The position numbers and the translations under genes were made by a program. A stretch of DNA of 64,000 nt from Fusobacterium perfoetens (lineage in GTDB: Bacteria; Fusobacteriota; Fusobacteriia; Fusobacteriales; Fusobacteriaceae), in NCBI RefSeq assembly GCF_021531595.1, contig NZ_JADYUD010000002.1:124001-188000 (forward strand), written 5' to 3'. Shown here piece after piece: positions 1 through 64,000 of this stretch; position 1 is the stretch's first letter, and each line of letters begins with the position of its first letter. A model generated the notes under the pieces. The model was not told the origin of the DNA, ran no database searches, and saw only the letters and a list, made by a program, of their open reading frames with translations.

Positions 1-954
1 TCTTAAAGCTTCCAGAACATCTTTTTTAAATTCAACTATCTCATCAAGGAAAAGCACTCCTTTGTCTGCAAGTGAAATTTCTCCAAGAGAGGGATTTTTT
101 CCTCCTCCTATTATTGAAACACTGCTGCTTGTATGATGAGGGCTTCTGAAAGGTCTTTTATTAATTATAGGATTTTTTTCATCAAGTTCTCCTGAAATAC
201 TGTAAAGTTTTGTAACTTCTATTTTTTCTTCTTCACTCATTGGAGGAAGGATTGTCATTATTCTTTTTGCAAGCATTGTTTTTCCAGAACCTGGAGTTCC
301 GACCATAAGGAGATTATGTCCTCCTGCTGCACAAATTTCTAAAGCTCTTTTAGCTTTTTCCTGCCCTTTTACATCATAAAAATCAATTTCTACTTTATTG
401 CTTTCGTCTTCTTCAGGAAGTTTGTATTTTTCATACTCTCCTGTTTCAAGGAATTTTACAGTATCTTTAAGATTTTTTACAGGAATTATTTCAATTCTTT
501 TTATAAGACTTCCTTCTTTTAAATTTTCATATGGAATTACAATTCCTTTATACCCTTTTTCTTTTGCAAGAATTGCACCATTAACAATTCCTTGTGTTCT
601 TTTTATTTCTCCAGTAAGAGAAATTTCTCCCATAAAAAGATAATTTTCTAAAATATTTTTTTTAATATTTATAATTTTATTTCCTTCCATTATTCCAACT
701 GCAATAGGAAGATCAAAGTGAGTTCCCATTTTTTTTACATTGGCAGGAGTAAGGTTTACAGTTATTTTTTTAGGTTCTGATTTGTAACCACTGTTTCTTA
801 TTCCAGCTCTTATTCTTTCTTTGCTTTCATTTATGGCAGTATCTCCCAAACCTACTATATTGAAAGCAGGAAGTCCTTTTGAAATATCAACTTCAACATC
901 AACCAAGAATGGTTCAATACCAAAGTATCCAAGACTTTTAATTTTTGTTATCAT
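1..954 (-). CDS. comM: ComM/YifB family Mg-chelatase-like AAA+ ATPase, 5' part (3' end outside window)
   Basis: Cytoplasmic AAA+ protein of the YifB/ComM family; in naturally competent bacteria ComM is a branch-migration helicase that helps integrate incoming DNA. The 318 visible codons start at the ATG whose complement is 952-954 and run off the left edge. The N-terminal Lon-protease-like fold region covers about residues 1-170. The Mg-chelatase ATPase begins near residue 190 with Walker A GTPGSGKT at 219-226, the family signature [11 protein letters not shown] near 267, and Walker B LFLDEI near 300. No frameshift is visible. It diverges from the downstream aminopeptidase across about 170 bases. 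The family call is firm; a role in competence is inferred from the family only. Confidence 0.93.
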
Positions 955-1125
955 ATCCCGTCACCCATAAATTATTTTTAAAAATATTAAATTAATAAAA
1001 AAAGATTTTATAATCCTCTATAAAGAGATTGTATATTTTTATTAAAAAACTGTAAAGTGTTAAATAATTCTTTTTTCTATGATAAAATGATTTTATGAAA
1101 TATTTTCTTATGAAAGGAGCAGTTT

Positions 1126-2901
1126 ATGAAAGCAGATGAAAAAATAGAAAAAATAAGAAAATTAATGGCAGAAAATAAAATAGACATTTATATTATTCCT
1201 TCATCAGATTATCATCAAAGTGAAGATGTAGGAGAATATTTCAGATGCAGAGAATTTGTTTCTGGATTTACTGGATCAGCAGGAACTCTTTTAATTACGA
1301 AGGAAAAATCATATCTTTGGACTGATGGCAGATATTTTATTCAGGCTGAAAAAGAGATTTCAGATACAGAAATAGAATTATGCAGAGCAGGTACAGAGGG
1401 AGTTCCAACAATTACAGAATTTTTAAAAAATAATTTAAAAAAAGATGAAGTTTTAGGATTTGATGGAAAAACAGTAGCATGCAGAGAAATGCTTAATTAT
1501 AAAAAAATATGTGATGAAAAAAATGCAAAGTTAAATACAGAATATGATTTTGTAGGAGAAATATGGGATAAAAGACCTTCTCTTTCAAAAGAAAAGATTT
1601 TTCTTTTAGATATAAAATATTCAGGGGAAAATACTCATAATAAACTTAAAAGAGTCAGAAAAGCAATGAAAGAAGAGGGGGCAGATATCCATATTATTTC
1701 ATCTCTTGATGATATTGCATGGCTTTTTAATATAAGAGGAAGGGATATTCCATGTAATCCTGTTGTTCTTTCTTATGCTGCAGTTACTGAAAAAGAAGCT
1801 TTTATATTTATAGACAGAGAAAAAATAACAGAAGCTGTTGAAGAATATTTTAAAGAAAATAATATTGAAATAAAAGAATATTCAGAATTTTATGATTTTC
1901 TTAAAAATATAGAAAGAGGAAAAAAAGTACTTCTTGATTATGAAAGAATAAATAGTTCTGTATATATGAGTATTCCTTTTTATTCAGAAAAAATAAACAG
2001 AACAAATCCTACTCAGGAATTAAAAGCAGTAAAAAATGAAACAGAAATAAAAAATATTATAAATGCTCATATAAAAGATGGAACTGCTTTTACAAAATTT
2101 ATGTATTGGCTGAAAAATAATATAGGAAAAGAAGAAATAACAGAAATAAGTGCATCTAACATGATTGAAAAATTTAGAAGAGAACAGGAAGGATTTATTG
2201 AACTTAGTTTTGATACAATTTCAGCTTATGGAAGTAATGCTGCTATGATGCATTATACAGCTGGAGAAAATTCAAATGCTGTTCTTAAACCTGAAGGACT
2301 TCTTCTTGTAGATTCTGGAGGACAATATTTTCAAGGAACAACAGATATAACAAGAACAATAGCACTTGGAAATATAAATGAAGAAATAAAGACACATTAT
2401 ACAGCAGTTTTAAGAAGTCTTATTGCTCTCTCAGATACAAAATTTCTTTATGGAACAAAGGGATATAATTTAGATGCTATTGCAAGAAGACCAATATGGG
2501 AAATAGGACTTGATTACAGATGTGCTACAGGACATGGGGTAGGATATCTTTTAAATGTTCATGAAGGGCCGAATATTTTTAGAATGTCAGCTCCTTTTGT
2601 TATGGAAGAAAATATGATTACAACAATAGAGCCAGGTATATATATAGAAGGCTCACATGGAATAAGAATAGAAAATGAAGTTTTGAGCAAAAATTGGATA
2701 AAAAATGAATATGGTCAGTTTATGGAGTTTATTCCAGTTACTTTTGCTCCTATTGATCTTGATGCAGTTGATGTATCAATGCTTTCAAAAAGAGAGAAAG
2801 AATGGCTTAATAATTATCATAAACTTGTTTTTGAAAAAATTTCACCATTTTTAAATCAGAAAGAAAAAGAATGGCTCAAAATTTATACAAGAGAGATATA
2901 A
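1126..2901 (+). CDS. pepP: Xaa-Pro aminopeptidase, M24B family
   Basis: Cytoplasmic dinuclear-metal peptidase releasing the N-terminal residue from X-Pro peptides, useful to a peptide-fermenting organism. At 591 aa it is the long, three-domain aminopeptidase P form: two creatinase-like N-terminal domains (about 1-290) and a C-terminal pita-bread M24 domain (about 310-540). The five metal ligands are visible: D396, D407, H470 in HGVGYLLNVHEGP, E502 in TIEPG and E518 in IENEV. An AAAGGAG ribosome site lies seven bases before the ATG. The gene stands alone, divergent from comM, and ends at a terminator shared with the converging WYL gene. Confidence 0.94.
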   Translation: MKADEKIEKIRKLMAENKIDIYIIPSSDYHQSEDVGEYFRCREFVSGFTGSAGTLLITKEKSYLWTDGRYFIQAEKEISDTEIELCRAGTEGVPTITEFLKNNLKKDEVLGFDGKTVACREMLNYKKICDEKNAKLNTEYDFVGEIWDKRPSLSKEKIFLLDIKYSGENTHNKLKRVRKAMKEEGADIHIISSLDDIAWLFNIRGRDIPCNPVVLSYAAVTEKEAFIFIDREKITEAVEEYFKENNIEIKEYSEFYDFLKNIERGKKVLLDYERINSSVYMSIPFYSEKINRTNPTQELKAVKNETEIKNIINAHIKDGTAFTKFMYWLKNNIGKEEITEISASNMIEKFRREQEGFIELSFDTISAYGSNAAMMHYTAGENSNAVLKPEGLLLVDSGGQYFQGTTDITRTIALGNINEEIKTHYTAVLRSLIALSDTKFLYGTKGYNLDAIARRPIWEIGLDYRCATGHGVGYLLNVHEGPNIFRMSAPFVMEENMITTIEPGIYIEGSHGIRIENEVLSKNWIKNEYGQFMEFIPVTFAPIDLDAVDVSMLSKREKEWLNNYHKLVFEKISPFLNQKEKEWLKIYTREI

Positions 2902-2916
2902 AAATATAAAAGATAT

Positions 2917-2960
2917 AAAAATCCCTGAAATAAATCAATAGCTGATTTTTCAGGGATTTT
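2917..2960. terminator. bidirectional terminator between pepP and WYL gene
   Basis: Perfect inverted repeat AAAATCCCTGAAA / TTTCAGGGATTTT around a 17-base loop, with A and T runs on both flanks, lying between convergent genes; it can end transcripts from both sides. Confidence 0.85.
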
Positions 2961-2961
2961 A

Positions 2962-3801
2962 TTAATAATTTGCAAGAGCCTCAAGAAAATCTTTTTTCAT
3001 TTCCTCTCTCAGTTCTTTTGGTTCAAGAATTACAGCTTCCTTTGAAAATTGCCTGAAATAAAGTTTTGCATTTTCATTTGAAGCTTCAAATATATATATA
3101 TCCTCATTTTTTTCTATAAGTTTAGGACGATAGTTTGTAAGCCCTTTTATCATCTTCATTCCCTCTTCTGTAAGACGGACTTTTATAAAATTTCCATTTC
3201 CAAGAAAGGGATCAAAATTTTTTCTTACACTTTCAATATATTTTTTATCTTTACCCTTTATTTTTTCATCAAGGATAGAAATAACTTCTAAGTCTTTAAG
3301 TTTATAATTATAATAAGTTTTTTCAGTTTCACAGTAACAGAAGAGAAAGTTTTCATCTCCCTGTTCATCTCTTTTTATAAAATAAGGTTCAACAGTTGTA
3401 AGTTTACTACCATATTTTAATTTTATTTTTTTCTTTTCTCTTGTTGCCTCAAGAATTTGTTTCACAGTATCCTGAAAGACAAAAAGTTCTCTTATATACT
3501 TAAATTTTGAGCAGTATTTTTCAAAAAGATCTCTGAAAAATTCAGCCTCCACATCAACACCATTGTCACGAAGAACATCATAATATATTTCTTTGTTTGA
3601 AACATTAAGATCAAACTGAATTATTTTTTTTAAAGGACGCCCCTGACTTTCAAGTTCTTTTTCAACATCAATTTCTTTTCTATATTTTAATTTTTCAAGA
3701 ATATAATTACATAATTTGTTATTATTTATCCCGAATTCTTCAATATCGTTTTTCATCATACGCCAAATATCTTCAGGGACTGTTACTCTTATCTTTTTCA
3801 C
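2962..3801 (-). CDS. WYL-domain transcriptional regulator
   Basis: A 279-aa protein with a short N-terminal segment (about 1-45, starting KKIRVTVPEDIW) that could form a ribbon-helix-helix-like DNA-binding unit, followed by a WYL ligand-sensing domain (about 115-195) and a WYL C-terminal extension. WYL proteins sense nucleotides or other small ligands and often control stress or defence genes; the target here is unknown. The start is GTG at 3801, seven bases after GGGAGG. It lies 54 bases downstream of the ABC importer genes on the same strand but has its own extended -10 promoter, so it need not be co-transcribed. The WYL call is good; the DNA-binding fold is less certain. Confidence 0.75.
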   Translation of the reverse strand: MKKIRVTVPEDIWRMMKNDIEEFGINNNKLCNYILEKLKYRKEIDVEKELESQGRPLKKIIQFDLNVSNKEIYYDVLRDNGVDVEAEFFRDLFEKYCSKFKYIRELFVFQDTVKQILEATREKKKIKLKYGSKLTTVEPYFIKRDEQGDENFLFCYCETEKTYYNYKLKDLEVISILDEKIKGKDKKYIESVRKNFDPFLGNGNFIKVRLTEEGMKMIKGLTNYRPKLIEKNEDIYIFEASNENAKLYFRQFSKEAVILEPKELREEMKKDFLEALANY

Positions 3802-3829
3802 TTTGATTCCTCCCGAAAGTCTTTTGGCT

Positions 3830-3838
3830 ATTATATCA
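3830..3838 (-). promoter_or_regulatory. extended -10 promoter of the WYL regulator gene
   Basis: On the minus strand the sequence reads TG-A-TATAAT about 29 bases before the GTG start. No clear -35 box is seen. The same extended -10 form recurs before several other genes in the window. Confidence 0.55.
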
Positions 3839-3855
3839 CAAAACAGTAAAAAAAT

Positions 3856-4647
3856 CTAAGCTGCAAAAATATCTTTATCGTTTATATTTCCTTTTACTGT
3901 TTGGAATTTTTCTAAAAGTTTTTCAGGAGTAAGGTGTTTTTTTTCTTCACCAGCAACATTTAAAACTATATGTCCATTATGAAGCATTATTATTCTATCT
4001 CCATAAGTAATAGCATCTTGAAGATTATGAGTAATCATAAGAGTTGTAATATTATTTTTTCTTACTATTTCATCTGTTTTATCCATTATTATTTTAGATG
4101 TTTTTGGATCAAGTGCTGCTGTGTGTTCATCTAAAAGAAGAAGTTTAGGTTTATTTAAAGTTACCATAAGAAGAGCAAGACACTGTCTTTGTCCTCCTGA
4201 TAAAAGACCTACTTCTGTATCCAGTTGTTCTTCAATTCCAAGTCCAAGTTCTTTTAAAAGGCTTCTGTAGTATTCTTTTCTTTTTTTATTAAGCCCAAGT
4301 GTGAAGTTGAAACTTTTTCCTTTATTGTCAGCCATAGAAAGATTTTCAAAAACTGTCATTGAAGGAGCTGTTCCAAGAGATGGATTTTGATATACTTTTG
4401 AAATGAAAGTATTTTTTTTATAAGGTTCAATATTTGTAATATCTTTGTTTTCAAGAGAAATTGTTCCACAGTCAGGCTCTATGCTTCCCATAACAAGATT
4501 TAGAAGTGTAGATTTTCCTGCTCCGTTGCTTCCTATAACTGTAACGAATTCTCCTTTATTAACTTGTAAATTTAAATTTTTAAAAACTTCTTTTTTACTC
4601 CCAAGTTCTGATAAAAAAGTTTTTCCTATACAATTTAAGCTAAGCAT
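3856..4647 (-). CDS. ABC transporter ATP-binding protein (COG1101-type)
   Basis: Cytoplasmic ATPase of an importer encoded with the permease and lipoprotein upstream. The 263 residues show Walker A (GSNGAGKST near 38-46), Q-loop, an LSGGQRQ signature near 149 and Walker B LLLLDEH near 170. The unusual DEHTAALDP (His after the catalytic Glu) is typical of the branch that pairs with COG4120 permeases and COG2984 binding proteins. Its ATG overlaps the permease stop by eight bases, so translation is coupled. Relatives transport tryptophan in streptococci (TrpXYZ); the substrate here cannot be read from sequence. Confidence 0.9.
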   Translation of the reverse strand: MLSLNCIGKTFLSELGSKKEVFKNLNLQVNKGEFVTVIGSNGAGKSTLLNLVMGSIEPDCGTISLENKDITNIEPYKKNTFISKVYQNPSLGTAPSMTVFENLSMADNKGKSFNFTLGLNKKRKEYYRSLLKELGLGIEEQLDTEVGLLSGGQRQCLALLMVTLNKPKLLLLDEHTAALDPKTSKIIMDKTDEIVRKNNITTLMITHNLQDAITYGDRIIMLHNGHIVLNVAGEEKKHLTPEKLLEKFQTVKGNINDKDIFAA

Positions 4648-5494
4648 TTTTCTTCACTCCTTTTCTTAATTTAATGAAATTTGTATTTTTAACTGCAAGT
4701 ATTCCAACTACAATTATAGATGTTATAAGTTTTAAATCACTGGCATTGAATCCTATTTTAAGTGCTGCTGTGATAACTGCTCTATATAAAATAGTTCCTA
4801 TTATAACTGTTGTTGTCATTGCAAGCATTCTTTTATTTCTTATTATTGATTCACCTATTATTATTGAAGCAAGCCCTGTAACAATTATTCCTGTTCCCAT
4901 TCCCACATCAGCAAATCCTTGATACTGAGCATAAAGTCCTCCAGCAAGAGTGACTATTGCATTTGAAATCATAAGTCCATATATTTTTAATCTGTCTTTA
5001 TTTACTCCAAGAGAAACAACAAGAGTTTCATTATCTCCAAGAGCTTTTAAAACAAATCCAAATTTTGTTTTAAGTAAAAAATCAAGTACGATTTTACAGA
5101 TTATTACTGCAATCCCAATTATAATTATAGGTTTTATTCCTGAACTGAAAAGATGATCTGTTTTGAATAAAGATATATTTGATCTTCCCATAATTTTTAT
5201 ATTTATACTGTAAAGACCAGTCATAACTATTATTCCAGCAAGAATATTTGCAATTTTAAATTTAACATGAATAAATCCTGTTATAAATCCAGCAAGTGCT
5301 CCACCAAGACATGCTATTGCAAGAGCAAGTACAGGATTTATTCCTTTTATAAGACAGCTTGCAACTATAGCTGCTCCCATAGGGAAACTTCCATCAACTG
5401 TCATATCTGGAAAATCAAGTATTCTAAATGAAATGTACACCCCCATAACCATTATGGCAAATATCAGGCTTTGTTCTATAGTTCCTAGTAACAT
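4640..5494 (-). CDS. ABC transporter permease (COG4120-type)
   Basis: Inner-membrane permease of 284 aa with about eight hydrophobic segments and no signal peptide, a distant relative of branched-chain amino-acid permeases. It sits between the binding-protein gene (26 bases upstream) and the ATPase gene (8-base overlap), the normal order of this importer family. RBS GAGGGGGA precedes the ATG. It should form the membrane channel for the substrate bound by the upstream lipoprotein; that substrate is unknown, an aromatic amino acid or related compound being the family precedent. Confidence 0.88.
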   Translation of the reverse strand: MLLGTIEQSLIFAIMVMGVYISFRILDFPDMTVDGSFPMGAAIVASCLIKGINPVLALAIACLGGALAGFITGFIHVKFKIANILAGIIVMTGLYSINIKIMGRSNISLFKTDHLFSSGIKPIIIIGIAVIICKIVLDFLLKTKFGFVLKALGDNETLVVSLGVNKDRLKIYGLMISNAIVTLAGGLYAQYQGFADVGMGTGIIVTGLASIIIGESIIRNKRMLAMTTTVIIGTILYRAVITAALKIGFNASDLKLITSIIVVGILAVKNTNFIKLRKGVKKNA

Positions 5495-5520
5495 CTGTAA
5501 ATCCCCCTCTTCTGTAAATC

Positions 5521-6462
5521 TTAAATAAGTTCAGCTCTTTCTTTTAAATTTTCTGGTATTTCTATATTTAATCTTTCAGCTGCTGCCTTATTTATCATTA
5601 ATTTTGTATTTTTTAGTGTCTGAACAGGAATATCTTTTGGTTTTTCACCATTTAAAATTCTTACAGCAATTTCTCCTGTTTGGTATCCTAATTGTTTATA
5701 ATCTAAAGTTTCAGTAGCAAGAGCTCCTTGTTTTATTTGATCATCAATACATCCTATAACAGGTATCCCTGCTTCATTTGCTTTTTCTAAAACTATAGGT
5801 GTTGAAGCAACTATTAAATTATCAGTAGGAGTATAAAGAACATCAATTTCTTTTAAAATAACATCAAGAGCATTTCCTACTTCATTAATATTTGTTATTC
5901 CTTTTTCAATAACTGTATAACCATATTTTTTACTTTCTTCTTTTAATTTTTCAACAAGAACAAGGGAATTTTCTTCACTTGTATTGTATACAACTCCGAT
6001 TGTTTTTGTTTCAGGAAGAAGTGTATTTATAAGTTCAACCTGTTTATCAACAGGAGCCATATCACTTGTTCCAGTAATATTTTCTCCAGTAAGTCCTACT
6101 GAAACAGGATCTGTAACAGCAGTGATAAGAATTGGAATATCTTTAGAAGCATTATACATTGCTTGTGCTGAAGGTGTTGAAACAGCAAGAACAATATCTT
6201 TTTTACTTTGAGCATAAGAAGAAGCTATTGTTTGTGCAGTTCCGAAATCTCCTTGTGCATTTTGATATTCTATATTAATTTTATCTTCTCCATATCCTTT
6301 ATCTTTAAGAGCTTCTTTAAATCCTTCAACTGTTGCATCAAGAGCAGCATGTTCTATAATTTGAGTTATTCCTACATTTACTTTCTCTTCTTTTGTTCCT
6401 CCACAGCCAGTAAGCATTAAAGCTCCCACTAGTAAAATTCCTAATTTTTTTATGTTTATCAT
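5521..6462 (-). CDS. ABC transporter substrate-binding lipoprotein (COG2984, TrpX-like)
   Basis: A 313-aa periplasmic-binding protein of the ABC_sub_bind family with a type-I-like fold. It begins with a lysine-containing n-region and a hydrophobic stretch ending in the lipobox LTGC (Cys about residue 20), so it should be a lipoprotein. Family patterns include VNVGITQI near 28-35 and TEDL-type segments through the second lobe. First gene of a three-gene importer operon (binding protein, permease, ATPase). RBS GGGGAGA lies about eight bases before the ATG. Substrate unknown: tryptophan for streptococcal TrpX is the nearest precedent I know, but no T-box or trp leader was found upstream. Confidence 0.88.
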   Translation of the reverse strand: MINIKKLGILLVGALMLTGCGGTKEEKVNVGITQIIEHAALDATVEGFKEALKDKGYGEDKINIEYQNAQGDFGTAQTIASSYAQSKKDIVLAVSTPSAQAMYNASKDIPILITAVTDPVSVGLTGENITGTSDMAPVDKQVELINTLLPETKTIGVVYNTSEENSLVLVEKLKEESKKYGYTVIEKGITNINEVGNALDVILKEIDVLYTPTDNLIVASTPIVLEKANEAGIPVIGCIDDQIKQGALATETLDYKQLGYQTGEIAVRILNGEKPKDIPVQTLKNTKLMINKAAAERLNIEIPENLKERAELI

Positions 6463-6587
6463 AATCTATCATCTCCCCTTTTGTTGAAACTTTATTTTGT
6501 ATGTGTTAATGATATCACTTTCCCAAAGAGTTTTGTAGATAACAATAAAAACATTCTTTTGTTCCTATTCAGACATATGTAATTTAA

Positions 6588-6616
6588 AAAAAGCCTTGTA
6601 TTACAAGGCTTTTTGT
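6588..6616. terminator. orphan terminator or attenuator upstream of the ABC importer
   Basis: Stem GCCTTG/CAAGGC extended by A/T pairs on both sides (AAAAAGCCTTGTA ... TACAAGGCTTTTT), with T runs in either direction. It lies about 125 bases upstream of the binding-protein start and 150 bases beyond the terminator that already serves the small-peptide gene, so it has no obvious gene to terminate. Confidence 0.7.
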
Positions 6617-6763
6617 TTTTAGAATTTGTTCGGTGCAATATTCTTTTTTGTTCTTTTTTTATTTTAATCATGAAAAATTGCTTAAAAAATAACTTTAAAT
6701 TTACAGAACAGCTATCATTTTTAATGATTTTTCTTTTTATATTTTATAAAAATTTTGTAAATA

Positions 6764-6791
6764 AAAAAGGAACTGTCTAAGCAGTTCCTTT
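6764..6791 (-). terminator. terminator of the small secreted peptide gene
   Basis: Perfect 10-bp stem AAAGGAACTG / CAGTTCCTTT with a six-base loop, followed on the minus strand by a T run, 14 bases after the stop codon. Confidence 0.85.
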
Positions 6792-6804
6792 ATGTTTTAG
6801 TAGA

Positions 6805-7008
6805 TTATTTTTGGCTTAATTCAGCAGAAGGCATAAATTCTACTTTTTCAAGAATAGTTGCTTCTCTTGCAACTTCTGATAAGCTTTCTTTTGAATATCC
6901 ACTGATATTTAATCCATAATTTTCAGCTTTCACTGTTTCTGTTCTGTTTTTTCCTTGTAAACTCAATGCTAGTACTAAAAGACCGATAACTACTGCTACT
7001 TTGTTCAT
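6805..7008 (-). CDS. small secreted or periplasmic peptide, unknown function
   Basis: Encodes 67 aa not recognised as any named family. Residues 1-20 look like a short signal peptide (one Lys, then a V/I/L-rich core). The remaining segment is polar and contains no cysteine. Expression looks real: AAAGGAG lies 10 bases before the ATG, a strong promoter (TTGACT-N16-TATAAT) lies about 75 bases upstream, and its own terminator follows 14 bases after the stop. It is monocistronic. No function is proposed. Confidence 0.65.
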   Translation of the reverse strand: MNKVAVVIGLLVLALSLQGKNRTETVKAENYGLNISGYSKESLSEVAREATILEKVEFMPSAELSQK

Positions 7009-7083
7009 AAATAAACATCTCCTTTATATATCAAAAATTTTTATAAATAATAGAATAAAGACTAATCTTTTAGCCCAAGAACA

Positions 7084-7111
7084 ATTATAGCACTTTAAAT
7101 ATAAAAGTCAA
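7084..7111 (-). promoter_or_regulatory. promoter of the small secreted peptide gene
   Basis: On the minus strand TTGACT (7111-7106), 16-base spacer, then TATAAT (7089-7084) preceded by TG-C, an extended -10. The leader would be about 70 bases. Confidence 0.7.
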
Positions 7112-7191
7112 CAAAACGGGAGTTTAAGATGGAAATAAGAGGTTTTTTGTTCAAATTACAAATGTTGTATATATTTTTCAATCAAAAAAAT

Positions 7192-7225
7192 AAAAAAAGA
7201 TGACTTAATTTTTAGTAAGTCATCT
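7192..7225 (-). terminator. terminator of the 7242-8207 gene
   Basis: Stem AGATGACTTA / TAAGTCATCT with an eight-base loop, followed on the minus strand by seven T residues; 17 bases past the stop codon. Confidence 0.85.
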
Positions 7226-7241
7226 CTATTTTGTATAAAAT

Positions 7242-8207
7242 TTAATTACTGCTTTCAATCCATTGATTATTTTTATAAATTTTAACTTTTGGAATATAAC
7301 CAGTTGAATCAGTTTCAACCTTATGAGTTTGTATAGTATTTTCTTGCTCTATAAAGTTAAGATAATCTTCATTATTTACAATAATTTCTATTTGATCAGT
7401 ATCTTTTTCAATATCTCTGAATCTTTTTAAAAGATATTCTTTATCTTCATATGAAAGTTTTTCATTTGAATTTATTTTATCTAAAATTTTAAGTGTAGGT
7501 TCTGCGTTTAAAGCAGCATAGAAAAGACTTCTTTGAATACGGTGCAAAATATTATTTTTTGCAGTTGTTTCAGTAAAATATGAATTATCTATAATATTTA
7601 ATTTAACTTCTCCTACAGTTTTAATATCATCTAAAAGGAAAAGAGAGATAGCTTCAGTGTTTGTTATATATTCTTCAATATCAATTTTATCTATATCTTC
7701 AGTAAGAATAATTATATTAATACTGACAGCTTTTATATAATCATATTTTGAAAAGCTTTTTTCATTTTTGGAAAATTTTTCAATTTCATCTGAAGAATTT
7801 TCAGGATAAACAAGAATCACAGTAGCTGGATCATCTATAATTTTTTCAATAGTTTTTTCAACTCTGTCTCTTGCTTCTATGAATTTAATATTTCTATTGT
7901 AAACATCAGTTTCAATATAATCTTTTTTTAAATTTTCTTTTATATCAGCTTTTTTTTGGTAATTTATTTCAAGTACAATAGGAATATCTCTGTTTTCATT
8001 AAGTTTTTCACTGTATACAGCTGCAACTATTTTCATATTTCTGTTTTCATCTTCAACATAATAAGGAGACTGAACACAAAAAAAGTTATCATCCTTATAT
8101 TTTCTTTCAAATTCTTTTATAATCATCTTTTCTATATTTTCATCAAAAGCTCCAAAGCAACCAAAACTTAATATAAATACAACAAAAATTGTCAGAAATT
8201 TCCTCAT
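7242..8207 (-). CDS. exported protein of unknown function
   Basis: A 321-aa protein I do not recognise. The start is set at the ATG complement 8205-8207: the CAGGAG ribosome site sits seven bases before it, whereas a GTG six bases upstream lies only one base from that site. Residues 1-20 form a signal peptide ending SFGC-FG; the Cys could be lipidated, but Phe at -2 makes a poor lipobox. The rest is a charged alpha/beta-looking protein rich in Lys, Glu, Asn and Ile with no obvious repeats. It is monocistronic, with its own terminator. Probably a periplasmic or anchored protein. Confidence 0.6.
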   Translation of the reverse strand: MRKFLTIFVVFILSFGCFGAFDENIEKMIIKEFERKYKDDNFFCVQSPYYVEDENRNMKIVAAVYSEKLNENRDIPIVLEINYQKKADIKENLKKDYIETDVYNRNIKFIEARDRVEKTIEKIIDDPATVILVYPENSSDEIEKFSKNEKSFSKYDYIKAVSINIIILTEDIDKIDIEEYITNTEAISLFLLDDIKTVGEVKLNIIDNSYFTETTAKNNILHRIQRSLFYAALNAEPTLKILDKINSNEKLSYEDKEYLLKRFRDIEKDTDQIEIIVNNEDYLNFIEQENTIQTHKVETDSTGYIPKVKIYKNNQWIESSN

Positions 8208-8385
8208 TGTCACACTCCTGTTTCTAATACTTTAAATAATATATCAATTATAAGAAGTTCTGTAAAGAAAATTTTAAAGTCAAATAAAAAATATTTTATA
8301 TGAAATATTCTTTTGTGAAGGTTACATAAAATGTTCAGTGAAAAGAGTTATTAATAAAAAACCTCTTTTTTATTAAATATGTTCG

Positions 8386-8394
8386 TGGTATAAT
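8386..8394 (+). promoter_or_regulatory. extended -10 promoter of the aminotransferase operon
   Basis: TG-G-TATAAT about 75 bases upstream of the aminotransferase ATG, without a recognisable -35 box. Confidence 0.55.
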
Positions 8395-8469
8395 TACAAA
8401 ATAGGCAAAAATTTTGTTATATAAAAAATATTAAAATATAAAAATTAAATCTAAAGGAGGAACAAGGTA

Positions 8470-9678
8470 ATGCATATATCAAACAGAGCAATGGAAATGA
8501 ATTATTCGCCAATTAGGAAATTGATTCCTCTGGCCGATGATGCAAAGAAAAGAGGAATAAAAGTATATGCTCTTAATATAGGGCAACCTAATATAGTAAC
8601 ACCTGATACATTTTTTACAGGACTTCATAATTATAGTGAAAAAATTGTAAAATATTCTGATTCAAGAGGAATTGAAAAATTAATAGAAAGTTTTATAGAA
8701 AGTTATAAAAAGAATGATACTTTTTTCAATAAAGAAGATATACTAATTACTCAAGGTGGAAGTGAAGCTATATTTTTTACACTTATGGCTATTTGCAATG
8801 AAGGAGATAATGTTTTAGTTCCTGAGCCATTCTACTCAAACTACAGCAGTTTCTGTCATTTTGCTGGAGCTGAAATAAATCCTATAGAAACAAAAATAGA
8901 AAATAATTTCCATCTTCCATCAAGAGAAGAAATTGAAAAATTAATAACTCCAAAAACAAGAGCAATACTTCTTTCAAATCCATCAAATCCAACAGGTACA
9001 GTATATACTAAAGAAGAAATTCTTATGATAGGAGAAATTGCTAAAAAATATGATCTTTATATTTTAGCTGATGAAGTTTATAAACAATTTATTTATGATA
9101 ATACTCCATATACTTCATTCACTCATATAAAAGATTTAGAAAACAGAGTTGTTCTTCTTGACAGTATTTCTAAACACTATAGTGCTTGTGGAGCAAGAAT
9201 TGGTCTTATTGCAAGTAAAAATAAAGAACTTATGGCTATGATATTAAAATTCTGTCAGGCAAGACTTTGTGTGTCTACAATAGAACAACATGCAGCAGCA
9301 AATCTTATTAATACAATGGAAAGTTATGTTGAAGATGTAAGGGAAAAATATAAAAACAGAAGAGATCTTCTTTTTGCATATTTAGATACTATGCCTGAAA
9401 TAATTTGTTCAAAACCTGCTGGAGCTTTCTATGCTTTTGCAAAACTTCCTGTTGACAGTGCTGAAAAATTTGCTAAATGGCTTTTAACAGAATATTCATA
9501 TGATAATCAAACTATACTTATAGCTCCAGGGCCTGGATTCTATCAAACAGAAGGAAAAGGAGAACAAGAAATAAGATTTTCTTTCTGTACAAGTGTAGAT
9601 GATATAGAAAATGCTATGATAGTTTTAAGAAGAGCATTAAAAGTATATAGAAGAGAAGTAATGGGAATAGAAGAGTAA
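8470..9678 (+). CDS. PLP-dependent class I/II aminotransferase
   Basis: Cytoplasmic fold-type I aminotransferase of 402 aa, probably acting on aspartate, aromatic or other amino acids; exact donor not decidable. Motifs: SNPSNPTG at 169-176, DEVY at 201-204 and the PLP lysine K235 in SISKHYSACGARIG. The usual Arg near the C terminus that binds the substrate carboxylate lies in IRFSFC. RBS AAAGGAGG is ideally spaced before the ATG. Its stop overlaps the start of the flavin reductase gene by one base (TAATG), so the two are co-translated. Confidence 0.9.
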   Translation: MHISNRAMEMNYSPIRKLIPLADDAKKRGIKVYALNIGQPNIVTPDTFFTGLHNYSEKIVKYSDSRGIEKLIESFIESYKKNDTFFNKEDILITQGGSEAIFFTLMAICNEGDNVLVPEPFYSNYSSFCHFAGAEINPIETKIENNFHLPSREEIEKLITPKTRAILLSNPSNPTGTVYTKEEILMIGEIAKKYDLYILADEVYKQFIYDNTPYTSFTHIKDLENRVVLLDSISKHYSACGARIGLIASKNKELMAMILKFCQARLCVSTIEQHAAANLINTMESYVEDVREKYKNRRDLLFAYLDTMPEIICSKPAGAFYAFAKLPVDSAEKFAKWLLTEYSYDNQTILIAPGPGFYQTEGKGEQEIRFSFCTSVDDIENAMIVLRRALKVYRREVMGIEE

Positions 9679-10412
9679 TGAAAGAAATAAAAAAAGTTGA
9701 TTTTAAAGGAAGTGTAATTCTTAATCCTGTTCCTGCAGTGCTTATTACAAGCAGAAACAAAGAGGGTAAAGATAATGTTTTTACAGTTGCATGGATAGGA
9801 ACAGTGTGTACTAAGCCTCCTATGCTTTCAATATCAGTGAGACCAGAAAGACTTTCATATGAATATATAAAAGAGAGTATGGAATTTACTGTAAATCTTC
9901 CAGGAAAAGATTTAGTAAAAAAAGTTGATTTTTGTGGAGTTCGTTCAGGAAGAACAGTAGATAAAATAAAAGAGATGGGATTCGTTATGAAAGAGGGAAA
10001 AGAAGTTTCTTCTCCTTATATAGATGACTGTCCTGTAAGCATAGAATGTAAAGTAAAACAGATAATACCTTTGGGAACACATGATTTATTTATAGCAGAG
10101 GTTGTTTCATCTCATGTAAATGAAGATTTAATGGATGAAAAAGGAAAGATTCATTTTGAGTGGGCAGACCTTATAACATATTGTCATGGAGAATATTTTC
10201 CAATGACAAAAAATGCTATAGGAAGTTTTGGTTATTCTGTAATGAAGGAAAAAACTAAAGCCAGAAAAGCAGAAGAAAAAATAAAAGAGACAACAAAGAA
10301 AATAAAATCTTCTGTCAAAAAAAGTTCTGATAAAAATAAAGGAAACGGAACTTTTAAGACAAAATCAAAGAAAAAGAAAACATTCAGAAAGGCTGTATCT
10401 GAAAATAAATAA
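9678..10412 (+). CDS. flavin reductase / flavoredoxin-like FMN-binding protein
   Basis: A 244-aa protein of the flavin_reductase_like fold (split-barrel FMN binding, about residues 1-185). Members act as flavoredoxins or NAD(P)H:flavin oxidoreductases; electron partner unknown. The conserved start region NPVPAVLITSR and ISVRPERLSYEYI segment match the family. Residues about 190-244 are a Lys-rich, low-complexity tail with repeated KK and KSK blocks that is absent from minimal flavoredoxins. Coupled by a one-base overlap to the aminotransferase, suggesting a joint role in amino-acid metabolism. Confidence 0.82.
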   Translation: MKEIKKVDFKGSVILNPVPAVLITSRNKEGKDNVFTVAWIGTVCTKPPMLSISVRPERLSYEYIKESMEFTVNLPGKDLVKKVDFCGVRSGRTVDKIKEMGFVMKEGKEVSSPYIDDCPVSIECKVKQIIPLGTHDLFIAEVVSSHVNEDLMDEKGKIHFEWADLITYCHGEYFPMTKNAIGSFGYSVMKEKTKARKAEEKIKETTKKIKSSVKKSSDKNKGNGTFKTKSKKKKTFRKAVSENK

Positions 10413-10442
10413 TATTTATATATCTGAAATCGGGAGGAAAAA

Positions 10443-11405
10443 ATGGATACTATAAAATCAGCAAGAGATTTGTTTGATTCAGAAATAAAAGAACTGCAGA
10501 GAGTAAGAGATAAAATAGATGAAAATATTGAAAAAACTGTTGAACTTATTTTAAATTCCAAAGGAAAAGTTGTAATAACAGGAATTGGAAAATCAGGACT
10601 TATAGGGAAAAAAATTGCTTCTACTCTTGCTTCAACAGGAACACATGCAATTTTTATGAATTCAGCAGAAGGACTTCATGGGGATTTGGGAATGATTTCT
10701 CCTGAAGATGTTGTTATAGCTATATCAAATAGTGGAAACAGTGAAGAAGTTCTTTCACTTCTTCCATCTATAAAGAGAATAGGTGCTTCTCTTGTTGCTA
10801 TGACAGGAAATGAAAATTCACCACTTGGAAGAGCAGCAAAATATATTCTTAATATAGGAATAGAAAAAGAAGGCTGCCCTCTTAATCTTGCACCAATGGC
10901 ATCTGCAACATCAACTCTTGTAATGGGAGATGCTCTTGCAGCGATTCTTATAAAAAAAAGAAATTTCAAACCTGAAAATTTTGCAGTTTATCATCCTGGT
11001 GGAACTCTTGGAAGAAGACTTCTTATGAAAGTAAAAGATGTAATGCATAAAGAAGATGAACTTCCTCTTGTTCAAAAAGATTCAAGTGTAGATGAAATAA
11101 TTCTTGCAATGACGAAGAAAAGACTTGGCGCTGTGTGTGTCATGGACGGAGAAAAAATGACAGGAATAATAACAGAGGGAGATTTAAGAAGAGCCCTTGC
11201 TCATAAAGAGAAGTTTTTCTCTCTTAAAGCTGAAGATATTATGACTAAAAACTTTACAGAAGTTGAAGAAAATATAATGGCAATAGAAGCACTTGATGTA
11301 ATGGAAAATAGGGAAAGTCAAATTTCTGTTCTTCCTGTAATGAGAGATGGAGAACTTGTAGGTATTGTAAGAGTTCACGATCTTCTTAATGTAGTTGGAA
11401 GATAA
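10443..11405 (+). CDS. kdsD: D-arabinose-5-phosphate isomerase (SIS plus two CBS domains)
   Basis: Cytoplasmic isomerase converting ribulose 5-phosphate to arabinose 5-phosphate, the first step toward Kdo of LPS, in line with an outer membrane. The 320 residues contain an N-terminal SIS domain (about 30-170, with GIGKSGLIGKKIASTLASTGT and the SNSGNSEE phosphosugar loop) and two C-terminal CBS domains (about 205-320), the KpsF/GutQ layout. RBS GGGAGG lies before the ATG, 30 bases after the flavin reductase stop. GutQ-type paralogues have the same layout; KdsD is preferred because this looks like a core gene. Confidence 0.9.
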   Translation: MDTIKSARDLFDSEIKELQRVRDKIDENIEKTVELILNSKGKVVITGIGKSGLIGKKIASTLASTGTHAIFMNSAEGLHGDLGMISPEDVVIAISNSGNSEEVLSLLPSIKRIGASLVAMTGNENSPLGRAAKYILNIGIEKEGCPLNLAPMASATSTLVMGDALAAILIKKRNFKPENFAVYHPGGTLGRRLLMKVKDVMHKEDELPLVQKDSSVDEIILAMTKKRLGAVCVMDGEKMTGIITEGDLRRALAHKEKFFSLKAEDIMTKNFTEVEENIMAIEALDVMENRESQISVLPVMRDGELVGIVRVHDLLNVVGR

Positions 11406-11428
11406 TTTCTTATTAAAAAGATAAATAA

Positions 11429-11457
11429 TTGACAAACAAAGAAAAGTTTTATATACT
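11429..11457 (+). promoter_or_regulatory. promoter of the DUF1858 gene
   Basis: TTGACA (11429-11434), 17 bases, TATACT (11452-11457). The start codon is 45 bases downstream. The same pair of hexamers at the same spacing occurs three more times in the window. Confidence 0.85.
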
Positions 11458-11501
11458 AAGAGTACAGAATATAAAATTAATATTTTAAGGAGTGATTATA
11501 G

Positions 11502-11714
11502 ATGGTAACTAAAGATAGCAACATATTAGAAGCAGCAAGACAATATCCAGTAATAGGAATGATATTCAGAAAATATGGATTAGGATGCATTGGTTGTATG
11601 GTAGCATCTGGAGAAACATTAGGAGAAGGGCTTGCAGCTCATGGATTAAATGCAGATGCAGTTATAGCTGAAATTAATATGTTAATTGAAGAACAAGAAA
11701 AATCAGCAAAATAA
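11502..11714 (+). CDS. DUF1858 / hybrid-cluster-associated redox disulfide protein
   Basis: A 70-aa cytoplasmic protein of the DUF1858 family (TIGR03980-like, found with hybrid cluster protein in anaerobes). The redox-type CIGC motif (Cys at about 29 and 32, in YGLGCIGCMVA) is the family hallmark. It probably takes part in thiol or Fe-S redox chemistry. It has its own strong promoter and terminator, so it is expressed alone; no hybrid cluster protein gene is visible nearby. Confidence 0.85.
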   Translation: MVTKDSNILEAARQYPVIGMIFRKYGLGCIGCMVASGETLGEGLAAHGLNADAVIAEINMLIEEQEKSAK

Positions 11715-11734
11715 TTAAAAAAATAAATAATTTT

Positions 11735-11770
11735 AGAACTGCTGTCAAAGTAAAGATGGCAGTTTTTTTT
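11735..11770 (+). terminator. terminator of the DUF1858 gene
   Basis: Short stem AGAACTGC / GCAGTTTT (one G-U pair) with a 16-base loop, followed by eight T residues. Confidence 0.75.
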
Positions 11771-11842
11771 ATTTTTTAGTAAAAAATTATAAAAAACAAA
11801 ACTGCTAGTAATTCTAAAAAATATTTTGTAAGATACAGCAGA

Positions 11843-12132
11843 CATGAAGAAATTTTTCATGGGGAATTTTTTCTTGTGAGAGAAATATATATAATCAACT
11901 ATAGAGTAATCTATTATAGAATAATCTTTGTCATGACATTTTGTCATGAGGGGCATGACAAATTGTCGTGAGGGTTATGACAAAATGTCATATGAGTTTT
12001 TGGGACATGCCCTTTATATATTTATTTATGATTTTACTAGTATGATTATTACTAGAATGATCTTTGGTATGAAAATTTTTCATAGGGGGGCATGAAATTT
12101 TTTCATTACCCCCTTGAAGATTTTTCATGGGG
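11843..12132. repeat. ordered array of short palindromes in the autotransporter upstream region
   Basis: Three clusters of 17-19-bp dyads separated by G-rich spacers. Cluster I: CATGAAG/TTTCATG at 11843-11861. Cluster II: dyads with arms TGACA/TGTCA at 11931-11949, 11954-11970 and 11976-11992, centred 22 bases apart. Cluster III: dyads with arms TGAAA/TTTCA at 12068-12084, 12091-12107 and 12113-12129, centred 23 and 22 bases apart. Clusters II and III are each preceded by imperfect 15-bp tandem repeats (11886-11930 and 12036-12065) ending in GAATAATCTTTG or GAATGATCTTTG, so the whole module looks duplicated. Function unknown: protein operator array or RNA hairpins. Confidence 0.75.
12037..12055. 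repeat. CTAGTA/TACTAG dyad inside the palindrome array
   Basis: Perfect six-base arms CTAGTA and TACTAG around seven bases, lying within the 15-bp tandem repeats between the two larger palindrome clusters. Confidence 0.5.
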
Positions 12133-12344
12133 TAAGGTTATAAATATTTTTAATGAATTATATAAAAAATTGTTAAAAAAGTCAAAAATAAAAACGGTCA
12201 AAATTTACACAAAACGCCTTATTTTGCACAAGAATTCACCAATTTCAAAAAGTGAACATTTATAAAACAAGAAAAAATTTGAAATAAAAAAAATTATAAA
12301 AAAATTTTAAGAATTTTAAAAAACTTAGATTTGAAAAAAAGTGC
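12133..12344. other. A/T-rich non-coding stretch between palindrome array and promoter
   Basis: Very A/T-rich with no ORF, hairpin or promoter that I can support. It separates the palindrome array from the promoter at 12345. Confidence 0.5.
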
Positions 12345-12373
12345 TTGACATTTAAAAAGTGCAGGACTATACT
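12345..12373 (+). promoter_or_regulatory. strong promoter upstream of the autotransporter
   Basis: TTGACA (12345-12350), 17 bases, TATACT (12368-12373). Transcription should start near 12380, about 275 bases before the autotransporter ATG and about 65 bases before a terminator. Confidence 0.85.
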
Positions 12374-12379
12374 TGAATT

Positions 12380-12481
12380 GAATATATTTAAAAAATATAG
12401 AGTGAATTTTACAAAAAATAGTATAAATAATTTTAACTAATTAAACAGTTTGATTTCCCCTTGAATCAGACTGCTTTTTTA
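12380..12481 (+). ncRNA. candidate small RNA or attenuated leader upstream of the autotransporter
   Basis: The segment between the TTGACA-N17-TATACT promoter and an intrinsic terminator is about 100 bases and carries no ORF with a ribosome site. The terminator is the stem CAGTTTGATT / AATCAGACTG (12446-12455 with 12464-12473, one G-U pair), followed by C and six T. Either an independent small RNA is made, or this is an attenuator within the autotransporter 5' leader. No second promoter between 12481 and the autotransporter start is convincing. Confidence 0.55.
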
Positions 12482-12549
12482 TTACTCTTGCATATAAAAG
12501 TAATAGAAAAAAAGTCCAATTACCATATCTCCAAGATGTAGAAAAATTT

Positions 12550-12600
12550 AAAAGTAATTATACAATATTAAAGGGGGGATAAAATATTGTAATTACTTTT
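12550..12600 (+). promoter_or_regulatory. long stem-loop in the autotransporter 5' leader
   Basis: Arms AAAAGTAATTA-TA-CAATATT and AATATTGTAATTACTTTT pair over 18 bp with one two-base bulge. The loop contains six consecutive G. It ends 53 bases before the start codon, with no T run after it, so a role in RNA stability or translation is likelier than termination. Confidence 0.65.
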
Positions 12601-12603
12601 GAA

Positions 12604-12627
12604 AGGTCAAAAAAGAGGTCAAAAAAG
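12604..12627 (+). repeat. two tandem copies of a 12-bp repeat
   Basis: AGGTCAAAAAAG occurs twice head to tail, between the leader hairpin and the ribosome site of the autotransporter gene. Confidence 0.8.
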
Positions 12628-12653
12628 AAAGAATTTACAGGAGGGATTTTGGT

Positions 12654-15527
12654 ATGGGAAAAAATTATGTAGAAAATTCACTTAAAAGATTTCTTAAAAG
12701 AAAAGTGAAAATCACAATGGGATTTGTGGTTGCTTTTATGATTATGGGGACTGGGGCATTTGCTGAAGCAGACTATTATGCTAAAGATAAAGATATAACA
12801 GCAGAAAAAACAGGAGATATAACAGTTGAAGTTAATACTTCTGTATCAGCTGAAAATAATAATAGATATACGACTCTTGGTGCTGAAGCAGGAAAAACTT
12901 TAACTTTAACAACAGATGGAAAAATAAATATAGTTACTGACTCTGAAGTTACAAATCCACAAAGATTATATGGAATAACTTTAAATGGAAAGGCAAATGC
13001 TAATATTACAGCTAGTGAAATTAATTTTAATATTATTGCTCCGAATGATGGGATAAGAGTTGTAGGAATAAGAAATAATGGGGGGAATCAATTAAATATA
13101 AAAAGTGATATAACAGGAAGTTTAAGTAGCAATAATGATTATTTAATTGGTTTTGATACTTGGTCTGGGGGAAGTACAACTGTTGATGGAAATGTAAATT
13201 TAGTATTAAATAGTAGCAATGGGCAAAGAGTAATGGGAATTCAGCAAAGTTCTTCAGATGGAAAAACTGCTTTTAACGGTAATTTTGCAATGAATATAAC
13301 TAGTAGTGCTAATATGGTTCAAGGGATTTATAATAATAAAGGAACAGTTGATTTTAATAAAAATGTAAATTTAACAATAAATTCTAATTCCTTTGGAGAA
13401 ACTTATATAATTAATGGAGAAAGTGATAAAGGGCAACCAGCTACAATAGTAAATTTTAATGGAGATAGCACAACATTCACTGTAAATTCTACAAAAACAG
13501 ATGATGGAGGACATATTTTAGGACTTTCTGCAAGTGGAGAACCAGTTGTTTTTAATTTTAAAGGACAAGAAACAAATATTTTTATTAATGCTAATAATGT
13601 ACAAACTGCTATGGCTCTAAATAGTCAATATTCAGGAAAAATAACTAGTGATGAAGGTACAAAGATAAATATTAGAGTAATAAATAATAGTAATAATTCT
13701 AATTCAAATACTTATGGACTTTATTTATCAGAATATGCTGATGCTAATGGTAATATAAAATTAAATGGTTCTGCTGATATTGTTGTTCAAGCAAACGCTG
13801 GATTCTCAGGAGGTATTGTAAATATTGCTGATGATAGTGTTACTAGTACAGATGATGGAAAAGTTTCAATAGGAGAAAATTTAAATATTTTAGCAACATC
13901 TAAAACAGGACAGGCTGTTGGAGTTCAATCTACAGGAAAATATGGCGAAACAACTTTAAATGGAAATACTATAATAGAAGTAAAAGGAAATAATGATTCT
14001 TATGCTTTAAGTTCTTCTAATAGTGGAAAGATTGATATATTAGGAAAAGATAAAGTTATTCAAATAACAGGAAATGTTAATGCTGAAACAGAAGGAACTA
14101 TTTCAGTAAATCTTTCTACATCTGATTCTTTTATAACAGGAACTATTACAGATAATGATGCTGATGGAACTGTTAATATTGGAATGGACAATGGAGCAAC
14201 TTGGAATAATACAGGAAACAGTTCTGTGACAAATTTAACTTTAAACAATGGAATAATTAATAATGATTCTGTAGATAATAATATTTCAGTTGGAACTTTA
14301 TTAGGAAATGGTGGAACTGTAAATATGGCTGCTGTTATTGATGAAACAACAGGAAAAGCAACTTCAGGAAAAGTTACAATAGATAATATAGAAAAAGAAA
14401 ATGTAAAATTAGATGTTAACTTTAAAAATAGTGGAACTGTTGAAGCAAATGGAGATAAGGCTCAAAAATATTTTGAAGAATTAGCAAAAAATATAGAAAC
14501 TACTGATACAGATAGTAAAATAACAGGAACAGCAGCTCTTGATGAAGGATTTGTTTCTGGTGGATATGAAGCAGATATTACAATTAATAAAGATGGAAGT
14601 AAAGTAGAAAATGTAACTTATACAGGACTTAACTCAATGGTTGAAGGAATAAGAGACCTTGCAACAATCAATCTTTTAACTTGGAGACAAGAAATGAACT
14701 CTCTAAATAAAAGAATGGGAGAATTAAGAAATTCTACTGGAGAACATGGAGTTTGGTCAAGAGTTTATACTGGTAAAATTGAAAATGGAAGTAAATATGA
14801 TAATGATTATCAAACTTACCAAGTTGGATATGATAAAAAATATACTGTTGATAATGGTGTAATGTTTGTTGGAGGATTAGTAAGCTATACTGATGGAGAA
14901 ACAGATTATGCTTTAGGACATGGAGAAAACTATTCAGTTGGTGCAGGAATCTATGCAACATGGCTTAATAATGATGGACAGTTTGCAGATGTAGTACTAA
15001 AACAAAGCAGACTTCATAATAAATTTGATGTAACAAGCAAAGATGGAAATAAATCTCAATCAGGAGATTACAATAACTGGGGAACAAGTTTAAGTGGACA
15101 ATATGGAAAGAGATTTGACTTAAACGATAAATTCTTCCTTGAACCAAGTGTAGAATTAACTCTTGGAAGAGTAGAGGACACAACTTATACAACAAGTGCA
15201 GGAGTAGATGTTCATCAAGATACAATGTATTCTCTAGTAGGAAATGTTGGAACATCAGTTGGATATAAATTCAGCGATAAAGGAAATATCTATGCAAGAG
15301 CAGCTCTTGTAAAAGAATTCCAAGGAGATATTGACACAGAATATGAAAAAGATGGAGCATTAGAAAGAACTTCTGAAGACTTAGGAGATACTTGGGCAGA
15401 ATTTGGAGTTGGAGTAAACTACAGATTTGTTGAAAATATGAATGTATATGTTGATGTTCAAAAAACAGGAGAAGCAACAGTTGACAATAAATGGCAGGCT
15501 AACTTAGGATTTAGATATGAATTCTAG
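12654..15527 (+). CDS. type V autotransporter, surface protein
   Basis: A 957-aa outer-membrane autotransporter. Residues 1-40 form a Fusobacterium-style extended signal: a charged n-region (VENSLKRFLKRKVK), a hydrophobic core and cleavage near GAFA-EA. The passenger (about 40-690) is a long Asn/Gly/Thr/Ser-rich beta-helix-like region without cysteines. From about 696 to 957 lies the 12-stranded beta-barrel translocator ending in the outer-membrane signature with C-terminal Phe (GFRYEF). RBS GGAGGG is eight bases before the ATG. The gene is monocistronic with a strong terminator and an unusually long, structured upstream region. The passenger may be an adhesin, but no ligand can be named. No homopolymer that would give phase variation is seen in the coding part. 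Confidence 0.92.
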   Translation: MGKNYVENSLKRFLKRKVKITMGFVVAFMIMGTGAFAEADYYAKDKDITAEKTGDITVEVNTSVSAENNNRYTTLGAEAGKTLTLTTDGKINIVTDSEVTNPQRLYGITLNGKANANITASEINFNIIAPNDGIRVVGIRNNGGNQLNIKSDITGSLSSNNDYLIGFDTWSGGSTTVDGNVNLVLNSSNGQRVMGIQQSSSDGKTAFNGNFAMNITSSANMVQGIYNNKGTVDFNKNVNLTINSNSFGETYIINGESDKGQPATIVNFNGDSTTFTVNSTKTDDGGHILGLSASGEPVVFNFKGQETNIFINANNVQTAMALNSQYSGKITSDEGTKINIRVINNSNNSNSNTYGLYLSEYADANGNIKLNGSADIVVQANAGFSGGIVNIADDSVTSTDDGKVSIGENLNILATSKTGQAVGVQSTGKYGETTLNGNTIIEVKGNNDSYALSSSNSGKIDILGKDKVIQITGNVNAETEGTISVNLSTSDSFITGTITDNDADGTVNIGMDNGATWNNTGNSSVTNLTLNNGIINNDSVDNNISVGTLLGNGGTVNMAAVIDETTGKATSGKVTIDNIEKENVKLDVNFKNSGTVEANGDKAQKYFEELAKNIETTDTDSKITGTAALDEGFVSGGYEADITINKDGSKVENVTYTGLNSMVEGIRDLATINLLTWRQEMNSLNKRMGELRNSTGEHGVWSRVYTGKIENGSKYDNDYQTYQVGYDKKYTVDNGVMFVGGLVSYTDGETDYALGHGENYSVGAGIYATWLNNDGQFADVVLKQSRLHNKFDVTSKDGNKSQSGDYNNWGTSLSGQYGKRFDLNDKFFLEPSVELTLGRVEDTTYTTSAGVDVHQDTMYSLVGNVGTSVGYKFSDKGNIYARAALVKEFQGDIDTEYEKDGALERTSEDLGDTWAEFGVGVNYRFVENMNVYVDVQKTGEATVDNKWQANLGFRYEF

Positions 15528-15566
15528 TTTATAAATAAGCACCCAAATAAAATCCTTAATAAAAAC

Positions 15567-15610
15567 AGAACTCAGCTTTGGTGTTAAAACCGAGGCTGAG
15601 TTTTGTTTTT
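15567..15610 (+). terminator. terminator of the autotransporter gene
   Basis: Stem AACTCAGCTTTGG / CCGAGGCTGAGTT (13 bp with two G-U pairs) and an eight-base loop, followed by a T-rich run. Confidence 0.9.
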
Positions 15611-15686
15611 GCATTTATATTTGAAAAAGAATAAAGGAACAGCTATAATATAGAAAAATATATTTAAAAAAGAATAAGGGGCAGAT

Positions 15687-15908
15687 ATGAAAAAAATAGG
15701 GGATTTTGAAACAAATCTGGAAAATATAGATGAAATTATAGGAAAACTTGAATCAGGAGAGCTTTCTCTTGAAAATTCAATAAAAGAGTATGAAAAGGCT
15801 ATGAAGCTTATAAAAAGTTCATCAGAAATTCTTGACAGAGCAGAAGGAAAAATAATAAAAGTTTCAGAAAATGATGGAGAAATAACTTTTGAAGAGGGAG
15901 ATGTATAA
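15687..15908 (+). CDS. xseB: exodeoxyribonuclease VII small subunit
   Basis: 73-aa subunit that joins XseA to make exonuclease VII, which degrades single-stranded DNA. The helical-hairpin sequence (NLENIDEIIGKLESGELSL, then EKAMKLIKSSSEILDRAEGKI) is diagnostic. RBS GGGGC lies before the ATG. As in many genomes it directly precedes the polyprenyl synthase gene, the starts and stops nearly touching. The large subunit xseA is not in the window. Confidence 0.92.
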   Translation: MKKIGDFETNLENIDEIIGKLESGELSLENSIKEYEKAMKLIKSSSEILDRAEGKIIKVSENDGEITFEEGDV

Positions 15909-15909
15909 G

Positions 15910-16797
15910 ATGTTAAAAGAATATCTTAAAGAAAAAAAAGAACTTGTAGAAAAAACAATAGATAGTTATTTAGGAGAATTTGACTATCCTTATGCAATAG
16001 CAGAAGGAATGAAGTATGCAGTTCTTAATGGAGGGAAAAGAATAAGACCAGTTCTTATTTTAATGACACTTAATCTTTTAGGAAAAGATGAAAAACTTGG
16101 ACTTCCTTCAGGGGCAGCACTTGAAATGATACATTCTTATTCTCTTGTCCATGATGATCTTCCAGCTCTTGACAATGATGACTATAGAAGAGGAAAGCTT
16201 ACAACTCATAAAAAATTTGGAGAGGCAGAAGGAATTTTAATAGGAGATTCTCTTCTTACTCATGCTTTCAATGTTTTTACAGAAAAAAATGAAGGGGTTA
16301 TATCTGATAAAAAAATAGTTGAAATAGTAAGACTTGCTTCAAGCTATGCAGGAATAAATGGAATGATAGGTGGACAGATGATTGACATTGAAAGTGAAGG
16401 AAAAAAAGTTGATATGGAAACTTTAAAATATATTCACAAAAATAAAACAGGAAAACTTTTAAGACTTCCTATAGAAATAGGTTGTATTATAGGAGATGCT
16501 TCAAAAGAGATAAGAGAGAAATTAGAAGAATATGCTGATTTAATAGGGCTTGCTTTTCAAATAAAAGATGATATTCTTGATGTTGAAGGAGATTTTGAAA
16601 AGCTTGGAAAACCAGTTGGAAGCGATGCAGAACTTGAAAAATCAACTTATCCTGCTCTTATTGGAATGGAAGAAAGTAAAAAACTTCTTAATGAAATTAT
16701 AGAAAAAGCAAAAAGTATAATAAAAGAAAACTTTTCAGAAGAAAGAGGAATGATTCTTATAGAGCTTGCAGATTTCATAGGAAATAGAGACAATTAG
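15910..16797 (+). CDS. ispA: polyprenyl (farnesyl/geranyl) diphosphate synthase
   Basis: Cytoplasmic isoprenyl diphosphate synthase condensing IPP with allylic diphosphates for undecaprenyl and quinone-type lipids. Both Asp-rich motifs are present: DDLPALDNDD at 82-91 (first, with the four-residue insert of bacterial FPP synthases) and DDILD at 220-224. The start is the ATG at 15910, nine bases after GAGGGAG; in-frame ATGs upstream lie in or before that ribosome site. It begins one base after xseB ends. Farnesyl length is typical for this subgroup, but product length is not proven. Confidence 0.9.
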   Translation: MLKEYLKEKKELVEKTIDSYLGEFDYPYAIAEGMKYAVLNGGKRIRPVLILMTLNLLGKDEKLGLPSGAALEMIHSYSLVHDDLPALDNDDYRRGKLTTHKKFGEAEGILIGDSLLTHAFNVFTEKNEGVISDKKIVEIVRLASSYAGINGMIGGQMIDIESEGKKVDMETLKYIHKNKTGKLLRLPIEIGCIIGDASKEIREKLEEYADLIGLAFQIKDDILDVEGDFEKLGKPVGSDAELEKSTYPALIGMEESKKLLNEIIEKAKSIIKENFSEERGMILIELADFIGNRDN

Positions 16798-16875
16798 GAA
16801 AAATATATTTCAATTCTAGTTGAAATATGCTATTATAAAAAGAGAAATATGAAAACAAGACAGGGGGAAAACATA

Positions 16876-17571
16876 ATGACAGTAAAAAGCATAGTAGTTG
16901 CATATAAAGCACAAATGAATCAACAGATGGGAGGGGCAGTTGATATCTATGGTTCTTTTGATAATATGATACAGCCTATGTTCCCAGTTCCTATGAGACA
17001 TATGTCAATAGTAGTGACAATAGAAGGAATAGTTAAGCCTACAGCTTTTGAAGTAAGAATAAATGGTGTTAATGACGATCTTATAACAAAAGGAGAATTT
17101 GTTCCTATGGTTGATCCATTTGGAGTAGGAAAGAAAATTCTTGACCTTGAAAATATTTTAATAAAAGACAGAGGAAGATATACAATAGATGTTCTTGAAA
17201 AAACAGCAGATGGAAAATGTAAATTTATATCTTCTCACACATTATTTATAGCAGATTATCCACCTCAAAGACAATTTACTCCAGAGATGGTTGAAAAAAT
17301 TCTTGCAGCAGATGATGTTATAAAATTAGTAAAAACTGAATTTACACCAGCAGGACTTGACAGAAAAATAAAAATTCAACATAATCTTGATAAAAACGCT
17401 CCAGTAGAAGAGGGATATATAACTATTCCTGAAGGAGATAAAATTGTTGTTGATGGAAAAGAATATGATCTTATAGGTCTAAGAAGACAAATAGAATGGA
17501 TGTTTGGAAATCCTCTTCCTAAAAAACCTGAAGAAAAGAAAGAGGAAGCTTCTGAAAAACCTCAGGCATAA
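16876..17571 (+). CDS. conserved hypothetical protein, DUF6941-like
   Basis: A 231-aa cytoplasmic protein. Residues 10-120 (GGAVDIYGSFDNMIQPMFP, a beta-rich C2-like stretch) resemble the DUF6941 family, whose function is unknown; that resemblance is from memory. The C terminus is Lys/Glu-rich. Start chosen at the ATG at 16876 because AGGGGG sits eight bases before it; an in-frame ATG 27 bases upstream has no ribosome site. It is a single gene bounded by a terminator. Confidence 0.65.
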   Translation: MTVKSIVVAYKAQMNQQMGGAVDIYGSFDNMIQPMFPVPMRHMSIVVTIEGIVKPTAFEVRINGVNDDLITKGEFVPMVDPFGVGKKILDLENILIKDRGRYTIDVLEKTADGKCKFISSHTLFIADYPPQRQFTPEMVEKILAADDVIKLVKTEFTPAGLDRKIKIQHNLDKNAPVEEGYITIPEGDKIVVDGKEYDLIGLRRQIEWMFGNPLPKKPEEKKEEASEKPQA

Positions 17572-17588
17572 TTAAAAAGTAAAATTAT

Positions 17589-17620
17589 AAAATCGGTGTA
17601 TTGTAACGCCGATTTTTTAT
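17589..17620 (+). terminator. terminator after the DUF6941-like gene
   Basis: Stem AAAATCGGTGT / ACGCCGATTTT (one G-U pair), six-base loop and T run, 18 bases after the stop. Confidence 0.85.
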
Positions 17621-17778
17621 TTTCCTGAACAGTTAGATGTATAATAGTTTGTAAATTAAAATATGTATATAAAGAAAACAAAAGATACCTTAATAAGAGT
17701 AAAAATTCTATAAAAAAATAAAAATAATGTTCAAAAAGTAAAAAAAAGGCATAAAAGATTAAAAAATAAATTAAAGTA

Positions 17779-17787
17779 TGATATAAT
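17779..17787 (+). promoter_or_regulatory. extended -10 promoter of the TPR gene
   Basis: TG-A-TATAAT, 27 bases before the proposed GTG start; no clear -35 box. Confidence 0.5.
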
Positions 17788-17813
17788 CCTTTTAAGATTC
17801 AGAGGAACAGAAG

Positions 17814-18392
17814 GTGAAAAAAATGCTAAGAACAGAAATATTTAGACAGTATAATAATGATGAAGATTTAAGCAGAAAAGAAGCTGAATTAAGGGTAGCT
17901 CTTCTGATGGAACCAGAAAATCTTACATATTTAAAAGAGCTTGGAGCTTTAGTTTATTATAAAAGAAATTGTAAAAATGCTAAGGTTATTTATAAAAAAC
18001 TTACAGAGTTAGAGCCAGGAAATGGAGATAATTTTGCTTTTTTAGGTTTTCTTAATTATGAACTTGAAGAATATGAAGAGGCAATAAAAAATTTTAACAA
18101 AGCAATTTTTCTTTTAAAAGAGCCGTCTTTTGTATGTTTCCTTCTAGGAAATGCTTATTCAAGAACAGGAAGAATTATGGAAGCAATAAAATATTATGAT
18201 CTTGCTATATTTAATAATTTGGATATTTATAATATCCATGTTGACTTTGCAAAGAAATATGAAGATATGGGAAGATTTCAGAAAGCTCTTCGTGAGTATA
18301 CAGCAGCTTACGAAATAGATCCAAGAGATAAAGAAATAAAACAAAAAATTACAGAAATGAAAGAAAAAATAAATAATGATTGTAATTTATAG
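17814..18392 (+). CDS. tetratricopeptide repeat protein
   Basis: A 192-aa all-helical cytoplasmic protein with about four TPR units from residue 18 to 180 (for example the unit NFAFLGFLNYELEEYEEAIK and the last unit KALREYTAAYEIDPRD). TPR proteins act as protein-protein adaptors; partner unknown. The start is uncertain: GTG at 17814 has AGAGGAA six bases before it, while ATG at 17823 has a weaker AAGG; the protein would lose only three residues. It ends just before a terminator, separating it from the J-domain gene. Confidence 0.82.
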   Translation: MKKMLRTEIFRQYNNDEDLSRKEAELRVALLMEPENLTYLKELGALVYYKRNCKNAKVIYKKLTELEPGNGDNFAFLGFLNYELEEYEEAIKNFNKAIFLLKEPSFVCFLLGNAYSRTGRIMEAIKYYDLAIFNNLDIYNIHVDFAKKYEDMGRFQKALREYTAAYEIDPRDKEIKQKITEMKEKINNDCNL

Positions 18393-18405
18393 TGATATAC
18401 ATTAA

Positions 18406-18450
18406 AATAATAGGAGAGGGTTTTTTTACCCTTTTCTATTATTTTTTTAT
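18406..18450 (+). terminator. terminator after the TPR gene
   Basis: 15-bp stem AATAATAGGAGAGGG / CCCTTTTCTATTATT with two G-U pairs and an eight-base loop, followed by seven T. Confidence 0.85.
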
Positions 18451-18482
18451 TAAATTATTTTAAAATTAAAAAAGGAGAATTA

Positions 18483-19034
18483 ATGGAATTAGCGTTAATA
18501 ATAGCAGCAGTTTTATTTTTTGTAATAGCTGGTTCTGCAGGAATTCAGAGAGCTGTAACTTTTATTCCAGCTTTGCTTGTTTTAGCTGTTTTATTTATGT
18601 TCTTTGGATATATAGTTGTAACTTTTTTCCCTTTAATACTTATATATCTTGTTTATGTAATGTTAAGAAATAAAAAACAACCATATTCAAGAACTAGAAC
18701 TTATTATTACAGAACAGGAAATGCTCAAGATTTTGAAGAATTTTTCAGAGGCTATACTTCAGGAAATCAGTCTAGTGGATATTATAATCAAAATGGAGGA
18801 TATTACAATAACAGTGGAAATGGATACAGTAATCCATTTGAGGACAAAAGTAAATATTATACAATTCTTGGTGTTCAGCCTGGGGCAACACAAGATGAAA
18901 TAAAAAAAGCTTACAGAGAGCAGGCTAAAAAACATCATCCTGATAGATTTGCAAATGAAAGTCAGGAAGTTAAAGATTATCATGAGAAAAAATTTAAAGA
19001 AATAAATGAAGCTTATGAAAAACTTCATGGATAA
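18483..19034 (+). CDS. membrane-anchored J-domain protein
   Basis: 183-aa co-chaperone. Residues 1-65 hold two or three hydrophobic segments that should anchor it in the inner membrane; 66-120 is a Tyr/Gly/Asn/Ser-rich linker resembling the GF linker of DnaJ; the J domain is C-terminal (about 122-183) with the DnaK-activating HPD triad in KKHHPDRF. Having the J domain last is the DjlA-type order. It should recruit DnaK to the membrane. RBS AAAGGAG is well placed. It stands alone between a terminator and the glmU promoter. Confidence 0.88.
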
Positions 19035-19100
19035 TTAAAAATCTTTAATAACTTTTGAAAGAATGGTCATATAATAATACTTTTTATATGTAAAAAATTA

Positions 19101-19109
19101 TGATATAAT
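19101..19109 (+). promoter_or_regulatory. extended -10 promoter of glmU-prs
   Basis: TG-A-TATAAT, 34 bases before the glmU start. Confidence 0.55.
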
Positions 19110-19142
19110 AAAATGTAAAAATTACATGAAAAGAGGATGGTT

Positions 19143-20489
19143 ATGAAATTAAAAACTCTTATTTTGGCAGCGGGAAAAGGAACAAGAATGAAATCTGATC
19201 TTCCAAAAGTAATCCATAAAGTAAATGGAATACCAATGGTAAAAAAGATTTTAAATGAACTAGAAAAATTAGGAACAGAAGAAAATATATTAATTCTTGG
19301 ACATAAAAAAGAAGAAATATTAAAAGAACTTGGGGAAATAAAATATGCAGTTCAGGAAGAGCAGCTAGGAACAGGTCATGCAATAATGCAGGCAGAGAAT
19401 CTTCTTAAGGATTATGAAGGAGATGTAATGATTTTATATGGAGATACTCCACTTTTAAGACATGAAACTTTAAAAGCAATGTATGAAGCTCATAAAAAAT
19501 CTGGAGTAGCTACTACAATTCTTACATCTGTATATGAAAATCCATTTGGATATGGAAGAATAGTAAAAAATGGAGAAAAAGTAACAGCAATAGTTGAAGA
19601 AAAAGAAGCTGATGAAGAAACTAAAAAAATAAAAGAGGTTAATGCAGGGGTTTATTGTTGTAATGCTAAAGAACTTTTTGCAGCTCTTAAAAAAGTTACA
19701 AATAATAATGAAAAAGGTGAATATTATCTTACAGATATAGTTGGAATTCAAGTAGGAGAGGGAAAAACTGTAGCAAGTTTTGTTCTTGAAGATAACAGAG
19801 AAATACTTGGAGTAAATTCAAAAGTTGAACTTGCAGAAGCATCAAAAATTTTAAGAGAGAGAAAAAATACTTCTCTTATGGAAGAGGGAGTAATCCTTAT
19901 AGATCCTGCTTCAACTTATATAGAAGAAACAGTAAAAATAGGAAGAGACACAGTTATTTATCCAACTGTAATGCTTCAGGGAAATACAGTAATAGGTGAA
20001 AACTGTGAAATCATAGGCTGCACAAGAATAATAGACAGTACTTTGGGAAATGATATAAGAATAGAATCATCTGTAATAGAAGAAAGTATAGTTGATGATA
20101 AAGTTACTATGGGACCATTTGCTCATTTAAGACCAAAATCTCATCTTAAAGAAAAAGTTCATATAGGAAACTTTGTTGAAGTTAAGAAATCAACTCTTGA
20201 ATATGGAGTAAAAGCAGGTCATCTTACATATTTAGGAAATGCAACAGTAGGAAAAGATACTAATATAGGTGCAGGAACAATAACATGTAACTATGACGGA
20301 GTTAATAAATTTGATACAGTAATAGGTGAAAATGTATTTATAGGAAGTGATACAATGCTTGTGGCTCCTGTAAATATAGGAGACAAGGCAATAACAGGAG
20401 CAGGTTCTGTAATAACAAAAGATGTAGCTCCAAGAGCTCTTGCAGTTGAAAGAAGTAAGCAAATAATTAAATTTGAATGGAGGAAATAA
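19143..20489 (+). CDS. glmU: bifunctional GlmU: N-acetylglucosamine-1-phosphate uridyltransferase / glucosamine-1-phosphate acetyltransferase
   Basis: Cytoplasmic enzyme making UDP-GlcNAc for peptidoglycan and LPS. The N-terminal pyrophosphorylase domain carries [17 protein letters not shown] (residues 5-21) and the DTPL segment. From about 250 the protein is a left-handed parallel beta-helix of hexapeptide repeats with the acetyl-CoA site segment NYDG. At 448 aa it is full length. Start chosen at 19143, six bases after AGAGG; an ATG six bases upstream is directly against that site. The prs ribosome site lies inside the last codons. Confidence 0.96.
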
Positions 20490-20494
20490 AAAAA

Positions 20495-21466
20495 ATGCAA
20501 AAAATGGAAATGAAAGAAGTTAAAATTTTTTCAGGAACATCAAATGTAGAACTAGCTGAAAAAATAGCTAGAAAACTTGATTTAGCTTTAGGAGATGTGC
20601 AAATCGTAAGATTTAAAGATGGAGAAGTTTATGTAAGAGTAGACGAAACTGTAAGAGGAAGAGATGTATTTGTTATTCAACCTACTTCTGGACCAGTAAA
20701 TGAAAACTTAATGGAACTTTTAATCTTTATTGATGCATTAAAAAGAGCATCAGCAAAAACAATCAATGTATTGCTTCCATATTATGGATATGCAAGACAA
20801 GAAAGAAAATCAAGCCCAAGAGAACCAATTACAGCAAAATTAGTTGCTAACCTTTTAACAAAAGCTGGAGCAAACAGAATAGTAACAATGGATTTACATG
20901 CTGATCAGATTCAAGGATTCTTTGATATTCCTGTAGACCACTTACAAGCATTACCATTACTAGCAAAATACTTTATCAATAAAGGTCTTACTGGAGATGA
21001 TGTTGTAGTTGTTTCTCCAGATATCGGAGGGGTAAAAAGAGCAAGAAAATTAGCTGAATGGCTTGACTGTAAAATTGCTATTATTGACAAAAGAAGACCA
21101 AAACCAAATATGTCAGAAGTTATGAACCTTATAGGAGATGTAGAAGGAAAAACTGCTATTTTCATTGATGACATGATTGATACTGCTGGAACTATAGTAA
21201 ACGGAGTAGAAGCAATTATGAAAAGAGGAGCAAAAGAATCTTACATCTGTTGTTCACATGCTATTCTTTCAGGGCCTGCTGTTGGAAGATTACAAGATTG
21301 TTCAGTAAAAGAAGTAATCATAACTGACTCAATAAAACTTGCTGAAGAAAAGAAAATAGATAAAATTAAAGTTTTATCAGTTGATGGATTATTTGCAGAA
21401 GCAATAAAAAGAATCGTAAATCACGAATCTGTATCTGAATTATTTGAAAGCTTTGAAAATATCTAA
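20495..21466 (+). CDS. prs: ribose-phosphate pyrophosphokinase
   Basis: Makes PRPP from ribose 5-phosphate and ATP for purine, pyrimidine, His, Trp and NAD synthesis. The 323 residues show the class I PRS signature ([18 protein letters not shown]) and the PRPP loop DDMIDTAGT. The start is placed at the ATG at 20495, eleven bases after GGAGG; an ATG 18 bases earlier would overlap that ribosome site. Linkage glmU-prs is common in Gram-positive and fusobacterial genomes. Confidence 0.96.
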
Positions 21467-21492
21467 AAAGCATAAAACTAAGAAATTATATG

Positions 21493-21525
21493 AAAAAGCT
21501 AGTCTTTAGACTAGCTTTTTATTTT
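21493..21525 (+). terminator. terminator after prs
   Basis: Perfect 12-bp stem AAAAAGCTAGTC / GACTAGCTTTTT with a TTTA loop, then T-rich sequence. Confidence 0.9.
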
Positions 21526-21590
21526 ATTTTATGTTAAAATATTTTGAAGTTACATTTATTCACAGCTGTATTTTTAAATGAAGGTGGAAA

Positions 21591-22211
21591 ATGAAAAATA
21601 ACGAAATAGATTATAAAAAATTAGGAACTGAATTAAAAGAGGGAAAACTTATTATTTATCCTACAGATACTGTTTATGGAGTAGGTGGAGTAATAACTAA
21701 TGAAGAAACTATAAAAGATATTTATAAAGCTAAAGACAGAAGTTTTTCATCTCCTCTTATAGCACTAGTAAGCAGTGCTGATAAAATAGAAGATATAGCT
21801 TTTATAAATGAGAAAAACAGAGAAAAAATTGAAAAACTTATCAGAGAGTTTTGGCCTGGTGGCCTTACAATAATTCTTGAAAGTAAGAATATAGTTCCTC
21901 CTATAATGATTTCAAATGGAAAAACAGTAGGAGTAAGAATGCCTAATCATGAAACAGCACTTAAAATAATAGAAAGTGCAGGAGGAATCCTTCCTACAAC
22001 AAGTGCTAATATTTCAGGAGAAGCAACACCTCGTTCTTATGAAGAACTTGATGAGGAATTTAAAAAAAGAGTTGATATAATTGTAGATGGAGGAAAATGT
22101 CCTATAGGAACAGCTTCTACAATCATAGATATGAGCAGTGAAAATATAAAAATACTGAGAGAAGGGGCTATATCTCAGGAAAAAATAGAAATGATAATAG
22201 GTAAAATATAA
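21591..22211 (+). CDS. L-threonylcarbamoyladenylate synthase (Sua5/YciO/YrdC family)
   Basis: Cytoplasmic enzyme condensing threonine, bicarbonate and ATP to TC-AMP, the first step of t6A37 tRNA modification. The YrdC domain fills the 206 aa, with YPTDTVYGVGG (20-30), the KxR-type KAKDRSF segment and TTSANISGEAT near 136. There is no C-terminal Sua5 domain, so it is the short TsaC form. A small unknown gene follows 14 bases later and is probably co-transcribed. Confidence 0.92.
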   Translation: MKNNEIDYKKLGTELKEGKLIIYPTDTVYGVGGVITNEETIKDIYKAKDRSFSSPLIALVSSADKIEDIAFINEKNREKIEKLIREFWPGGLTIILESKNIVPPIMISNGKTVGVRMPNHETALKIIESAGGILPTTSANISGEATPRSYEELDEEFKKRVDIIVDGGKCPIGTASTIIDMSSENIKILREGAISQEKIEMIIGKI

Positions 22212-22225
22212 AGTCGGAGGTTATA

Positions 22226-22663
22226 ATGAAAGGGCAAAGAGTAAATCCAGAGAAATTAAATCCTATGGAAATGAACAGTATGTCATCAATGATGGGAATG
22301 ATGAGTCTTTTACAAAAAATAGGGAAGGGAAAAAGAAAATATTCTGTAAAGCTGGAAAAAAATCATAAGAAATTCTTAGTAAGATTTATGACAGATATAA
22401 AGAAACAATTTTCAGAAACTTATGCAGACAGTCAAATGAAAGGTGTACTTACATTTTTTGATTATGTGAAGTCAGCTTGTGAAAATAAAGCTACAACTGA
22501 ATTAAAATTAAGTTATGAAGAATTTGATTTTTTAAAAAGACTTTTAACTGATTCATTAAAAGGTATAGAAGCAATGCAGCTTAAATGGTATAACCTAATT
22601 AAAAAAGCTACTTTAAAAATGATGAAAGTTCAGTATAAAGAAGTTTTAAAACAAATGAAGTAA
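22226..22663 (+). CDS. hypothetical protein, basic and helical
   Basis: 145 aa, not recognised. It opens with a Met-rich stretch (about residues 14-28: MEMNSMSSMMGMMSLL), followed by a basic, probably all-helical body rich in Lys and Phe. No signal peptide, membrane segment or cysteine pair. RBS GGAGG lies six bases before the ATG, 14 bases after the TsaC gene stop, so it is likely in the same transcript. Function unknown. Confidence 0.65.
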   Translation: MKGQRVNPEKLNPMEMNSMSSMMGMMSLLQKIGKGKRKYSVKLEKNHKKFLVRFMTDIKKQFSETYADSQMKGVLTFFDYVKSACENKATTELKLSYEEFDFLKRLLTDSLKGIEAMQLKWYNLIKKATLKMMKVQYKEVLKQMK

Positions 22664-22689
22664 TATAACAGAAAAGTTAATACAATAAG

Positions 22690-22745
22690 AGGCTGGAAAA
22701 TAAAATTTTCTACATAAAAAATTTTATTTTCCAGTTTTGTTTTTA
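22690..22745 (+). terminator. long terminator hairpin after the TsaC operon
   Basis: Perfect 17-bp inverted repeat (CTGGAAAATAAAATTTT at 22693-22709 and its complement at 22718-22734) with an eight-base loop, then TTTTGTTTTT. Confidence 0.85.
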
Positions 22746-22870
22746 AGAGAAGGAAATGAAGAGAAAAAAGAGAATAAAATATAAAATAAATATTTTACTT
22801 TTTACAAATAACATAGTATACTAAAATTATATTATGGTATAAGTATTTTTTTGAGATGAAGGAGAGTTTT

Positions 22871-23314
22871 ATGAAGATAACTAAAGAGACAGATTATGCT
22901 TTTAGAATAGTTTTATTCTTAAGTATGAATCAAGGAGATAACAAAAGATTCAGCGGAGATGAACTTGTAGAAATAAATGAAATACCTAAAAATCTTGGAA
23001 AAAGAATTTTAACAAGACTTGTTGATGGGAAAATAATTAATTCTAAAAAGGGAATTGGAGGAGGGTTCTGTCTTGAGCGTGACAGAAAGACAATTACTCT
23101 TCTTGATGTTATGAATATAGTAGAGGTTATGGATTTTAAAGATTGTGTTGCCAGCAATGAAATCTGTGGTTTTAAATCTGGAAGATGTGCTATTCATACA
23201 ACAATGGAAAGAATTAAAAAGGTATTGTTTGATGAGTTTGCAGCAGTAACTTTTGAAGATCTTGTGGCTATTGAAAATGGTCCTTGTAAAAGAAAAGCAA
23301 AAAAAAATAAATAA
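22871..23314 (+). CDS. Rrf2-family regulator with three-cysteine Fe-S motif
   Basis: 147-aa winged-helix regulator of the IscR/NsrR/Rrf2 family. HTH is in the N-terminal 60 residues. Three cysteines, C92, C99 and C106 (C-x6-C-x6-C), match the iron-sulfur ligands of the family, so it may sense O2, NO, peroxide or Fe-S status. Start placed at ATG 22871 because AAGGAG lies six bases before it; an ATG 15 bases upstream precedes the ribosome site. It directly precedes rubrerythrin, a likely but unproven target. Confidence 0.88.
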   Translation: MKITKETDYAFRIVLFLSMNQGDNKRFSGDELVEINEIPKNLGKRILTRLVDGKIINSKKGIGGGFCLERDRKTITLLDVMNIVEVMDFKDCVASNEICGFKSGRCAIHTTMERIKKVLFDEFAAVTFEDLVAIENGPCKRKAKKNK

Positions 23315-23320
23315 TATTAA

Positions 23321-23368
23321 AAAACTGAAAGGTGAATTTAAAAATTTGTCTTTCAGTTTTATTTTTTT
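23321..23368 (+). terminator. terminator of the Rrf2 gene
   Basis: 11-bp stem AAAACTGAAAG / CTTTCAGTTTT with an 18-base loop that can partly pair, followed by a T run. Confidence 0.85.
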
Positions 23369-23441
23369 ATGTGTCATTAAATAACCTTTCATTTTAAAGA
23401 AAATGTGAAAAATAAAATAAGACAAAAAATATATTTTTCTA

Positions 23442-23470
23442 TTGACAAGATACAAAAAAGGTGCTATACT
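23442..23470 (+). promoter_or_regulatory. rubrerythrin promoter
   Basis: TTGACA (23442-23447), 17 bases, TATACT (23465-23470), giving a leader of about 50 bases. Confidence 0.88.
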
Positions 23471-23526
23471 TAAAACATAATTGAAATGATTACAAATTAT
23501 TTTTTTAAAGTACGGAGGATAGAATT

Positions 23527-24075
23527 ATGAAAAAATTTAGATGTAAAGTATGTGGAGAAATAATTAACGAAGGTGCAGTAAAATGTCCTGTATGTGGTGT
23601 AGGACCAGATAAATGGGAAGAAATAGTTGAAGGAGCTGAAAAAATCTGGGCAACTGAACATAAAATCGGTGAAGGAATGGAATGTGGAGATGAAGAAATA
23701 ATCGCTGGTTTAAGAGCAAACTTTGAAGGAGAATGTACAGAAGTTGGAATGTACTTAGCTATGTCAAGAGTTGCTGACAGAGAAGGATATCCAGAAGTTG
23801 CAGAAGCTTACAAAAGAATAGCTTTTGAAGAAGCTGAACATGCTGCAAAATTTGCTGAATTATTAGGAGAATGTGTAAGTGCTTCTACAGAAGAAAACTT
23901 AAAAGCTAGAGTTGAAGCTGAATATGGAGCAACAGCTGGTAAATTTGATATTGCTAAGAGAGCAAAAATGTTAGGATTTGACGCTATCCATGATACAGTT
24001 CATGAAATGGCTAAAGACGAAGCTAGACACGGAAAAGCTTTCACTGGATTATTAAACAGATACTTCGGAAAATAA
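23527..24075 (+). CDS. rbr: reverse-type rubrerythrin
   Basis: 182-aa non-heme diiron peroxidase protecting anaerobes from H2O2. The rubredoxin-like domain is N-terminal (C6, C9, C20, C23 binding one Fe), before the four-helix diiron domain (about 55-180, with [21 protein letters not shown] and DEARHGKAF ligand segments). This order is that of reverse rubrerythrins of clostridia, opposite to classical ones. Strong promoter and terminator flank it, as expected for an abundant, inducible protein. Confidence 0.93.
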
Positions 24076-24088
24076 TAAAATATAAATT

Positions 24089-24117
24089 AGAGCCGGCTTT
24101 TATGCCGGCTTTTTTAT
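24089..24117 (+). terminator. rubrerythrin terminator
   Basis: GC-rich stem AGCCGGC / GCCGGCT with a TTTTAT loop followed by six T. Confidence 0.92.
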
Positions 24118-24140
24118 TAACAATATTAAATAATTAAAAG

Positions 24141-24169
24141 TTGACAAAATGAGTAAAAAATGTTATTAT
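24141..24169 (+). promoter_or_regulatory. promoter of the 24229 gene
   Basis: TTGACA (24141-24146), 17 bases, TATTAT (24164-24169), 60 bases before the start codon. Confidence 0.8.
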
Positions 24170-24228
24170 TTTTACATAAGAAGTATATAAATTTATATAA
24201 ATTTGCAAATTAATTAGTGAGGTGAAAT

Positions 24229-24480
24229 ATGAACTTTGAAAATATAGCAGAGCAAGTTTATCAAGAAACTTTTGATAAAATGTTTGATGCGTTAGTAGAA
24301 GAATACAAAAGAGGTGAAATAGATTTAGAAACTTTAGAGGCAAATGCTGAAGAGCAGTCTCAAGTTCTTCTTAATGGAATGTTTGAAGGGGAAACTAAAT
24401 TTGCATATACAAATGCAATTGTAGATGCTCACCAATTTGTTATCTCTAGAATTAAAAATGGAACATTAGTAGTAGAGTAG
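24229..24480 (+). CDS. small acidic hypothetical protein
   Basis: 83 aa, unrecognised. It is acidic and predicted helical throughout, with no signal peptide, membrane segment or cysteine. Expression signs are strong: a good promoter, a GAGGTG ribosome site before the ATG, and a terminator. It is monocistronic between rubrerythrin and the converging lrgB. Function unknown. Confidence 0.7.
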   Translation: MNFENIAEQVYQETFDKMFDALVEEYKRGEIDLETLEANAEEQSQVLLNGMFEGETKFAYTNAIVDAHQFVISRIKNGTLVVE

Positions 24481-24514
24481 AGCTTTAATAAAATATTAAT
24501 TAAAAGATATTAAT

Positions 24515-24547
24515 AAAAAAGAAACTGAATTTTCAGTTTCTTTTTTT
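24515..24547. terminator. bidirectional terminator between the 24229 gene and lrgB
   Basis: Stem GAAACTGAA / TTCAGTTTC around TT, extended by A and T runs on both sides, between converging genes. Confidence 0.85.
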
Positions 24548-24562
24548 GTATTATTAAAAGTT

Positions 24563-25258
24563 TTATGAAATAAGAAAGATAAATAAAGGTGCTATAAGGA
24601 ATGTAATAATTCCTGAAACAACTATTGAAAGAGCACTCATTGCTCCTTCCACTTCTCCCATTTCCAAAGCTTTTGAAGTTCCTACAGCATGGCTTGAAAT
24701 TCCTATTCCTATTCCTTTTGCCACTGGATGCTTTATTTTAAAACATTTACATACAGCAGGTGCAAGAACATTTCCAACTATTCCTGTAACAATTATTGCA
24801 AAGATTGTAATTGCGGGAACTCCTCCAAGAAGTTTGCTAAGTTCAATTCCTATAGGTGTAGTTATTGATTTAGGCATAAAAGAAACAAGAAGTAATTTAT
24901 CTATTCCTAAAAGCTTTCCAAGAAGTATAGTTGATACTATTGCAGTAGCTGCTCCAACAAGAGAACCTATTATTATAGGCAGGAAGTTCTGTTTTAGTTT
25001 ATCAAGCTGCTTGTAAAGAGGAAGAGCTAAAGAAATTGTAGCAGGTGCAAGAAGAAATGTCATATAGTCTCCCCCTCTTCTGAAGTAATCAAGAGGAATA
25101 TTAAAGAAAGACATAACTCCCATTGCAATTACAATTCCTATAAGTAAAGGATTAAAAATAGGAAATTTAGTTTTTTTGAAAACAAAAAGTCCTATATGAA
25201 AAGCAGATATTGTAAGAATTAATCCAAAAAGTGGTGTATTTAAAATTGATATATCCAT
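24563..25258 (-). CDS. lrgB: LrgB/CidB-family membrane protein
   Basis: 231-aa integral membrane protein of the LrgB (PF04172) family, with about seven hydrophobic segments and the family motifs MPKSITTPIGIELSK and SHAVGTSKALEMGE. It works with LrgA in control of murein hydrolase release, pyruvate or metabolite export, depending on species. The start overlaps the lrgA stop by one base (TAATG), so both are made together. Confidence 0.92.
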   Translation of the reverse strand: MDISILNTPLFGLILTISAFHIGLFVFKKTKFPIFNPLLIGIVIAMGVMSFFNIPLDYFRRGGDYMTFLLAPATISLALPLYKQLDKLKQNFLPIIIGSLVGAATAIVSTILLGKLLGIDKLLLVSFMPKSITTPIGIELSKLLGGVPAITIFAIIVTGIVGNVLAPAVCKCFKIKHPVAKGIGIGISSHAVGTSKALEMGEVEGAMSALSIVVSGIITFLIAPLFIFLIS

Positions 25259-25605
25259 TATTTTTTCTCCATTTTTTTTATGCAGTATTCAACAGTTTTT
25301 CCTGTGACTACCATAGTGATAACAGTGGTAACAATTAACAGAATAAGGATTTTGAAAAATCCTGTTTTAAGCAGTGTCATGTATTCTAAAAGTTCTACAG
25401 CAGGAGGAAGAAAAAATATAATCATATTAAGTATAAGAAAATCACATACTTTTTCCACACTTTCAACTTTAAGAACTTTTGTCCAAAGCAGAATAAAAAG
25501 AATAAGCATTCCCAAAATCGTACCTGGAAGGGGAAGATGGAAAAGATTCTGAATAATAACTCCTGCAAAGTTTATAACTAGCAGAATTAAAAATTGTTTA
25601 AACAT
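25258..25605 (-). CDS. lrgA: LrgA/CidA-family holin-like protein
   Basis: 115-aa holin-like membrane protein with four hydrophobic segments and the PGTILGMLILFILL motif typical of the family. First gene of the lrgAB pair. The ribosome site AAAGGAAAGG directly follows a long hairpin in the leader (25623-25691), and a strong promoter lies about 125 bases upstream, so control by leader RNA structure is plausible. Confidence 0.9.
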   Translation of the reverse strand: MFKQFLILLVINFAGVIIQNLFHLPLPGTILGMLILFILLWTKVLKVESVEKVCDFLILNMIIFFLPPAVELLEYMTLLKTGFFKILILLIVTTVITMVVTGKTVEYCIKKMEKK

Positions 25606-25622
25606 AAATTATTCCTTTCCTT

Positions 25623-25691
25623 TTTTGTAAAAAATAAAATTTTACACTCTGAAAGCTCTTTCAATTTCTTAAAACTTTATTTTTTACAAAA
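25623..25691 (-). promoter_or_regulatory. 22-bp leader hairpin directly upstream of the lrgA ribosome site
   Basis: Two 22-base arms (25623-25644 and 25670-25691) pair with a single G-U wobble. The 25-base loop contains a second small hairpin (GAAAG/CTTTC). On the minus strand the stem ends next to the lrgA Shine-Dalgarno sequence. Confidence 0.7.
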
Positions 25692-25727
25692 TTTTTATTA
25701 GTTGTATTTTAATAATAATACTTTGCT

Positions 25728-25757
25728 ATTATAGTACCTTTATTAGCAAGGTGTCAA
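25728..25757 (-). promoter_or_regulatory. lrgAB promoter
   Basis: On the minus strand TTGACA (25757-25752), 18-base spacer, TATAAT (25733-25728). Start would be near 25720, giving a leader of about 115 bases. Confidence 0.8.
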
Positions 25758-25794
25758 TGTTTTTACAATAAAAATTACTAAAGTGTACCAAATG

Positions 25795-25803
25795 TGATAT
25801 AAT
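25795..25803 (+). promoter_or_regulatory. extended -10 promoter of the LtaS-like gene
   Basis: TG-A-TATAAT, 37 bases before the ATG at 25840. Confidence 0.55.
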
Positions 25804-25839
25804 AAACTGTTATAAGTTTTTACATATTTGGGAGGTTTT

Positions 25840-27798
25840 ATGAAACATATAAAAATGGGAGAATATTTGCTGAAGGAATATCTTACACTTATTTTCCTTA
25901 TGGGAATTTGCAGAGGATTGTTTATATTTTTTAACAGAGAGGGAACAGCTGGAATCCCAAAATCAATTATAGGAAAAAGTTTTTTATATGGTTGGATATT
26001 TGACAATTCAGTTACATGTTATTATATTGGAATTCTTTTAATTTTTCTTTTAATTTATAGTTTTTTAAGAGTGATATGGCTAGGGATAATAGGAAAAATT
26101 ATAGTAAATATTTATAAAATATTCGTATCTTCAATAATATTTTTTATTCTTCTTAGTGATATAGAGTATTACAGAGCTTTTAATTTTCATCTTAATGCTA
26201 CAATCTTTGATTATACAGACCATATGGATGAAATAGGAAATACAGTATTATATGGTGACTATAATATTTTTTCTATACTTTTAATTTTTATAATTATAGA
26301 AGGAATTTATTTATATATATCATTAAAAGCATTTAATAATGATGTTTACAAAGACAGAGAAAAAGGAATAACTTTTTTTAATGATATAGGAACAATATTT
26401 CTTGTTGGGATATTATCTGTTTTTGGTGCAAGAGGAGGATTTTCTCAGAGCACACTTAACTGGGGAAGAGCTTATTTCAGCAAATACAGTTTTGCTAATC
26501 AAACAGCTATAAATGGAGTATTTGCTTTAGGAAAATCAATGGATCTTGCAAGAAAAGATAGAAGAAATGGAAAATCTAATATAAGTAAAATTTTCACTTC
26601 TAAAGAATTGAAGAATAATATGAGAGAATATATAGGAACAGAAAAAGATAATTTTATTTCTGATAAAAATATACTTTTAAGAGAAACGAAAACGGGAAAA
26701 GAAGTAAAAAACTATAATGTTGTTATAGTTCTTATGGAAAGTTTTATGGGAGATACTGTAGGAGCTTTAGGAGGAAGTCCAGATCTTACTCCAAATTATA
26801 ATAAGCTTGCAGAAGAGGGAGTTTTATTTACAAATTTCTTTTCTAATGGGAACAGATCTAATAGAGGTATTTTATCAGTTCTGACAGGTTTTCCTTCACA
26901 GTATGGGAAATCTATTTTAAAGAAACCTGTAGGACAAAAGCCTTTTGTTTCTTTAGCTCAGATTCTTAAAGAAAGAGGATACTCAGCACATTTTATGTAT
27001 GGAGGAGATATAGAATTTGATAATATGAAAGGATTCTTTGAAACAAATGGAATAACAAATTTTGTTTCAAGAGATAATTTTTCTAAGAAAGAGAGAACTA
27101 TAAAATGGGGAGTTCCTGATGACAAGCTTTTTGACAGAGCAGCAGAATATCTAGGAACACTTAAGCAGCCTTTTTTCTTTGAAGTTTTTACTTTAAGTAA
27201 TCATGCACCATTTGATATAGATGAGAATTTCAAAGAATTTACAGAAGAAGATTATCCTGACTATGAAAGATATAATGCTTTTAAATTTGCAGATTATTCA
27301 ATTGGAAGATTTGTAAATGCTGTGAAGGATAAGGAGTGGGCAAAAAATACAATTTTTGTTTTTGTAGCAGACCATGGAGAAAATAGAAGAAAGGCTATTG
27401 AAATTGACTGGAAAAAGTTTTCTAATCCACTTGTAATTTGGACACCAGGAGGACAGCTTAAACATGAAATAATTGATAAGGCTGGTTCTCAGCTTGACCT
27501 TCTTCCTACAATAATGGGGCTTCTTGGAGGAGACTATATTCATTCAGCATGGGGAAAAGATTTACTTTCTGAAGAAAATAAAGATGGATTTGCCTATGTT
27601 GTGGAAAATAACTTTATAGGTATTATAGATAAAGAAAATATTTATATTGATGGAATAAATATAGAGGGAGTTCTTAGAAAAAAAAGTGATGATAGTATAA
27701 TAGAGGATAGAGAACTTACAGAAAAATATAAAAAAGCTGCAAGAACTTATTTAGAACTTTCTATTCAGCAAGAGAAGAATGGAACATTTGGAAAATAA
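25840..27798 (+). CDS. LTA synthase-like membrane sulfatase / phosphoglycerol transferase
   Basis: 652-aa inner-membrane protein. Residues 1-205 contain about five membrane helices; an extracytoplasmic alkaline-phosphatase-fold domain (about 285-570) follows. Visible motifs: VVIVLMESFMG with a metal-binding Glu, the nucleophile loop NGNRSNRG with S340 where LtaS uses Thr, and VADHGENRR for metal binding. Start set at ATG 25840 behind GGGAGG; a TTG 12 bases upstream is part of that ribosome site. In a diderm it more likely decorates LPS, periplasmic glucan or another envelope glycan with phosphoglycerol or phosphoethanolamine than makes teichoic acid. Confidence 0.85.
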   Translation: MKHIKMGEYLLKEYLTLIFLMGICRGLFIFFNREGTAGIPKSIIGKSFLYGWIFDNSVTCYYIGILLIFLLIYSFLRVIWLGIIGKIIVNIYKIFVSSIIFFILLSDIEYYRAFNFHLNATIFDYTDHMDEIGNTVLYGDYNIFSILLIFIIIEGIYLYISLKAFNNDVYKDREKGITFFNDIGTIFLVGILSVFGARGGFSQSTLNWGRAYFSKYSFANQTAINGVFALGKSMDLARKDRRNGKSNISKIFTSKELKNNMREYIGTEKDNFISDKNILLRETKTGKEVKNYNVVIVLMESFMGDTVGALGGSPDLTPNYNKLAEEGVLFTNFFSNGNRSNRGILSVLTGFPSQYGKSILKKPVGQKPFVSLAQILKERGYSAHFMYGGDIEFDNMKGFFETNGITNFVSRDNFSKKERTIKWGVPDDKLFDRAAEYLGTLKQPFFFEVFTLSNHAPFDIDENFKEFTEEDYPDYERYNAFKFADYSIGRFVNAVKDKEWAKNTIFVFVADHGENRRKAIEIDWKKFSNPLVIWTPGGQLKHEIIDKAGSQLDLLPTIMGLLGGDYIHSAWGKDLLSEENKDGFAYVVENNFIGIIDKENIYIDGINIEGVLRKKSDDSIIEDRELTEKYKKAARTYLELSIQQEKNGTFGK

Positions 27799-27814
27799 AA
27801 ATAAAAATAAAAAT

Positions 27815-27865
27815 AAAAAAAGACTGAGCAGAAAAAATTATTTATTTCTGCATCAGTCTTTTTAA
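27815..27865. terminator. bidirectional terminator between the LtaS-like gene and lysS
   Basis: Stem AAAAAGACTGA-GCAGAAA paired with TTTCTGC-A-TCAGTCTTTTT, one bulged A, between converging genes; A/T runs on both flanks. Confidence 0.85.
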
Positions 27866-27871
27866 TTTAAA

Positions 27872-29377
<1,506 letters not shown>

Positions 29378-29392
29378 TTATATTTTAAATAA

Positions 29393-30796
29393 TTATTTTA
29401 ATTTTAATAGATAAATACTGCTTTTTCTACCCCATACAGTTCCAGGGAAGTTATCTCTGTTTTGTTCAAAAGTTTTAATTGCTAAATCTTTTTCTCCGTT
29501 TTTATAATAAAGCTCTCCTAATTTATACATAGCTTCAGGAAAAAATTCATTTGTATTTTTAAGAAAAAGGAAATTTTCTTTAGCCTTTTCATAATTTCCT
29601 GACATCATATATGAATCTCCAAGATAGAAAGGAATATTTTCTTTTTCTCTGAAATCTCCTTCAGCAGATGCACTTTTCTCAAGAAGAAGAATTGCTTCAG
29701 CATAGCTTCCATCTTTATAATATGAAATTCCATTTTGATAATTATTAAGGAAATCAGAATAACCTAAATTTTCTTCTGTTGTTTCTCCAGAATTCTCTCC
29801 TTGAATATTATTTTCGTTTCCTGTAATAAGAGAATTATTTAAAGGAGAAGGAAGTACTCCGTTCGTTGAATTAGAATAGTGAGTTCCTTTTATAACATTT
29901 CCAGCTCTGAAGTATAACATTCCAATTATATCAGCAAGATCTTTTGTAGGACTTGCTGCATAGACATTTTCAAGGAAAAGAAGTTCATTGTTTGTAGGAT
30001 TGCTTCTTTTTATAATGTTTCTCATAACATAATCATTAAGTTCTGGAGAGTTACTGTTAAAGTCCAGATACTTATCAGAAAGGTTATAATCATTTCCTAA
30101 AGTTTTTTCTTTTCCTGCTATAAGTCTCATTTTATCCTGAGAAGAAAGTGGATAATTTTCCTCAAGAAAAGCACTTTCTGTTCTTACTATATTTGCATTT
30201 CCATCTATAACAGCAAGATTGAAAAGTAAAGAAGCTGCTTCTTGATTATCTGTACTGTCAGGAAAAACAAGTTTAAATAAAGTGACACTGTTTTTTAAAG
30301 TATCAATGTTTTTATTATTATAGTCAGTATAAACTATATTTTTTAAATCTTTTTCAGAAATTTTATATTTTGATTTATTGTTTACAGTAATAGTTCTTCC
30401 TGTTACTCCTTCTTTAATAAGGCTGAAAGTATAAACTCCTTGGTAAAGACTTCTGAAATAGAAGCGTCCATTTTTTATAAAAGCATCATAGGACTGTATA
30501 TTTGGTGCTAGTATAAGAGCTGGAGTATCAGCATCAGTACATGGAACAGAAAGATATTCTCCCATATAAATATCAAAATAGTTTCCACTTTCATATTCTC
30601 TTACAGCATTAGATTTTATATTTTGAGATAATATATCTAAAAGATATGCTGTTCCTGAATCATTTAAAAAGAAACTTTCCTGTGCAAGTGTATTTTCCTG
30701 ATAAGCAGGAACTGTAAATCCCTTGTTGGCTGTAGGCATATTTTCACAACCATAAAACAAAGAGACAAGAGCTGCTAAAAGTAAAAGTTTTTTCAT
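29393..30796 (-). CDS. TPR-containing lipoprotein
   Basis: 467-aa exported protein. Residues 1-18 are a signal peptide ending with lipobox LFYGC (Cys 17), so it should be a lipoprotein of the periplasm or outer membrane. The C-terminal third has TPR-like repeats (YQNGISYYKDGSYAEAILLL, then units near SYMMSGNYEKAKEN and GELYYKNGEKDLAIKTF), the pattern of BamD/YbgF-like envelope proteins. Start chosen at 30796 because GGGGG lies just before it; a more upstream ATG overlaps the previous gene. Function not known; envelope assembly is the likely area. Confidence 0.75.
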   Translation of the reverse strand: MKKLLLLAALVSLFYGCENMPTANKGFTVPAYQENTLAQESFFLNDSGTAYLLDILSQNIKSNAVREYESGNYFDIYMGEYLSVPCTDADTPALILAPNIQSYDAFIKNGRFYFRSLYQGVYTFSLIKEGVTGRTITVNNKSKYKISEKDLKNIVYTDYNNKNIDTLKNSVTLFKLVFPDSTDNQEAASLLFNLAVIDGNANIVRTESAFLEENYPLSSQDKMRLIAGKEKTLGNDYNLSDKYLDFNSNSPELNDYVMRNIIKRSNPTNNELLFLENVYAASPTKDLADIIGMLYFRAGNVIKGTHYSNSTNGVLPSPLNNSLITGNENNIQGENSGETTEENLGYSDFLNNYQNGISYYKDGSYAEAILLLEKSASAEGDFREKENIPFYLGDSYMMSGNYEKAKENFLFLKNTNEFFPEAMYKLGELYYKNGEKDLAIKTFEQNRDNFPGTVWGRKSSIYLLKLK

Positions 30797-30809
30797 AATG
30801 CCCCCTTTT

Positions 30810-31178
30810 TTATTTTTCATATACAGAGAGTTTTATTTCATTTATAAGATTGCCATTTTGATACATTACATAAACAGCTTTAAATCCATTTTCTGAAAGT
30901 TCAAACTCTTTGGTGAAAAGATCAAAAGATGTATTAAGGTATTCTGAAATATAATCAAAGGGAGTATTTATCCCTTTTTTTAAAATCATAGAACATTTTA
31001 CAGAACCTTCTCTAGATATTATAGCAGAATTTTTAAATATTTCTATGGAAGTTTTTCCAAGTTCATCAATAAATTTGTATGAAACAGAATCTCCATCTGT
31101 TTTTTTTATGGCAGTGACTGCTCTCACATCAGGATTTCCACCTAATTCATGAGATTCCATAATTAAATTTATTTTCAT
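30810..31178 (-). CDS. DUF1934 family beta-barrel protein
   Basis: 122-aa protein matching DUF1934 (YwiB-like, calycin-like small barrel): starts KINLIMES and has the segments SYKFIDELGKTSIEIFKN and FTKEFELSENG. Function unknown. It starts one base into the stop of the preceding acidic gene and ends 14 bases before the lipoprotein start, inside the mutL-lysS operon. Confidence 0.75.
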   Translation of the reverse strand: MKINLIMESHELGGNPDVRAVTAIKKTDGDSVSYKFIDELGKTSIEIFKNSAIISREGSVKCSMILKKGINTPFDYISEYLNTSFDLFTKEFELSENGFKAVYVMYQNGNLINEIKLSVYEK

Positions 31179-31498
31179 TAATATTCCTCATCGTAGTCTT
31201 CAAATTTGTCATCTATATTAACATGATCTTCACGGTCGTAATATTCATCTTCGTCCCAGTCACCTATATCAGCTTTGTCAAGATACTCCTCTTCCCAGTA
31301 TTCTAAAATTTCATCAGCAAGGTCTTCATCTTCTATAAGCTCAACTTCTTCCTCGTCATCATTTGAAATGAAAACATATCTGTCTCCATCCTCGTTTTCA
31401 ACGATGATATACTCATCATGGTCATAAGTTAAATTTGCTAAAACCTCAAATTCAGTTCCAAGATCTTCGTAATAAAAAAATTCTCCTGGTGAATACAT
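31178..31498 (-). CDS. DUF1292 family acidic protein
   Basis: 106-aa, extremely Asp/Glu-rich protein. The N-terminal half (FEVLANLTYDHDEYIIVENED, then VFISNDDEEEVELIED) matches the DUF1292 family of clostridia and fusobacteria, usually found near ruvX/yrzL-type genes. Its C-terminal half is nearly all acidic and aromatic residues (EYWEEEYLD, DWDEDEYYD). Function unknown. Fifteen bases after rlmH, with GGAGG before the ATG. Confidence 0.75.
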   Translation of the reverse strand: MYSPGEFFYYEDLGTEFEVLANLTYDHDEYIIVENEDGDRYVFISNDDEEEVELIEDEDLADEILEYWEEEYLDKADIGDWDEDEYYDREDHVNIDDKFEDYDEEY

Positions 31499-31512
31499 AA
31501 TCTCCTCCTAAT

Positions 31513-31980
31513 TTATTTGTGATACTTTATATTATTTATAATGCTAAACCATCTGTAAATCTGTTCCATAAGAATTAACCTCATAAGCTGATGAGGGAAA
31601 GTCATTTTGGAAAAACTTAAAGACAGATTAGAAACTTTTCTTATGTCATCAGAAACACCATAAGAGCCTCCAATGATAAAATTAACAGTGCTGAATCCTT
31701 TGATTCCAATATCTTCAATTTTCTGAGCCATTTCTTCAGAGGAAAAGTTTTTTCCTCCAATATCAAGAAGAATATTAAAACCTTTCTTTTTTTCAAGGGT
31801 AGCCAGAATGCTTTCAGCTTCTTTTTTTATAGAAAGTTCTCTTTCAAAATCGTTTCCAAATTCTTTAAGTTCAATTATTGAAAGTTTTCCAAAAGCCTGC
31901 ATTCTTTTTGAAAATTCAGCTATACCATCATTAATATATTTTTCTTTAACTTTTCCTATACAAATTACATTTATATTCAT
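31513..31980 (-). CDS. rlmH: 23S rRNA (pseudouridine1915-N3)-methyltransferase
   Basis: 155-aa SPOUT methyltransferase modifying helix 69 of 23S rRNA. Diagnostic parts: start MNINVICIGKVKEKY, FIIGGSYGVSDDIR with the SAM-binding knot, and the C-terminal FPHQLMRLILMEQIYRWFSIINNIKYHK. Full length. It follows mutL by 13 bases in the same operon. Confidence 0.96.
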   Translation of the reverse strand: MNINVICIGKVKEKYINDGIAEFSKRMQAFGKLSIIELKEFGNDFERELSIKKEAESILATLEKKKGFNILLDIGGKNFSSEEMAQKIEDIGIKGFSTVNFIIGGSYGVSDDIRKVSNLSLSFSKMTFPHQLMRLILMEQIYRWFSIINNIKYHK

Positions 31981-31993
31981 AAAAATTTATTCC

Positions 31994-33943
31994 TTATTTT
32001 CTTTTAAAATTTTTTTCAATATCAAGAGTAGTCAACTTCAAAATAATAGGTCTTCCATGGGGACAAGTATATTCTTTTATAGAATAAAATTTATTAAGAA
32101 GTATCTCTATTTCTTCATTTGAAAGAGCTTGATTTGCTTTTATTGCATTTTTACATGAAGCTGTAATAATAGTTTCTTCAATAAGAGTACTTTTAATTTT
32201 TGTATTTTTTAAGTCCTCAATAATTTCTCTTACAAGACTTTCTATACTTGAAGAAAATTTTAAATTAGGGACAGCTCTTACAAGGATATCATTTTTTCCA
32301 AAAAAATCAATCTCAAATCCAAAGTTTTTTAAAGATTCTTGATGTTCTTCAACAATTTCTCTGTCTTTGTTAGATATATTTATTTTAATAGGGACAAGAA
32401 GATTTTGTGTAGAAATTTTTTTATTATGATATTCCTCTTTAAATTTTTCATAGAGAATTCTTTCATGTACAACATGTTGATCGTAGATTTCAAGAACTCC
32501 TTTTCTTTCAATAAGAATATATGAATTGGCAAACTGTCCTATAACTCTGTAATCTTTTTTATCTTTCTGAACAGAAATTTCATTTGCCATAGAATTTAGT
32601 TTATCAGTTTTTTCATCATTTGAGAACTCTTTTTTTGAAAAATTATATTCTTTAGTTTCTTTTTTTTCAAAAAGATATGAATTTTTATTTGAAGAAACAG
32701 AATATTTTTCAGGTTCTCCGATGTTTGAAGCTTTACTTTCTTCAGAAATATTATGAATAATTTCAGTTTTTTCTTTTTCTCTAAAAGTATCTTTGAAGGT
32801 TTCAAAAATATCAGGTTCTTTTACTTCGTATTTTTCTTCAGGCTCTGGTATGTCAAAGGATATAGGCTCTGATTTTATAATTTCTTCTTTAAATGTTTTA
32901 GGAGTGAAATTTGTAAAATCATTTATATCCAGAAAATTATTTTCTGTTTTTGAATCAAGAGAAATAGAAGGAGAAACAAAATCTTCATCTCCTGTAAGTT
33001 TATCTCTTACAGCATCATAAACATAGTTATAAATATATTTTTCATCAGAAAATTTAACTATTTTTTTTGAAGGGTGAACATTTACATCAACTTCACTAGG
33101 ATCTATTTCTATAAAAAGAATTGCAAATGGGTATCTTCCCTTCATAAGCTTTGTATAATATCCGTCAATTAAAGCTTCTTCAATAATTTTAGATTTCACA
33201 GGTCTGTTATTTATAAAAATAAAAATTCCGTCTTTATTTGAACGATTAAGAGAAGTATTTCCTAAAAATCCTAAAGGGAAAGAAACAACATTTTGAAGAG
33301 TATTTTTTCCAAAAATCTCAAGAATTGTATTTTTCATTCCTCTTCCACTTGTTCTCAAAATCTCCTTATCTTCAGAAGAAAGAATTATTGAGATATTGGG
33401 ATTTGCTAAAGCTTCTTGAGTTACAATATCTTTTATATATCTTAACTCTGTGGATTCTTTTCTTAAAAACTTAAGCCTTGCAGGAGTATTAAAGAAAAGA
33501 TCTTTAATTTCAATTTCTGTTCCCTTTTCTCTTTGGACTTCTTTAAGGTTTGTAACTTTTCCTCCTGAAAGAGTAATTAAGGTTCCTGTTTCATCATTTG
33601 CTGTTTTAGAAGAGATACTCATTTTTGAAACAGCTGAAATGGAAGAGAGAGCTTCACCTCTGAATCCATAAGTAAGAATATTTGAAAGATCTTCTTTTGT
33701 TGATATTTTACTTGTTGCATGTCTTTCAACAGAAAGAAGGACATCATCTCTTGTCATTCCTTTTCCGTTATCAGAAATTTTAACATATCTGTTTCCGTTT
33801 TTTACATTGATTTTTATATATGTGCTTTCAGCATCAATGGAGTTTTCTAAAAGCTCTTTTATCATACTTGCCGGGTTCTCTACAACCTCGCCGGCAGCAA
33901 TCATATTTGACACTTTTTCATCTAATATTTTAATAATTCCCAT
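31994..33943 (-). CDS. mutL: DNA mismatch repair protein MutL
   Basis: 649-aa GHKL ATPase with N-terminal motifs ENSIDA, DNGKGM and GFRGEAL, an acidic linker (about 330-450) and a C-terminal dimerisation/endonuclease domain carrying DQHVVHERILYE, close to the metal-binding DQHA-x2-E-x4-E motif, plus CPHGRP near the end. It should therefore nick DNA itself. Start ATG at 33943 follows GGAGGT; a TTG 12 bases upstream lies in the ribosome site. First gene of the operon, divergent from recJ. mutS is not in the window. Confidence 0.95.
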   Translation of the reverse strand: MGIIKILDEKVSNMIAAGEVVENPASMIKELLENSIDAESTYIKINVKNGNRYVKISDNGKGMTRDDVLLSVERHATSKISTKEDLSNILTYGFRGEALSSISAVSKMSISSKTANDETGTLITLSGGKVTNLKEVQREKGTEIEIKDLFFNTPARLKFLRKESTELRYIKDIVTQEALANPNISIILSSEDKEILRTSGRGMKNTILEIFGKNTLQNVVSFPLGFLGNTSLNRSNKDGIFIFINNRPVKSKIIEEALIDGYYTKLMKGRYPFAILFIEIDPSEVDVNVHPSKKIVKFSDEKYIYNYVYDAVRDKLTGDEDFVSPSISLDSKTENNFLDINDFTNFTPKTFKEEIIKSEPISFDIPEPEEKYEVKEPDIFETFKDTFREKEKTEIIHNISEESKASNIGEPEKYSVSSNKNSYLFEKKETKEYNFSKKEFSNDEKTDKLNSMANEISVQKDKKDYRVIGQFANSYILIERKGVLEIYDQHVVHERILYEKFKEEYHNKKISTQNLLVPIKINISNKDREIVEEHQESLKNFGFEIDFFGKNDILVRAVPNLKFSSSIESLVREIIEDLKNTKIKSTLIEETIITASCKNAIKANQALSNEEIEILLNKFYSIKEYTCPHGRPIILKLTTLDIEKNFKRK

Positions 33944-34121
33944 GCTTACCTCCAAAGTTATAGTGAATAATATGTATCAGATAAATTATACTTCATTGGA
34001 AGAAAAAATTCTATAAATATATAATAATTTTAACATATAGCACCTATTGCTATTTAATGATTAATTTGAGATAATTTAATATAGGAACATTAATTTTCTG
34101 AAAAGAAAGAAGAGGACAGAA

Positions 34122-36677
34122 ATGAGAAATACAAGATGGATATACAAAGAAAATAAAAAAAATTATACTATAAAAAAATATAGTCAAGATATGCTTTCAA
34201 TTCTTGAGAGCAGAGGACTTACTACAGAAGAACAAATTGAAAAATTTATTGAATGTAGTACTTCAGATTTAAGAAATCCTTTTGATCTTGCAGATATGGA
34301 AAAAGCTGTTAATTTTATTTTAGAAAAAAGAGAAAAAAAAGAAACAATTTGGATATATGGAGATTATGATGTAGATGGAATAACTTCTACTTCTCTTCTT
34401 TATTTGGGATTTAAAGAGATAGGAATAAATACTGAATATTATATTCCTTTAAGAGATGAAGGATATGGGCTTAATAAAAACGCCATTAAAGAGATAAAAG
34501 ATGCAGGAGGAGATACAGTAATAACCGTTGACTGTGGAATATCATCTTTAGAAGAAATTGATTATGCAAATGAACTTAGAATGAATATGATAATAACAGA
34601 TCACCATGAGATAAATAATGAACTTCCTAAAGCTTATTGTGTTATAAACTGTAAAAGAGAAGATAATAAATATGATTTTAAAAGTCTTGCAGGAGTTGGA
34701 ACAGCTTTTATGCTTCTTCTTGCACTATATAGAAAACTTAATATAGAAGATTCAGTTTACAAATATCTTGATATTGCAGCTATAGGAACTGTAGCAGATA
34801 TTGTGCCTCTTGTTGAAGATAACAGGATAATTGTAAAGCAAGGTCTGAAACAGCTTCGTAAAACAAAATGGAATGGGCTTAATACTCTTCTTAGAAAAAT
34901 ATTCCCAGATTTTAGAGAAAAAGAATATGACACTTATGATGTTGGATTTATAATAGCTCCTGTTTTTAATGCTGCAGGAAGACTTGAAGATGCCAAAATG
35001 GGTGTAGAACTTTTTACAAGTGACAATAATAAAGTGTGTGATGAACTTTCATATGCTCTTATGGAAAAAAATGCAGAGAGAAAAAATATACAGTCAGATA
35101 TTTATGAAAGTGTTGTAGATGAAATTGAAAGAAAAAAACTTTATGAGAAAAATATAATTGTTGCAGCAGAAGAAAATTTTCATCATGGAGTTATAGGAAT
35201 AGTAGCTTCAAAAATTATAGACAGATATTATAAACCTGCTGTTATAATGGAAATTAAAAAAAATGAAGGGATAGCTACAGCTTCCTGCAGAAGTATAGAA
35301 GGCTTTAATATTATAGAAGCACTTAACTCAATGAAAGAGCTTTTTGTAAAGTATGGGGGACATGCAGGTGCTGCAGGTTTTTCAATTCCAATAGAAAATA
35401 TTGAAATTTTTACAGAGAGAATGGATAAGTATATTGAAGAAAATATGGATAAATCTTATTTTATGAAACCTGTAAAAATAGATAAAGAAGTGCAACTTCA
35501 AAAAATTTCATATGATTTTTTAGAAGAAATTTCAAAATTAAAACCTTTTGGCTTTGGGAATCCTATTCCACTTTTTTCAATGAAAAATTGCTCTCATTCA
35601 AATTTAAGAAAAATAGGAAAAGATCAGAGCCATATTATGATGAATATTATAAAAAATGGTGTAGAAATTAAAAATTGTATATGGTTTGGGGCAGAGGATA
35701 TGTTTCAGGATATAGATAAAAATCCTGTTCTTGATATTGCTTTTAAATTGAAATTAGAAATTTTTAAAAACAGATATCAGTATAAAATATATATTGAAGA
35801 TGTAAAAAAAACAGATACAGAAAAAATAAGAAATACTTTTGAAGAAGACTTGGAACTTTATAATACAAAATTTCCAATAGAAACAGTTTTTTATACAAGA
35901 AGAAAAATAAGTGAGAATATAAAACTTATTTATTCAGAGGGAATGGTTTTTGTCACAGATAAGAAAATTACAATAGGTGAGTTAGATGCCCCTGTATCAT
36001 ATCTTCTTACTTCTCTTCATGAAAAATATAATTATAATTTTAAAATAGAAGTTTCAAAAATAGTTCTTACAGATGAAAATTATAATGTGCATATAAAAAT
36101 AAAAAGAGATTATAATTTTGAATGCTTTAAAATAAAGGCTAATGAAGTATTTATTGAAATAAAGAAATTTCTTATTGGTGAGCTGCCTTATAATAGTTTT
36201 CAGAAAAAAATTCTGTCAGGAATATTTAAAAATAGGAAGGCTGTAACAGCAGTGTATGAAGAAAACAGAGGAATAGGAGTTACAGCAAAAACAGTTGCAC
36301 TTTATTTTAAAACAGCAGGAAAGAAAGTTTTATTTGTAGGGAAAAATATTCCTGATGAAATAAAATATTTTGGTGATATTTCAGAAGAAATTATAAAAGA
36401 TTATGATTTTTATATTTTCTTTAATGAAAATTTAGAAACTTATCCTGATAATTCTCTTGTATTTTTAAATGAAGAACCCTTAAACAAAGAAAGAGAAATA
36501 ATAAGAGACAGCTATAAGATTCCTGAGAATGTAATAATAACATCTGAAGAAAATATTTTCTTTAAAGAAAATATTTGGTCTAAGAAAATTTCTCTTAAAA
36601 AAAGATATGAAATGCTGGAAAAAATAAAAGCTGGAGAAACAGTTTATGCCAGTGAAGATGTAAAAGAGATTTTCTAA
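34122..36677 (+). CDS. recJ: single-stranded-DNA-specific exonuclease RecJ, long form
   Basis: 5'-3' ssDNA exonuclease acting in recombination and mismatch repair. DHH core motifs: GDYDVDGITSTSLLY (about 82-96), DCGISS, TDHHEIN (about 160) and the DHHA1 segment KYGGHAGAAGFS (about 412), then an OB fold to about 560. At 851 aa it is some 270 residues longer than E. coli RecJ; the extra C-terminal part (about 570-851) is Lys/Glu/Ile-rich and unrecognised, similar in position to the extension of Firmicute RecJ. Divergent from mutL, a suggestive pairing. Confidence 0.94.
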   Translation: MRNTRWIYKENKKNYTIKKYSQDMLSILESRGLTTEEQIEKFIECSTSDLRNPFDLADMEKAVNFILEKREKKETIWIYGDYDVDGITSTSLLYLGFKEIGINTEYYIPLRDEGYGLNKNAIKEIKDAGGDTVITVDCGISSLEEIDYANELRMNMIITDHHEINNELPKAYCVINCKREDNKYDFKSLAGVGTAFMLLLALYRKLNIEDSVYKYLDIAAIGTVADIVPLVEDNRIIVKQGLKQLRKTKWNGLNTLLRKIFPDFREKEYDTYDVGFIIAPVFNAAGRLEDAKMGVELFTSDNNKVCDELSYALMEKNAERKNIQSDIYESVVDEIERKKLYEKNIIVAAEENFHHGVIGIVASKIIDRYYKPAVIMEIKKNEGIATASCRSIEGFNIIEALNSMKELFVKYGGHAGAAGFSIPIENIEIFTERMDKYIEENMDKSYFMKPVKIDKEVQLQKISYDFLEEISKLKPFGFGNPIPLFSMKNCSHSNLRKIGKDQSHIMMNIIKNGVEIKNCIWFGAEDMFQDIDKNPVLDIAFKLKLEIFKNRYQYKIYIEDVKKTDTEKIRNTFEEDLELYNTKFPIETVFYTRRKISENIKLIYSEGMVFVTDKKITIGELDAPVSYLLTSLHEKYNYNFKIEVSKIVLTDENYNVHIKIKRDYNFECFKIKANEVFIEIKKFLIGELPYNSFQKKILSGIFKNRKAVTAVYEENRGIGVTAKTVALYFKTAGKKVLFVGKNIPDEIKYFGDISEEIIKDYDFYIFFNENLETYPDNSLVFLNEEPLNKEREIIRDSYKIPENVIITSEENIFFKENIWSKKISLKKRYEMLEKIKAGETVYASEDVKEIF

Positions 36678-36769
36678 AAATCTGTTGCTTTTAAAGAAAA
36701 AAAATGATATTTTAAAAATAGTATATAAAGAAATTGAAATAAAAATTTATTGAAAAGGGGAGGAAAAGA

Positions 36770-38335
36770 GTGGAAAAAGAAACAGCTGATAAAGCACTTA
36801 AAACTCACCACAGTTCACATTTGAGCCTTTATTTTTATGGGGCAGTAGTTGGAATAATAACAGGAATTGTGATTGTGGGTTATAGAGTTTCACTTAGTTT
36901 TGCTCAAAAATACAGAGAGATGTTTTATGAATATGTAAGACATACTCTTTTTGATGCTCAGACTATTTTTGTTCTTGCTGTCCTTATTCTTATAACTTCT
37001 GTTTTTCTTGGATATGTTGTAGCAAAATATCCAATGATAAAAGGAAGTGGAATTCCACAGGTAAAAGGAGTTCTTATAAGACAGATGGATTTTTCATGGG
37101 CAAGGGAACTGGCTGCAAAATTTGTTAGTGGAGTTGTGGCAGTGGGAAGTGGAATGTCTTTAGGAAGAGAAGGACCTTCTGTTCAGCTTGGAGCAGAAGT
37201 TGGAACAGGAGTTTTTAAAATTTTTAAAAGAAATGAATACGATAAAAAATATTTAGTTTCATGTGGAGCAAGTGCAGGGCTTGCAGCGGCATTTGGAGCA
37301 CCTCTTGCTGGTGTTGTTTTTGCAATAGAGGAGCTTCATAAATTTATGTCCCCTCTTCTTGTAACTTGTGTATTAATATCTTCTGTGTGTGCTGAATTTG
37401 TTTCAAAATATTTCTTTGGATTCAGCCCAAGTCTTAATATTCATGTTGACACAACTTATCAGTTAAAATATTATTTTTTAATAATTATTTTTGCTCTTCT
37501 AATGACAACAATAGGAAAGCTTTTTGAAGAAGCACTTTTAAAAGGACAGGTACTTTACGGAAAAATAAAAATAAATCCAATATTTAAACCTGTTGTCATT
37601 ATTACAATAACAGCTTTTATGGGAATATTTTTTGCCGATGTAACAGGTGGAGAACATACCCTTGCAGAAAAAGTAATGTATGGAAGTTACACTTATAAAA
37701 CTCTTATAATTCTTTTTGTGCTTAAGTTTTTATTTACTGCAGCTTGTTTTTCATCAGGAATTCCAGGTGGATTATTTCTTCCTATGATTGTTCTTGGAGC
37801 ACTAGCAGGAAAAATTTATGGAATGTTTGTGATAAACCTTATTCCAGATGTAACTGCTGGATATGAAGTTTATTTTATAGTTCTTGGAATGGCTGCTCTT
37901 CTTACTGCTGTTATGAAGTCACCAATTACAAGTACGATACTTATGCTTGAAGTTACAGGTTCATTCTCTCATTTCTTTCCACTTGTAACAGTGTGTATGA
38001 TTACTTTCCTTATGACAGAAGTTATAAAGATGAGATCTATAAATGATATTCTTCTTGAGAATATGCTTCCAAAAGGATTGGATGAAAATGGAGATGAAGA
38101 GAAAAAAGTTACAATAAAAATTCCTGTAGGGCTTGACAGTTCTATTGACGGAAAAAAAGTAAAAGAAATTGCATGGCCTGAAAGATGCTTGATTGTAGGA
38201 ATTGACAGAGGAGATAGAGAGATAATTCCCCATGGGGAAACTAAGATACTTGCAGGAGATTTGCTTGTATTTTTAATGGACGAAAGAACAGCTTCAATTG
38301 TAAAACCTGTATTGATTCAAATGGGAGAAGAATAA
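36770..38335 (+). CDS. ClC-family chloride/proton antiporter with RCK_C domain
   Basis: 521-aa inner-membrane transporter. ClC signatures: GSGIPQVKG, GREGPSVQLGA (with the gating Glu of H+/Cl- exchangers), and GIPGGLFLPMIVLGALAG. About 430 residues of membrane helices are followed by a cytosolic TrkA-C/RCK_C domain (about 445-520) that may bind a ligand. GTG start, well placed after GGGGAGG. It may exchange chloride or fluoride; the GREGP motif and its position favour chloride. Followed by cutC 20 bases later. Confidence 0.92.
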   Translation: MEKETADKALKTHHSSHLSLYFYGAVVGIITGIVIVGYRVSLSFAQKYREMFYEYVRHTLFDAQTIFVLAVLILITSVFLGYVVAKYPMIKGSGIPQVKGVLIRQMDFSWARELAAKFVSGVVAVGSGMSLGREGPSVQLGAEVGTGVFKIFKRNEYDKKYLVSCGASAGLAAAFGAPLAGVVFAIEELHKFMSPLLVTCVLISSVCAEFVSKYFFGFSPSLNIHVDTTYQLKYYFLIIIFALLMTTIGKLFEEALLKGQVLYGKIKINPIFKPVVIITITAFMGIFFADVTGGEHTLAEKVMYGSYTYKTLIILFVLKFLFTAACFSSGIPGGLFLPMIVLGALAGKIYGMFVINLIPDVTAGYEVYFIVLGMAALLTAVMKSPITSTILMLEVTGSFSHFFPLVTVCMITFLMTEVIKMRSINDILLENMLPKGLDENGDEEKKVTIKIPVGLDSSIDGKKVKEIAWPERCLIVGIDRGDREIIPHGETKILAGDLLVFLMDERTASIVKPVLIQMGEE

Positions 38336-38355
38336 AAAGTACAGGAGGAAAATTT

Positions 38356-38971
38356 ATGAAAACTTTAAAAGAAGCCTGTGTAGAATCTTTTTTTGAAGCA
38401 AAAGAAGCAGAAAAAAGAGGAGCAGACAGAATAGAACTTTGTGACAATCTAAGTATGGGAGGAACAACACCTTCTTATGGAACGATAAAAAAAAACATTG
38501 GAGAAATTAAAAATTCCTGTTTTTCCAATAATAAGACCTAGAGGAGGAGATTTTTGCTATTCTTCTGATGAAATAGAAATAATGAAAGAAGATATAAAAA
38601 TTTGTAAATCCCTTGGAGCAAAAGGTGTAGTCCTTGGAATGCTTACAGAAGATAAAAAAATAGACTTTGAACTTGTAAAAGAATTTGTTTCTCTTGCAGC
38701 TCCTATGGAAGTAACTTTTCATAAGGCGATAGACGAACTTGAAAATCCTGTTGAAGCAATAGATAGTCTTGCAGAAGCAGGAATAAAAAGAATTCTTTCA
38801 TCTGGAACAAAGGCAACAGCCCTTGAAGGAGCAGATATTCTAAACAAGATGATAAATAAAGCTGGAGATAGAATAACTATTGTTGTAGCAGGAAAGGTTA
38901 CTTCAGAAAATTTTAAAGAAGTTTCTGAAAAGATAGTTTCTTCAGAGTATCATGGGAAAATAATTGTCTAA
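38356..38971 (+). pseudogene. cutC: CutC family protein, frameshifted at a poly-A tract
   Basis: CutC is a TIM-barrel protein linked to copper homeostasis. Frame 1 (from 38356) encodes the N terminus (ADRIELCDNLSMGGTTPSYGTIKK) and stops at 38541. The rest, starting RPRGGDFCY, is in the +1 frame and ends at 38971 after TFHKAIDE and YHGKIIV. The frames meet at nine consecutive A (38487-38495); with eight A the reading frame is continuous and gives the expected TIKKTLEKLKIPVFPIIRPRG order. No other damage is visible, so sequencing error, slippage-based expression or a recent mutation are all possible. Confidence 0.85.
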
Positions 38972-39063
38972 AATATAAAAAAAATTTTGAAAATTAATTT
39001 CAGATAAATTCATAAGAAAACTATAAATAAAAAAATTTTGAAAAAGAATTTGAAAAAATATGG

Positions 39064-39092
39064 TTGACAAAGATGAATTATAGGAGTATCCT
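39064..39092 (+). promoter_or_regulatory. promoter of the histidine ABC operon
   Basis: TTGACA (39064-39069), 17 bases, TATCCT (39087-39092); predicted start near 39100, some 30 bases before the leader ATG. Confidence 0.8.
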
Positions 39093-39131
39093 TAACACAA
39101 GAAATTAAATTTAAATCAAAAGGAGATAACA

Positions 39132-39188
39132 ATGTTAGTAAAAGTTTCATCAGTTATGAAAAACACAATACATCATCACCATAGATAG
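39132..39188 (+). CDS. histidine leader peptide (18 aa)
   Basis: Short ORF beginning ATG TTA GTA, preceded by AGGAG with a six-base spacer, and ending in four consecutive His codons (CAT CAT CAC CAT, 39171-39182), one Arg codon and TAG. Runs of a single amino acid just before the stop are the mark of attenuator leader peptides such as enterobacterial HisL. Ribosome stalling at the His codons when charged tRNA-His is scarce would alter the downstream RNA fold and let transcription reach the ABC genes. Too short for standard gene finders. The peptide itself probably has no function. Confidence 0.85.
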   Translation: MLVKVSSVMKNTIHHHHR

Positions 39189-39213
39189 AGAGTTTGTTTT
39201 TATGACGAAGGTT

Positions 39214-39263
39214 CATAGATGCAGACTCATATTGAAATACAAAAATTTGAGTCTGTATCTATG
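39214..39263 (+). promoter_or_regulatory. attenuator hairpin downstream of the His leader peptide
   Basis: CATAGATGCAGACTCA (39214-39229) pairs with TGAGTCTGTATCTATG (39248-39263) over 16 bp with one G-U pair. The right arm can instead pair with CCATAGAT at the His codons (39179-39186), and its ATGGC end with GCCAT of the terminator; AAGTTTCAT in the leader ORF (39142-39150) is also complementary to 39271-39279. These mutually exclusive pairings fit an attenuation switch. Confidence 0.75.
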
Positions 39264-39300
39264 GCAAGCAATGAAACTTAAATGTTTATCCTGTATATAT

Positions 39301-39335
39301 AAAGCCATCTGATACATTCAGGTGGCTTTTTTATA
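39301..39335 (+). terminator. attenuator terminator before the histidine ABC genes
   Basis: Stem AAAGCCATCTGA / TCAGGTGGCTTT (one G-U pair) with a five-base loop and six T. It lies between leader peptide and first structural gene, 40 bases before the latter. Confidence 0.88.
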
Positions 39336-39373
39336 TAATTAATAAATAAATTAAAACTAGGGAGGAGAAAATT

Positions 39374-40144
39374 ATGAAAAGATTACTTATGATTGTTATG
39401 ATGTTAGTTACTTTAGTTACTGGTGTTTTTGGAGCAGATAAATCTTTTGAAAAGATTCAGAAAAATGGGAAATTTATAGTAGGTCTTGATGCAACATTTG
39501 CTCCTATGGGATTTAGAGGAGAAAATGGAGAAATAGTAGGATTTGATATAGATCTTGCAAAAGAAGTAGCAAAAAGATGGGGTGTTGAAGTAGAATTTAA
39601 ACCATGTGAGTGGGACGGAATAATATTTGATTTAAACAGTGGGAATATTGATATGGTATGGAATGGAATGACAATGACAGAAGAGAGAAAAAGACAAGCA
39701 GCTTTTTCTGAGCCATATTTCACTGATGGACAGCTTATTTTTTCTAAAAGAGAAGCAAAAGTAAATAAAGTTGCAGAACTTGAAGGAAAAGTTGTAGGAC
39801 TTCAGCTTGGAAGTTCAGCAGATTATGCAGTTCAGAAAAGTGATGTATTTTCTAAAATAAAAGAAGTTAAAAAATATGCAACAAATGTGGAAGCTTTAAT
39901 GGATCTTGAAGCAGGAAGAACAGATGCTGTTGTTGTTGATACAGTTGCAGGAAAATATTACAATTCAAAAAGAGCAACACTTACTTATTCAGAGGAATCT
40001 TTAACTAAAGAATATTATGGTGTTGCAATGAGAAAAAATGATAAAGCTCTTGTTGAAAAATTAAATGAGACTTTAAATGAAATGAAAGCAGACGGAACTT
40101 TTGAGAAAATTTCTGAAAAATGGTTTGGAAAAGAGGAGAAATAA
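39374..40144 (+). CDS. amino-acid (probably histidine) ABC transporter, substrate-binding protein
   Basis: 256-aa type II periplasmic binding protein (SBP_bac_3 family). Residues 1-21 are a cleavable signal peptide (cleavage near VFGA-DK) without a lipobox, so it should be a free periplasmic protein, consistent with an outer membrane. Family motifs: VGLDATFAPMGF, GFDIDLAKEVAKRWG and WNGMTMTEERK. First gene of a three-gene importer. The upstream leader with four His codons implies histidine, or a histidine-linked need, as the signal. Confidence 0.9.
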   Translation: MKRLLMIVMMLVTLVTGVFGADKSFEKIQKNGKFIVGLDATFAPMGFRGENGEIVGFDIDLAKEVAKRWGVEVEFKPCEWDGIIFDLNSGNIDMVWNGMTMTEERKRQAAFSEPYFTDGQLIFSKREAKVNKVAELEGKVVGLQLGSSADYAVQKSDVFSKIKEVKKYATNVEALMDLEAGRTDAVVVDTVAGKYYNSKRATLTYSEESLTKEYYGVAMRKNDKALVEKLNETLNEMKADGTFEKISEKWFGKEEK

Positions 40145-40145
40145 T

Positions 40146-40775
40146 ATGCAGAATGACATTATATTCATACTTAAAGGATTAGGACTTACAGTAAACTTAT
40201 ATGTTTTAACTATGGTTTTTTCTCTTCCTTTGGGAGTTCTTTTATCACTTGGAAGATTGAAAAACAAAGGAATTTTAAATAATATAATTTTATTTTATAC
40301 TTCTGTTTTCAGAGGAACTCCACTTCTTCTTCAGTTGTTTTTTGTATACTATGGTCTTCCTATGGTATTGGGACTTAGATTTACACCATTTACAGCAGCT
40401 GTTGTAACATTTGTGATAAATTATGCTGCATATTTCTGTGAAATATTCAGAGGAAGTATTTTAGGAATAGATAAAGGGCAGTATGAGGCTGCAAAAGTTC
40501 TTGGAATGTCATATTGGCAGACAATGAGAAGAATTATTATACCTCAGTCTCTTCTTACAGCACTTCCACCTTTATCAAATGAAGCAATCTCTCTTATAAA
40601 AGATACATCTCTTGTATCTGCAATAGGAATGGCTGAGATTTTAAGAAATTCAAGAGAACTTGTAACTCGTGATTTTTCTGTAGTGCCCTTTATAATCTGT
40701 GCAGTACTTTATCTTTTAATGTCTGTTGTAGTAATAGGAATTTTTAAGAAACTGGAAGAAAAGGTGATGATATAA
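40146..40775 (+). CDS. amino-acid ABC transporter permease
   Basis: 209-aa inner-membrane permease of the HisM/GlnP family with about five helices and the EAA loop (YEAAKVLGMSYWQTMRRIIIPQ, around 108-130). Start is ATG 40146, ten bases after GAGGAG; an in-frame ATG 45 bases upstream lies within the binding-protein gene. One base after that gene ends, so translation is likely coupled. It probably works as a homodimer since only one permease is present. Confidence 0.92.
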   Translation: MQNDIIFILKGLGLTVNLYVLTMVFSLPLGVLLSLGRLKNKGILNNIILFYTSVFRGTPLLLQLFFVYYGLPMVLGLRFTPFTAAVVTFVINYAAYFCEIFRGSILGIDKGQYEAAKVLGMSYWQTMRRIIIPQSLLTALPPLSNEAISLIKDTSLVSAIGMAEILRNSRELVTRDFSVVPFIICAVLYLLMSVVVIGIFKKLEEKVMI

Positions 40776-41410
40776 TGTCTTGCATAAGTGTTAGAAATTT
40801 ACATAAGCAATATAAAGATGATGAGATTTTAAAAGGGATTGATTTAGATATTGAAAGAGGAGAAGTTATTTCCATAATAGGAGCTTCTGGAGGAGGAAAA
40901 TCTACATTTTTAAGATGTATGATAGGACTTGAAGATATAAATTCAGGAACAATAGAAACACCAGATAAAAGTAAAATGGGAATGGTTTTTCAGTCTTTTA
41001 ATCTTTTCCCTCATAAAACAGCTGCACAAAATATAATGGAATCTCTTATTGTGGTTGATAAAATGGATAAGAAAGAAGCTAGGGAAATAGCTCTTAATCT
41101 TCTTGATAAGGTAGGTCTTAAAGATAAGGCTGATGTATATCCCAAAACACTTTCAGGAGGGCAGAAACAGCGTGTAGCAATTGCAAGAGCCCTTGCAAAA
41201 AATCCTGAAGTTCTACTTTTTGATGAGCCAACTTCTGCTCTTGATCCTGAGATGGTAAAAGAGGTACAGAATGTTATTTCTTTTTTAAGAGATACAAGCA
41301 ATATTACAATGGTTATTGTAAGTCATGAAATAGATTTTGTAAATCAGATTTCAGATAGAATTGTTGTAATGGAAAAAGGAAAAATAAAAGAGATAATAAA
41401 AAACAGATAG
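40775..41410 (+). CDS. amino-acid ABC transporter ATP-binding protein
   Basis: 211-aa ATPase of the polar amino-acid import family (GlnQ/HisP type). Walker A GASGGGKST, signature LSGGQKQR and Walker B VLLFDEPTSALDPE are intact. Its ATG overlaps the permease stop by one base, giving a complete importer: binding protein, permease, ATPase. Its stop codon lies within the stem of the terminator shared with the converging gene. At 211 aa it is shorter than the usual 240, ending soon after the switch-His segment. Confidence 0.93.
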   Translation: MSCISVRNLHKQYKDDEILKGIDLDIERGEVISIIGASGGGKSTFLRCMIGLEDINSGTIETPDKSKMGMVFQSFNLFPHKTAAQNIMESLIVVDKMDKKEAREIALNLLDKVGLKDKADVYPKTLSGGQKQRVAIARALAKNPEVLLFDEPTSALDPEMVKEVQNVISFLRDTSNITMVIVSHEIDFVNQISDRIVVMEKGKIKEIIKNR

Positions 41411-41430
41411 CATTATGCTATCTGTTTTTT
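41402..41430. terminator. compact bidirectional terminator overlapping two stop codons
   Basis: Perfect 11-bp stem AACAGATAGCA / TGCTATCTGTT with loop TTA. The left arm contains the plus-strand TAG stop (41408-41410) and the loop is the minus-strand TAA stop (41413-41415) of the converging gene. Confidence 0.9.
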
Positions 41431-42378
41431 GTTTTCAGAAATTGAAGAAAATACAGGTGCAAATCTTTCAAAGATTTCATGTACACTTACAATATCATTT
41501 ATTTTCCAAGCATCTTTTCCAGCAAAGAAAAGTCCCTTTTCTAAATCTCCTTCATGTCCAGCAATAAGACTTTTACTTACACAGAAATTTCTTTTACAAT
41601 GTTTAAGACATCCAGTACAGCTTTTAGGAGTAAGAGTTTCTTCAGCTAGAAGCTTTTCAGCGAAGGGACTTATAATTGCATTTGCAGGAAGTCCTACAGA
41701 ACTCATTATTTTGACAATATCCCCTTCTTTACAGTTAATATACATATTTTTAAATTCATCACTTACACTACATTCATGAGTGGCAACAAAACGGCTTCCC
41801 ATTTGAACACCTGTTGTTCCTAGAGAAAGCATTCTTTCTGCATCATTAGGAGTAATAACTCCTCCAGCCCCAAAAACAGGGATTTTTACATTTTTTGTAA
41901 TTTCTTCCATAATATCCCAAGAATCAAGGTCAGTTCCAAGATGTCCTCCAGCATTTCCACCTTCAACAACTATAGCATCTGCTCCAAGTTTTTCAGAAAT
42001 TTTTGCAAGCTTAAGAGATGAAACAATAGGAAAAAGTTTTATACCAGTTCCTTTTACCATTGAAAAAATATCTCTTGAAAAACCAGCACCACATATTATG
42101 ACATCAACTTTTTCTTCAATACATACATTAACAAGATTTACAAAGTCAGAAGCAGCAAACATTATATTTACTCCAAGAGCTCCCCCTTTGTTTGTTATAA
42201 GTTCTCTTGCTTTTCTTATTTCTGCTCTCAGTTCTTCAAGAGGAAGAGCTGTTCCAGCAATAACTCCAATTCCTCCTTCATTGGCAACAGCAGCAGCTAG
42301 TTTTGACATAGAACATCTTATTGCCATTCCTCCTTGAATGATTGGAACATTTATTTTTAATCCATTTATATTTAACAT
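41413..42378 (-). CDS. nitronate monooxygenase / FabK-like flavoprotein with C-terminal Cys cluster
   Basis: 321-aa FMN TIM-barrel enzyme of the 2-nitropropane dioxygenase/FabK superfamily. Motifs: PIIQGGMAIRCSMSKLAAAV at the start, GVNIMFA, the flavin segment VEGGNAGGHLG and FGAGGVITP. After the barrel there is a cysteine group CTGCLKHCKRNFC (about 261-273), present in members from anaerobes and possibly a metal or Fe-S site. Activity could be nitronate oxidation or an enoyl-ACP reductase-like reaction. The promoter carries a palindromic motif shared with two lipid-related genes, which favours a lipid role. Confidence in family is high, in reaction low. Confidence 0.82.
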   Translation of the reverse strand: MLNINGLKINVPIIQGGMAIRCSMSKLAAAVANEGGIGVIAGTALPLEELRAEIRKARELITNKGGALGVNIMFAASDFVNLVNVCIEEKVDVIICGAGFSRDIFSMVKGTGIKLFPIVSSLKLAKISEKLGADAIVVEGGNAGGHLGTDLDSWDIMEEITKNVKIPVFGAGGVITPNDAERMLSLGTTGVQMGSRFVATHECSVSDEFKNMYINCKEGDIVKIMSSVGLPANAIISPFAEKLLAEETLTPKSCTGCLKHCKRNFCVSKSLIAGHEGDLEKGLFFAGKDAWKINDIVSVHEIFERFAPVFSSISENKKQIA

Positions 42379-42399
42379 TTAAAAACCTCCCTAAATTAA

Positions 42400-42460
42400 A
42401 TTACATATGTATTATAACATTGTTATGTTATAAAAGAAAGAATTAAATTACATATGTTTT
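42400..42460 (-). promoter_or_regulatory. operator cluster and promoter of the FabK-like gene
   Basis: Motif AT[AT]ACA-N2-TGT[AT][AT]T-like copies at 42400-42413 (ATTACATATGTATT) and 42447-42460 (ATTACATATGTTTT) flank a perfect 9-bp dyad (42412-42433) that covers the -10 box. Related 14-mers sit before the FadL-like gene and the AMP-ligase gene. Confidence 0.55.
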
Positions 42461-42640
42461 TTTAAATTACATGAAAGTTCTCAAAAAATTAATTTAAATG
42501 ATTTAAATTTAAAATATTAAAAATAATAAAATTTCATAGAAAAGTTGAAAAAATTTTTTAAAAATATATTTAAAAGTTAATAAAATATGGAAAATAAAAC
42601 AAGATTTTGTTATGAAAATATAAAATAGATAAAAATAAAA

Positions 42641-42675
42641 AAATCTGCTGTAATTTAATATATTACAGCAGATTT
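42641..42675 (-). terminator. terminator of the TetR gene
   Basis: Perfect 14-bp stem AAATCTGCTGTAAT / ATTACAGCAGATTT with a seven-base loop, then a T run on the minus strand. Confidence 0.9.
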
Positions 42676-42690
42676 AGTATCTGAAAAATA

Positions 42691-43281
42691 TTATTTATTG
42701 TTTAAAGAACTGTTATAATCTTCAAGTCTTTTATAAAGCATTGTAGCAGCTCCCTGCATAAGTCTTTCTTTTATATATTCATCATCAGGCTCATTATCTG
42801 CAGGGAAAAATCCTGTTGCAATGAGAGTTGATAAACCATGGGCATAAGTCCAGCAGTCAAAGAAAAGCATATCTTTAAATTCATTTGAAAGAGAGTTAAA
42901 TCTGCTGTCTTTATTCATTTCTACTTTTATAACATCTCTGAATTCTCTTATAAGATCAGAGAAAGATTGTTCTCTTAAGAATATAGATATAAAAAGCTGT
43001 TTGTTTTCTTTGGCAAAAGTACATATACCTATTCCAATGTTAAGATAAATTTTATCTGTAACAGGTCTTTTTAAATATTCAAGAAATCTGTCTTTTGCAA
43101 CAGATATAAGTTCATTTTTCAGTTGTGTAATAGAGTCATAATGTGCATATATAGGTGCAGGAGATGACGAAAGAGCCTTCCCGAGATTTCTTGCAGTAAT
43201 AGCTTCCAGACCCTTAGTTTCAAAAAGAGCAAATGCCTGATCAAAAATTTGCTTTTTTGAAAAAACTGCTTTTTTAGGCAT
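42691..43281 (-). CDS. TetR-family transcriptional regulator
   Basis: 196-aa regulator. The N-terminal helix-turn-helix is clear (FDQAFALFETKGLEAITARNLGKALSSSPAPIYAHYDSITQLKNELI, residues 14-59); the C-terminal ligand domain (about 65-190) has two unpaired Cys and resembles the TetR_C33-like group. It follows the FadL-like gene on the same strand by 57 bases and precedes the FabK-like gene. These two genes and the AMP-ligase share a palindromic promoter motif, so a lipid-responsive repressor is a reasonable inference, not shown. Confidence 0.88.
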   Translation of the reverse strand: MPKKAVFSKKQIFDQAFALFETKGLEAITARNLGKALSSSPAPIYAHYDSITQLKNELISVAKDRFLEYLKRPVTDKIYLNIGIGICTFAKENKQLFISIFLREQSFSDLIREFRDVIKVEMNKDSRFNSLSNEFKDMLFFDCWTYAHGLSTLIATGFFPADNEPDDEYIKERLMQGAATMLYKRLEDYNSSLNNK

Positions 43282-43337
43282 AAAGTTTACCTCCGTATTA
43301 ACATTAAACTATAGTCAACCTATTATAGCACAAAATT

Positions 43338-44747
43338 CTAGAATTTTTTAGTATAGCTGAATCCAATTGAAGAAATATTTTTATCATATCTTTGAGCATT
43401 TTCAACACCGGCATATTTTTCTCTAAAGTCTCCATCTGTTGCTTCATAGAAGTAATGACTTGTTGATACAACCCATTCAGTATCTTCATTTGGTCTATAT
43501 TTAACCCCAAATCCAACTAAGAAAGAATCAAGTGCATATTCTACATCCATATAAGATTCTTTAGGAGCTCCAGTTTTAGCATAGTTTACTCCACCAAGTA
43601 CAGCCCATTTTTCATTTAGCCAGTATTCGGTACCAACAGATATTTCCCAACCATTATCATATTCAAGTCCAGTAGATTTTATTTTATTAGTTAATAAATC
43701 TCTATATTTTACATCTTTATCAATTTTAGCTGATTCGTTAAAGTAATAGTTTGCTCCATAGAACATTGTCCATTTATCTGTAACTTTTTGTGAAGCTCCC
43801 ACAGCTAAAATAGCTGGTAAATCTCTTCTATGTTTTGCTCCATCAGCATATTGAGGGAAAAAGTTTTCAAATCCTTTATTTCCTAATAATCCACCTACAG
43901 GTGAAGTTTGAGCAAAATGTAATTTATCAGAAGTTGCATCAGCTTCAAATTCCATTTTTACTTTAGTATCATATCTCATTGCAAAATTCCATGTATCATT
44001 ATAAGCATAGTTTAAACCAATCTGTCCTCCAAATCCCCATGCAGTTCTTTCAGAATCAATATCAGCTCTAAGGTTTTCATTAACAGGTAAGTTCATGCCA
44101 GTATTATTATCCATAGCTCCATTAGGAATTACTCCAGTTAAATCAGCATTTAAATTAGCTTTTAAATTTCTCCAACCATAAACTACTCTACCTGCAACAG
44201 ACATTGAAAGTTTATTATTAATATTCCATGCAGTACCTATAGTAGTTTGAGCATACATATTTTCTCCCTCTGCCCAAGAACCTTTATCCTTTGCATTAAG
44301 AAGATTATATGTCATTCCAGGAATAGCATCTTCTAAAACTTTTATTCCTGCAACACCATCTTTATATTCTAGGTCTCCTCCCCCTGCAATTCCACCAAAT
44401 GTCCAGAAGAATGCTCTGTCATCTTGTTTTTTAATTAAAGCAAAGTTTGGAATAGGAGCTAATAAATCAGCAGAATATTCTCCTCCATCTCCTTTATTTG
44501 TATGGTATTTCATAGTTTCTTTACCAAATGCAAGCTGAACTCCTCCAGTAAAGTAAGTTCCATTTTCAAGTCTCATAATTCCTGCAGGGTTATAATATGC
44601 AGAAGTAGTAGGGCTGATTGCAGCCTGCTGAGCCATATTTGCATTGTACTCAGCTGTATAGTTTTGAATGTGGTCTATTGATGCACCAAAAGCTGTAGTT
44701 CCAAGAGCAGCAATCAGTGTAATAAGTCCAAATTTTCTTAAATTCAT
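43338..44747 (-). CDS. FadL/OmpP1/TodX-type outer-membrane transport protein
   Basis: 469-aa outer-membrane beta-barrel for uptake of long-chain fatty acids or other hydrophobic compounds. A signal peptide covers about residues 1-21 (cleavage after FGA). The family NPAG motif, which forms the hatch, lies in TSAYYNPAGIMRLENG near 50. The rest is a 14-strand barrel of aromatic-rich amphipathic strands ending in GFSYTKKF with C-terminal Phe. RBS GGGGAGG. It probably shares a transcript with the TetR gene downstream. Confidence 0.9.
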   Translation of the reverse strand: MNLRKFGLITLIAALGTTAFGASIDHIQNYTAEYNANMAQQAAISPTTSAYYNPAGIMRLENGTYFTGGVQLAFGKETMKYHTNKGDGGEYSADLLAPIPNFALIKKQDDRAFFWTFGGIAGGGDLEYKDGVAGIKVLEDAIPGMTYNLLNAKDKGSWAEGENMYAQTTIGTAWNINNKLSMSVAGRVVYGWRNLKANLNADLTGVIPNGAMDNNTGMNLPVNENLRADIDSERTAWGFGGQIGLNYAYNDTWNFAMRYDTKVKMEFEADATSDKLHFAQTSPVGGLLGNKGFENFFPQYADGAKHRRDLPAILAVGASQKVTDKWTMFYGANYYFNESAKIDKDVKYRDLLTNKIKSTGLEYDNGWEISVGTEYWLNEKWAVLGGVNYAKTGAPKESYMDVEYALDSFLVGFGVKYRPNEDTEWVVSTSHYFYEATDGDFREKYAGVENAQRYDKNISSIGFSYTKKF

Positions 44748-44771
44748 TTTTTAAAAAACCTCCCCAATAAA

Positions 44772-44814
44772 ATAACAAGTGTAATAATAACAGTAGTAAT
44801 ATAACACTTGTTTT
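44772..44814 (-). promoter_or_regulatory. paired palindromic motifs upstream of the FadL-like gene
   Basis: Two 14-mers, ATAACAAGTGTAAT (44772-44785) and ATAACACTTGTTTT (44801-44814), 29 bases apart, which also form an inverted repeat AACAAGTGT/ACACTTGTT. On the minus strand a TG-T-TATATT extended -10 overlaps the upstream copy. Confidence 0.55.
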
Positions 44815-44904
44815 TTAAAAATGCAAGAATTTTTTTAAAAAGCATTAAAAATTTTTACTTAAAAAGCTTCTCAAAACAGCTTTAAAGTATTATTTAGAAG
44901 AAAT

Positions 44905-44940
44905 AAAAAAACAGAGCAATTATATATCACTCTGTTTTTT
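44905..44940 (-). terminator. terminator of trmL
   Basis: Stem AAAAACAGAG / CTCTGTTTTT with a 13-base loop and a minus-strand T run, 10 bases after the trmL stop. Confidence 0.88.
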
Positions 44941-44949
44941 ATTATATTT

Positions 44950-45414
44950 TTATTCAGCATCAGAAAATTTAAAACCAGTTTGTCTAAGAGCCTCATAAAG
45001 AATAATGGCAGCAGAATTTGAAAGGTTAAGAGAACGCCCCATAGGAATCATAGGAATAGTTATACATCTGTCTGCATATTTATCAAGAATTTCTTTTGGA
45101 AGCCCTCTTGATTCAGGTCCAAAAATTATAAAATCATTTTCATGGTATGTTACATCAGAATATTTGTTTTTGCATTTTGTTGTGGCAAAATAGAAATTTC
45201 CTTGAGGATTTCCTTTAACAAAATCTTCAAAACTTTCCCATACAGTAAGATCTACAAGATGCCAGTAATCAAGTCCAGCTCTTTTAACTTCTTTTTCATC
45301 TATAGAAAATCCAAGTGGCTTTATAAGATGAAGCTTTGTATTTGTAAGAACACAAGAACGCCCTATATTTCCTGTGTTGTAAGGTATCTCAGGTTCAAAT
45401 AAAACTATATTCAT
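44950..45414 (-). CDS. trmL: tRNA (cytidine/uridine-2'-O-)-methyltransferase TrmL
   Basis: 154-aa SPOUT methyltransferase that 2'-O-methylates the wobble base of tRNA-Leu isoacceptors. Diagnostic motifs: VLFEPEIPYNTGNIGRSC at the N terminus, FGPESRGLPKE in the middle, and MIPMGRSLNLSNSAAIILYEALRQ with the SAM-binding knot near the C terminus. Full length. Monocistronic with its own terminator. Confidence 0.95.
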   Translation of the reverse strand: MNIVLFEPEIPYNTGNIGRSCVLTNTKLHLIKPLGFSIDEKEVKRAGLDYWHLVDLTVWESFEDFVKGNPQGNFYFATTKCKNKYSDVTYHENDFIIFGPESRGLPKEILDKYADRCITIPMIPMGRSLNLSNSAAIILYEALRQTGFKFSDAE

Positions 45415-45558
45415 AAATTCCTCCTTAATTATCTTCTTAAATTATATTTAACAAAGATAATTTTATCATATTTTTTAAATAAATCCCATAATAATATTTT
45501 GATTTTTTTTGTAAAAAATGTTAATTTATAGTTGAAAGACTAAACAGGAGGTTACTGA

Positions 45559-46185
45559 ATGAAAGTAAAAAGATTTCATACTGGACCATTCCAAACAAAC
45601 AGTTTTCTTGTATGGAATGAAAATAAAGAGGCATATTTCTTTGACTGTGAAGGAGAAAGTTTAAATAAAGTTTTTGATTTTATAGAAGAAGAAGGATTGA
45701 ATTTAAAATATATAGTTTTAACTCATGGACATGGAGATCATATAGCAGGTCTTACTAAACTTAAAAATCACTATCCAGAGGCAGTTGTATATATAGGTGA
45801 AGAGGAAAGAGAATTTTTCCATAATCCTCAGCTTAATCTTTCTCCATATATAGGAGGAAGGGAATATGTATATGAAGACAGTTTTAAAACTGTAAGAGAA
45901 GGAGATAAAGTAGGAGAATTTACAGTAATGGATACTCCTGGGCATACAATAGGTTCAAAATGTTTCTATAATAAAGAAAATAAAATTTTAATTTCAGGAG
46001 ATACTATGTTCAGAAGAAGTTTTGGAAGATCTGATCTTCCTACAGGAAATGGAACACAGCTTTTTAAAAGCCTTGCAAAATTATGTGCAAGACTTCCTGA
46101 AGATACAGTTGTATACAATGGACATATGGAGCCTACAACTATAGGAGAGGAAAAAAGATTTTTAAGTTCTCAGGGGATTATTTAA
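45559..46185 (+). CDS. MBL-fold metallohydrolase, glyoxalase II-like
   Basis: 208-aa cytoplasmic dinuclear zinc hydrolase. The metal motif THGHGDH is at 55-61, further ligand segments are DTPGHTIGS (about 131) and GDTMF (about 149), and a final His is in YNGHMEPTT (about 194). Substrate may be S-lactoylglutathione-like thioesters, but anaerobes without glutathione have many such proteins of unknown substrate. Followed 27 bases later by a flavoprotein gene, probably an operon. Confidence 0.85.
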   Translation: MKVKRFHTGPFQTNSFLVWNENKEAYFFDCEGESLNKVFDFIEEEGLNLKYIVLTHGHGDHIAGLTKLKNHYPEAVVYIGEEEREFFHNPQLNLSPYIGGREYVYEDSFKTVREGDKVGEFTVMDTPGHTIGSKCFYNKENKILISGDTMFRRSFGRSDLPTGNGTQLFKSLAKLCARLPEDTVVYNGHMEPTTIGEEKRFLSSQGII

Positions 46186-46212
46186 AATTCAGGGAAATTA
46201 AGGAGGCATCAA

Positions 46213-47136
46213 ATGGAAAAAATATATGATTTAGTAATAGTTGGAGGAGGACCTGCAGGTCTTACATCAGCAGTATATGCAGGGAGATCAAATCTTTCTG
46301 TTCTTGTAATAGAAAAAGAAAATGTAGGTAGTCTTTATATGGCACACCTTGTAGATAATTATCCTGGATTTCCAGTTGGTATAAGTGGAAAAGGATTGCA
46401 GCTTGAAATGAGAAAGCAAGCTCTTAAATTTAATACAGAATTTTTAAATGCAACATTTCTTGGAATAGATATTTATTCAAATCCTAAAATTGTTAAAACA
46501 GATAAAATAAATGTAAAAGCTAAAGCAATTATTATTGCTACAGGAACAGGAAAATTTGGTGGAAAGAAAATTTCTGGAGAAAAAGAATATCTTGGAAAAG
46601 GTGTTTCTTATTGTGCAACTTGTGACGGGGCTTTTACAAGAAATATGACAGTTTCTCTTTTTGGAAATGGAGATGAGGTAGCCGAAGAGGCACTTTTCCT
46701 TACTAAATATTCAAAAGAAATTCTTATATTCACAAAAGATGAAACTCTTCAGTGCAAAAAAGAACTTCTTGATACTTTAACTGCAAATGAAAAAGTAAAA
46801 ATTATAGGAAATGCAGAGCTTCAAGAATTAAAAGGACATGAATATCTTGACTTTGCTACTGTAAAAGTAGGAGAAGAAATAAAAGAATACACAGTTCAAT
46901 ATGCTTTTATGTATCTTGGAACAAAAAATCTTTCAGAACTTTATGGAGAAATGGCTAAACTAGATGATGAAGGATATATAATTACAGATGAAAATATGAA
47001 AACTTTTACAGAAGGAATTTTTGCAGCAGGAGATGTAAGAAGCAAAAGAATAAGACAGGTAACAACAGCTGTAAGTGATGGAACAATAGCAGGCATGGAA
47101 GCTATAAAATATATTCTTATGAATAATAAAAAATAA
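46213..47136 (+). CDS. thioredoxin-reductase-like flavoprotein without the usual NADPH motif
   Basis: 307-aa FAD-dependent pyridine-nucleotide-disulfide oxidoreductase of the TrxB type. FAD site GGGPAGLTSAVYAGR (12-26), redox CATC (C134, C137) and the closing FAD segment GIFAAGDVR (about 270) are intact. In the second nucleotide-binding domain the fingerprint reads GNGDEVAEEAL, and the HRRxxxR motif that grips NADPH phosphate is missing (FTKDETLQC instead). It may use NADH, ferredoxin or another donor, as ferredoxin-dependent thioredoxin reductases do. Linked to the MBL gene. Confidence 0.85.
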   Translation: MEKIYDLVIVGGGPAGLTSAVYAGRSNLSVLVIEKENVGSLYMAHLVDNYPGFPVGISGKGLQLEMRKQALKFNTEFLNATFLGIDIYSNPKIVKTDKINVKAKAIIIATGTGKFGGKKISGEKEYLGKGVSYCATCDGAFTRNMTVSLFGNGDEVAEEALFLTKYSKEILIFTKDETLQCKKELLDTLTANEKVKIIGNAELQELKGHEYLDFATVKVGEEIKEYTVQYAFMYLGTKNLSELYGEMAKLDDEGYIITDENMKTFTEGIFAAGDVRSKRIRQVTTAVSDGTIAGMEAIKYILMNNKK

Positions 47137-47143
47137 AGTAAAG

Positions 47144-47210
47144 AAGGGGCTATTGCAGATCTATAAAAATAAAATTTTATTTTTATAAATTAGAAAATGC
47201 AACAGCCCTT
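47144..47210. terminator. large bidirectional hairpin between flavoprotein and LysO genes
   Basis: Outer stem AAGGGGCTATTGCA / TGCAACAGCCCTT (with bulges) surrounding an inner perfect A/T palindrome (ATAAAAATAAAA/TTTTATTTTTAT). It lies between convergent genes. Confidence 0.7.
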
Positions 47211-47230
47211 ATTGATTTTAATATTTAAAT

Positions 47231-47839
47231 TTAAACAGCACTTAAATTAAAAATAGAAATACATAAAGTTACAAGAAAAGGAACTGCTGTTGTAAGAACT
47301 ATTCCTGAGAAAAATGCAACTATTGATATGTCAGCTGAATTATTTCTATTTATAATAGGAAGTAGAGTATCCATAGCTGTAGCACCTGCCACTGAAACAG
47401 ATTCAAGAGAACCTATATATTTAGCAATAAAAGGAACAGAAAAAATAGCTAAAAGTTCCCTTAAAACATTAGTAAGAAATGCAAGGCTTCCAAGTTCTGC
47501 ACTTATTTTTGAAAGTTCAATAGCTGAAAGAGAATACCATCCAAGACCAGCACTGACAGCTATTCCCTGACCTGTAGTCAGAGTAGTGAAAATAGAACCT
47601 ATATATCCTCCTATAAGAGAACCTATTATTGTGCTTATGGGAAGAAACCAAATTTTTTTACCAAATTTTTTAAGTTTTGGAAAAATATCTCCACTGTCTC
47701 CTATATCCATTCCTACGAAAAAAAGAAGAAGACAAAGACCTAAACTTACCACTCTGTCAGAATTTGCAATTAAGATATCACTTCTGAAGAAAAATCCTGA
47801 AAGAGCTCCAATAATAATAGCAATAGTAATTCCAAGCAT
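47231..47839 (-). CDS. LysO family lysine exporter, C-terminal part (DUF340)
   Basis: 202-aa membrane protein with about six hydrophobic segments, matching the second half of LysO/YbjE (DUF340), which exports lysine and its toxic analogues. Motifs: FRSDILIANSDRVVSLGLCLLLFFVGMDIG and GLGWYSLSAIELSKI. In E. coli a single 299-aa protein carries both parts; here a separate gene upstream provides the N-terminal part and the two overlap by one base, so both are presumably needed. Confidence 0.82.
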   Translation of the reverse strand: MLGITIAIIIGALSGFFFRSDILIANSDRVVSLGLCLLLFFVGMDIGDSGDIFPKLKKFGKKIWFLPISTIIGSLIGGYIGSIFTTLTTGQGIAVSAGLGWYSLSAIELSKISAELGSLAFLTNVLRELLAIFSVPFIAKYIGSLESVSVAGATAMDTLLPIINRNNSADISIVAFFSGIVLTTAVPFLVTLCISIFNLSAV

Positions 47840-48144
47840 TATCTGACCTCCTTTTTATTCTTTGATGAAAAAAACTTTATCCCCATAAAACATATATATG
47901 TAAATAAAACACTTCCTCCTGCTGTGCATAAAGCAAAGATTACAGATTGCTTTCCAATAATTTTAAAGTTTAAAAGAATACTGTCGTCAACACCTATCTT
48001 GTATCCCATAGTTCCAAGAAGAATAAAAAGAGATATAGACTGTAGAGTTCCCAATCTTTTTTTTACAGCCTGAGGTATCAGTTTTTTCTTGGCAAGAAAA
48101 GCACCTAAAGACATTATCACTACATAAAACAAAATTTGTCCCAT
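47839..48144 (-). CDS. LysO family lysine exporter, N-terminal part
   Basis: 101-aa protein with three hydrophobic segments and the LysO N-terminal pattern (FLAKKKLIPQAVKKRL, then ISLFILLGTMGYKIG). Start placed at the ATG at 48144, about nine bases after GGGGTGAG; an in-frame ATG 21 bases earlier lacks a ribosome site. Stop and next start share one base (TAATG), so the split is a stable two-gene arrangement, not an accident. Confidence 0.8.
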   Translation of the reverse strand: MGQILFYVVIMSLGAFLAKKKLIPQAVKKRLGTLQSISLFILLGTMGYKIGVDDSILLNFKIIGKQSVIFALCTAGGSVLFTYICFMGIKFFSSKNKKEVR

Positions 48145-48246
48145 ATTTAAAATCTCACCCCACATAAAAAATGATTATTTCATACAAGGATATAGTATAA
48201 AATTAAGTTTGTCAATAAAATCTTTAGAAATACATTGTTAGTATTT

Positions 48247-48284
48247 CATAAATGTGTTATAATTTTTAAAATTACATGTGTTAT
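48247..48284 (+). promoter_or_regulatory. promoter and palindromic motif of the AMP-ligase gene
   Basis: Extended -10 TG-T-TATAAT at 48255-48263, followed by ATTACATGTGTTAT at 48271-48284, which matches the 14-mers before the FadL-like and FabK-like genes. A related half copy (CATAAATGTGTTAT) spans 48247-48260. Confidence 0.55.
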
Positions 48285-48313
48285 ATTTTTTAATATAAAA
48301 GGAGAGATAAGGG

Positions 48314-50779
48314 TTGATATTTTTAAAAGATTATAATAAAACAGCCATAATTTATGACGACAGGGAATATTCGTACAAAGAAGTTATTTTGAGTGCTAAA
48401 AGTTTCAGTGAAAGAATATCCATAAATAAAGAAGACAGAGTAATAATTTTTATGGAAAACAGACCTGAACTTTTATTTAGTTTTTTAGGTATATGGAATA
48501 AACAAGGAACATGTGTATGTCTTGACGGAAGTTTTTCTGGAGAAGAACTTACATATTATGTAAAAGATTCACAGCCAAAATATATTTTTACTTCAAGCGC
48601 AAATTATGAAGAAGCAGTGAAAGCTCTTAAAATATCAGAAATGGAAAATTCTGTTGAAATACTTGTAGTTGATGATATACCAGTTGATTATAAAGGAGAA
48701 GATCTTACAATAGAGATAGAGGATAAATATTTTGTTTCTCTTATTCTTTATACATCAGGTACAACAGGAAATCCTAAAGGTGTTATGCTTACTTTTGATA
48801 ATATTTTAATAAATATGGAAGGGCTTGATGAATATAAAATGTTTAGAACAACAGACAGAGTTCTTGCTCTTCTTCCAATGCATCACATTTTCCCTCTTCT
48901 TGGAGCAGGTGTTGTTCCTTTAGGAAAAGGATCTACAATAGTATTTTTAAAAGAAGTTTCTTCTCAAGCAATGGTTGAAGCTCTTCAGAAATATAAAGTA
49001 ACATTTATAATAGGTGTTCCTAAATTATGGGAAATGCTTCATAAAAAAATAATGGAAAAAATAAACAGCAGTAAGATAACAAAGGCTGTTTTTAAGCTTG
49101 CAGAAAAAATAGACAGCAGAGGATTCAGCAAGAAAATATTTAAAAAAGTTCACGAAGGATTTGGAGGAAATATAAGATTCTTTGTTTCAGGAGGTTCAAA
49201 ACTTGATCCTCAGATTTCAAGAGATTTTCTTACTCTTGGAATAGAGGTATGTGAAGGATATGGACTTACAGAAACTTCTCCTATGATAAGTTTTACTCCT
49301 ACAGGTCAGATAGTTCCTGGAAGTGCTGGAAAAATTCTTACAGGAGTAACTGTAAAAATTGCAGATGATGGTGAAATTCTTGCAAAGGGAAGAAATGTAA
49401 TGAAAGGATATTACAGAAGACCTGATGCAACAGCTGAGGTAATAGATAAAGATGGATGGTTTCATACAGGTGATTTAGGAGAACTTAAAGGAAATCTTTT
49501 ATATGTAACTGGAAGAAAAAAAGAGATGATAGTTTTATCAAATGGTAAAAATATTAATCCTATAGAGATAGAACAATGGATAATGGCAAATACAGATCTT
49601 ATTAAAGAAATGGCTGTTATGGATTATGAGGACAAACTTACAGCAGTGATTTATCCTGATTTTTATAAACTTCATGAAGAGGGAATAACAAATATAACAG
49701 AAACATTTAAAAAAGGTGTTATAGATAAATATAATAAGCAAGCTGCAAGTTATAAAAAAGTTCTTGATGTAAAAATAGTACAAGATGAACTTCCTAAAAC
49801 AAAAATTGGAAAAATAAGAAGATTTATGCTTAAGGATGTAATTGAAAAGAAAGAAGAGAAAAGAGAAGATATAAAAGAACCTGCAACAGAAGAATATAGA
49901 AATATAGCAGCTTTTATAAAATCAATAAAAAATAAAACAGTTATACCTACAGCCCATCTTGAACTTGATCTTGGACTTGATTCATTAGATACAGTAGAGC
50001 TTCTTTCATATATAGAAGGAACTTTTGGTGTAAAAATTGATGAGCAGACTTTTGTAGAATATTGTACAGTTGAAAAACTTGCAGAGTATGTTGAAAAGCA
50101 TTCAAGTGAAATGATAAATGATGCAAAAATAGATTGGAAAGAGATACTTCTTAAAGATGGAGAAGGAGAACTTCCTAAATCAAATGGAATAGGAAAAATT
50201 ATAAAATTACTTCTTAAACCAGCATTTACTTTTTTTGTTAAGATAAAAAAAGAGGGAACAGAAAATATAGAAAAAAATGAGCCTGTAATATTTGCAGGAA
50301 ATCACCAAAGTTTCCTTGATGGATTTATAGTAAATCAGGCTGTTCCTAACTCAGTTCTTGACAAAACTTATTATTTTGCTGATATTAAGCATTTTAAAAA
50401 AGGGTATATGAAATTTATGGGTGAAAACTCAAATATAATATTTGTAGATATCAATAAAAATCTTATAAATTCTCTTCAGCTTCTTTCAAAGGCACTTAGA
50501 AATGGAAATAATATAGTTATTTTCCCAGAAGGAACGAGAACAAGAGATGGAAAAATGATGCCATTTAAAAAATTCTTTGCAATTCTTTCAAAAGAACTTA
50601 ATATTCCTATAGTTCCTTTTGTTCTTGATGGAGCTTATGATGTATATCCTCCAAGTGCAAAACATCCTAAAGCAGGTACTGTAAAAGTTAAGTTTTTAGA
50701 AAAAGTATATCCTGAAAATATGAGTTATGATGAAATAACAGAGAAAATTTATAAAAAGATTCATGAAGAAGTTAAATAA
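48314..50779 (+). CDS. acyl-AMP ligase - acyl carrier protein - PlsC acyltransferase fusion
   Basis: 821-aa three-part lipid enzyme. Residues 1-515: AMP-forming acyl ligase (YTSGTTGNPKGVM near 144, YGLTETSP near 315, and a GWFHTGDLG segment near 380). Residues 535-600: a carrier protein domain whose phosphopantetheine Ser is S557 in LGLDSLD. Residues 625-821: PlsC-type acyltransferase with H664-D669 (HQSFLD) and FPEGTRTRDG. It probably activates free fatty acids, passes them to its own carrier and puts them on a lysophospholipid, like E. coli Aas but with a built-in carrier. Start TTG, seven bases after GGAGAG. A membrane-associated location is expected. Confidence 0.9.
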   Translation: MIFLKDYNKTAIIYDDREYSYKEVILSAKSFSERISINKEDRVIIFMENRPELLFSFLGIWNKQGTCVCLDGSFSGEELTYYVKDSQPKYIFTSSANYEEAVKALKISEMENSVEILVVDDIPVDYKGEDLTIEIEDKYFVSLILYTSGTTGNPKGVMLTFDNILINMEGLDEYKMFRTTDRVLALLPMHHIFPLLGAGVVPLGKGSTIVFLKEVSSQAMVEALQKYKVTFIIGVPKLWEMLHKKIMEKINSSKITKAVFKLAEKIDSRGFSKKIFKKVHEGFGGNIRFFVSGGSKLDPQISRDFLTLGIEVCEGYGLTETSPMISFTPTGQIVPGSAGKILTGVTVKIADDGEILAKGRNVMKGYYRRPDATAEVIDKDGWFHTGDLGELKGNLLYVTGRKKEMIVLSNGKNINPIEIEQWIMANTDLIKEMAVMDYEDKLTAVIYPDFYKLHEEGITNITETFKKGVIDKYNKQAASYKKVLDVKIVQDELPKTKIGKIRRFMLKDVIEKKEEKREDIKEPATEEYRNIAAFIKSIKNKTVIPTAHLELDLGLDSLDTVELLSYIEGTFGVKIDEQTFVEYCTVEKLAEYVEKHSSEMINDAKIDWKEILLKDGEGELPKSNGIGKIIKLLLKPAFTFFVKIKKEGTENIEKNEPVIFAGNHQSFLDGFIVNQAVPNSVLDKTYYFADIKHFKKGYMKFMGENSNIIFVDINKNLINSLQLLSKALRNGNNIVIFPEGTRTRDGKMMPFKKFFAILSKELNIPIVPFVLDGAYDVYPPSAKHPKAGTVKVKFLEKVYPENMSYDEITEKIYKKIHEEVK

Positions 50780-50809
50780 AAAAGAGGAGAAGTATTTCTC
50801 CTCTTTTTC
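50778..50809. terminator. bidirectional terminator after the AMP-ligase gene
   Basis: Stem AAGAGGAGAA / TTCTCCTCTT with a GTAT loop and A/T flanks, between convergent genes; it touches the stop codon of the next gene. Confidence 0.9.
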
Positions 50810-51456
50810 TATAATGTGTAAGCTAAATCTACTCCAGCTTTTAAAAGTTCTTTATTTGTATAATTTTCTCCCTGTGAAATTTTATAGATTATTTTACTAT
50901 CAACATCTTTATCAGCTTTTAATTTTTTTGCAGACTCAAGAGACATAGCTTCAATAAATGCTGGTTCAAGAAAATGAATCATATTTGGATTTAATGGAAA
51001 CTCAGCTGTCTCTTTAAACATAATCAGACAGTCATCATTTTCATCAACAGCTTCAAGAAATTTATCAAGGTTTCTCCAGTCACACGCACCTTTAAGTTCA
51101 AAAATAATATTTTCTTTTTTTAAATTAAATTTTGAAATAAGCCTTTCTGTAGCAGAAGAAAAGTAATGTGCATCTCCTATATAATTCACTCTTAAAGTGT
51201 GAAAAAGTCTGCAGTCTTTATAACCAAGTTCTTCAGCTGCATGATATACTCTTTCCTGAAGTTTTACAAGAAAGAATTCAAGTATTCCTTCATCATAAGC
51301 TAAATCGTAAACTTCTTCTTTATTAGGATATCCTCCCTCGTCAAAATCTTTAGCAATTTTATATCCGTAGACAGAATTATCTTTTAAATCGTAAACAGGT
51401 ACAAATCTAAATTTTGCTTTTTCTAAAAGTATTTTAAAAAGATTATTAGCTGCCAT
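50809..51456 (-). CDS. EAL-like domain protein, probably inactive
   Basis: 215-aa cytoplasmic protein whose order of segments resembles an EAL (c-di-GMP phosphodiesterase) domain: FVPVYDLKDNSVYGYKI at the start, a helix, FHTLRVNYIG, then NIIFELKG and DCLIMFKETAEF. The catalytic EAL motif is replaced (GYKIAKDF) and the metal-binding acidic pairs are not evident. If the resemblance is right, it is a degenerate sensor or binding domain, not an enzyme. It follows the GrdX-like gene by 15 bases on the same strand. Assignment is tentative. Confidence 0.5.
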   Translation of the reverse strand: MAANNLFKILLEKAKFRFVPVYDLKDNSVYGYKIAKDFDEGGYPNKEEVYDLAYDEGILEFFLVKLQERVYHAAEELGYKDCRLFHTLRVNYIGDAHYFSSATERLISKFNLKKENIIFELKGACDWRNLDKFLEAVDENDDCLIMFKETAEFPLNPNMIHFLEPAFIEAMSLESAKKLKADKDVDSKIIYKISQGENYTNKELLKAGVDLAYTL

Positions 51457-51471
51457 ATAATCACCACCTTA

Positions 51472-51849
51472 TCAGTTTAATTCTTTAATGCTGTTTATAA
51501 TAAGGTTAAGGTCAATAAATCTGAATTCTTCAAGAATATTTTCATCAGAAGTCAGAGGAAGAGGGGCAGGAAGTTTTTCTGCAATTTGAAGCACTCCTCC
51601 TATGATATCAAGAGAACTCATATTGTTTTCAGCAGGCAGCCTTGAAATTAAAATTGTTTTAAAAGGATTGCTGCTGTTTTCTATATGGGAAACTATAGGA
51701 TCACTTAAAATTTTGTGTCCTTTTATGACATAGTTATGAATTTCTTCAAGAAGTTCAAGAAGACTTTTTTCTTTTAAAAACAGGACTTCATCAGTTTCTT
51801 TGTAAAAGTTGTAAACTTTCGGATTATTTGTAATAATAATAAATTCCAT
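51472..51849 (-). CDS. GrdX-like protein
   Basis: 125-aa protein resembling GrdX, which accompanies glycine/sarcosine/betaine reductase genes in clostridia. Matching parts: MEFIIITNNPKVYNFY at the start, IHNYVIKGHKILSDPIVSHIENSSNPFKTILIS and a LDIIGGVLQIAEKL segment. Start placed at 51849, after GGGAGG with a seven-base spacer; a Met 10 codons earlier lies upstream of the ribosome site. Function of GrdX is unknown. No other grd gene is visible here; its partner in the apparent operon is the EAL-like gene. Confidence 0.65.
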   Translation of the reverse strand: MEFIIITNNPKVYNFYKETDEVLFLKEKSLLELLEEIHNYVIKGHKILSDPIVSHIENSSNPFKTILISRLPAENNMSSLDIIGGVLQIAEKLPAPLPLTSDENILEEFRFIDLNLIINSIKELN

Positions 51850-51951
51850 AGAATTCCTCCCAAAATTAAACCATTTCATAGATAAATTATATCACAAAAG
51901 AAAAATTAAAAAAATATATAAATTTTTACAGAAATAAAACAAAAAAATTTA

Positions 51952-51980
51952 TTGACAAGATGTAATTTTTGAAGTATACT
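51952..51980 (+). promoter_or_regulatory. carAB promoter
   Basis: TTGACA (51952-51957), 17 bases, TATACT (51975-51980); predicted start near 51988, giving a leader of about 200 bases before carA. Confidence 0.88.
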
Positions 51981-52017
51981 TTCTTTTAGAAATAAAATCA
52001 GGGAGGCACAGAAAAAG

Positions 52018-52140
52018 ATGATGAGGAAAGAATGTATGAAATCAGGAAATAACATTTTTTCATGGGTTAAGTCATTTTTTAGTGTTTTCTCAATATTTTT
52101 TAATTTTATTTTTGAATTTAATTTTGTAGCCAAGATATAA
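52018..52140 (+). CDS. carAB leader peptide (40 aa, U-rich, Phe-rich)
   Basis: ORF between promoter and attenuator: starts ATGATG, with GGGAGG eleven bases upstream, and has an in-frame ATG at 52036 after GAGGAAAG. Ten of the 40 residues are Phe because the RNA has repeated U tracts (six T at 52055, 52075 and 52096, further runs to 52125). The stop codon (52138-52140) lies in the left arm of the terminator stem. A ribosome that keeps up with polymerase would therefore block the terminator. This matches the design of the E. coli pyrBI leader, where slow transcription through U tracts under low UTP allows readthrough. Confidence 0.75.
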   Translation: MMRKECMKSGNNIFSWVKSFFSVFSIFFNFIFEFNFVAKI

Positions 52141-52164
52141 CATTTTAGTTATATCTTTTTTTTT
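52133..52164 (+). terminator. carAB attenuator terminator
   Basis: Perfect stem AGATATAAC (52133-52141) / GTTATATCT (52148-52156), six-base loop, and nine T. It sits between leader ORF and carA, so unconditioned transcription would stop here. Confidence 0.9.
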
Positions 52165-52187
52165 ATAAAATATTTGGGAGGTTTTTA

Positions 52188-53222
52188 ATGAAAGGAAAAT
52201 TAATTCTTGAAAATGGTAAAGTTTTTGAAGGAAAAATTTTTGGGGAATTAGCAGATTCTGTCGGAGAGATTTCTTTCAATACAGGTATGACCGGATATCA
52301 GGAAATGCTTACAGATCCTGCAGGACATGGACTTATGATGGTTATGACTTATCCAATGATAGGGAACTATGGAATAAATACAGAGGATATGGAATCAGAC
52401 AGAATACATTTAAGAGCTCTTATAATAAAAGAAGATGCGAAACTACCTAATAACTTCAGATGTGAAATGACTTTAGATGGATTTTTAAGACAATATAATG
52501 TTACAGGATTTAAGGGAGTTGATACAAGATACCTTACTCAAATTATAAGAGATAACGGAAGCATGAAAGCTATAATAACAGCTGAAGATTTAACAAAAAA
52601 AGAAATTCAAGAAAGATTTGAAAGCTTCTCAAATAAAAATGCAGCAAAAGAAGTAAGTTGTAAAGAAAAATATGAAATTAAAGGTGAAGGAAAAAGAATA
52701 GGTGTTCTTGATTTAGGAGTAAAAAGAAGCACACTGGATTATCTAAAATCAGAAGGATTTGATGTGGTTGTATTCCCTTATAATACAACAGCAGAAGAAA
52801 TATTAAACGAAAATCTTTCTGCACTTATAGTTTCAAATGGGCCAGGAAATCCTGAAGATTTATCAGAAACAATAGAAGAACTTAAAAAACTTATAGGAAA
52901 AGTTCAAATATTTGGAGAAGTTTTAGGACATCAGGTTCTTGCTCTTGCTCTTGGAGGAAAAACAGCAAAACTTAAATATGGACATAGAGGAGGATATCCT
53001 GTAAGAGATATGAAAACAGGAAAAGTTATAATAACTTCTCAAAACACAGGATATGTTGTAGAAGAACTTCCTGAAGGTGTAGAAATGACTCATCAAGGAA
53101 TAAATGTAAAAACAATAGAGGGAATGAAAAGTGAAGCTTTAAAAGTTACAGGTGTACAATTTATGCCTGATTTATATGAAAGTCCAAAAGATGTTTTTGT
53201 AAACTTTTTAAAACTTGTTTAA
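52188..53222 (+). CDS. carA: carbamoyl-phosphate synthase small subunit with inactivated glutaminase site
   Basis: 344-aa small subunit. The N-terminal domain (1-150, with YPMIGNYGIN and FRCEMTLDGFL) and class I amidotransferase fold (about 170-340, with SNGPGNPED) are clear. The catalytic triad is not: the nucleophile Cys of the usual GICLGHQ is Val (IFGEVLGHQ, V245), and the His and Glu of the usual QYHPE become Met and Asp (QFMPD, M326 and D328). The fold and partner surface look kept, but glutamine hydrolysis should be impossible. The complex would then use free NH3, plausible in an ammonia-producing amino-acid fermenter. Transcribed with carB from the attenuated promoter; RBS GGGAGG. Confidence 0.93.
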   Translation: MKGKLILENGKVFEGKIFGELADSVGEISFNTGMTGYQEMLTDPAGHGLMMVMTYPMIGNYGINTEDMESDRIHLRALIIKEDAKLPNNFRCEMTLDGFLRQYNVTGFKGVDTRYLTQIIRDNGSMKAIITAEDLTKKEIQERFESFSNKNAAKEVSCKEKYEIKGEGKRIGVLDLGVKRSTLDYLKSEGFDVVVFPYNTTAEEILNENLSALIVSNGPGNPEDLSETIEELKKLIGKVQIFGEVLGHQVLALALGGKTAKLKYGHRGGYPVRDMKTGKVIITSQNTGYVVEELPEGVEMTHQGINVKTIEGMKSEALKVTGVQFMPDLYESPKDVFVNFLKLV

Positions 53223-53277
53223 TTGTTCTGTAAGAGTTGAAAAATTATAGATGGGAAATTTTAGGAGGAAATAGATA

Positions 53278-56200
53278 ATGTTGGATAAATCAATAAAGAA
53301 AGTATTAGTAATAGGTTCAGGACCAATTATCATAGGACAGGCAGCAGAATTTGACTATTCAGGAACACAAGCTTGCGAAACTTTAAAAAGTGAAGGAATA
53401 GAAGTTGTTCTTATAAACTCAAACCCTGCTACAATAATGACAGATAAAACTGTTGCAGACAGAATATATGTAGAACCTATCACAGCAGAATTTGTTGAAA
53501 AGGTAATAGCTAAAGAAAGACCAGATTCTCTTCTTGCAGGAATGGGAGGACAGACAGCTCTTAACCTTGCAGTAGAACTTACAGAAAAAGGAATCTTAGA
53601 AAAATATGGTGTAAAAGTTATAGGAACATCAGTTGAATCAATAAAAAAAGGTGAAGACAGGGAAATATTCAGGGAAACTATGGAAAAAATAGGAGAACCT
53701 TGTATAGAAAGTGAAATAGTTGAAAGCCTTGAGCATGGAAGAGATGTTGCAAAAGAAATAGGATATCCTGTTGTTGTAAGACCTGCTTACACAATGGGAG
53801 GAACAGGGGGAGGAATTGCAAACAACCCTAAAGAACTTGAAGAAATTCTTTTAAAAGGACTTGCACTTTCAAGAGTTGGACAAGTTCTTATAGAAAAATC
53901 AATCCTTGGATGGAAAGAAATAGAATACGAAGTAATGAGAGATAAAAACGGAAACTGTATTACAATATGTAATATGGAAAATGTTGACCCTGTAGGAATT
54001 CATACAGGAGACTCAATAGTTGTTGCTCCAACTCAAACACTTACTCATAAAGAAGCAGTGATGCTTAAAAAATCAGCTTTAAAAATTCTTGATGAAGTAG
54101 GGGTTGTAGGAGGATGCAATGTTCAGTTTGCTCTTCATCCAAAATCAATGAAATATGCAATTATAGAAATTAACCCAAGAGTTTCTCGTTCATCAGCTCT
54201 TGCATCAAAAGCAACAGGATACCCTATTGCAAGAGTATCAACTAAGCTTGCTTTAGGATACAATCTTGATGAAATAGTAAATGAAGTTACAGGAGAATCA
54301 TATGCTTGTACAGAACCTACAATAGACTATATAGTTGCAAAAATTCCTAAATGGCCTTTTGATAAATTCAGAAATGCCAATAAAGTTCTTGGAACAAAAA
54401 TGATGGCAACTGGAGAAGTTATGTCAATAGGTGACAACTTTGAAGCAGCATTCTTAAAAGGACTTAAATCACTTGAAATAGGAAGATTTAACCTAGAGCA
54501 TCCAGCAGTTAAAAAACTTACAATGGAAGAACTTAAAAAAGCAGTTGTAAGACCTGACGACGAAAGAATTTTCGTGGTTGCTGAAATGCTTAGAAGAGGA
54601 TATATAAAAGAAAAATTACAAAAAATTACAGGTATAGATAAATTCTTCATGGAGAAAATTGAATGGCTTGTAAAACAGGAAGAAATTTTAAAGAAAACTA
54701 AATTTAAAGATTTAGATGTTCAATATTTAAGAAAATTAAAGAAAAAAGGATTCTCTGATAAAGGAATTGCTGAACTTATGGGAGTAAGTGAAGAAGATAT
54801 AAGAAGCAAAAGACTTGAGCATGGAATAATCCCTGCATATAAGAGAGTTGATACTTGTGCTGCAGAATTTAAAGCACAAACTTCTTACTTATACTCAACA
54901 TATGATGAGCATGATGAAGTTGAAGTTGAAAACAGAAGAAAGATAATAGTTATAGGTTCAGGACCTATAAGAATTGGACAAGGAATAGAATTTGACTACT
55001 GTACAGTTCATTCAATAAAAACTTTAAAGAAAATGGGAATTGAAAGTATAATTATAAATAATAACCCTGAAACAGTATCAACTGACTATAATACAGCGGA
55101 TAGATTATACTTTGAACCTTTAATTTTAGAAGATGTTCTTAACATTATAGAAAAAGAAAAACCAGAAGGAGTAATTCTTCAGTTTGGAGGACAAACAGCA
55201 ATAAAACTTGCAAATGCTCTTGCTGAAAGAGGAATAAAAATTCTTGGTACATCAGCTGAAAAAATAGATGAAGCTGAAGACAGAGAAAAATTTGAAGAAA
55301 TGATGGAAGAACTTGATATAAAAAGACCAAGAGGAAGAGCAGTATGGGATATTAATCATGGTATAGAAATTGCAAATGAAATAAAATACCCTGTTCTTGT
55401 AAGACCTTCTTATGTTCTTGGAGGACAAGGAATGGAAATTTGCCATGATGAATATAACCTTGTAAAATATCTTGAATCATCATTTGACAGAGATCCTGAA
55501 AACCCAGTTCTTATAGATAAATATCTTAACGGAATTGAACTTGAAGTAGATGCAATTTGCGATGGTGAAGATGTTCTTATACCTGGTATCATGGAACACC
55601 TTGAAAGAGCAGGAGTTCACTCTGGAGACTCAATAACAGTATATCCACAACAAAATTTATATGAAGGAACAGAAGAAAAAGTTCTTGAAATAACAGCAAA
55701 AATTTCTAAGGCTCTTGGAACAAAAGGTATGATGAACATTCAGTTTATAGCTTATGAAAATGAGCTTTATGTAATTGAAGTAAACCCAAGATCATCAAGA
55801 ACAGTACCATATATTTCTAAAATCTCAGGACTTCCTGTTATAGAAATAGCTACAAGAATAATTTTAGGGGAAACTTTACATGAAATAGGTTATGGAACAG
55901 GAATTTATAAAAAACCAAATGTTGTTGCAGTAAAAGTACCTGTATTCTCAACAGAAAAATTATCAAATGTTGAAGTATCTCTTGGACCTGAAATGAGATC
56001 AACAGGAGAAGTTTTAGGAATAGGAAATACAGTGGATGAAGCAATATATAAAGGACTTCTTGCAGCAAAAAGAGTTCATAAAGTTTCAGGAAGAAAAATA
56101 CTTCTTACTATAAGAGATAAAGATAAAGAAGAGTTCTTACCAGTTGCTAAAGAACTTATAGATTTAGGATGTACTTTATATGCAACAGCAGGAACACAAA

Positions 56201-56484
56201 AATATCTTGAAGGACATGGTGTTAAAGCTGAAGTTGTAAGAAGAGTAGGAGAAGCAGAACCAAATATTCTTACAATGCTTATGAACAGACAGGTTGACCT
56301 TCTTATAAATACTCCTACAAAAGCAAATGATGCTCAAAGAGATGGATTTAAAATGAGAAGAACAGCTATAGAATATGGTGTAGAAGTTCTTACTTCAATA
56401 GATACTTTAAATGCAGTTATAAGAATGGAGAAAAAACATCTTAAAGAAGGAGAACTTGAAATATTTGATATTTCAAAATTATAA
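53278..56484 (+). CDS. carB: carbamoyl-phosphate synthase large subunit
   Basis: 1068-aa enzyme joining bicarbonate, ammonia and two ATP to carbamoyl phosphate for pyrimidines and arginine. It shows the duplicated synthetase halves ([23 protein letters not shown] at 12-34 and [15 protein letters not shown] near 560), two ATP-grasp domains, an oligomerisation segment (about 400-550) and the C-terminal MGS-like allosteric domain (about 935-1068, [15 protein letters not shown]) where UMP and ornithine act in E. coli. Full length, no lost motif noticed. Starts 55 bases after carA. Confidence 0.96.
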
Positions 56485-56498
56485 TAAATAAAAAGTAA

Positions 56499-56537
56499 TC
56501 AAGAGGCTTCGGAGGAATTCGGAGCTTCTTTTTTTTA
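56499..56537 (+). terminator. carAB terminator
   Basis: 13-bp stem AAGAGGCTTCGGA / TTCGGAGCTTCTT with three G-U pairs, a GGAA loop and ten T. Confidence 0.85.
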
Positions 56538-56677
56538 TGAAATTAAAGAAAAAAGTTAATAAGACAAGTTGGTATTTATAAGGGGAAATCTCTAAAAATC
56601 TGCATAAAACATATTGAATAAAAATGAAAAAGAAAACGGAATATAGATAAATAGAGATTTATATTTTAATACTTCTG

Positions 56678-56686
56678 TGATATAAT
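56678..56686 (+). promoter_or_regulatory. extended -10 promoter of the VOC gene
   Basis: TG-A-TATAAT, 41 bases before the start codon. Confidence 0.55.
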
Positions 56687-56726
56687 TTTTACTAGAATTA
56701 AAAATATTATTTAGAGGAGGGGATTT

Positions 56727-57113
56727 ATGAAAATCAATAGGATACATCATGTTGCTATAATTTGTTCAGATTATAAAAAATCAAAAGAATTTTATATTGA
56801 AAAGCTTGGTTTTGAAATTGAAAATGAAGTTTACAGAGAAGAGAGAGATTCTTATAAACTTGATTTAAAAGTTGCAGGAATCTATCAAATAGAACTTTTT
56901 TCTTTTCCGAATCCTCCAGAAAGAGTTAATGCTCCAGAAGCAAGAGGATTAAGGCATTTAGCTTTTGAAGTTAACAATTTGGAAGAAACAGTAACTGAAC
57001 TTAATAAAAAAGGAATTGAAACAGAACCTGTAAGAATAGATGAAATTACAGGAAAGAAATTTACATTTTTTAAAGATCCTGACAATCTTCCTCTAGAAGT
57101 GTATGAAAAATAG
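56727..57113 (+). CDS. VOC superfamily metalloprotein (glyoxalase I-like)
   Basis: 128-aa, two beta-alpha-beta-beta-beta modules: IHHVAIICSDYKKSKEFYIEKLGF at 5-28 and RHLAFEVNNLEETVTELNKKG near 73-95, ending FFKDPDNLPLEVYEK. Metal-ligand positions His 7 or 8, Glu 56, His 74 and Glu 124 look present. It resembles the YaeR/GloA2 group whose substrate is not settled. It precedes a chromate-transporter pair by 21 bases and may share its transcript. Confidence 0.82.
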   Translation: MKINRIHHVAIICSDYKKSKEFYIEKLGFEIENEVYREERDSYKLDLKVAGIYQIELFSFPNPPERVNAPEARGLRHLAFEVNNLEETVTELNKKGIETEPVRIDEITGKKFTFFKDPDNLPLEVYEK

Positions 57114-57133
57114 TTTAGGGAGGAAATGAAAGA

Positions 57134-57691
57134 ATGCTGGGAAAAATTTTTAAGACATTTTTCACATTAGGTTTTTTCTCTTTTGGTGGAGGATATTCAA
57201 TGATACCTCTTATAGAAAGAGAAATCGTTGAAAAATATAAGATTATGGATAAAAATAAATTTGCAGATATAGTTTCTATTGCAGGAGGACTTCCTGGGGC
57301 AATAGGACTTAATATAGCGATATTTATTGGAAAAACAACATGTGGTTTAAAAGGTGCTATAGTTGGTGCTGCAGCAAGTGTTATTCCATGTCTTATTATA
57401 ATATCAAGTATAATGGTTTTATTTTCAAATATAAGTGATAATCCTTATGTTATAAAAGGGCTTACAGGTGTAAGTGGGGTAGTTGTGGCATTTATTTTAT
57501 ATGCTACATATAAAATTGCATTGACAGCTTTTAAAAATTCTTGGTATGGAATAATAACTGTTATCACATTTTTTGTATCTTTGTTTTATAGTAATATTCC
57601 ATTACCACTTATTATAATAATTTCTATGTTTGTAGGTATGGGAATAAATTGGGGAGTTGAAGTTTATAAAAAGATGAGAGGTGATAAATAA
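57134..57691 (+). CDS. chromate transporter ChrA, N-terminal half protein
   Basis: 185-aa inner-membrane protein, one half of the split (short-chain) CHR family. Motifs FFSFGGGYSMIPLIEREIVEK and GGLPGAIGLNIAIFIG match the family, with about five or six helices. Encoded next to its partner half, the two overlapping by one base. Short-chain CHR pairs export chromate in Bacillus; natural substrate in an anaerobe may be another oxyanion such as sulfate. Confidence 0.9.
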   Translation: MLGKIFKTFFTLGFFSFGGGYSMIPLIEREIVEKYKIMDKNKFADIVSIAGGLPGAIGLNIAIFIGKTTCGLKGAIVGAAASVIPCLIIISSIMVLFSNISDNPYVIKGLTGVSGVVVAFILYATYKIALTAFKNSWYGIITVITFFVSLFYSNIPLPLIIIISMFVGMGINWGVEVYKKMRGDK

Positions 57692-58272
57692 TGCTTTACA
57701 GTCTTTTTATAATTTTCTTTAAATTAGGATTTTTCTCTTTTGGTGGAGGATATACTATGATTCCTCTTATTGAGCAGCAGCTTAATAATTATGGAATAGT
57801 TTTGACACCAGAAGTTCTTTCAAGTGTTGTAGCAATAGCTGGAGTATGTCCTGGGCCTGTGGGAATAAATCTTGCTATAGGTTTTGGGTATTCTCTTGGT
57901 GGCCCTTTAGGTGTTGCAGCAGCAGCTCTTGGTGTAACTCTTCCAAGTATAATAGTAGTAGTTGCAGTGTGTGCTGTTTTTGAAAAAATATATCATTCAA
58001 AGAATTTTAAAGCAGCTCTTTCAGGACTTAAACCAGCTGTTGTAGGTATAACATTTTATGCAGCAATTAAATTTGGTATAAAAAATGGAATAATTTTTTC
58101 AAAAGCACAAAATGCTGTTGAAAGTACAATGAATATAAACTTTATGGATATGGTTTTTAATATCCCTAGTGTAATAATAATAGCTGTTTCTTTTTTAATC
58201 CTTATGAAAACAAAAGTGCACCCTATAATTTTAGTAGTAGCAGGGGCAATACTTGGAGTTTTGATATTCTAA
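57691..58272 (+). CDS. chromate transporter ChrA, C-terminal half protein
   Basis: 193-aa partner of the preceding CHR half, with the repeated motifs FFSFGGGYTMIPLIEQQL and GVCPGPVGINLAIGFGY and about six membrane segments. The matching motif pattern in both halves shows the internal duplication of the family. Its start shares one base with the upstream stop (TAATG), so a heterodimer is expected. Confidence 0.9.
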   Translation: MLYSLFIIFFKLGFFSFGGGYTMIPLIEQQLNNYGIVLTPEVLSSVVAIAGVCPGPVGINLAIGFGYSLGGPLGVAAAALGVTLPSIIVVVAVCAVFEKIYHSKNFKAALSGLKPAVVGITFYAAIKFGIKNGIIFSKAQNAVESTMNINFMDMVFNIPSVIIIAVSFLILMKTKVHPIILVVAGAILGVLIF

Positions 58273-58370
58273 AACAGGAAAGCAGGCACAAGATATGGAA
58301 AAAATAGAAAAAATGTTGTATAATTAAACCACTGAAAGATTTTCATAGATTATACTAAGGAGGTATTAAA

Positions 58371-59069
58371 ATGTACAACGAACAAGGTTATATAGATATT
58401 ACAGCAAGCAACAAACTATTGAGAACATCATTTACTTACATGATACTGGGGCTTATTGTAACCTTTCTAATTCCTGTATACATTATGTTTTCACCAAATG
58501 GAGTGATGCTTGCACATTATATAGCTAGATTTTACACACCAATTATAGTTTTGGAGTTTGTTACTGTGTTTTTATTTTCTTTTAGAATTTATAAAACATC
58601 TTTAACTTCTGCAAAACTTATGTTTTTCTTTTATTCATTCCTTAATGGATTAGTTTTTTCTCTTATAGGAATGATGTTTATCGGAAATTTAATGATTATA
58701 GCTTATGCACTTCTTACTACAATTATAATGTTTGCGGTAATTGCAGTATATGGATATACTACTAAAGAAGATTTAAGCAATTATGGAGGATTTTTAAAAA
58801 CAGGTCTTATTTCTCTTATTATAATGAGCTTAATCAATATGTTTATAGGTGCTCCAATGCTTTATTGGGCTGTAACAATTCTTGGTGTTGTTATATTTTC
58901 TGCTTTAATAGCATATGATGTAAACAGAATCAAGAATATGGCATATGAGCTAGCAGAGGGAGACGATGAACTTATAGGAAAACTTGGAATTATTGGTGCA
59001 CTAAATCTTTATCTTGATTTTATTAATTTATTCCTATATATTCTTAGAATATTTTCAAAGAAAAAATAA
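58371..59069 (+). CDS. Bax inhibitor-1 (BI-1/YccA) family membrane protein
   Basis: 232-aa integral membrane protein with seven hydrophobic segments and the family ending YDVNRIKNMAYELAEGDDELIGKLGIIGALNLYLDFINLFLYILRI, whose acidic pair forms the pH-sensing site in YetJ. Members act as pH-dependent calcium leak channels or interact with FtsH. RBS AGGAGG. Monocistronic. Confidence 0.92.
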   Translation: MYNEQGYIDITASNKLLRTSFTYMILGLIVTFLIPVYIMFSPNGVMLAHYIARFYTPIIVLEFVTVFLFSFRIYKTSLTSAKLMFFFYSFLNGLVFSLIGMMFIGNLMIIAYALLTTIIMFAVIAVYGYTTKEDLSNYGGFLKTGLISLIIMSLINMFIGAPMLYWAVTILGVVIFSALIAYDVNRIKNMAYELAEGDDELIGKLGIIGALNLYLDFINLFLYILRIFSKKK

Positions 59070-59080
59070 GGCATAAAACC

Positions 59081-59106
59081 AAAGGCAGCTTTGAGCTGCC
59101 TTTTTT
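59081..59106 (+). terminator. terminator of the BI-1 gene
   Basis: Stem AAAGGCAGCT / AGCTGCCTTT with a TTG loop and six T. Confidence 0.92.
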
Positions 59107-59178
59107 AATTATTTACTTTTTTTAAATAATATGTTAATCTTTTAAAAGGTGTAAAATTGAAATTGAATGGGAGGAAAG

Positions 59179-60804
59179 ATGTATTTAAACATTATCTTCA
59201 ATGTTATTGGCGGACTGGGTATTTTCCTTTATGGGATGGAAAATATGTCAGGAGGTATGCAGAAATTAGCAGGAAAAAAACTTAAAAAGATACTTGCAGC
59301 ACTTACAACAAACAGAATAATGGCAGTTTTGATTGGAATATTTGTAACGATGCTTGTACAGTCATCTTCAGTAAGTACAGTAATGACAATAGGGTTTGTT
59401 AATGCTTCTCTGCTTACATTAAAACAGGCTCTTGGAGTAATATTAGGAGCTAACATAGGTACAACTGTAACAGGATGGTTGTTAGTACTTAATATAGGAA
59501 AGTATGGGCTTCCTATAACAGGTGCTGCAGCAATATCTTATGTGTTCTTTAAGAGTGATAAAGCAAGAACAAGAGCACTTACAGTTATGGGGCTTGGTCT
59601 TATTTTCTTGGGACTTGACCTTATGAGTAATGGTCTTAAACCTATAAGAACTATGCCTGAGTTTATTGAGCTTTTTAAACTTTTTAATGCAGACACATAT
59701 TTTGGTGCTGTAAAAGTTGCTATTGTAGGAGCATGTATAACAGGAATAGTTCAATCTTCAGCAGCAACTCTTGGTATAACAATAACACTTGCTGTGCAGG
59801 GACTTATTGATTATCCGACAGCAGTAGCACTTGTTCTGGGAGAAAATGTAGGAACTACAGTAACAGCATTTCTTGCTTCTCTTGGAGCAACTACAAATGC
59901 CAAAAGAGCAGCTTATGCTCATACTATTATAAATACAGTAGGAGTTATATGGGTAACAGCAATATTCCCGCTGTATATTAAATTCTTAGGACATATTGTT
60001 GATGTAGAAAATAATATAACATTTGGAATAGCAACAGCTCATACAATGTTTAATGTGTTAAATGTATTTTTATTTATGCCGTTTACAGGACCTCTTTCAT
60101 CTTTTCTAACTAAAATAGTAAAAGACAGTGGAAAATCAGATGAAAAAGTTACTAAACTGGATAAATTGATGGTTGGAACTCCAAGTGTGGTTGTTGGACA
60201 GACAAAAACAGAAGTTCTTACAATGGGACAAAATATAAAAGAAATGATGTTTGCTCTTGAAGAAACTTTTGCAAAGAATGAAATGATTTCTGATTTAAAA
60301 CTTACAAGATTACAGAAAATAGAAAATGATTTAGATCTTTATCAGAAAGAAATATCAGATGTAAACTTTCTTATCCTTAATAAAGATTTAACAGATTCAA
60401 TGAGAGAAGAAACAAGAAAGAATCTAGAAGTTTGTGATGAGTATGAAACGATAAGTGATTATCTGATGAGAATAGGAAAATCTATTAGAAAGATTCAAGA
60501 TAATGATATAGAGATAAATGAAAAAGCAAGAAAAACATTATTTGATTTAAATGAAAATATAGAAATTCTTTTCAGAGAAATTAATCTTGCATATGAAACA
60601 AAAGATAAAGAAAGATTTATAAGAGCAATTAAACAATCAAATGAAATTACAGAGAAGTTCAGACAGGCAAGAAGTTTCCATCTTGCAAATGTAAAAGAGG
60701 GTTCTTCAGCAGTATTCAGTACAAGCTATATGGATATCTTAAATCATTATAGAAGAATAAGAGACCATATATTTAATATCATAGAAGTATTTACAAGATT
60801 ATAG
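59179..60804 (+). CDS. Na/Pi-cotransporter family protein with PhoU-like tail
   Basis: 541-aa inner-membrane protein. Two NptA/PNaS repeats with QSSS motifs (VQSSSVSTVMTIGF near 60 and VQSSAATLGITI near 190) and GANIGTTVTGWL and GENVGTTVTAFL segments lie in residues 1-310. The C-terminal 220 residues form a cytosolic PhoU-like helical domain. It probably imports or exports phosphate with sodium. Start chosen at ATG 59179 rather than an ATG 12 bases upstream, because GGGAGG lies between the two. Confidence 0.9.
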   Translation: MYLNIIFNVIGGLGIFLYGMENMSGGMQKLAGKKLKKILAALTTNRIMAVLIGIFVTMLVQSSSVSTVMTIGFVNASLLTLKQALGVILGANIGTTVTGWLLVLNIGKYGLPITGAAAISYVFFKSDKARTRALTVMGLGLIFLGLDLMSNGLKPIRTMPEFIELFKLFNADTYFGAVKVAIVGACITGIVQSSAATLGITITLAVQGLIDYPTAVALVLGENVGTTVTAFLASLGATTNAKRAAYAHTIINTVGVIWVTAIFPLYIKFLGHIVDVENNITFGIATAHTMFNVLNVFLFMPFTGPLSSFLTKIVKDSGKSDEKVTKLDKLMVGTPSVVVGQTKTEVLTMGQNIKEMMFALEETFAKNEMISDLKLTRLQKIENDLDLYQKEISDVNFLILNKDLTDSMREETRKNLEVCDEYETISDYLMRIGKSIRKIQDNDIEINEKARKTLFDLNENIEILFREINLAYETKDKERFIRAIKQSNEITEKFRQARSFHLANVKEGSSAVFSTSYMDILNHYRRIRDHIFNIIEVFTRL

Positions 60805-60824
60805 AAAATAAAATATAGAATTAA

Positions 60825-60910
60825 GAAAAAGATGCAGTAAAATTATAATAAAAATTTTTTTAAGTATTAAATAAGATATTATAATTTTAAAAAATGCATC
60901 TTTTTTTTAT
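60825..60910 (+). terminator. long terminator of the Na/Pi cotransporter gene
   Basis: Outer stem AAAAGATGCA / TGCATCTTTT and inner stem TAAAATTATAATA / TATTATAATTTTA around an A/T loop, ending in eight T. Confidence 0.75.
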
Positions 60911-61162
60911 ATTTTTTATAATAAAAATAAGTATAAAAAACTAAAATCAAAGATATTAGGAGGTAGAAAGAAATATTTATTAATATAGTAGCTTGTAAAA
61001 TCATTTTTAAGGCAGAAAGAATATATTAGCGATAAAAAGTATTAGAAAAATAAAACCTGATGTTAAAAATGAAATGGTAAGTTCTGAGGACAAGTTCAAA
61101 ATATTAAAATTATCTTGAACAGAAACAGAAGAGATGATAAGATTGTATTACATATTTTAAAT

Positions 61163-61192
61163 AAAAAAAGAACGGCTTATTTAAGCCGTTCT
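61163..61192 (-). terminator. terminator of the DAACS symporter gene
   Basis: Perfect 11-bp stem AGAACGGCTTA / TAAGCCGTTCT with a TT loop, seven T on the minus strand, 25 bases after the stop. Confidence 0.92.
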
Positions 61193-61216
61193 CATAAAAT
61201 TTATATTATTTGCTCA

Positions 61217-62389
61217 TTATTTTTTTTCTAATTTAAATCCAGCAATTCTGTTTACAATTAGAGATAATGCACCGTCACCAGTTACATTACATGCAGTACC
61301 GAAACTGTCTTGTGCTAAGTAAAGAGCAATCATTAATGATAATAAGTTTTGGTCAAAGTGTAACATGCTTTCAAGTAATCCTAAAGCAGCCATTACAGCA
61401 CCACCAGGAACTCCAGGAGCAGCAACCATTGTTACACCAAGCATTAAGATGAATCCGAAGAATGATCCAAATGTATAAGGCATATCATGTAACATCATAA
61501 CTGCTAAAGCACAGCTTGTTAATGTAATTGTAGATCCTGATAAGTGGATAGTAGCGAATAATGGAATTGTAAATTCAGCGATACCATCGTTAACTCCGTT
61601 TTTCTTAGTTTGAGCTAAAGTAACTGGAATTGTAGCAGCTGAAGATTGAGTACCAACTGCAGTCATGTATGCAGGAACCATGTTTCTTAATAAAGTTATA
61701 GGGTTTGCACCGTTTAACATACCACCAACAGTAAATTGGAATAATAAGATAAGAAGGTGCATTATTATTATGATACCAAATACTTTTGCGAATACGCTTA
61801 GGATAGTTTCAACTTGACCAGCATAAGTCATGTTAGCAAATATACCAGCGATATGGAAAGGTAATAGAGGAATGATTATAACTTTAATGATTCCTTCAAC
61901 GATTCCTTGGAATTCGTTCATAACATTTTTTATAGTGTGTCCTTTAGAAGCAGCAATTCCTAAACCTATAACGAAAGCTATTAAAAGAGCTGACATAACA
62001 TCCATGATAGGTGGCATAGCAACTTTCATAAGAGGTCCAACAAGAGCATGTTCTGGGTTAGCAGCATCTATTGCAAGAGATCCAGCTTTTAAGAAAGAAG
62101 GGAATAAAGTACTGTCTACTAAGTAAGCAAAAGAACCAGATACAACTGTAGATCCATAAGCAACTAAAACAGCAACACCAAGAAGTTTACCAGCATTTCC
62201 ACCAAGATCTCCGATACCAGGAGCAACGAAACCAATAATGATTAATGGGATAACGAATCCTAAGAAGTTACCGAATAATCCGTTGAATGTAGCAAGTAAT
62301 TGAACAATAACCAATACCTTCATTTTTCCAAGTATGATACCAATTATGATACCAAGGATAAGTTTAGGTAATAAACCAAGTTTTTTCAT
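61217..62389 (-). CDS. dicarboxylate/amino-acid:cation symporter (DAACS family)
   Basis: 390-aa inner-membrane symporter of the glutamate/aspartate/serine transporter family. Eight helices with the HP1 serine-rich loop (GTQSSAATIPVTL, about 247-259) and the HP2 region (APGVPGGAVMAALGLLES, about 340-357) with a substrate/Na segment DSFGTACNVTGDGA. The NMDGT-type motif of glutamate carriers reads TIHLSGST here, so the substrate may be serine/threonine or a dicarboxylate. Monocistronic; a perfect 10-bp dyad lies in its promoter region. Confidence 0.9.
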   Translation of the reverse strand: MKKLGLLPKLILGIIIGIILGKMKVLVIVQLLATFNGLFGNFLGFVIPLIIIGFVAPGIGDLGGNAGKLLGVAVLVAYGSTVVSGSFAYLVDSTLFPSFLKAGSLAIDAANPEHALVGPLMKVAMPPIMDVMSALLIAFVIGLGIAASKGHTIKNVMNEFQGIVEGIIKVIIIPLLPFHIAGIFANMTYAGQVETILSVFAKVFGIIIIMHLLILLFQFTVGGMLNGANPITLLRNMVPAYMTAVGTQSSAATIPVTLAQTKKNGVNDGIAEFTIPLFATIHLSGSTITLTSCALAVMMLHDMPYTFGSFFGFILMLGVTMVAAPGVPGGAVMAALGLLESMLHFDQNLLSLMIALYLAQDSFGTACNVTGDGALSLIVNRIAGFKLEKK

Positions 62390-62436
62390 AAAAATCTCCT
62401 CCCAAATCTTATATGTAGGTTAGTTTTATTATATAG

Positions 62437-62459
62437 CAGATATAATACGATTATATCTG
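62437..62459. promoter_or_regulatory. perfect dyad in the DAACS/hflX divergent promoter region
   Basis: CAGATATAAT-ACG-ATTATATCTG: two 10-base arms with a three-base spacer, 48 bases upstream of the symporter start and 89 bases upstream of hflX. Each arm contains TATAAT, so it may be an operator overlapping a promoter. Confidence 0.6.
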
Positions 62460-62547
62460 TTTTGAATAAAAACTATCTATACCGATATATATACAATATA
62501 TTAAAAAAAAATGCAAGGAGATTTAAAAATTTTTTTTAGGAGGGCAT

Positions 62548-64000
62548 ATGATAAGCGGCAACACAAATGGCATTAAAGACTATATTTTAAAAGAATTAGA
62601 GGCAACATGTGAAGAAAAAATTGAAAGAGGAAAATTTTTAAAAAAAGAGATTATAGAAAAAATTTCTGAAATCAGTGTAAAAATTAATAAAGAAATAAGC
62701 ATAGCTGTGGATAGAAATGGTAAAACTGTGGATATAAACATAGGAGATAATGCCAGTGCACAGCTTCCAAGTGTTGAAATTAAAGAAAAAAGATTAAGTG
62801 GAATAAGAGTTATTCACACACACCCTAATGGAAATTCAAAATTATCTGATGTTGATATATCTGCTCTTATTGAACTTCAGCTAGATGCAATGATAGCTGT
62901 TGGTGTAGACAGTGAAGGGAAAGTCACAGGAGTAGGTATAGCTTTTTGTAAAGTTGAAAATAATATTATAGGTTATGAAGAGTATAGAGCAGCTAGTCTT
63001 GAAAGTGTGGAAGATTATAGTTATCTTGATAAGGTGGCAGAAATAGAAAAAGATCTTAGAATGAGAGAGATTCAAGATGAAAATAAAGATTTTGCAGTTC
63101 TAGTTGGAAGAGAAAGTATGGAAAGCCTAGAAGAACTAAAAGAACTTGCAGATGCTTGTGAAATAGAAACAGTTGATATAATTCTTCAAAAAGGAAACAA
63201 TATAGACAAAAGTTTTTATATTGGAAAAGGAAAAGTTATAGAACTTGCTAGAGTAAAGCAGATAAAAGGGGCAAATCTTATAGTTTTTGATGAAGAACTT
63301 TCAGGGATACAAATAAGAAATCTGGAAGATGCTATAGGATGCAAAGTTATGGACAGGACATCTTTGATTCTTGAAATTTTTGCTAGAAGAGCTAGAACAA
63401 GAGAGGCAAAAATTCAGGTAGAACTGGCAGCACTTAAATATAGGAGTACAAGACTTATCGGATTTGGAACATCTCTTTCAAGGGTAGGAGGTCTTGGAAA
63501 CAGAGGACTTGGAGAGACTAAACTGGAACTTGACAGAAGAAAAATAAGAGAGAATATTCATAATCTGAAAGAGGAACTTGAAAAAATCAAAAAAACAAGA
63601 GGAACTCAGAGAGAAAAAAGAGAAAAATCAGGAATGGGTAAAATTTCTCTTGTAGGATATACGAACGTAGGAAAGTCAACATTAAGAAATCTTATTGTAA
63701 GTACATATTGTAAAGAGAACAGCAGTAAAACAGAAGATGTTTTTGCAAAAGATATGCTTTTTGCTACTCTTGATACAACAGTGAGAGTTGTAGAACTTTC
63801 AGACAAAAAGGAAGTGGCAATAGCTGATACTGTTGGATTTATAAGAAAACTGCCTCATGATCTTGTGGAAGCCTTTAAATCTACTTTGGAGGAAGTAATT
63901 TTTTCAGATATTTTAATCCATGTTACAGATGCTCACAGTGAAAATTTATTCCAAGAAATTCAGGTTGTTGAAAATGTACTTAAAGAATTAGGTTGTGAAA
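62548..64000 (+). CDS. hflX: GTPase HflX with N-terminal JAMM/RadC-like domain (3' end outside window)
   Basis: 484 codons visible. Residues about 165-345 are the HflX nucleotide-binding-like and coiled-coil domains (YIGKGKVIELA, GLGNRGLGETKLELDRR); the GTPase follows with G1 GYTNVGKST (370-378) and G3 DTVG (427-430). HflX splits stalled or stressed 70S ribosomes. The first 160 residues are extra compared with E. coli HflX and carry H90-T-H92-P ... S100-x2-D103, the zinc-binding pattern of JAMM/RadC-type domains. RBS AGGAGGG lies five bases before the ATG. G4 and the C terminus lie beyond the edge. Confidence 0.92.
   Translation, partial: MISGNTNGIKDYILKELEATCEEKIERGKFLKKEIIEKISEISVKINKEISIAVDRNGKTVDINIGDNASAQLPSVEIKEKRLSGIRVIHTHPNGNSKLSDVDISALIELQLDAMIAVGVDSEGKVTGVGIAFCKVENNIIGYEEYRAASLESVEDYSYLDKVAEIEKDLRMREIQDENKDFAVLVGRESMESLEELKELADACEIETVDIILQKGNNIDKSFYIGKGKVIELARVKQIKGANLIVFDEELSGIQIRNLEDAIGCKVMDRTSLILEIFARRARTREAKIQVELAALKYRSTRLIGFGTSLSRVGGLGNRGLGETKLELDRRKIRENIHNLKEELEKIKKTRGTQREKREKSGMGKISLVGYTNVGKSTLRNLIVSTYCKENSSKTEDVFAKDMLFATLDTTVRVVELSDKKEVAIADTVGFIRKLPHDLVEAFKSTLEEVIFSDILIHVTDAHSENLFQEIQVVENVLKELGCE

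Follow-up and report, generated by a model that had tools for sequence, protein, structure and literature searches.

The window, the whole 64,000-nucleotide stretch of Fusobacterium perfoetens DNA analysed here, carries a carAB operon for the two subunits of carbamoyl phosphate synthetase (CPS), with carB starting 55 bases after carA and a candidate leader upstream (Table 1). The translation of carA is exactly that given in the initial annotation. Its product contains both a CPSase_sm_chain domain (PF00988) and a class I GATase domain (PF00117) in Pfam, and matches the NCBIfam model of glutamine-hydrolysing CarA, TIGR01368, at 354.7 bits, above the cut-off of 307.35. The product of carB is likewise firmly assigned by Pfam and NCBIfam. 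These CarA proteins are currently annotated as 'glutamine-hydrolyzing'.

Table 1. Features of the carAB region, in window coordinates.
Feature	Position	Strand	Basis or remark
Promoter-like sequence, TTGACA-17-TATACT	51952..51980	+	11 of 12 positions
Putative Phe/U-rich leader ORF (MMRKECMKSGNNIFSWVKSFFSVFSIFFNFIFEFNFVAKI)	52018..52140	+	Similar leaders upstream of other carA genes examined
Terminator-like hairpin with T run at leader end, candidate attenuator	52132..52166	+	10-bp stem, -8.9 kcal/mol
carA, CPS small subunit, glutaminase triad replaced	52188..53222	+	344 aa; Pfam/NCBIfam, triad alignment, AlphaFold model
Val245 codon (E. coli Cys269, nucleophile)	52920..52922	+	Alignment; Cys in 60/60 intact rows
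Met326-Pro327-Asp328 codons (E. coli His353-Pro-Glu355)	53163..53171	+	Alignment
CarA post-triad loop LYESPK	53172..53189	+	Invariant P358-G359-P360 of intact CarA lost or shortened
carB, CPS large subunit	53278..56484	+	Tested synthetase and gate residues intact
carB 5' part (residues 1-400, carboxyphosphate half), ancestry probably shared with degenerate carA	53278..54477	+	Separate N-half and C-half trees
CarB helix face His257, Ala260, Val261, Lys264 (E. coli D258, Y261, Q262, R265)	54046..54069	+	Altered in triad-less lineages

The leader hairpin and its run of nine T lie just ahead of the carA ribosome site. A simple terminator scan demanding at least three G-C pairs gave no match upstream of carA, because the stem is A+T-rich, and the Rfam scan, which covered the carA side, found no known RNA family there at gathering score. 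A leader ORF and a terminator-like hairpin also precede the other readable carA genes, intact and degenerate alike, and a similar Phe-rich leader with a hairpin stands before pyrB of the window genome (L151, 3340-3608). In E. coli, pyrBI is controlled by UTP-sensing attenuation. The carA and pyrB leaders resemble the pyrBI type, a likeness that would tie the degenerate carAB operon to pyrimidine supply.

The initial annotation had claimed that the Cys, His and Glu of the glutaminase triad are all replaced, by Val245, Met326 and Asp328, and that the alignment is secure. Both claims are borne out: the solved E. coli CarA (1a9x/1bxr/1m6v) aligns to the window protein continuously through both triad motifs, without gaps, and for this reason the correspondence of Cys269 to Val245, His353 to Met326 and Glu355 to Asp328 is secure. 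In place of the Cys-His-Glu of glutamine-hydrolysing CarA, the window protein thus has Val-Met-Asp (V/M/D). Glu244 stands at the position of E. coli Ile268, just before the nucleophile. Other positions of the glutamine pocket have changed too (S47A, H312T/A, D334V and D244N in V/M/D). With all three triad residues lost, this CarA most likely no longer hydrolyses glutamine. The glutaminase fold appears to be retained, since the AlphaFold model, built with 25 sequences, has a pLDDT of 89.5 and a TM score of 0.93 to E. coli CarA (1cs0_B).

Each of the three triad residues is kept in every one of 60 CarA rows from other Fusobacteriota (58 distinct genes and two duplicate rows), a reading that covered Leptotrichia-like genomes in part; Cys-His-Glu is also found in 13 of 13 non-fusobacterial relatives. 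The only Fusobacteriota CarA without it, among those read, are the relatives of the V/M/D gene and one further gene. Given this invariance, the V/M/D triad must be regarded as far beyond chance. It occurs in four independent assemblies with 79-83% identity, namely the window genome (G000), two others of its genus (G034, G036) and one of another genus of the family (G024), and their agreement rules out sequencing error. In these genomes, of four species, the V/M/D protein is the sole CarA. Three sister-genus genomes (G026, G027, G029) each carry an intact and an S/M/D carAB operon, both complete and separated by 9-15 kb, and the single CarA of G030 reads S/L/E. G048, of a further genus of the family, has G/N/E, a separate loss. 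In G035, carA is broken over contig ends, with the N-terminal part on C7 and the C-terminal part and carB on C4, probably through an assembly break inside the gene.

Triads were also read for the best 30 and 25 of the weakest matches in a TIGR01368 search of 389 genomes. Among these, two CarA outside the Fusobacteriota lack the triad, each apparently the only CarA of its genome: that of G304 (Ser/Tyr/gap), which adjoins a purF-like gene, and that of G291 (G/Q/E), which lies directly 3' of pyrK and pyrD. The triad has thus been lost in at least three lineages beyond V/M/D and S/M/D, two of them outside the Fusobacteriota; from the cases of G048, G304 and G291, triad-less CarA therefore arises repeatedly. 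The initial annotation had looked to the Fusobacteriota as a whole. The loss does map on the tree, though to one derived clade (V/M/D, S/M/D, S/L/E) and the separate G/N/E gene rather than phylum-wide.

This variety bears on the idea that the rebuilt pocket (Glu244-Val245, Met326, Asp328) serves a new chemistry or acts as a sensor, for instance by binding a regulator or another nitrogen donor. The conservation of Met-Asp within V/M/D and S/M/D and the predicted survival of the fold are what would be expected of such a pocket, but the residues differ from lineage to lineage (V/M/D, S/M/D, S/L/E, G/N/E, G/Q/E), unlike one new active site, and we regard this idea as most improbable.

The degenerate CarA is under purifying selection in both domains, relaxed in the glutaminase domain. 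In V/M/D pairs dN/dS is 0.06-0.09 for the N-terminal domain, against 0.03-0.08 in intact pairs, and 0.12-0.26 for the glutaminase domain, against 0.03-0.14. A slow N-terminal domain beside a relaxed but constrained glutaminase domain fits the earlier suggestion that CarA is kept as a structural or allosteric partner. That carA is a pseudogene is contradicted by reading frames that are open in every copy, by low dN/dS, by the good model and by the CarB residues kept.

The window genome (2.06 Mb, 99.94% complete) was searched for other sources and uses of carbamoyl phosphate. The whole-genome search found no second carA, intact or otherwise, a point on which the initial annotation had left its reading to depend, and there was no match to carbamate kinase. 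The one carbamoyltransferase is PyrB, the aspartate transcarbamoylase (ATCase), whose gene opens a full pyrB-K-D-F-C-E operon that lies 8.3 kb downstream of carB, just outside the window. All six pyr genes are clustered in 10 of the 10 relatives checked, including V/M/D, S/M/D, S/L/E and G/N/E genomes. With a sole carA, no carbamate kinase and ATCase as the only outlet, CarAB would have to feed the pyrimidine pathway without glutamine hydrolysis and is most simply read as ammonia-driven; the earlier proposal of ammonia dependence gains support from the same gene content. Another genome, G021 (1.9 Mb, 99% complete), has intact carAB and no carbamoyltransferase match; its assembly may have a gap there, or its CarAB is an orphan.

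Glutamine dependence could have been kept if a separate glutaminase docks on CarAB or CarB and supplies the ammonia. The window genome does have glutamine synthetase, and its GuaA and PdxT are intact class I enzymes that keep their triads (the GuaA motif reads AVCYG, not GxCxG), so that the triad loss is specific to CarA and glutamine chemistry is generally retained; a general loss of class I glutaminases is ruled out. Against a docked glutaminase, however, are the single carA, the ordinary character of the other class I domains (GuaA, PdxT and a DJ-1-like protein), and the slow N-terminal domain of CarA with its kept adjacency to CarB, through which the docking site appears occupied. We consider such an enzyme very unlikely.

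CTP synthase (PF06418) is absent from the window genome and from all six family genomes with a triad-less CarA as their only CarA, although one of these, G034, is only 86% complete. It is also absent from about 19 of 55 other family genomes (Fisher p = 0.003, a value that ignores relatedness), and both non-fusobacterial triad-less genomes have it. Since the window genome lacks this enzyme, pyrimidine salvage must matter and the de novo pathway could be a minor flux; in genomes without CTP synthase, CTP may come from salvage. This absence would also fit a reading in which the operon is decaying, CarAB yields no carbamoyl phosphate and the cell lives on salvage, a reading with which the faster evolution of the glutaminase domain would also agree. 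Decay is nevertheless difficult to reconcile with the open frame of every copy, the low dN/dS, the kept catalytic residues of CarB, the complete pyr operons, the conserved leader and terminator architecture and the fact that G026, G027 and G029 maintain a degenerate carAB although they also have an intact one. This makes decay a highly improbable account, and a functional, ammonia-dependent CarAB remains the preferred one.

CarA trees join V/M/D with S/M/D and S/L/E (support 97/96) in a clade that includes the long-branched G048, and the three are still joined when the triad columns are removed (support 98). They also have derived motifs in common, for example DLGVK(R/N)ST. In a whole-CarB tree V/M/D and S/M/D are not joined, whereas residues 1-400 join them (SH-aLRT 96) and residues 541 to the end group by the resident type of each genus. 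This disagreement between the two halves explains the whole-CarB result and makes the operon a mosaic. The degenerate module would thus consist of carA and the ammonia-using half of carB, the 3' half having probably been replaced or homogenised by recombination. Both the triad-free CarA tree and the CarB N-half tree argue against independent convergent loss in V/M/D and S/M/D, and they support one origin for the two in CarA and in the CarB N-half, with the long branches as a caveat. In the window genome and G024 the operon occupies the ancestral carAB locus, beside a GrdX-like gene. Where intact and degenerate carAB coexist (L051 of G027, L054 of G026, L050 of G029), the 3' part of carB is homogenised in a gene-conversion-like manner. 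By ORF reading without profile search, genes for an M20-family peptidase and a YfcC-like transporter lie between the two operons of G027.

The CarB adjacent to carA keeps both ATP-grasp halves, all catalytic residues tested and the gate residues C232, A251 and A314. In CarB of G304 (L267, 1862-5143), gate Cys232, invariant in 63 intact rows, is Thr. The changes common to V/M/D and S/M/D cluster at E. coli CarB 253-265, a cluster recorded before the triad-less cases outside the Fusobacteriota were found. In intact CarB (65 sequences) D258 is conserved in 60/61, Q262 in 57/61 and R265 in 61/61. Changes at 258, 261, 262 or 265, whose i, i+3, i+4, i+7 spacing places them on one helix face, are seen in all five triad-less groups, with D258 and Q262 changed in four each and R265 and Y261 in three each. 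Among conserved positions, lineage changes occupy 12 of 50 cells in CarB 250-268 and 17 of 700 in the rest of the N-half (Fisher p = 4.5e-8); for the two non-fusobacterial lineages alone the figures are 7 of 20 and 11 of 280 (p = 3.9e-5), both p-values being optimistic because the exact limits of 250-268 were set after looking.

On the side of CarA, V/M/D and S/M/D have lost or shortened the P-G-P loop (E. coli 358-360), and G291 has an altered one; the published E. coli tunnel mutant G359F (PDB 1m6v) lies in this same loop. We take CarB 258-265 to be positioned against CarA 358-361 in E. coli CPS, and the 'perforated tunnel wall' triple mutant that Kim and Raushel described in 2004 reportedly combined CarA P360A/H361A with CarB R265A. 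The changes in the loop and in the helix face would thus lie along the seam that keeps glutamine-derived ammonia inside in the normal enzyme. The interface changes in CarB may reflect relaxed constraint and not adaptation.

Taken together, CarAB of the window is very probably an ammonia-dependent CPS that serves pyrimidine synthesis, with CarA retained as a structural partner. CarA would hydrolyse no glutamine and would instead shape the CarB complex, while free NH3 would have direct access to the carboxyphosphate site of the CarB N-half, its probable way in being the interface between CarA and CarB, at which the ancestral ammonia tunnel has a remodelled wall. Carbamate would then move on to the C-half of CarB, which is intact, and carbamoyl phosphate to PyrB. 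In this explanation we infer ammonia as the donor, its entry route and the UTP-type attenuation. Free NH3 is plentiful in amino-acid-fermenting anaerobes. When its glutamine tunnel is blocked or perforated, E. coli CPS can still work with external ammonia (PMC4655335); against our reading, the unmodified E. coli enzyme requires ammonia at very high levels (PMC6245113). We also propose, tentatively, a recurrent bacterial ammonia-type class of CPS, in which, after loss of the glutaminase, CarA and the CarB N-half evolve and are exchanged as a module that opens the interface tunnel wall to NH3, and the CarB C-half becomes homogenised with that of the resident operon. Some species would then have glutamine and ammonia isozymes for the same ATCase and others the ammonia form alone. 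Beyond the initial annotation, the analysis adds the history of the module, the recurrence of triad loss, the coexistence of isozymes and the signature on the CarB helix face.

Human CPS1 has lost its catalytic Cys and its tunnel (PMC4655335). Like vertebrate CPS1, in which that class I Cys is Ser, the window CarAB combines a glutaminase-like shell with an altered tunnel and an intact synthetase (PMC4655335). Unlike CPS1, which is mitochondrial, fused, activated by N-acetylglutamate and part of the urea cycle, it is built from two separate subunits descended from bacterial CarAB, has each residue of the triad replaced and shows PyrB as its one visible outlet. The triad loss arose independently of CPS1, and the likeness to it would be convergent. 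There is no fused polypeptide of the CPS1 lineage, carA and carB being separate genes; the nearest relatives of the window CarA are fusobacterial CarAB, and human CPS1 is a far weaker match than E. coli CarA in a PDB search. The CarB C-half, where CPS I has its N-acetylglutamate site, follows the resident bacterial type.

With the glutamine-dependent CarAB of E. coli and other Fusobacteriota, the window operon shares its subunits, CarB catalytic residues, operon order, GrdX-like neighbour and fold; it differs in lacking Cys-His-Glu and the P-G-P loop and in its altered pocket and CarB 258-265 face. A recent review gives glutamine as the physiological nitrogen donor of E. coli CPS, and we found no report of a bacterial triad-less CarA in the literature. 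The genomes with triad-less CarAB look like natural exceptions to this rule that arose several times, and their cells should resist glutamine analogues at the CPS step. The engineered E. coli enzymes C269S (1c30) and G359F (1m6v) are similar in being substituted at the nucleophile and at the tunnel-closing loop, but they are laboratory point mutants, whereas the window CarAB has many changes, in both subunits and under selection; the tunnel positions altered in it lead directly to hypotheses about the entry of NH3 into CPS. CPS III of the fish Alcolapia has shifted from glutamine towards ammonia with its triad kept and one glutamine-binding residue lost, and works in the urea cycle (PMC7657897). 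A convergent shift of the same kind would have taken place in the window CarAB, where, unlike in Alcolapia, the triad itself is gone. The evolutionary series from intact through S/L/E and S/M/D to V/M/D, with intact and degenerate forms together in one cell, makes the switch from glutamine to ammonia known from the fish-to-tetrapod transition open to study in small, expressible bacterial enzymes.
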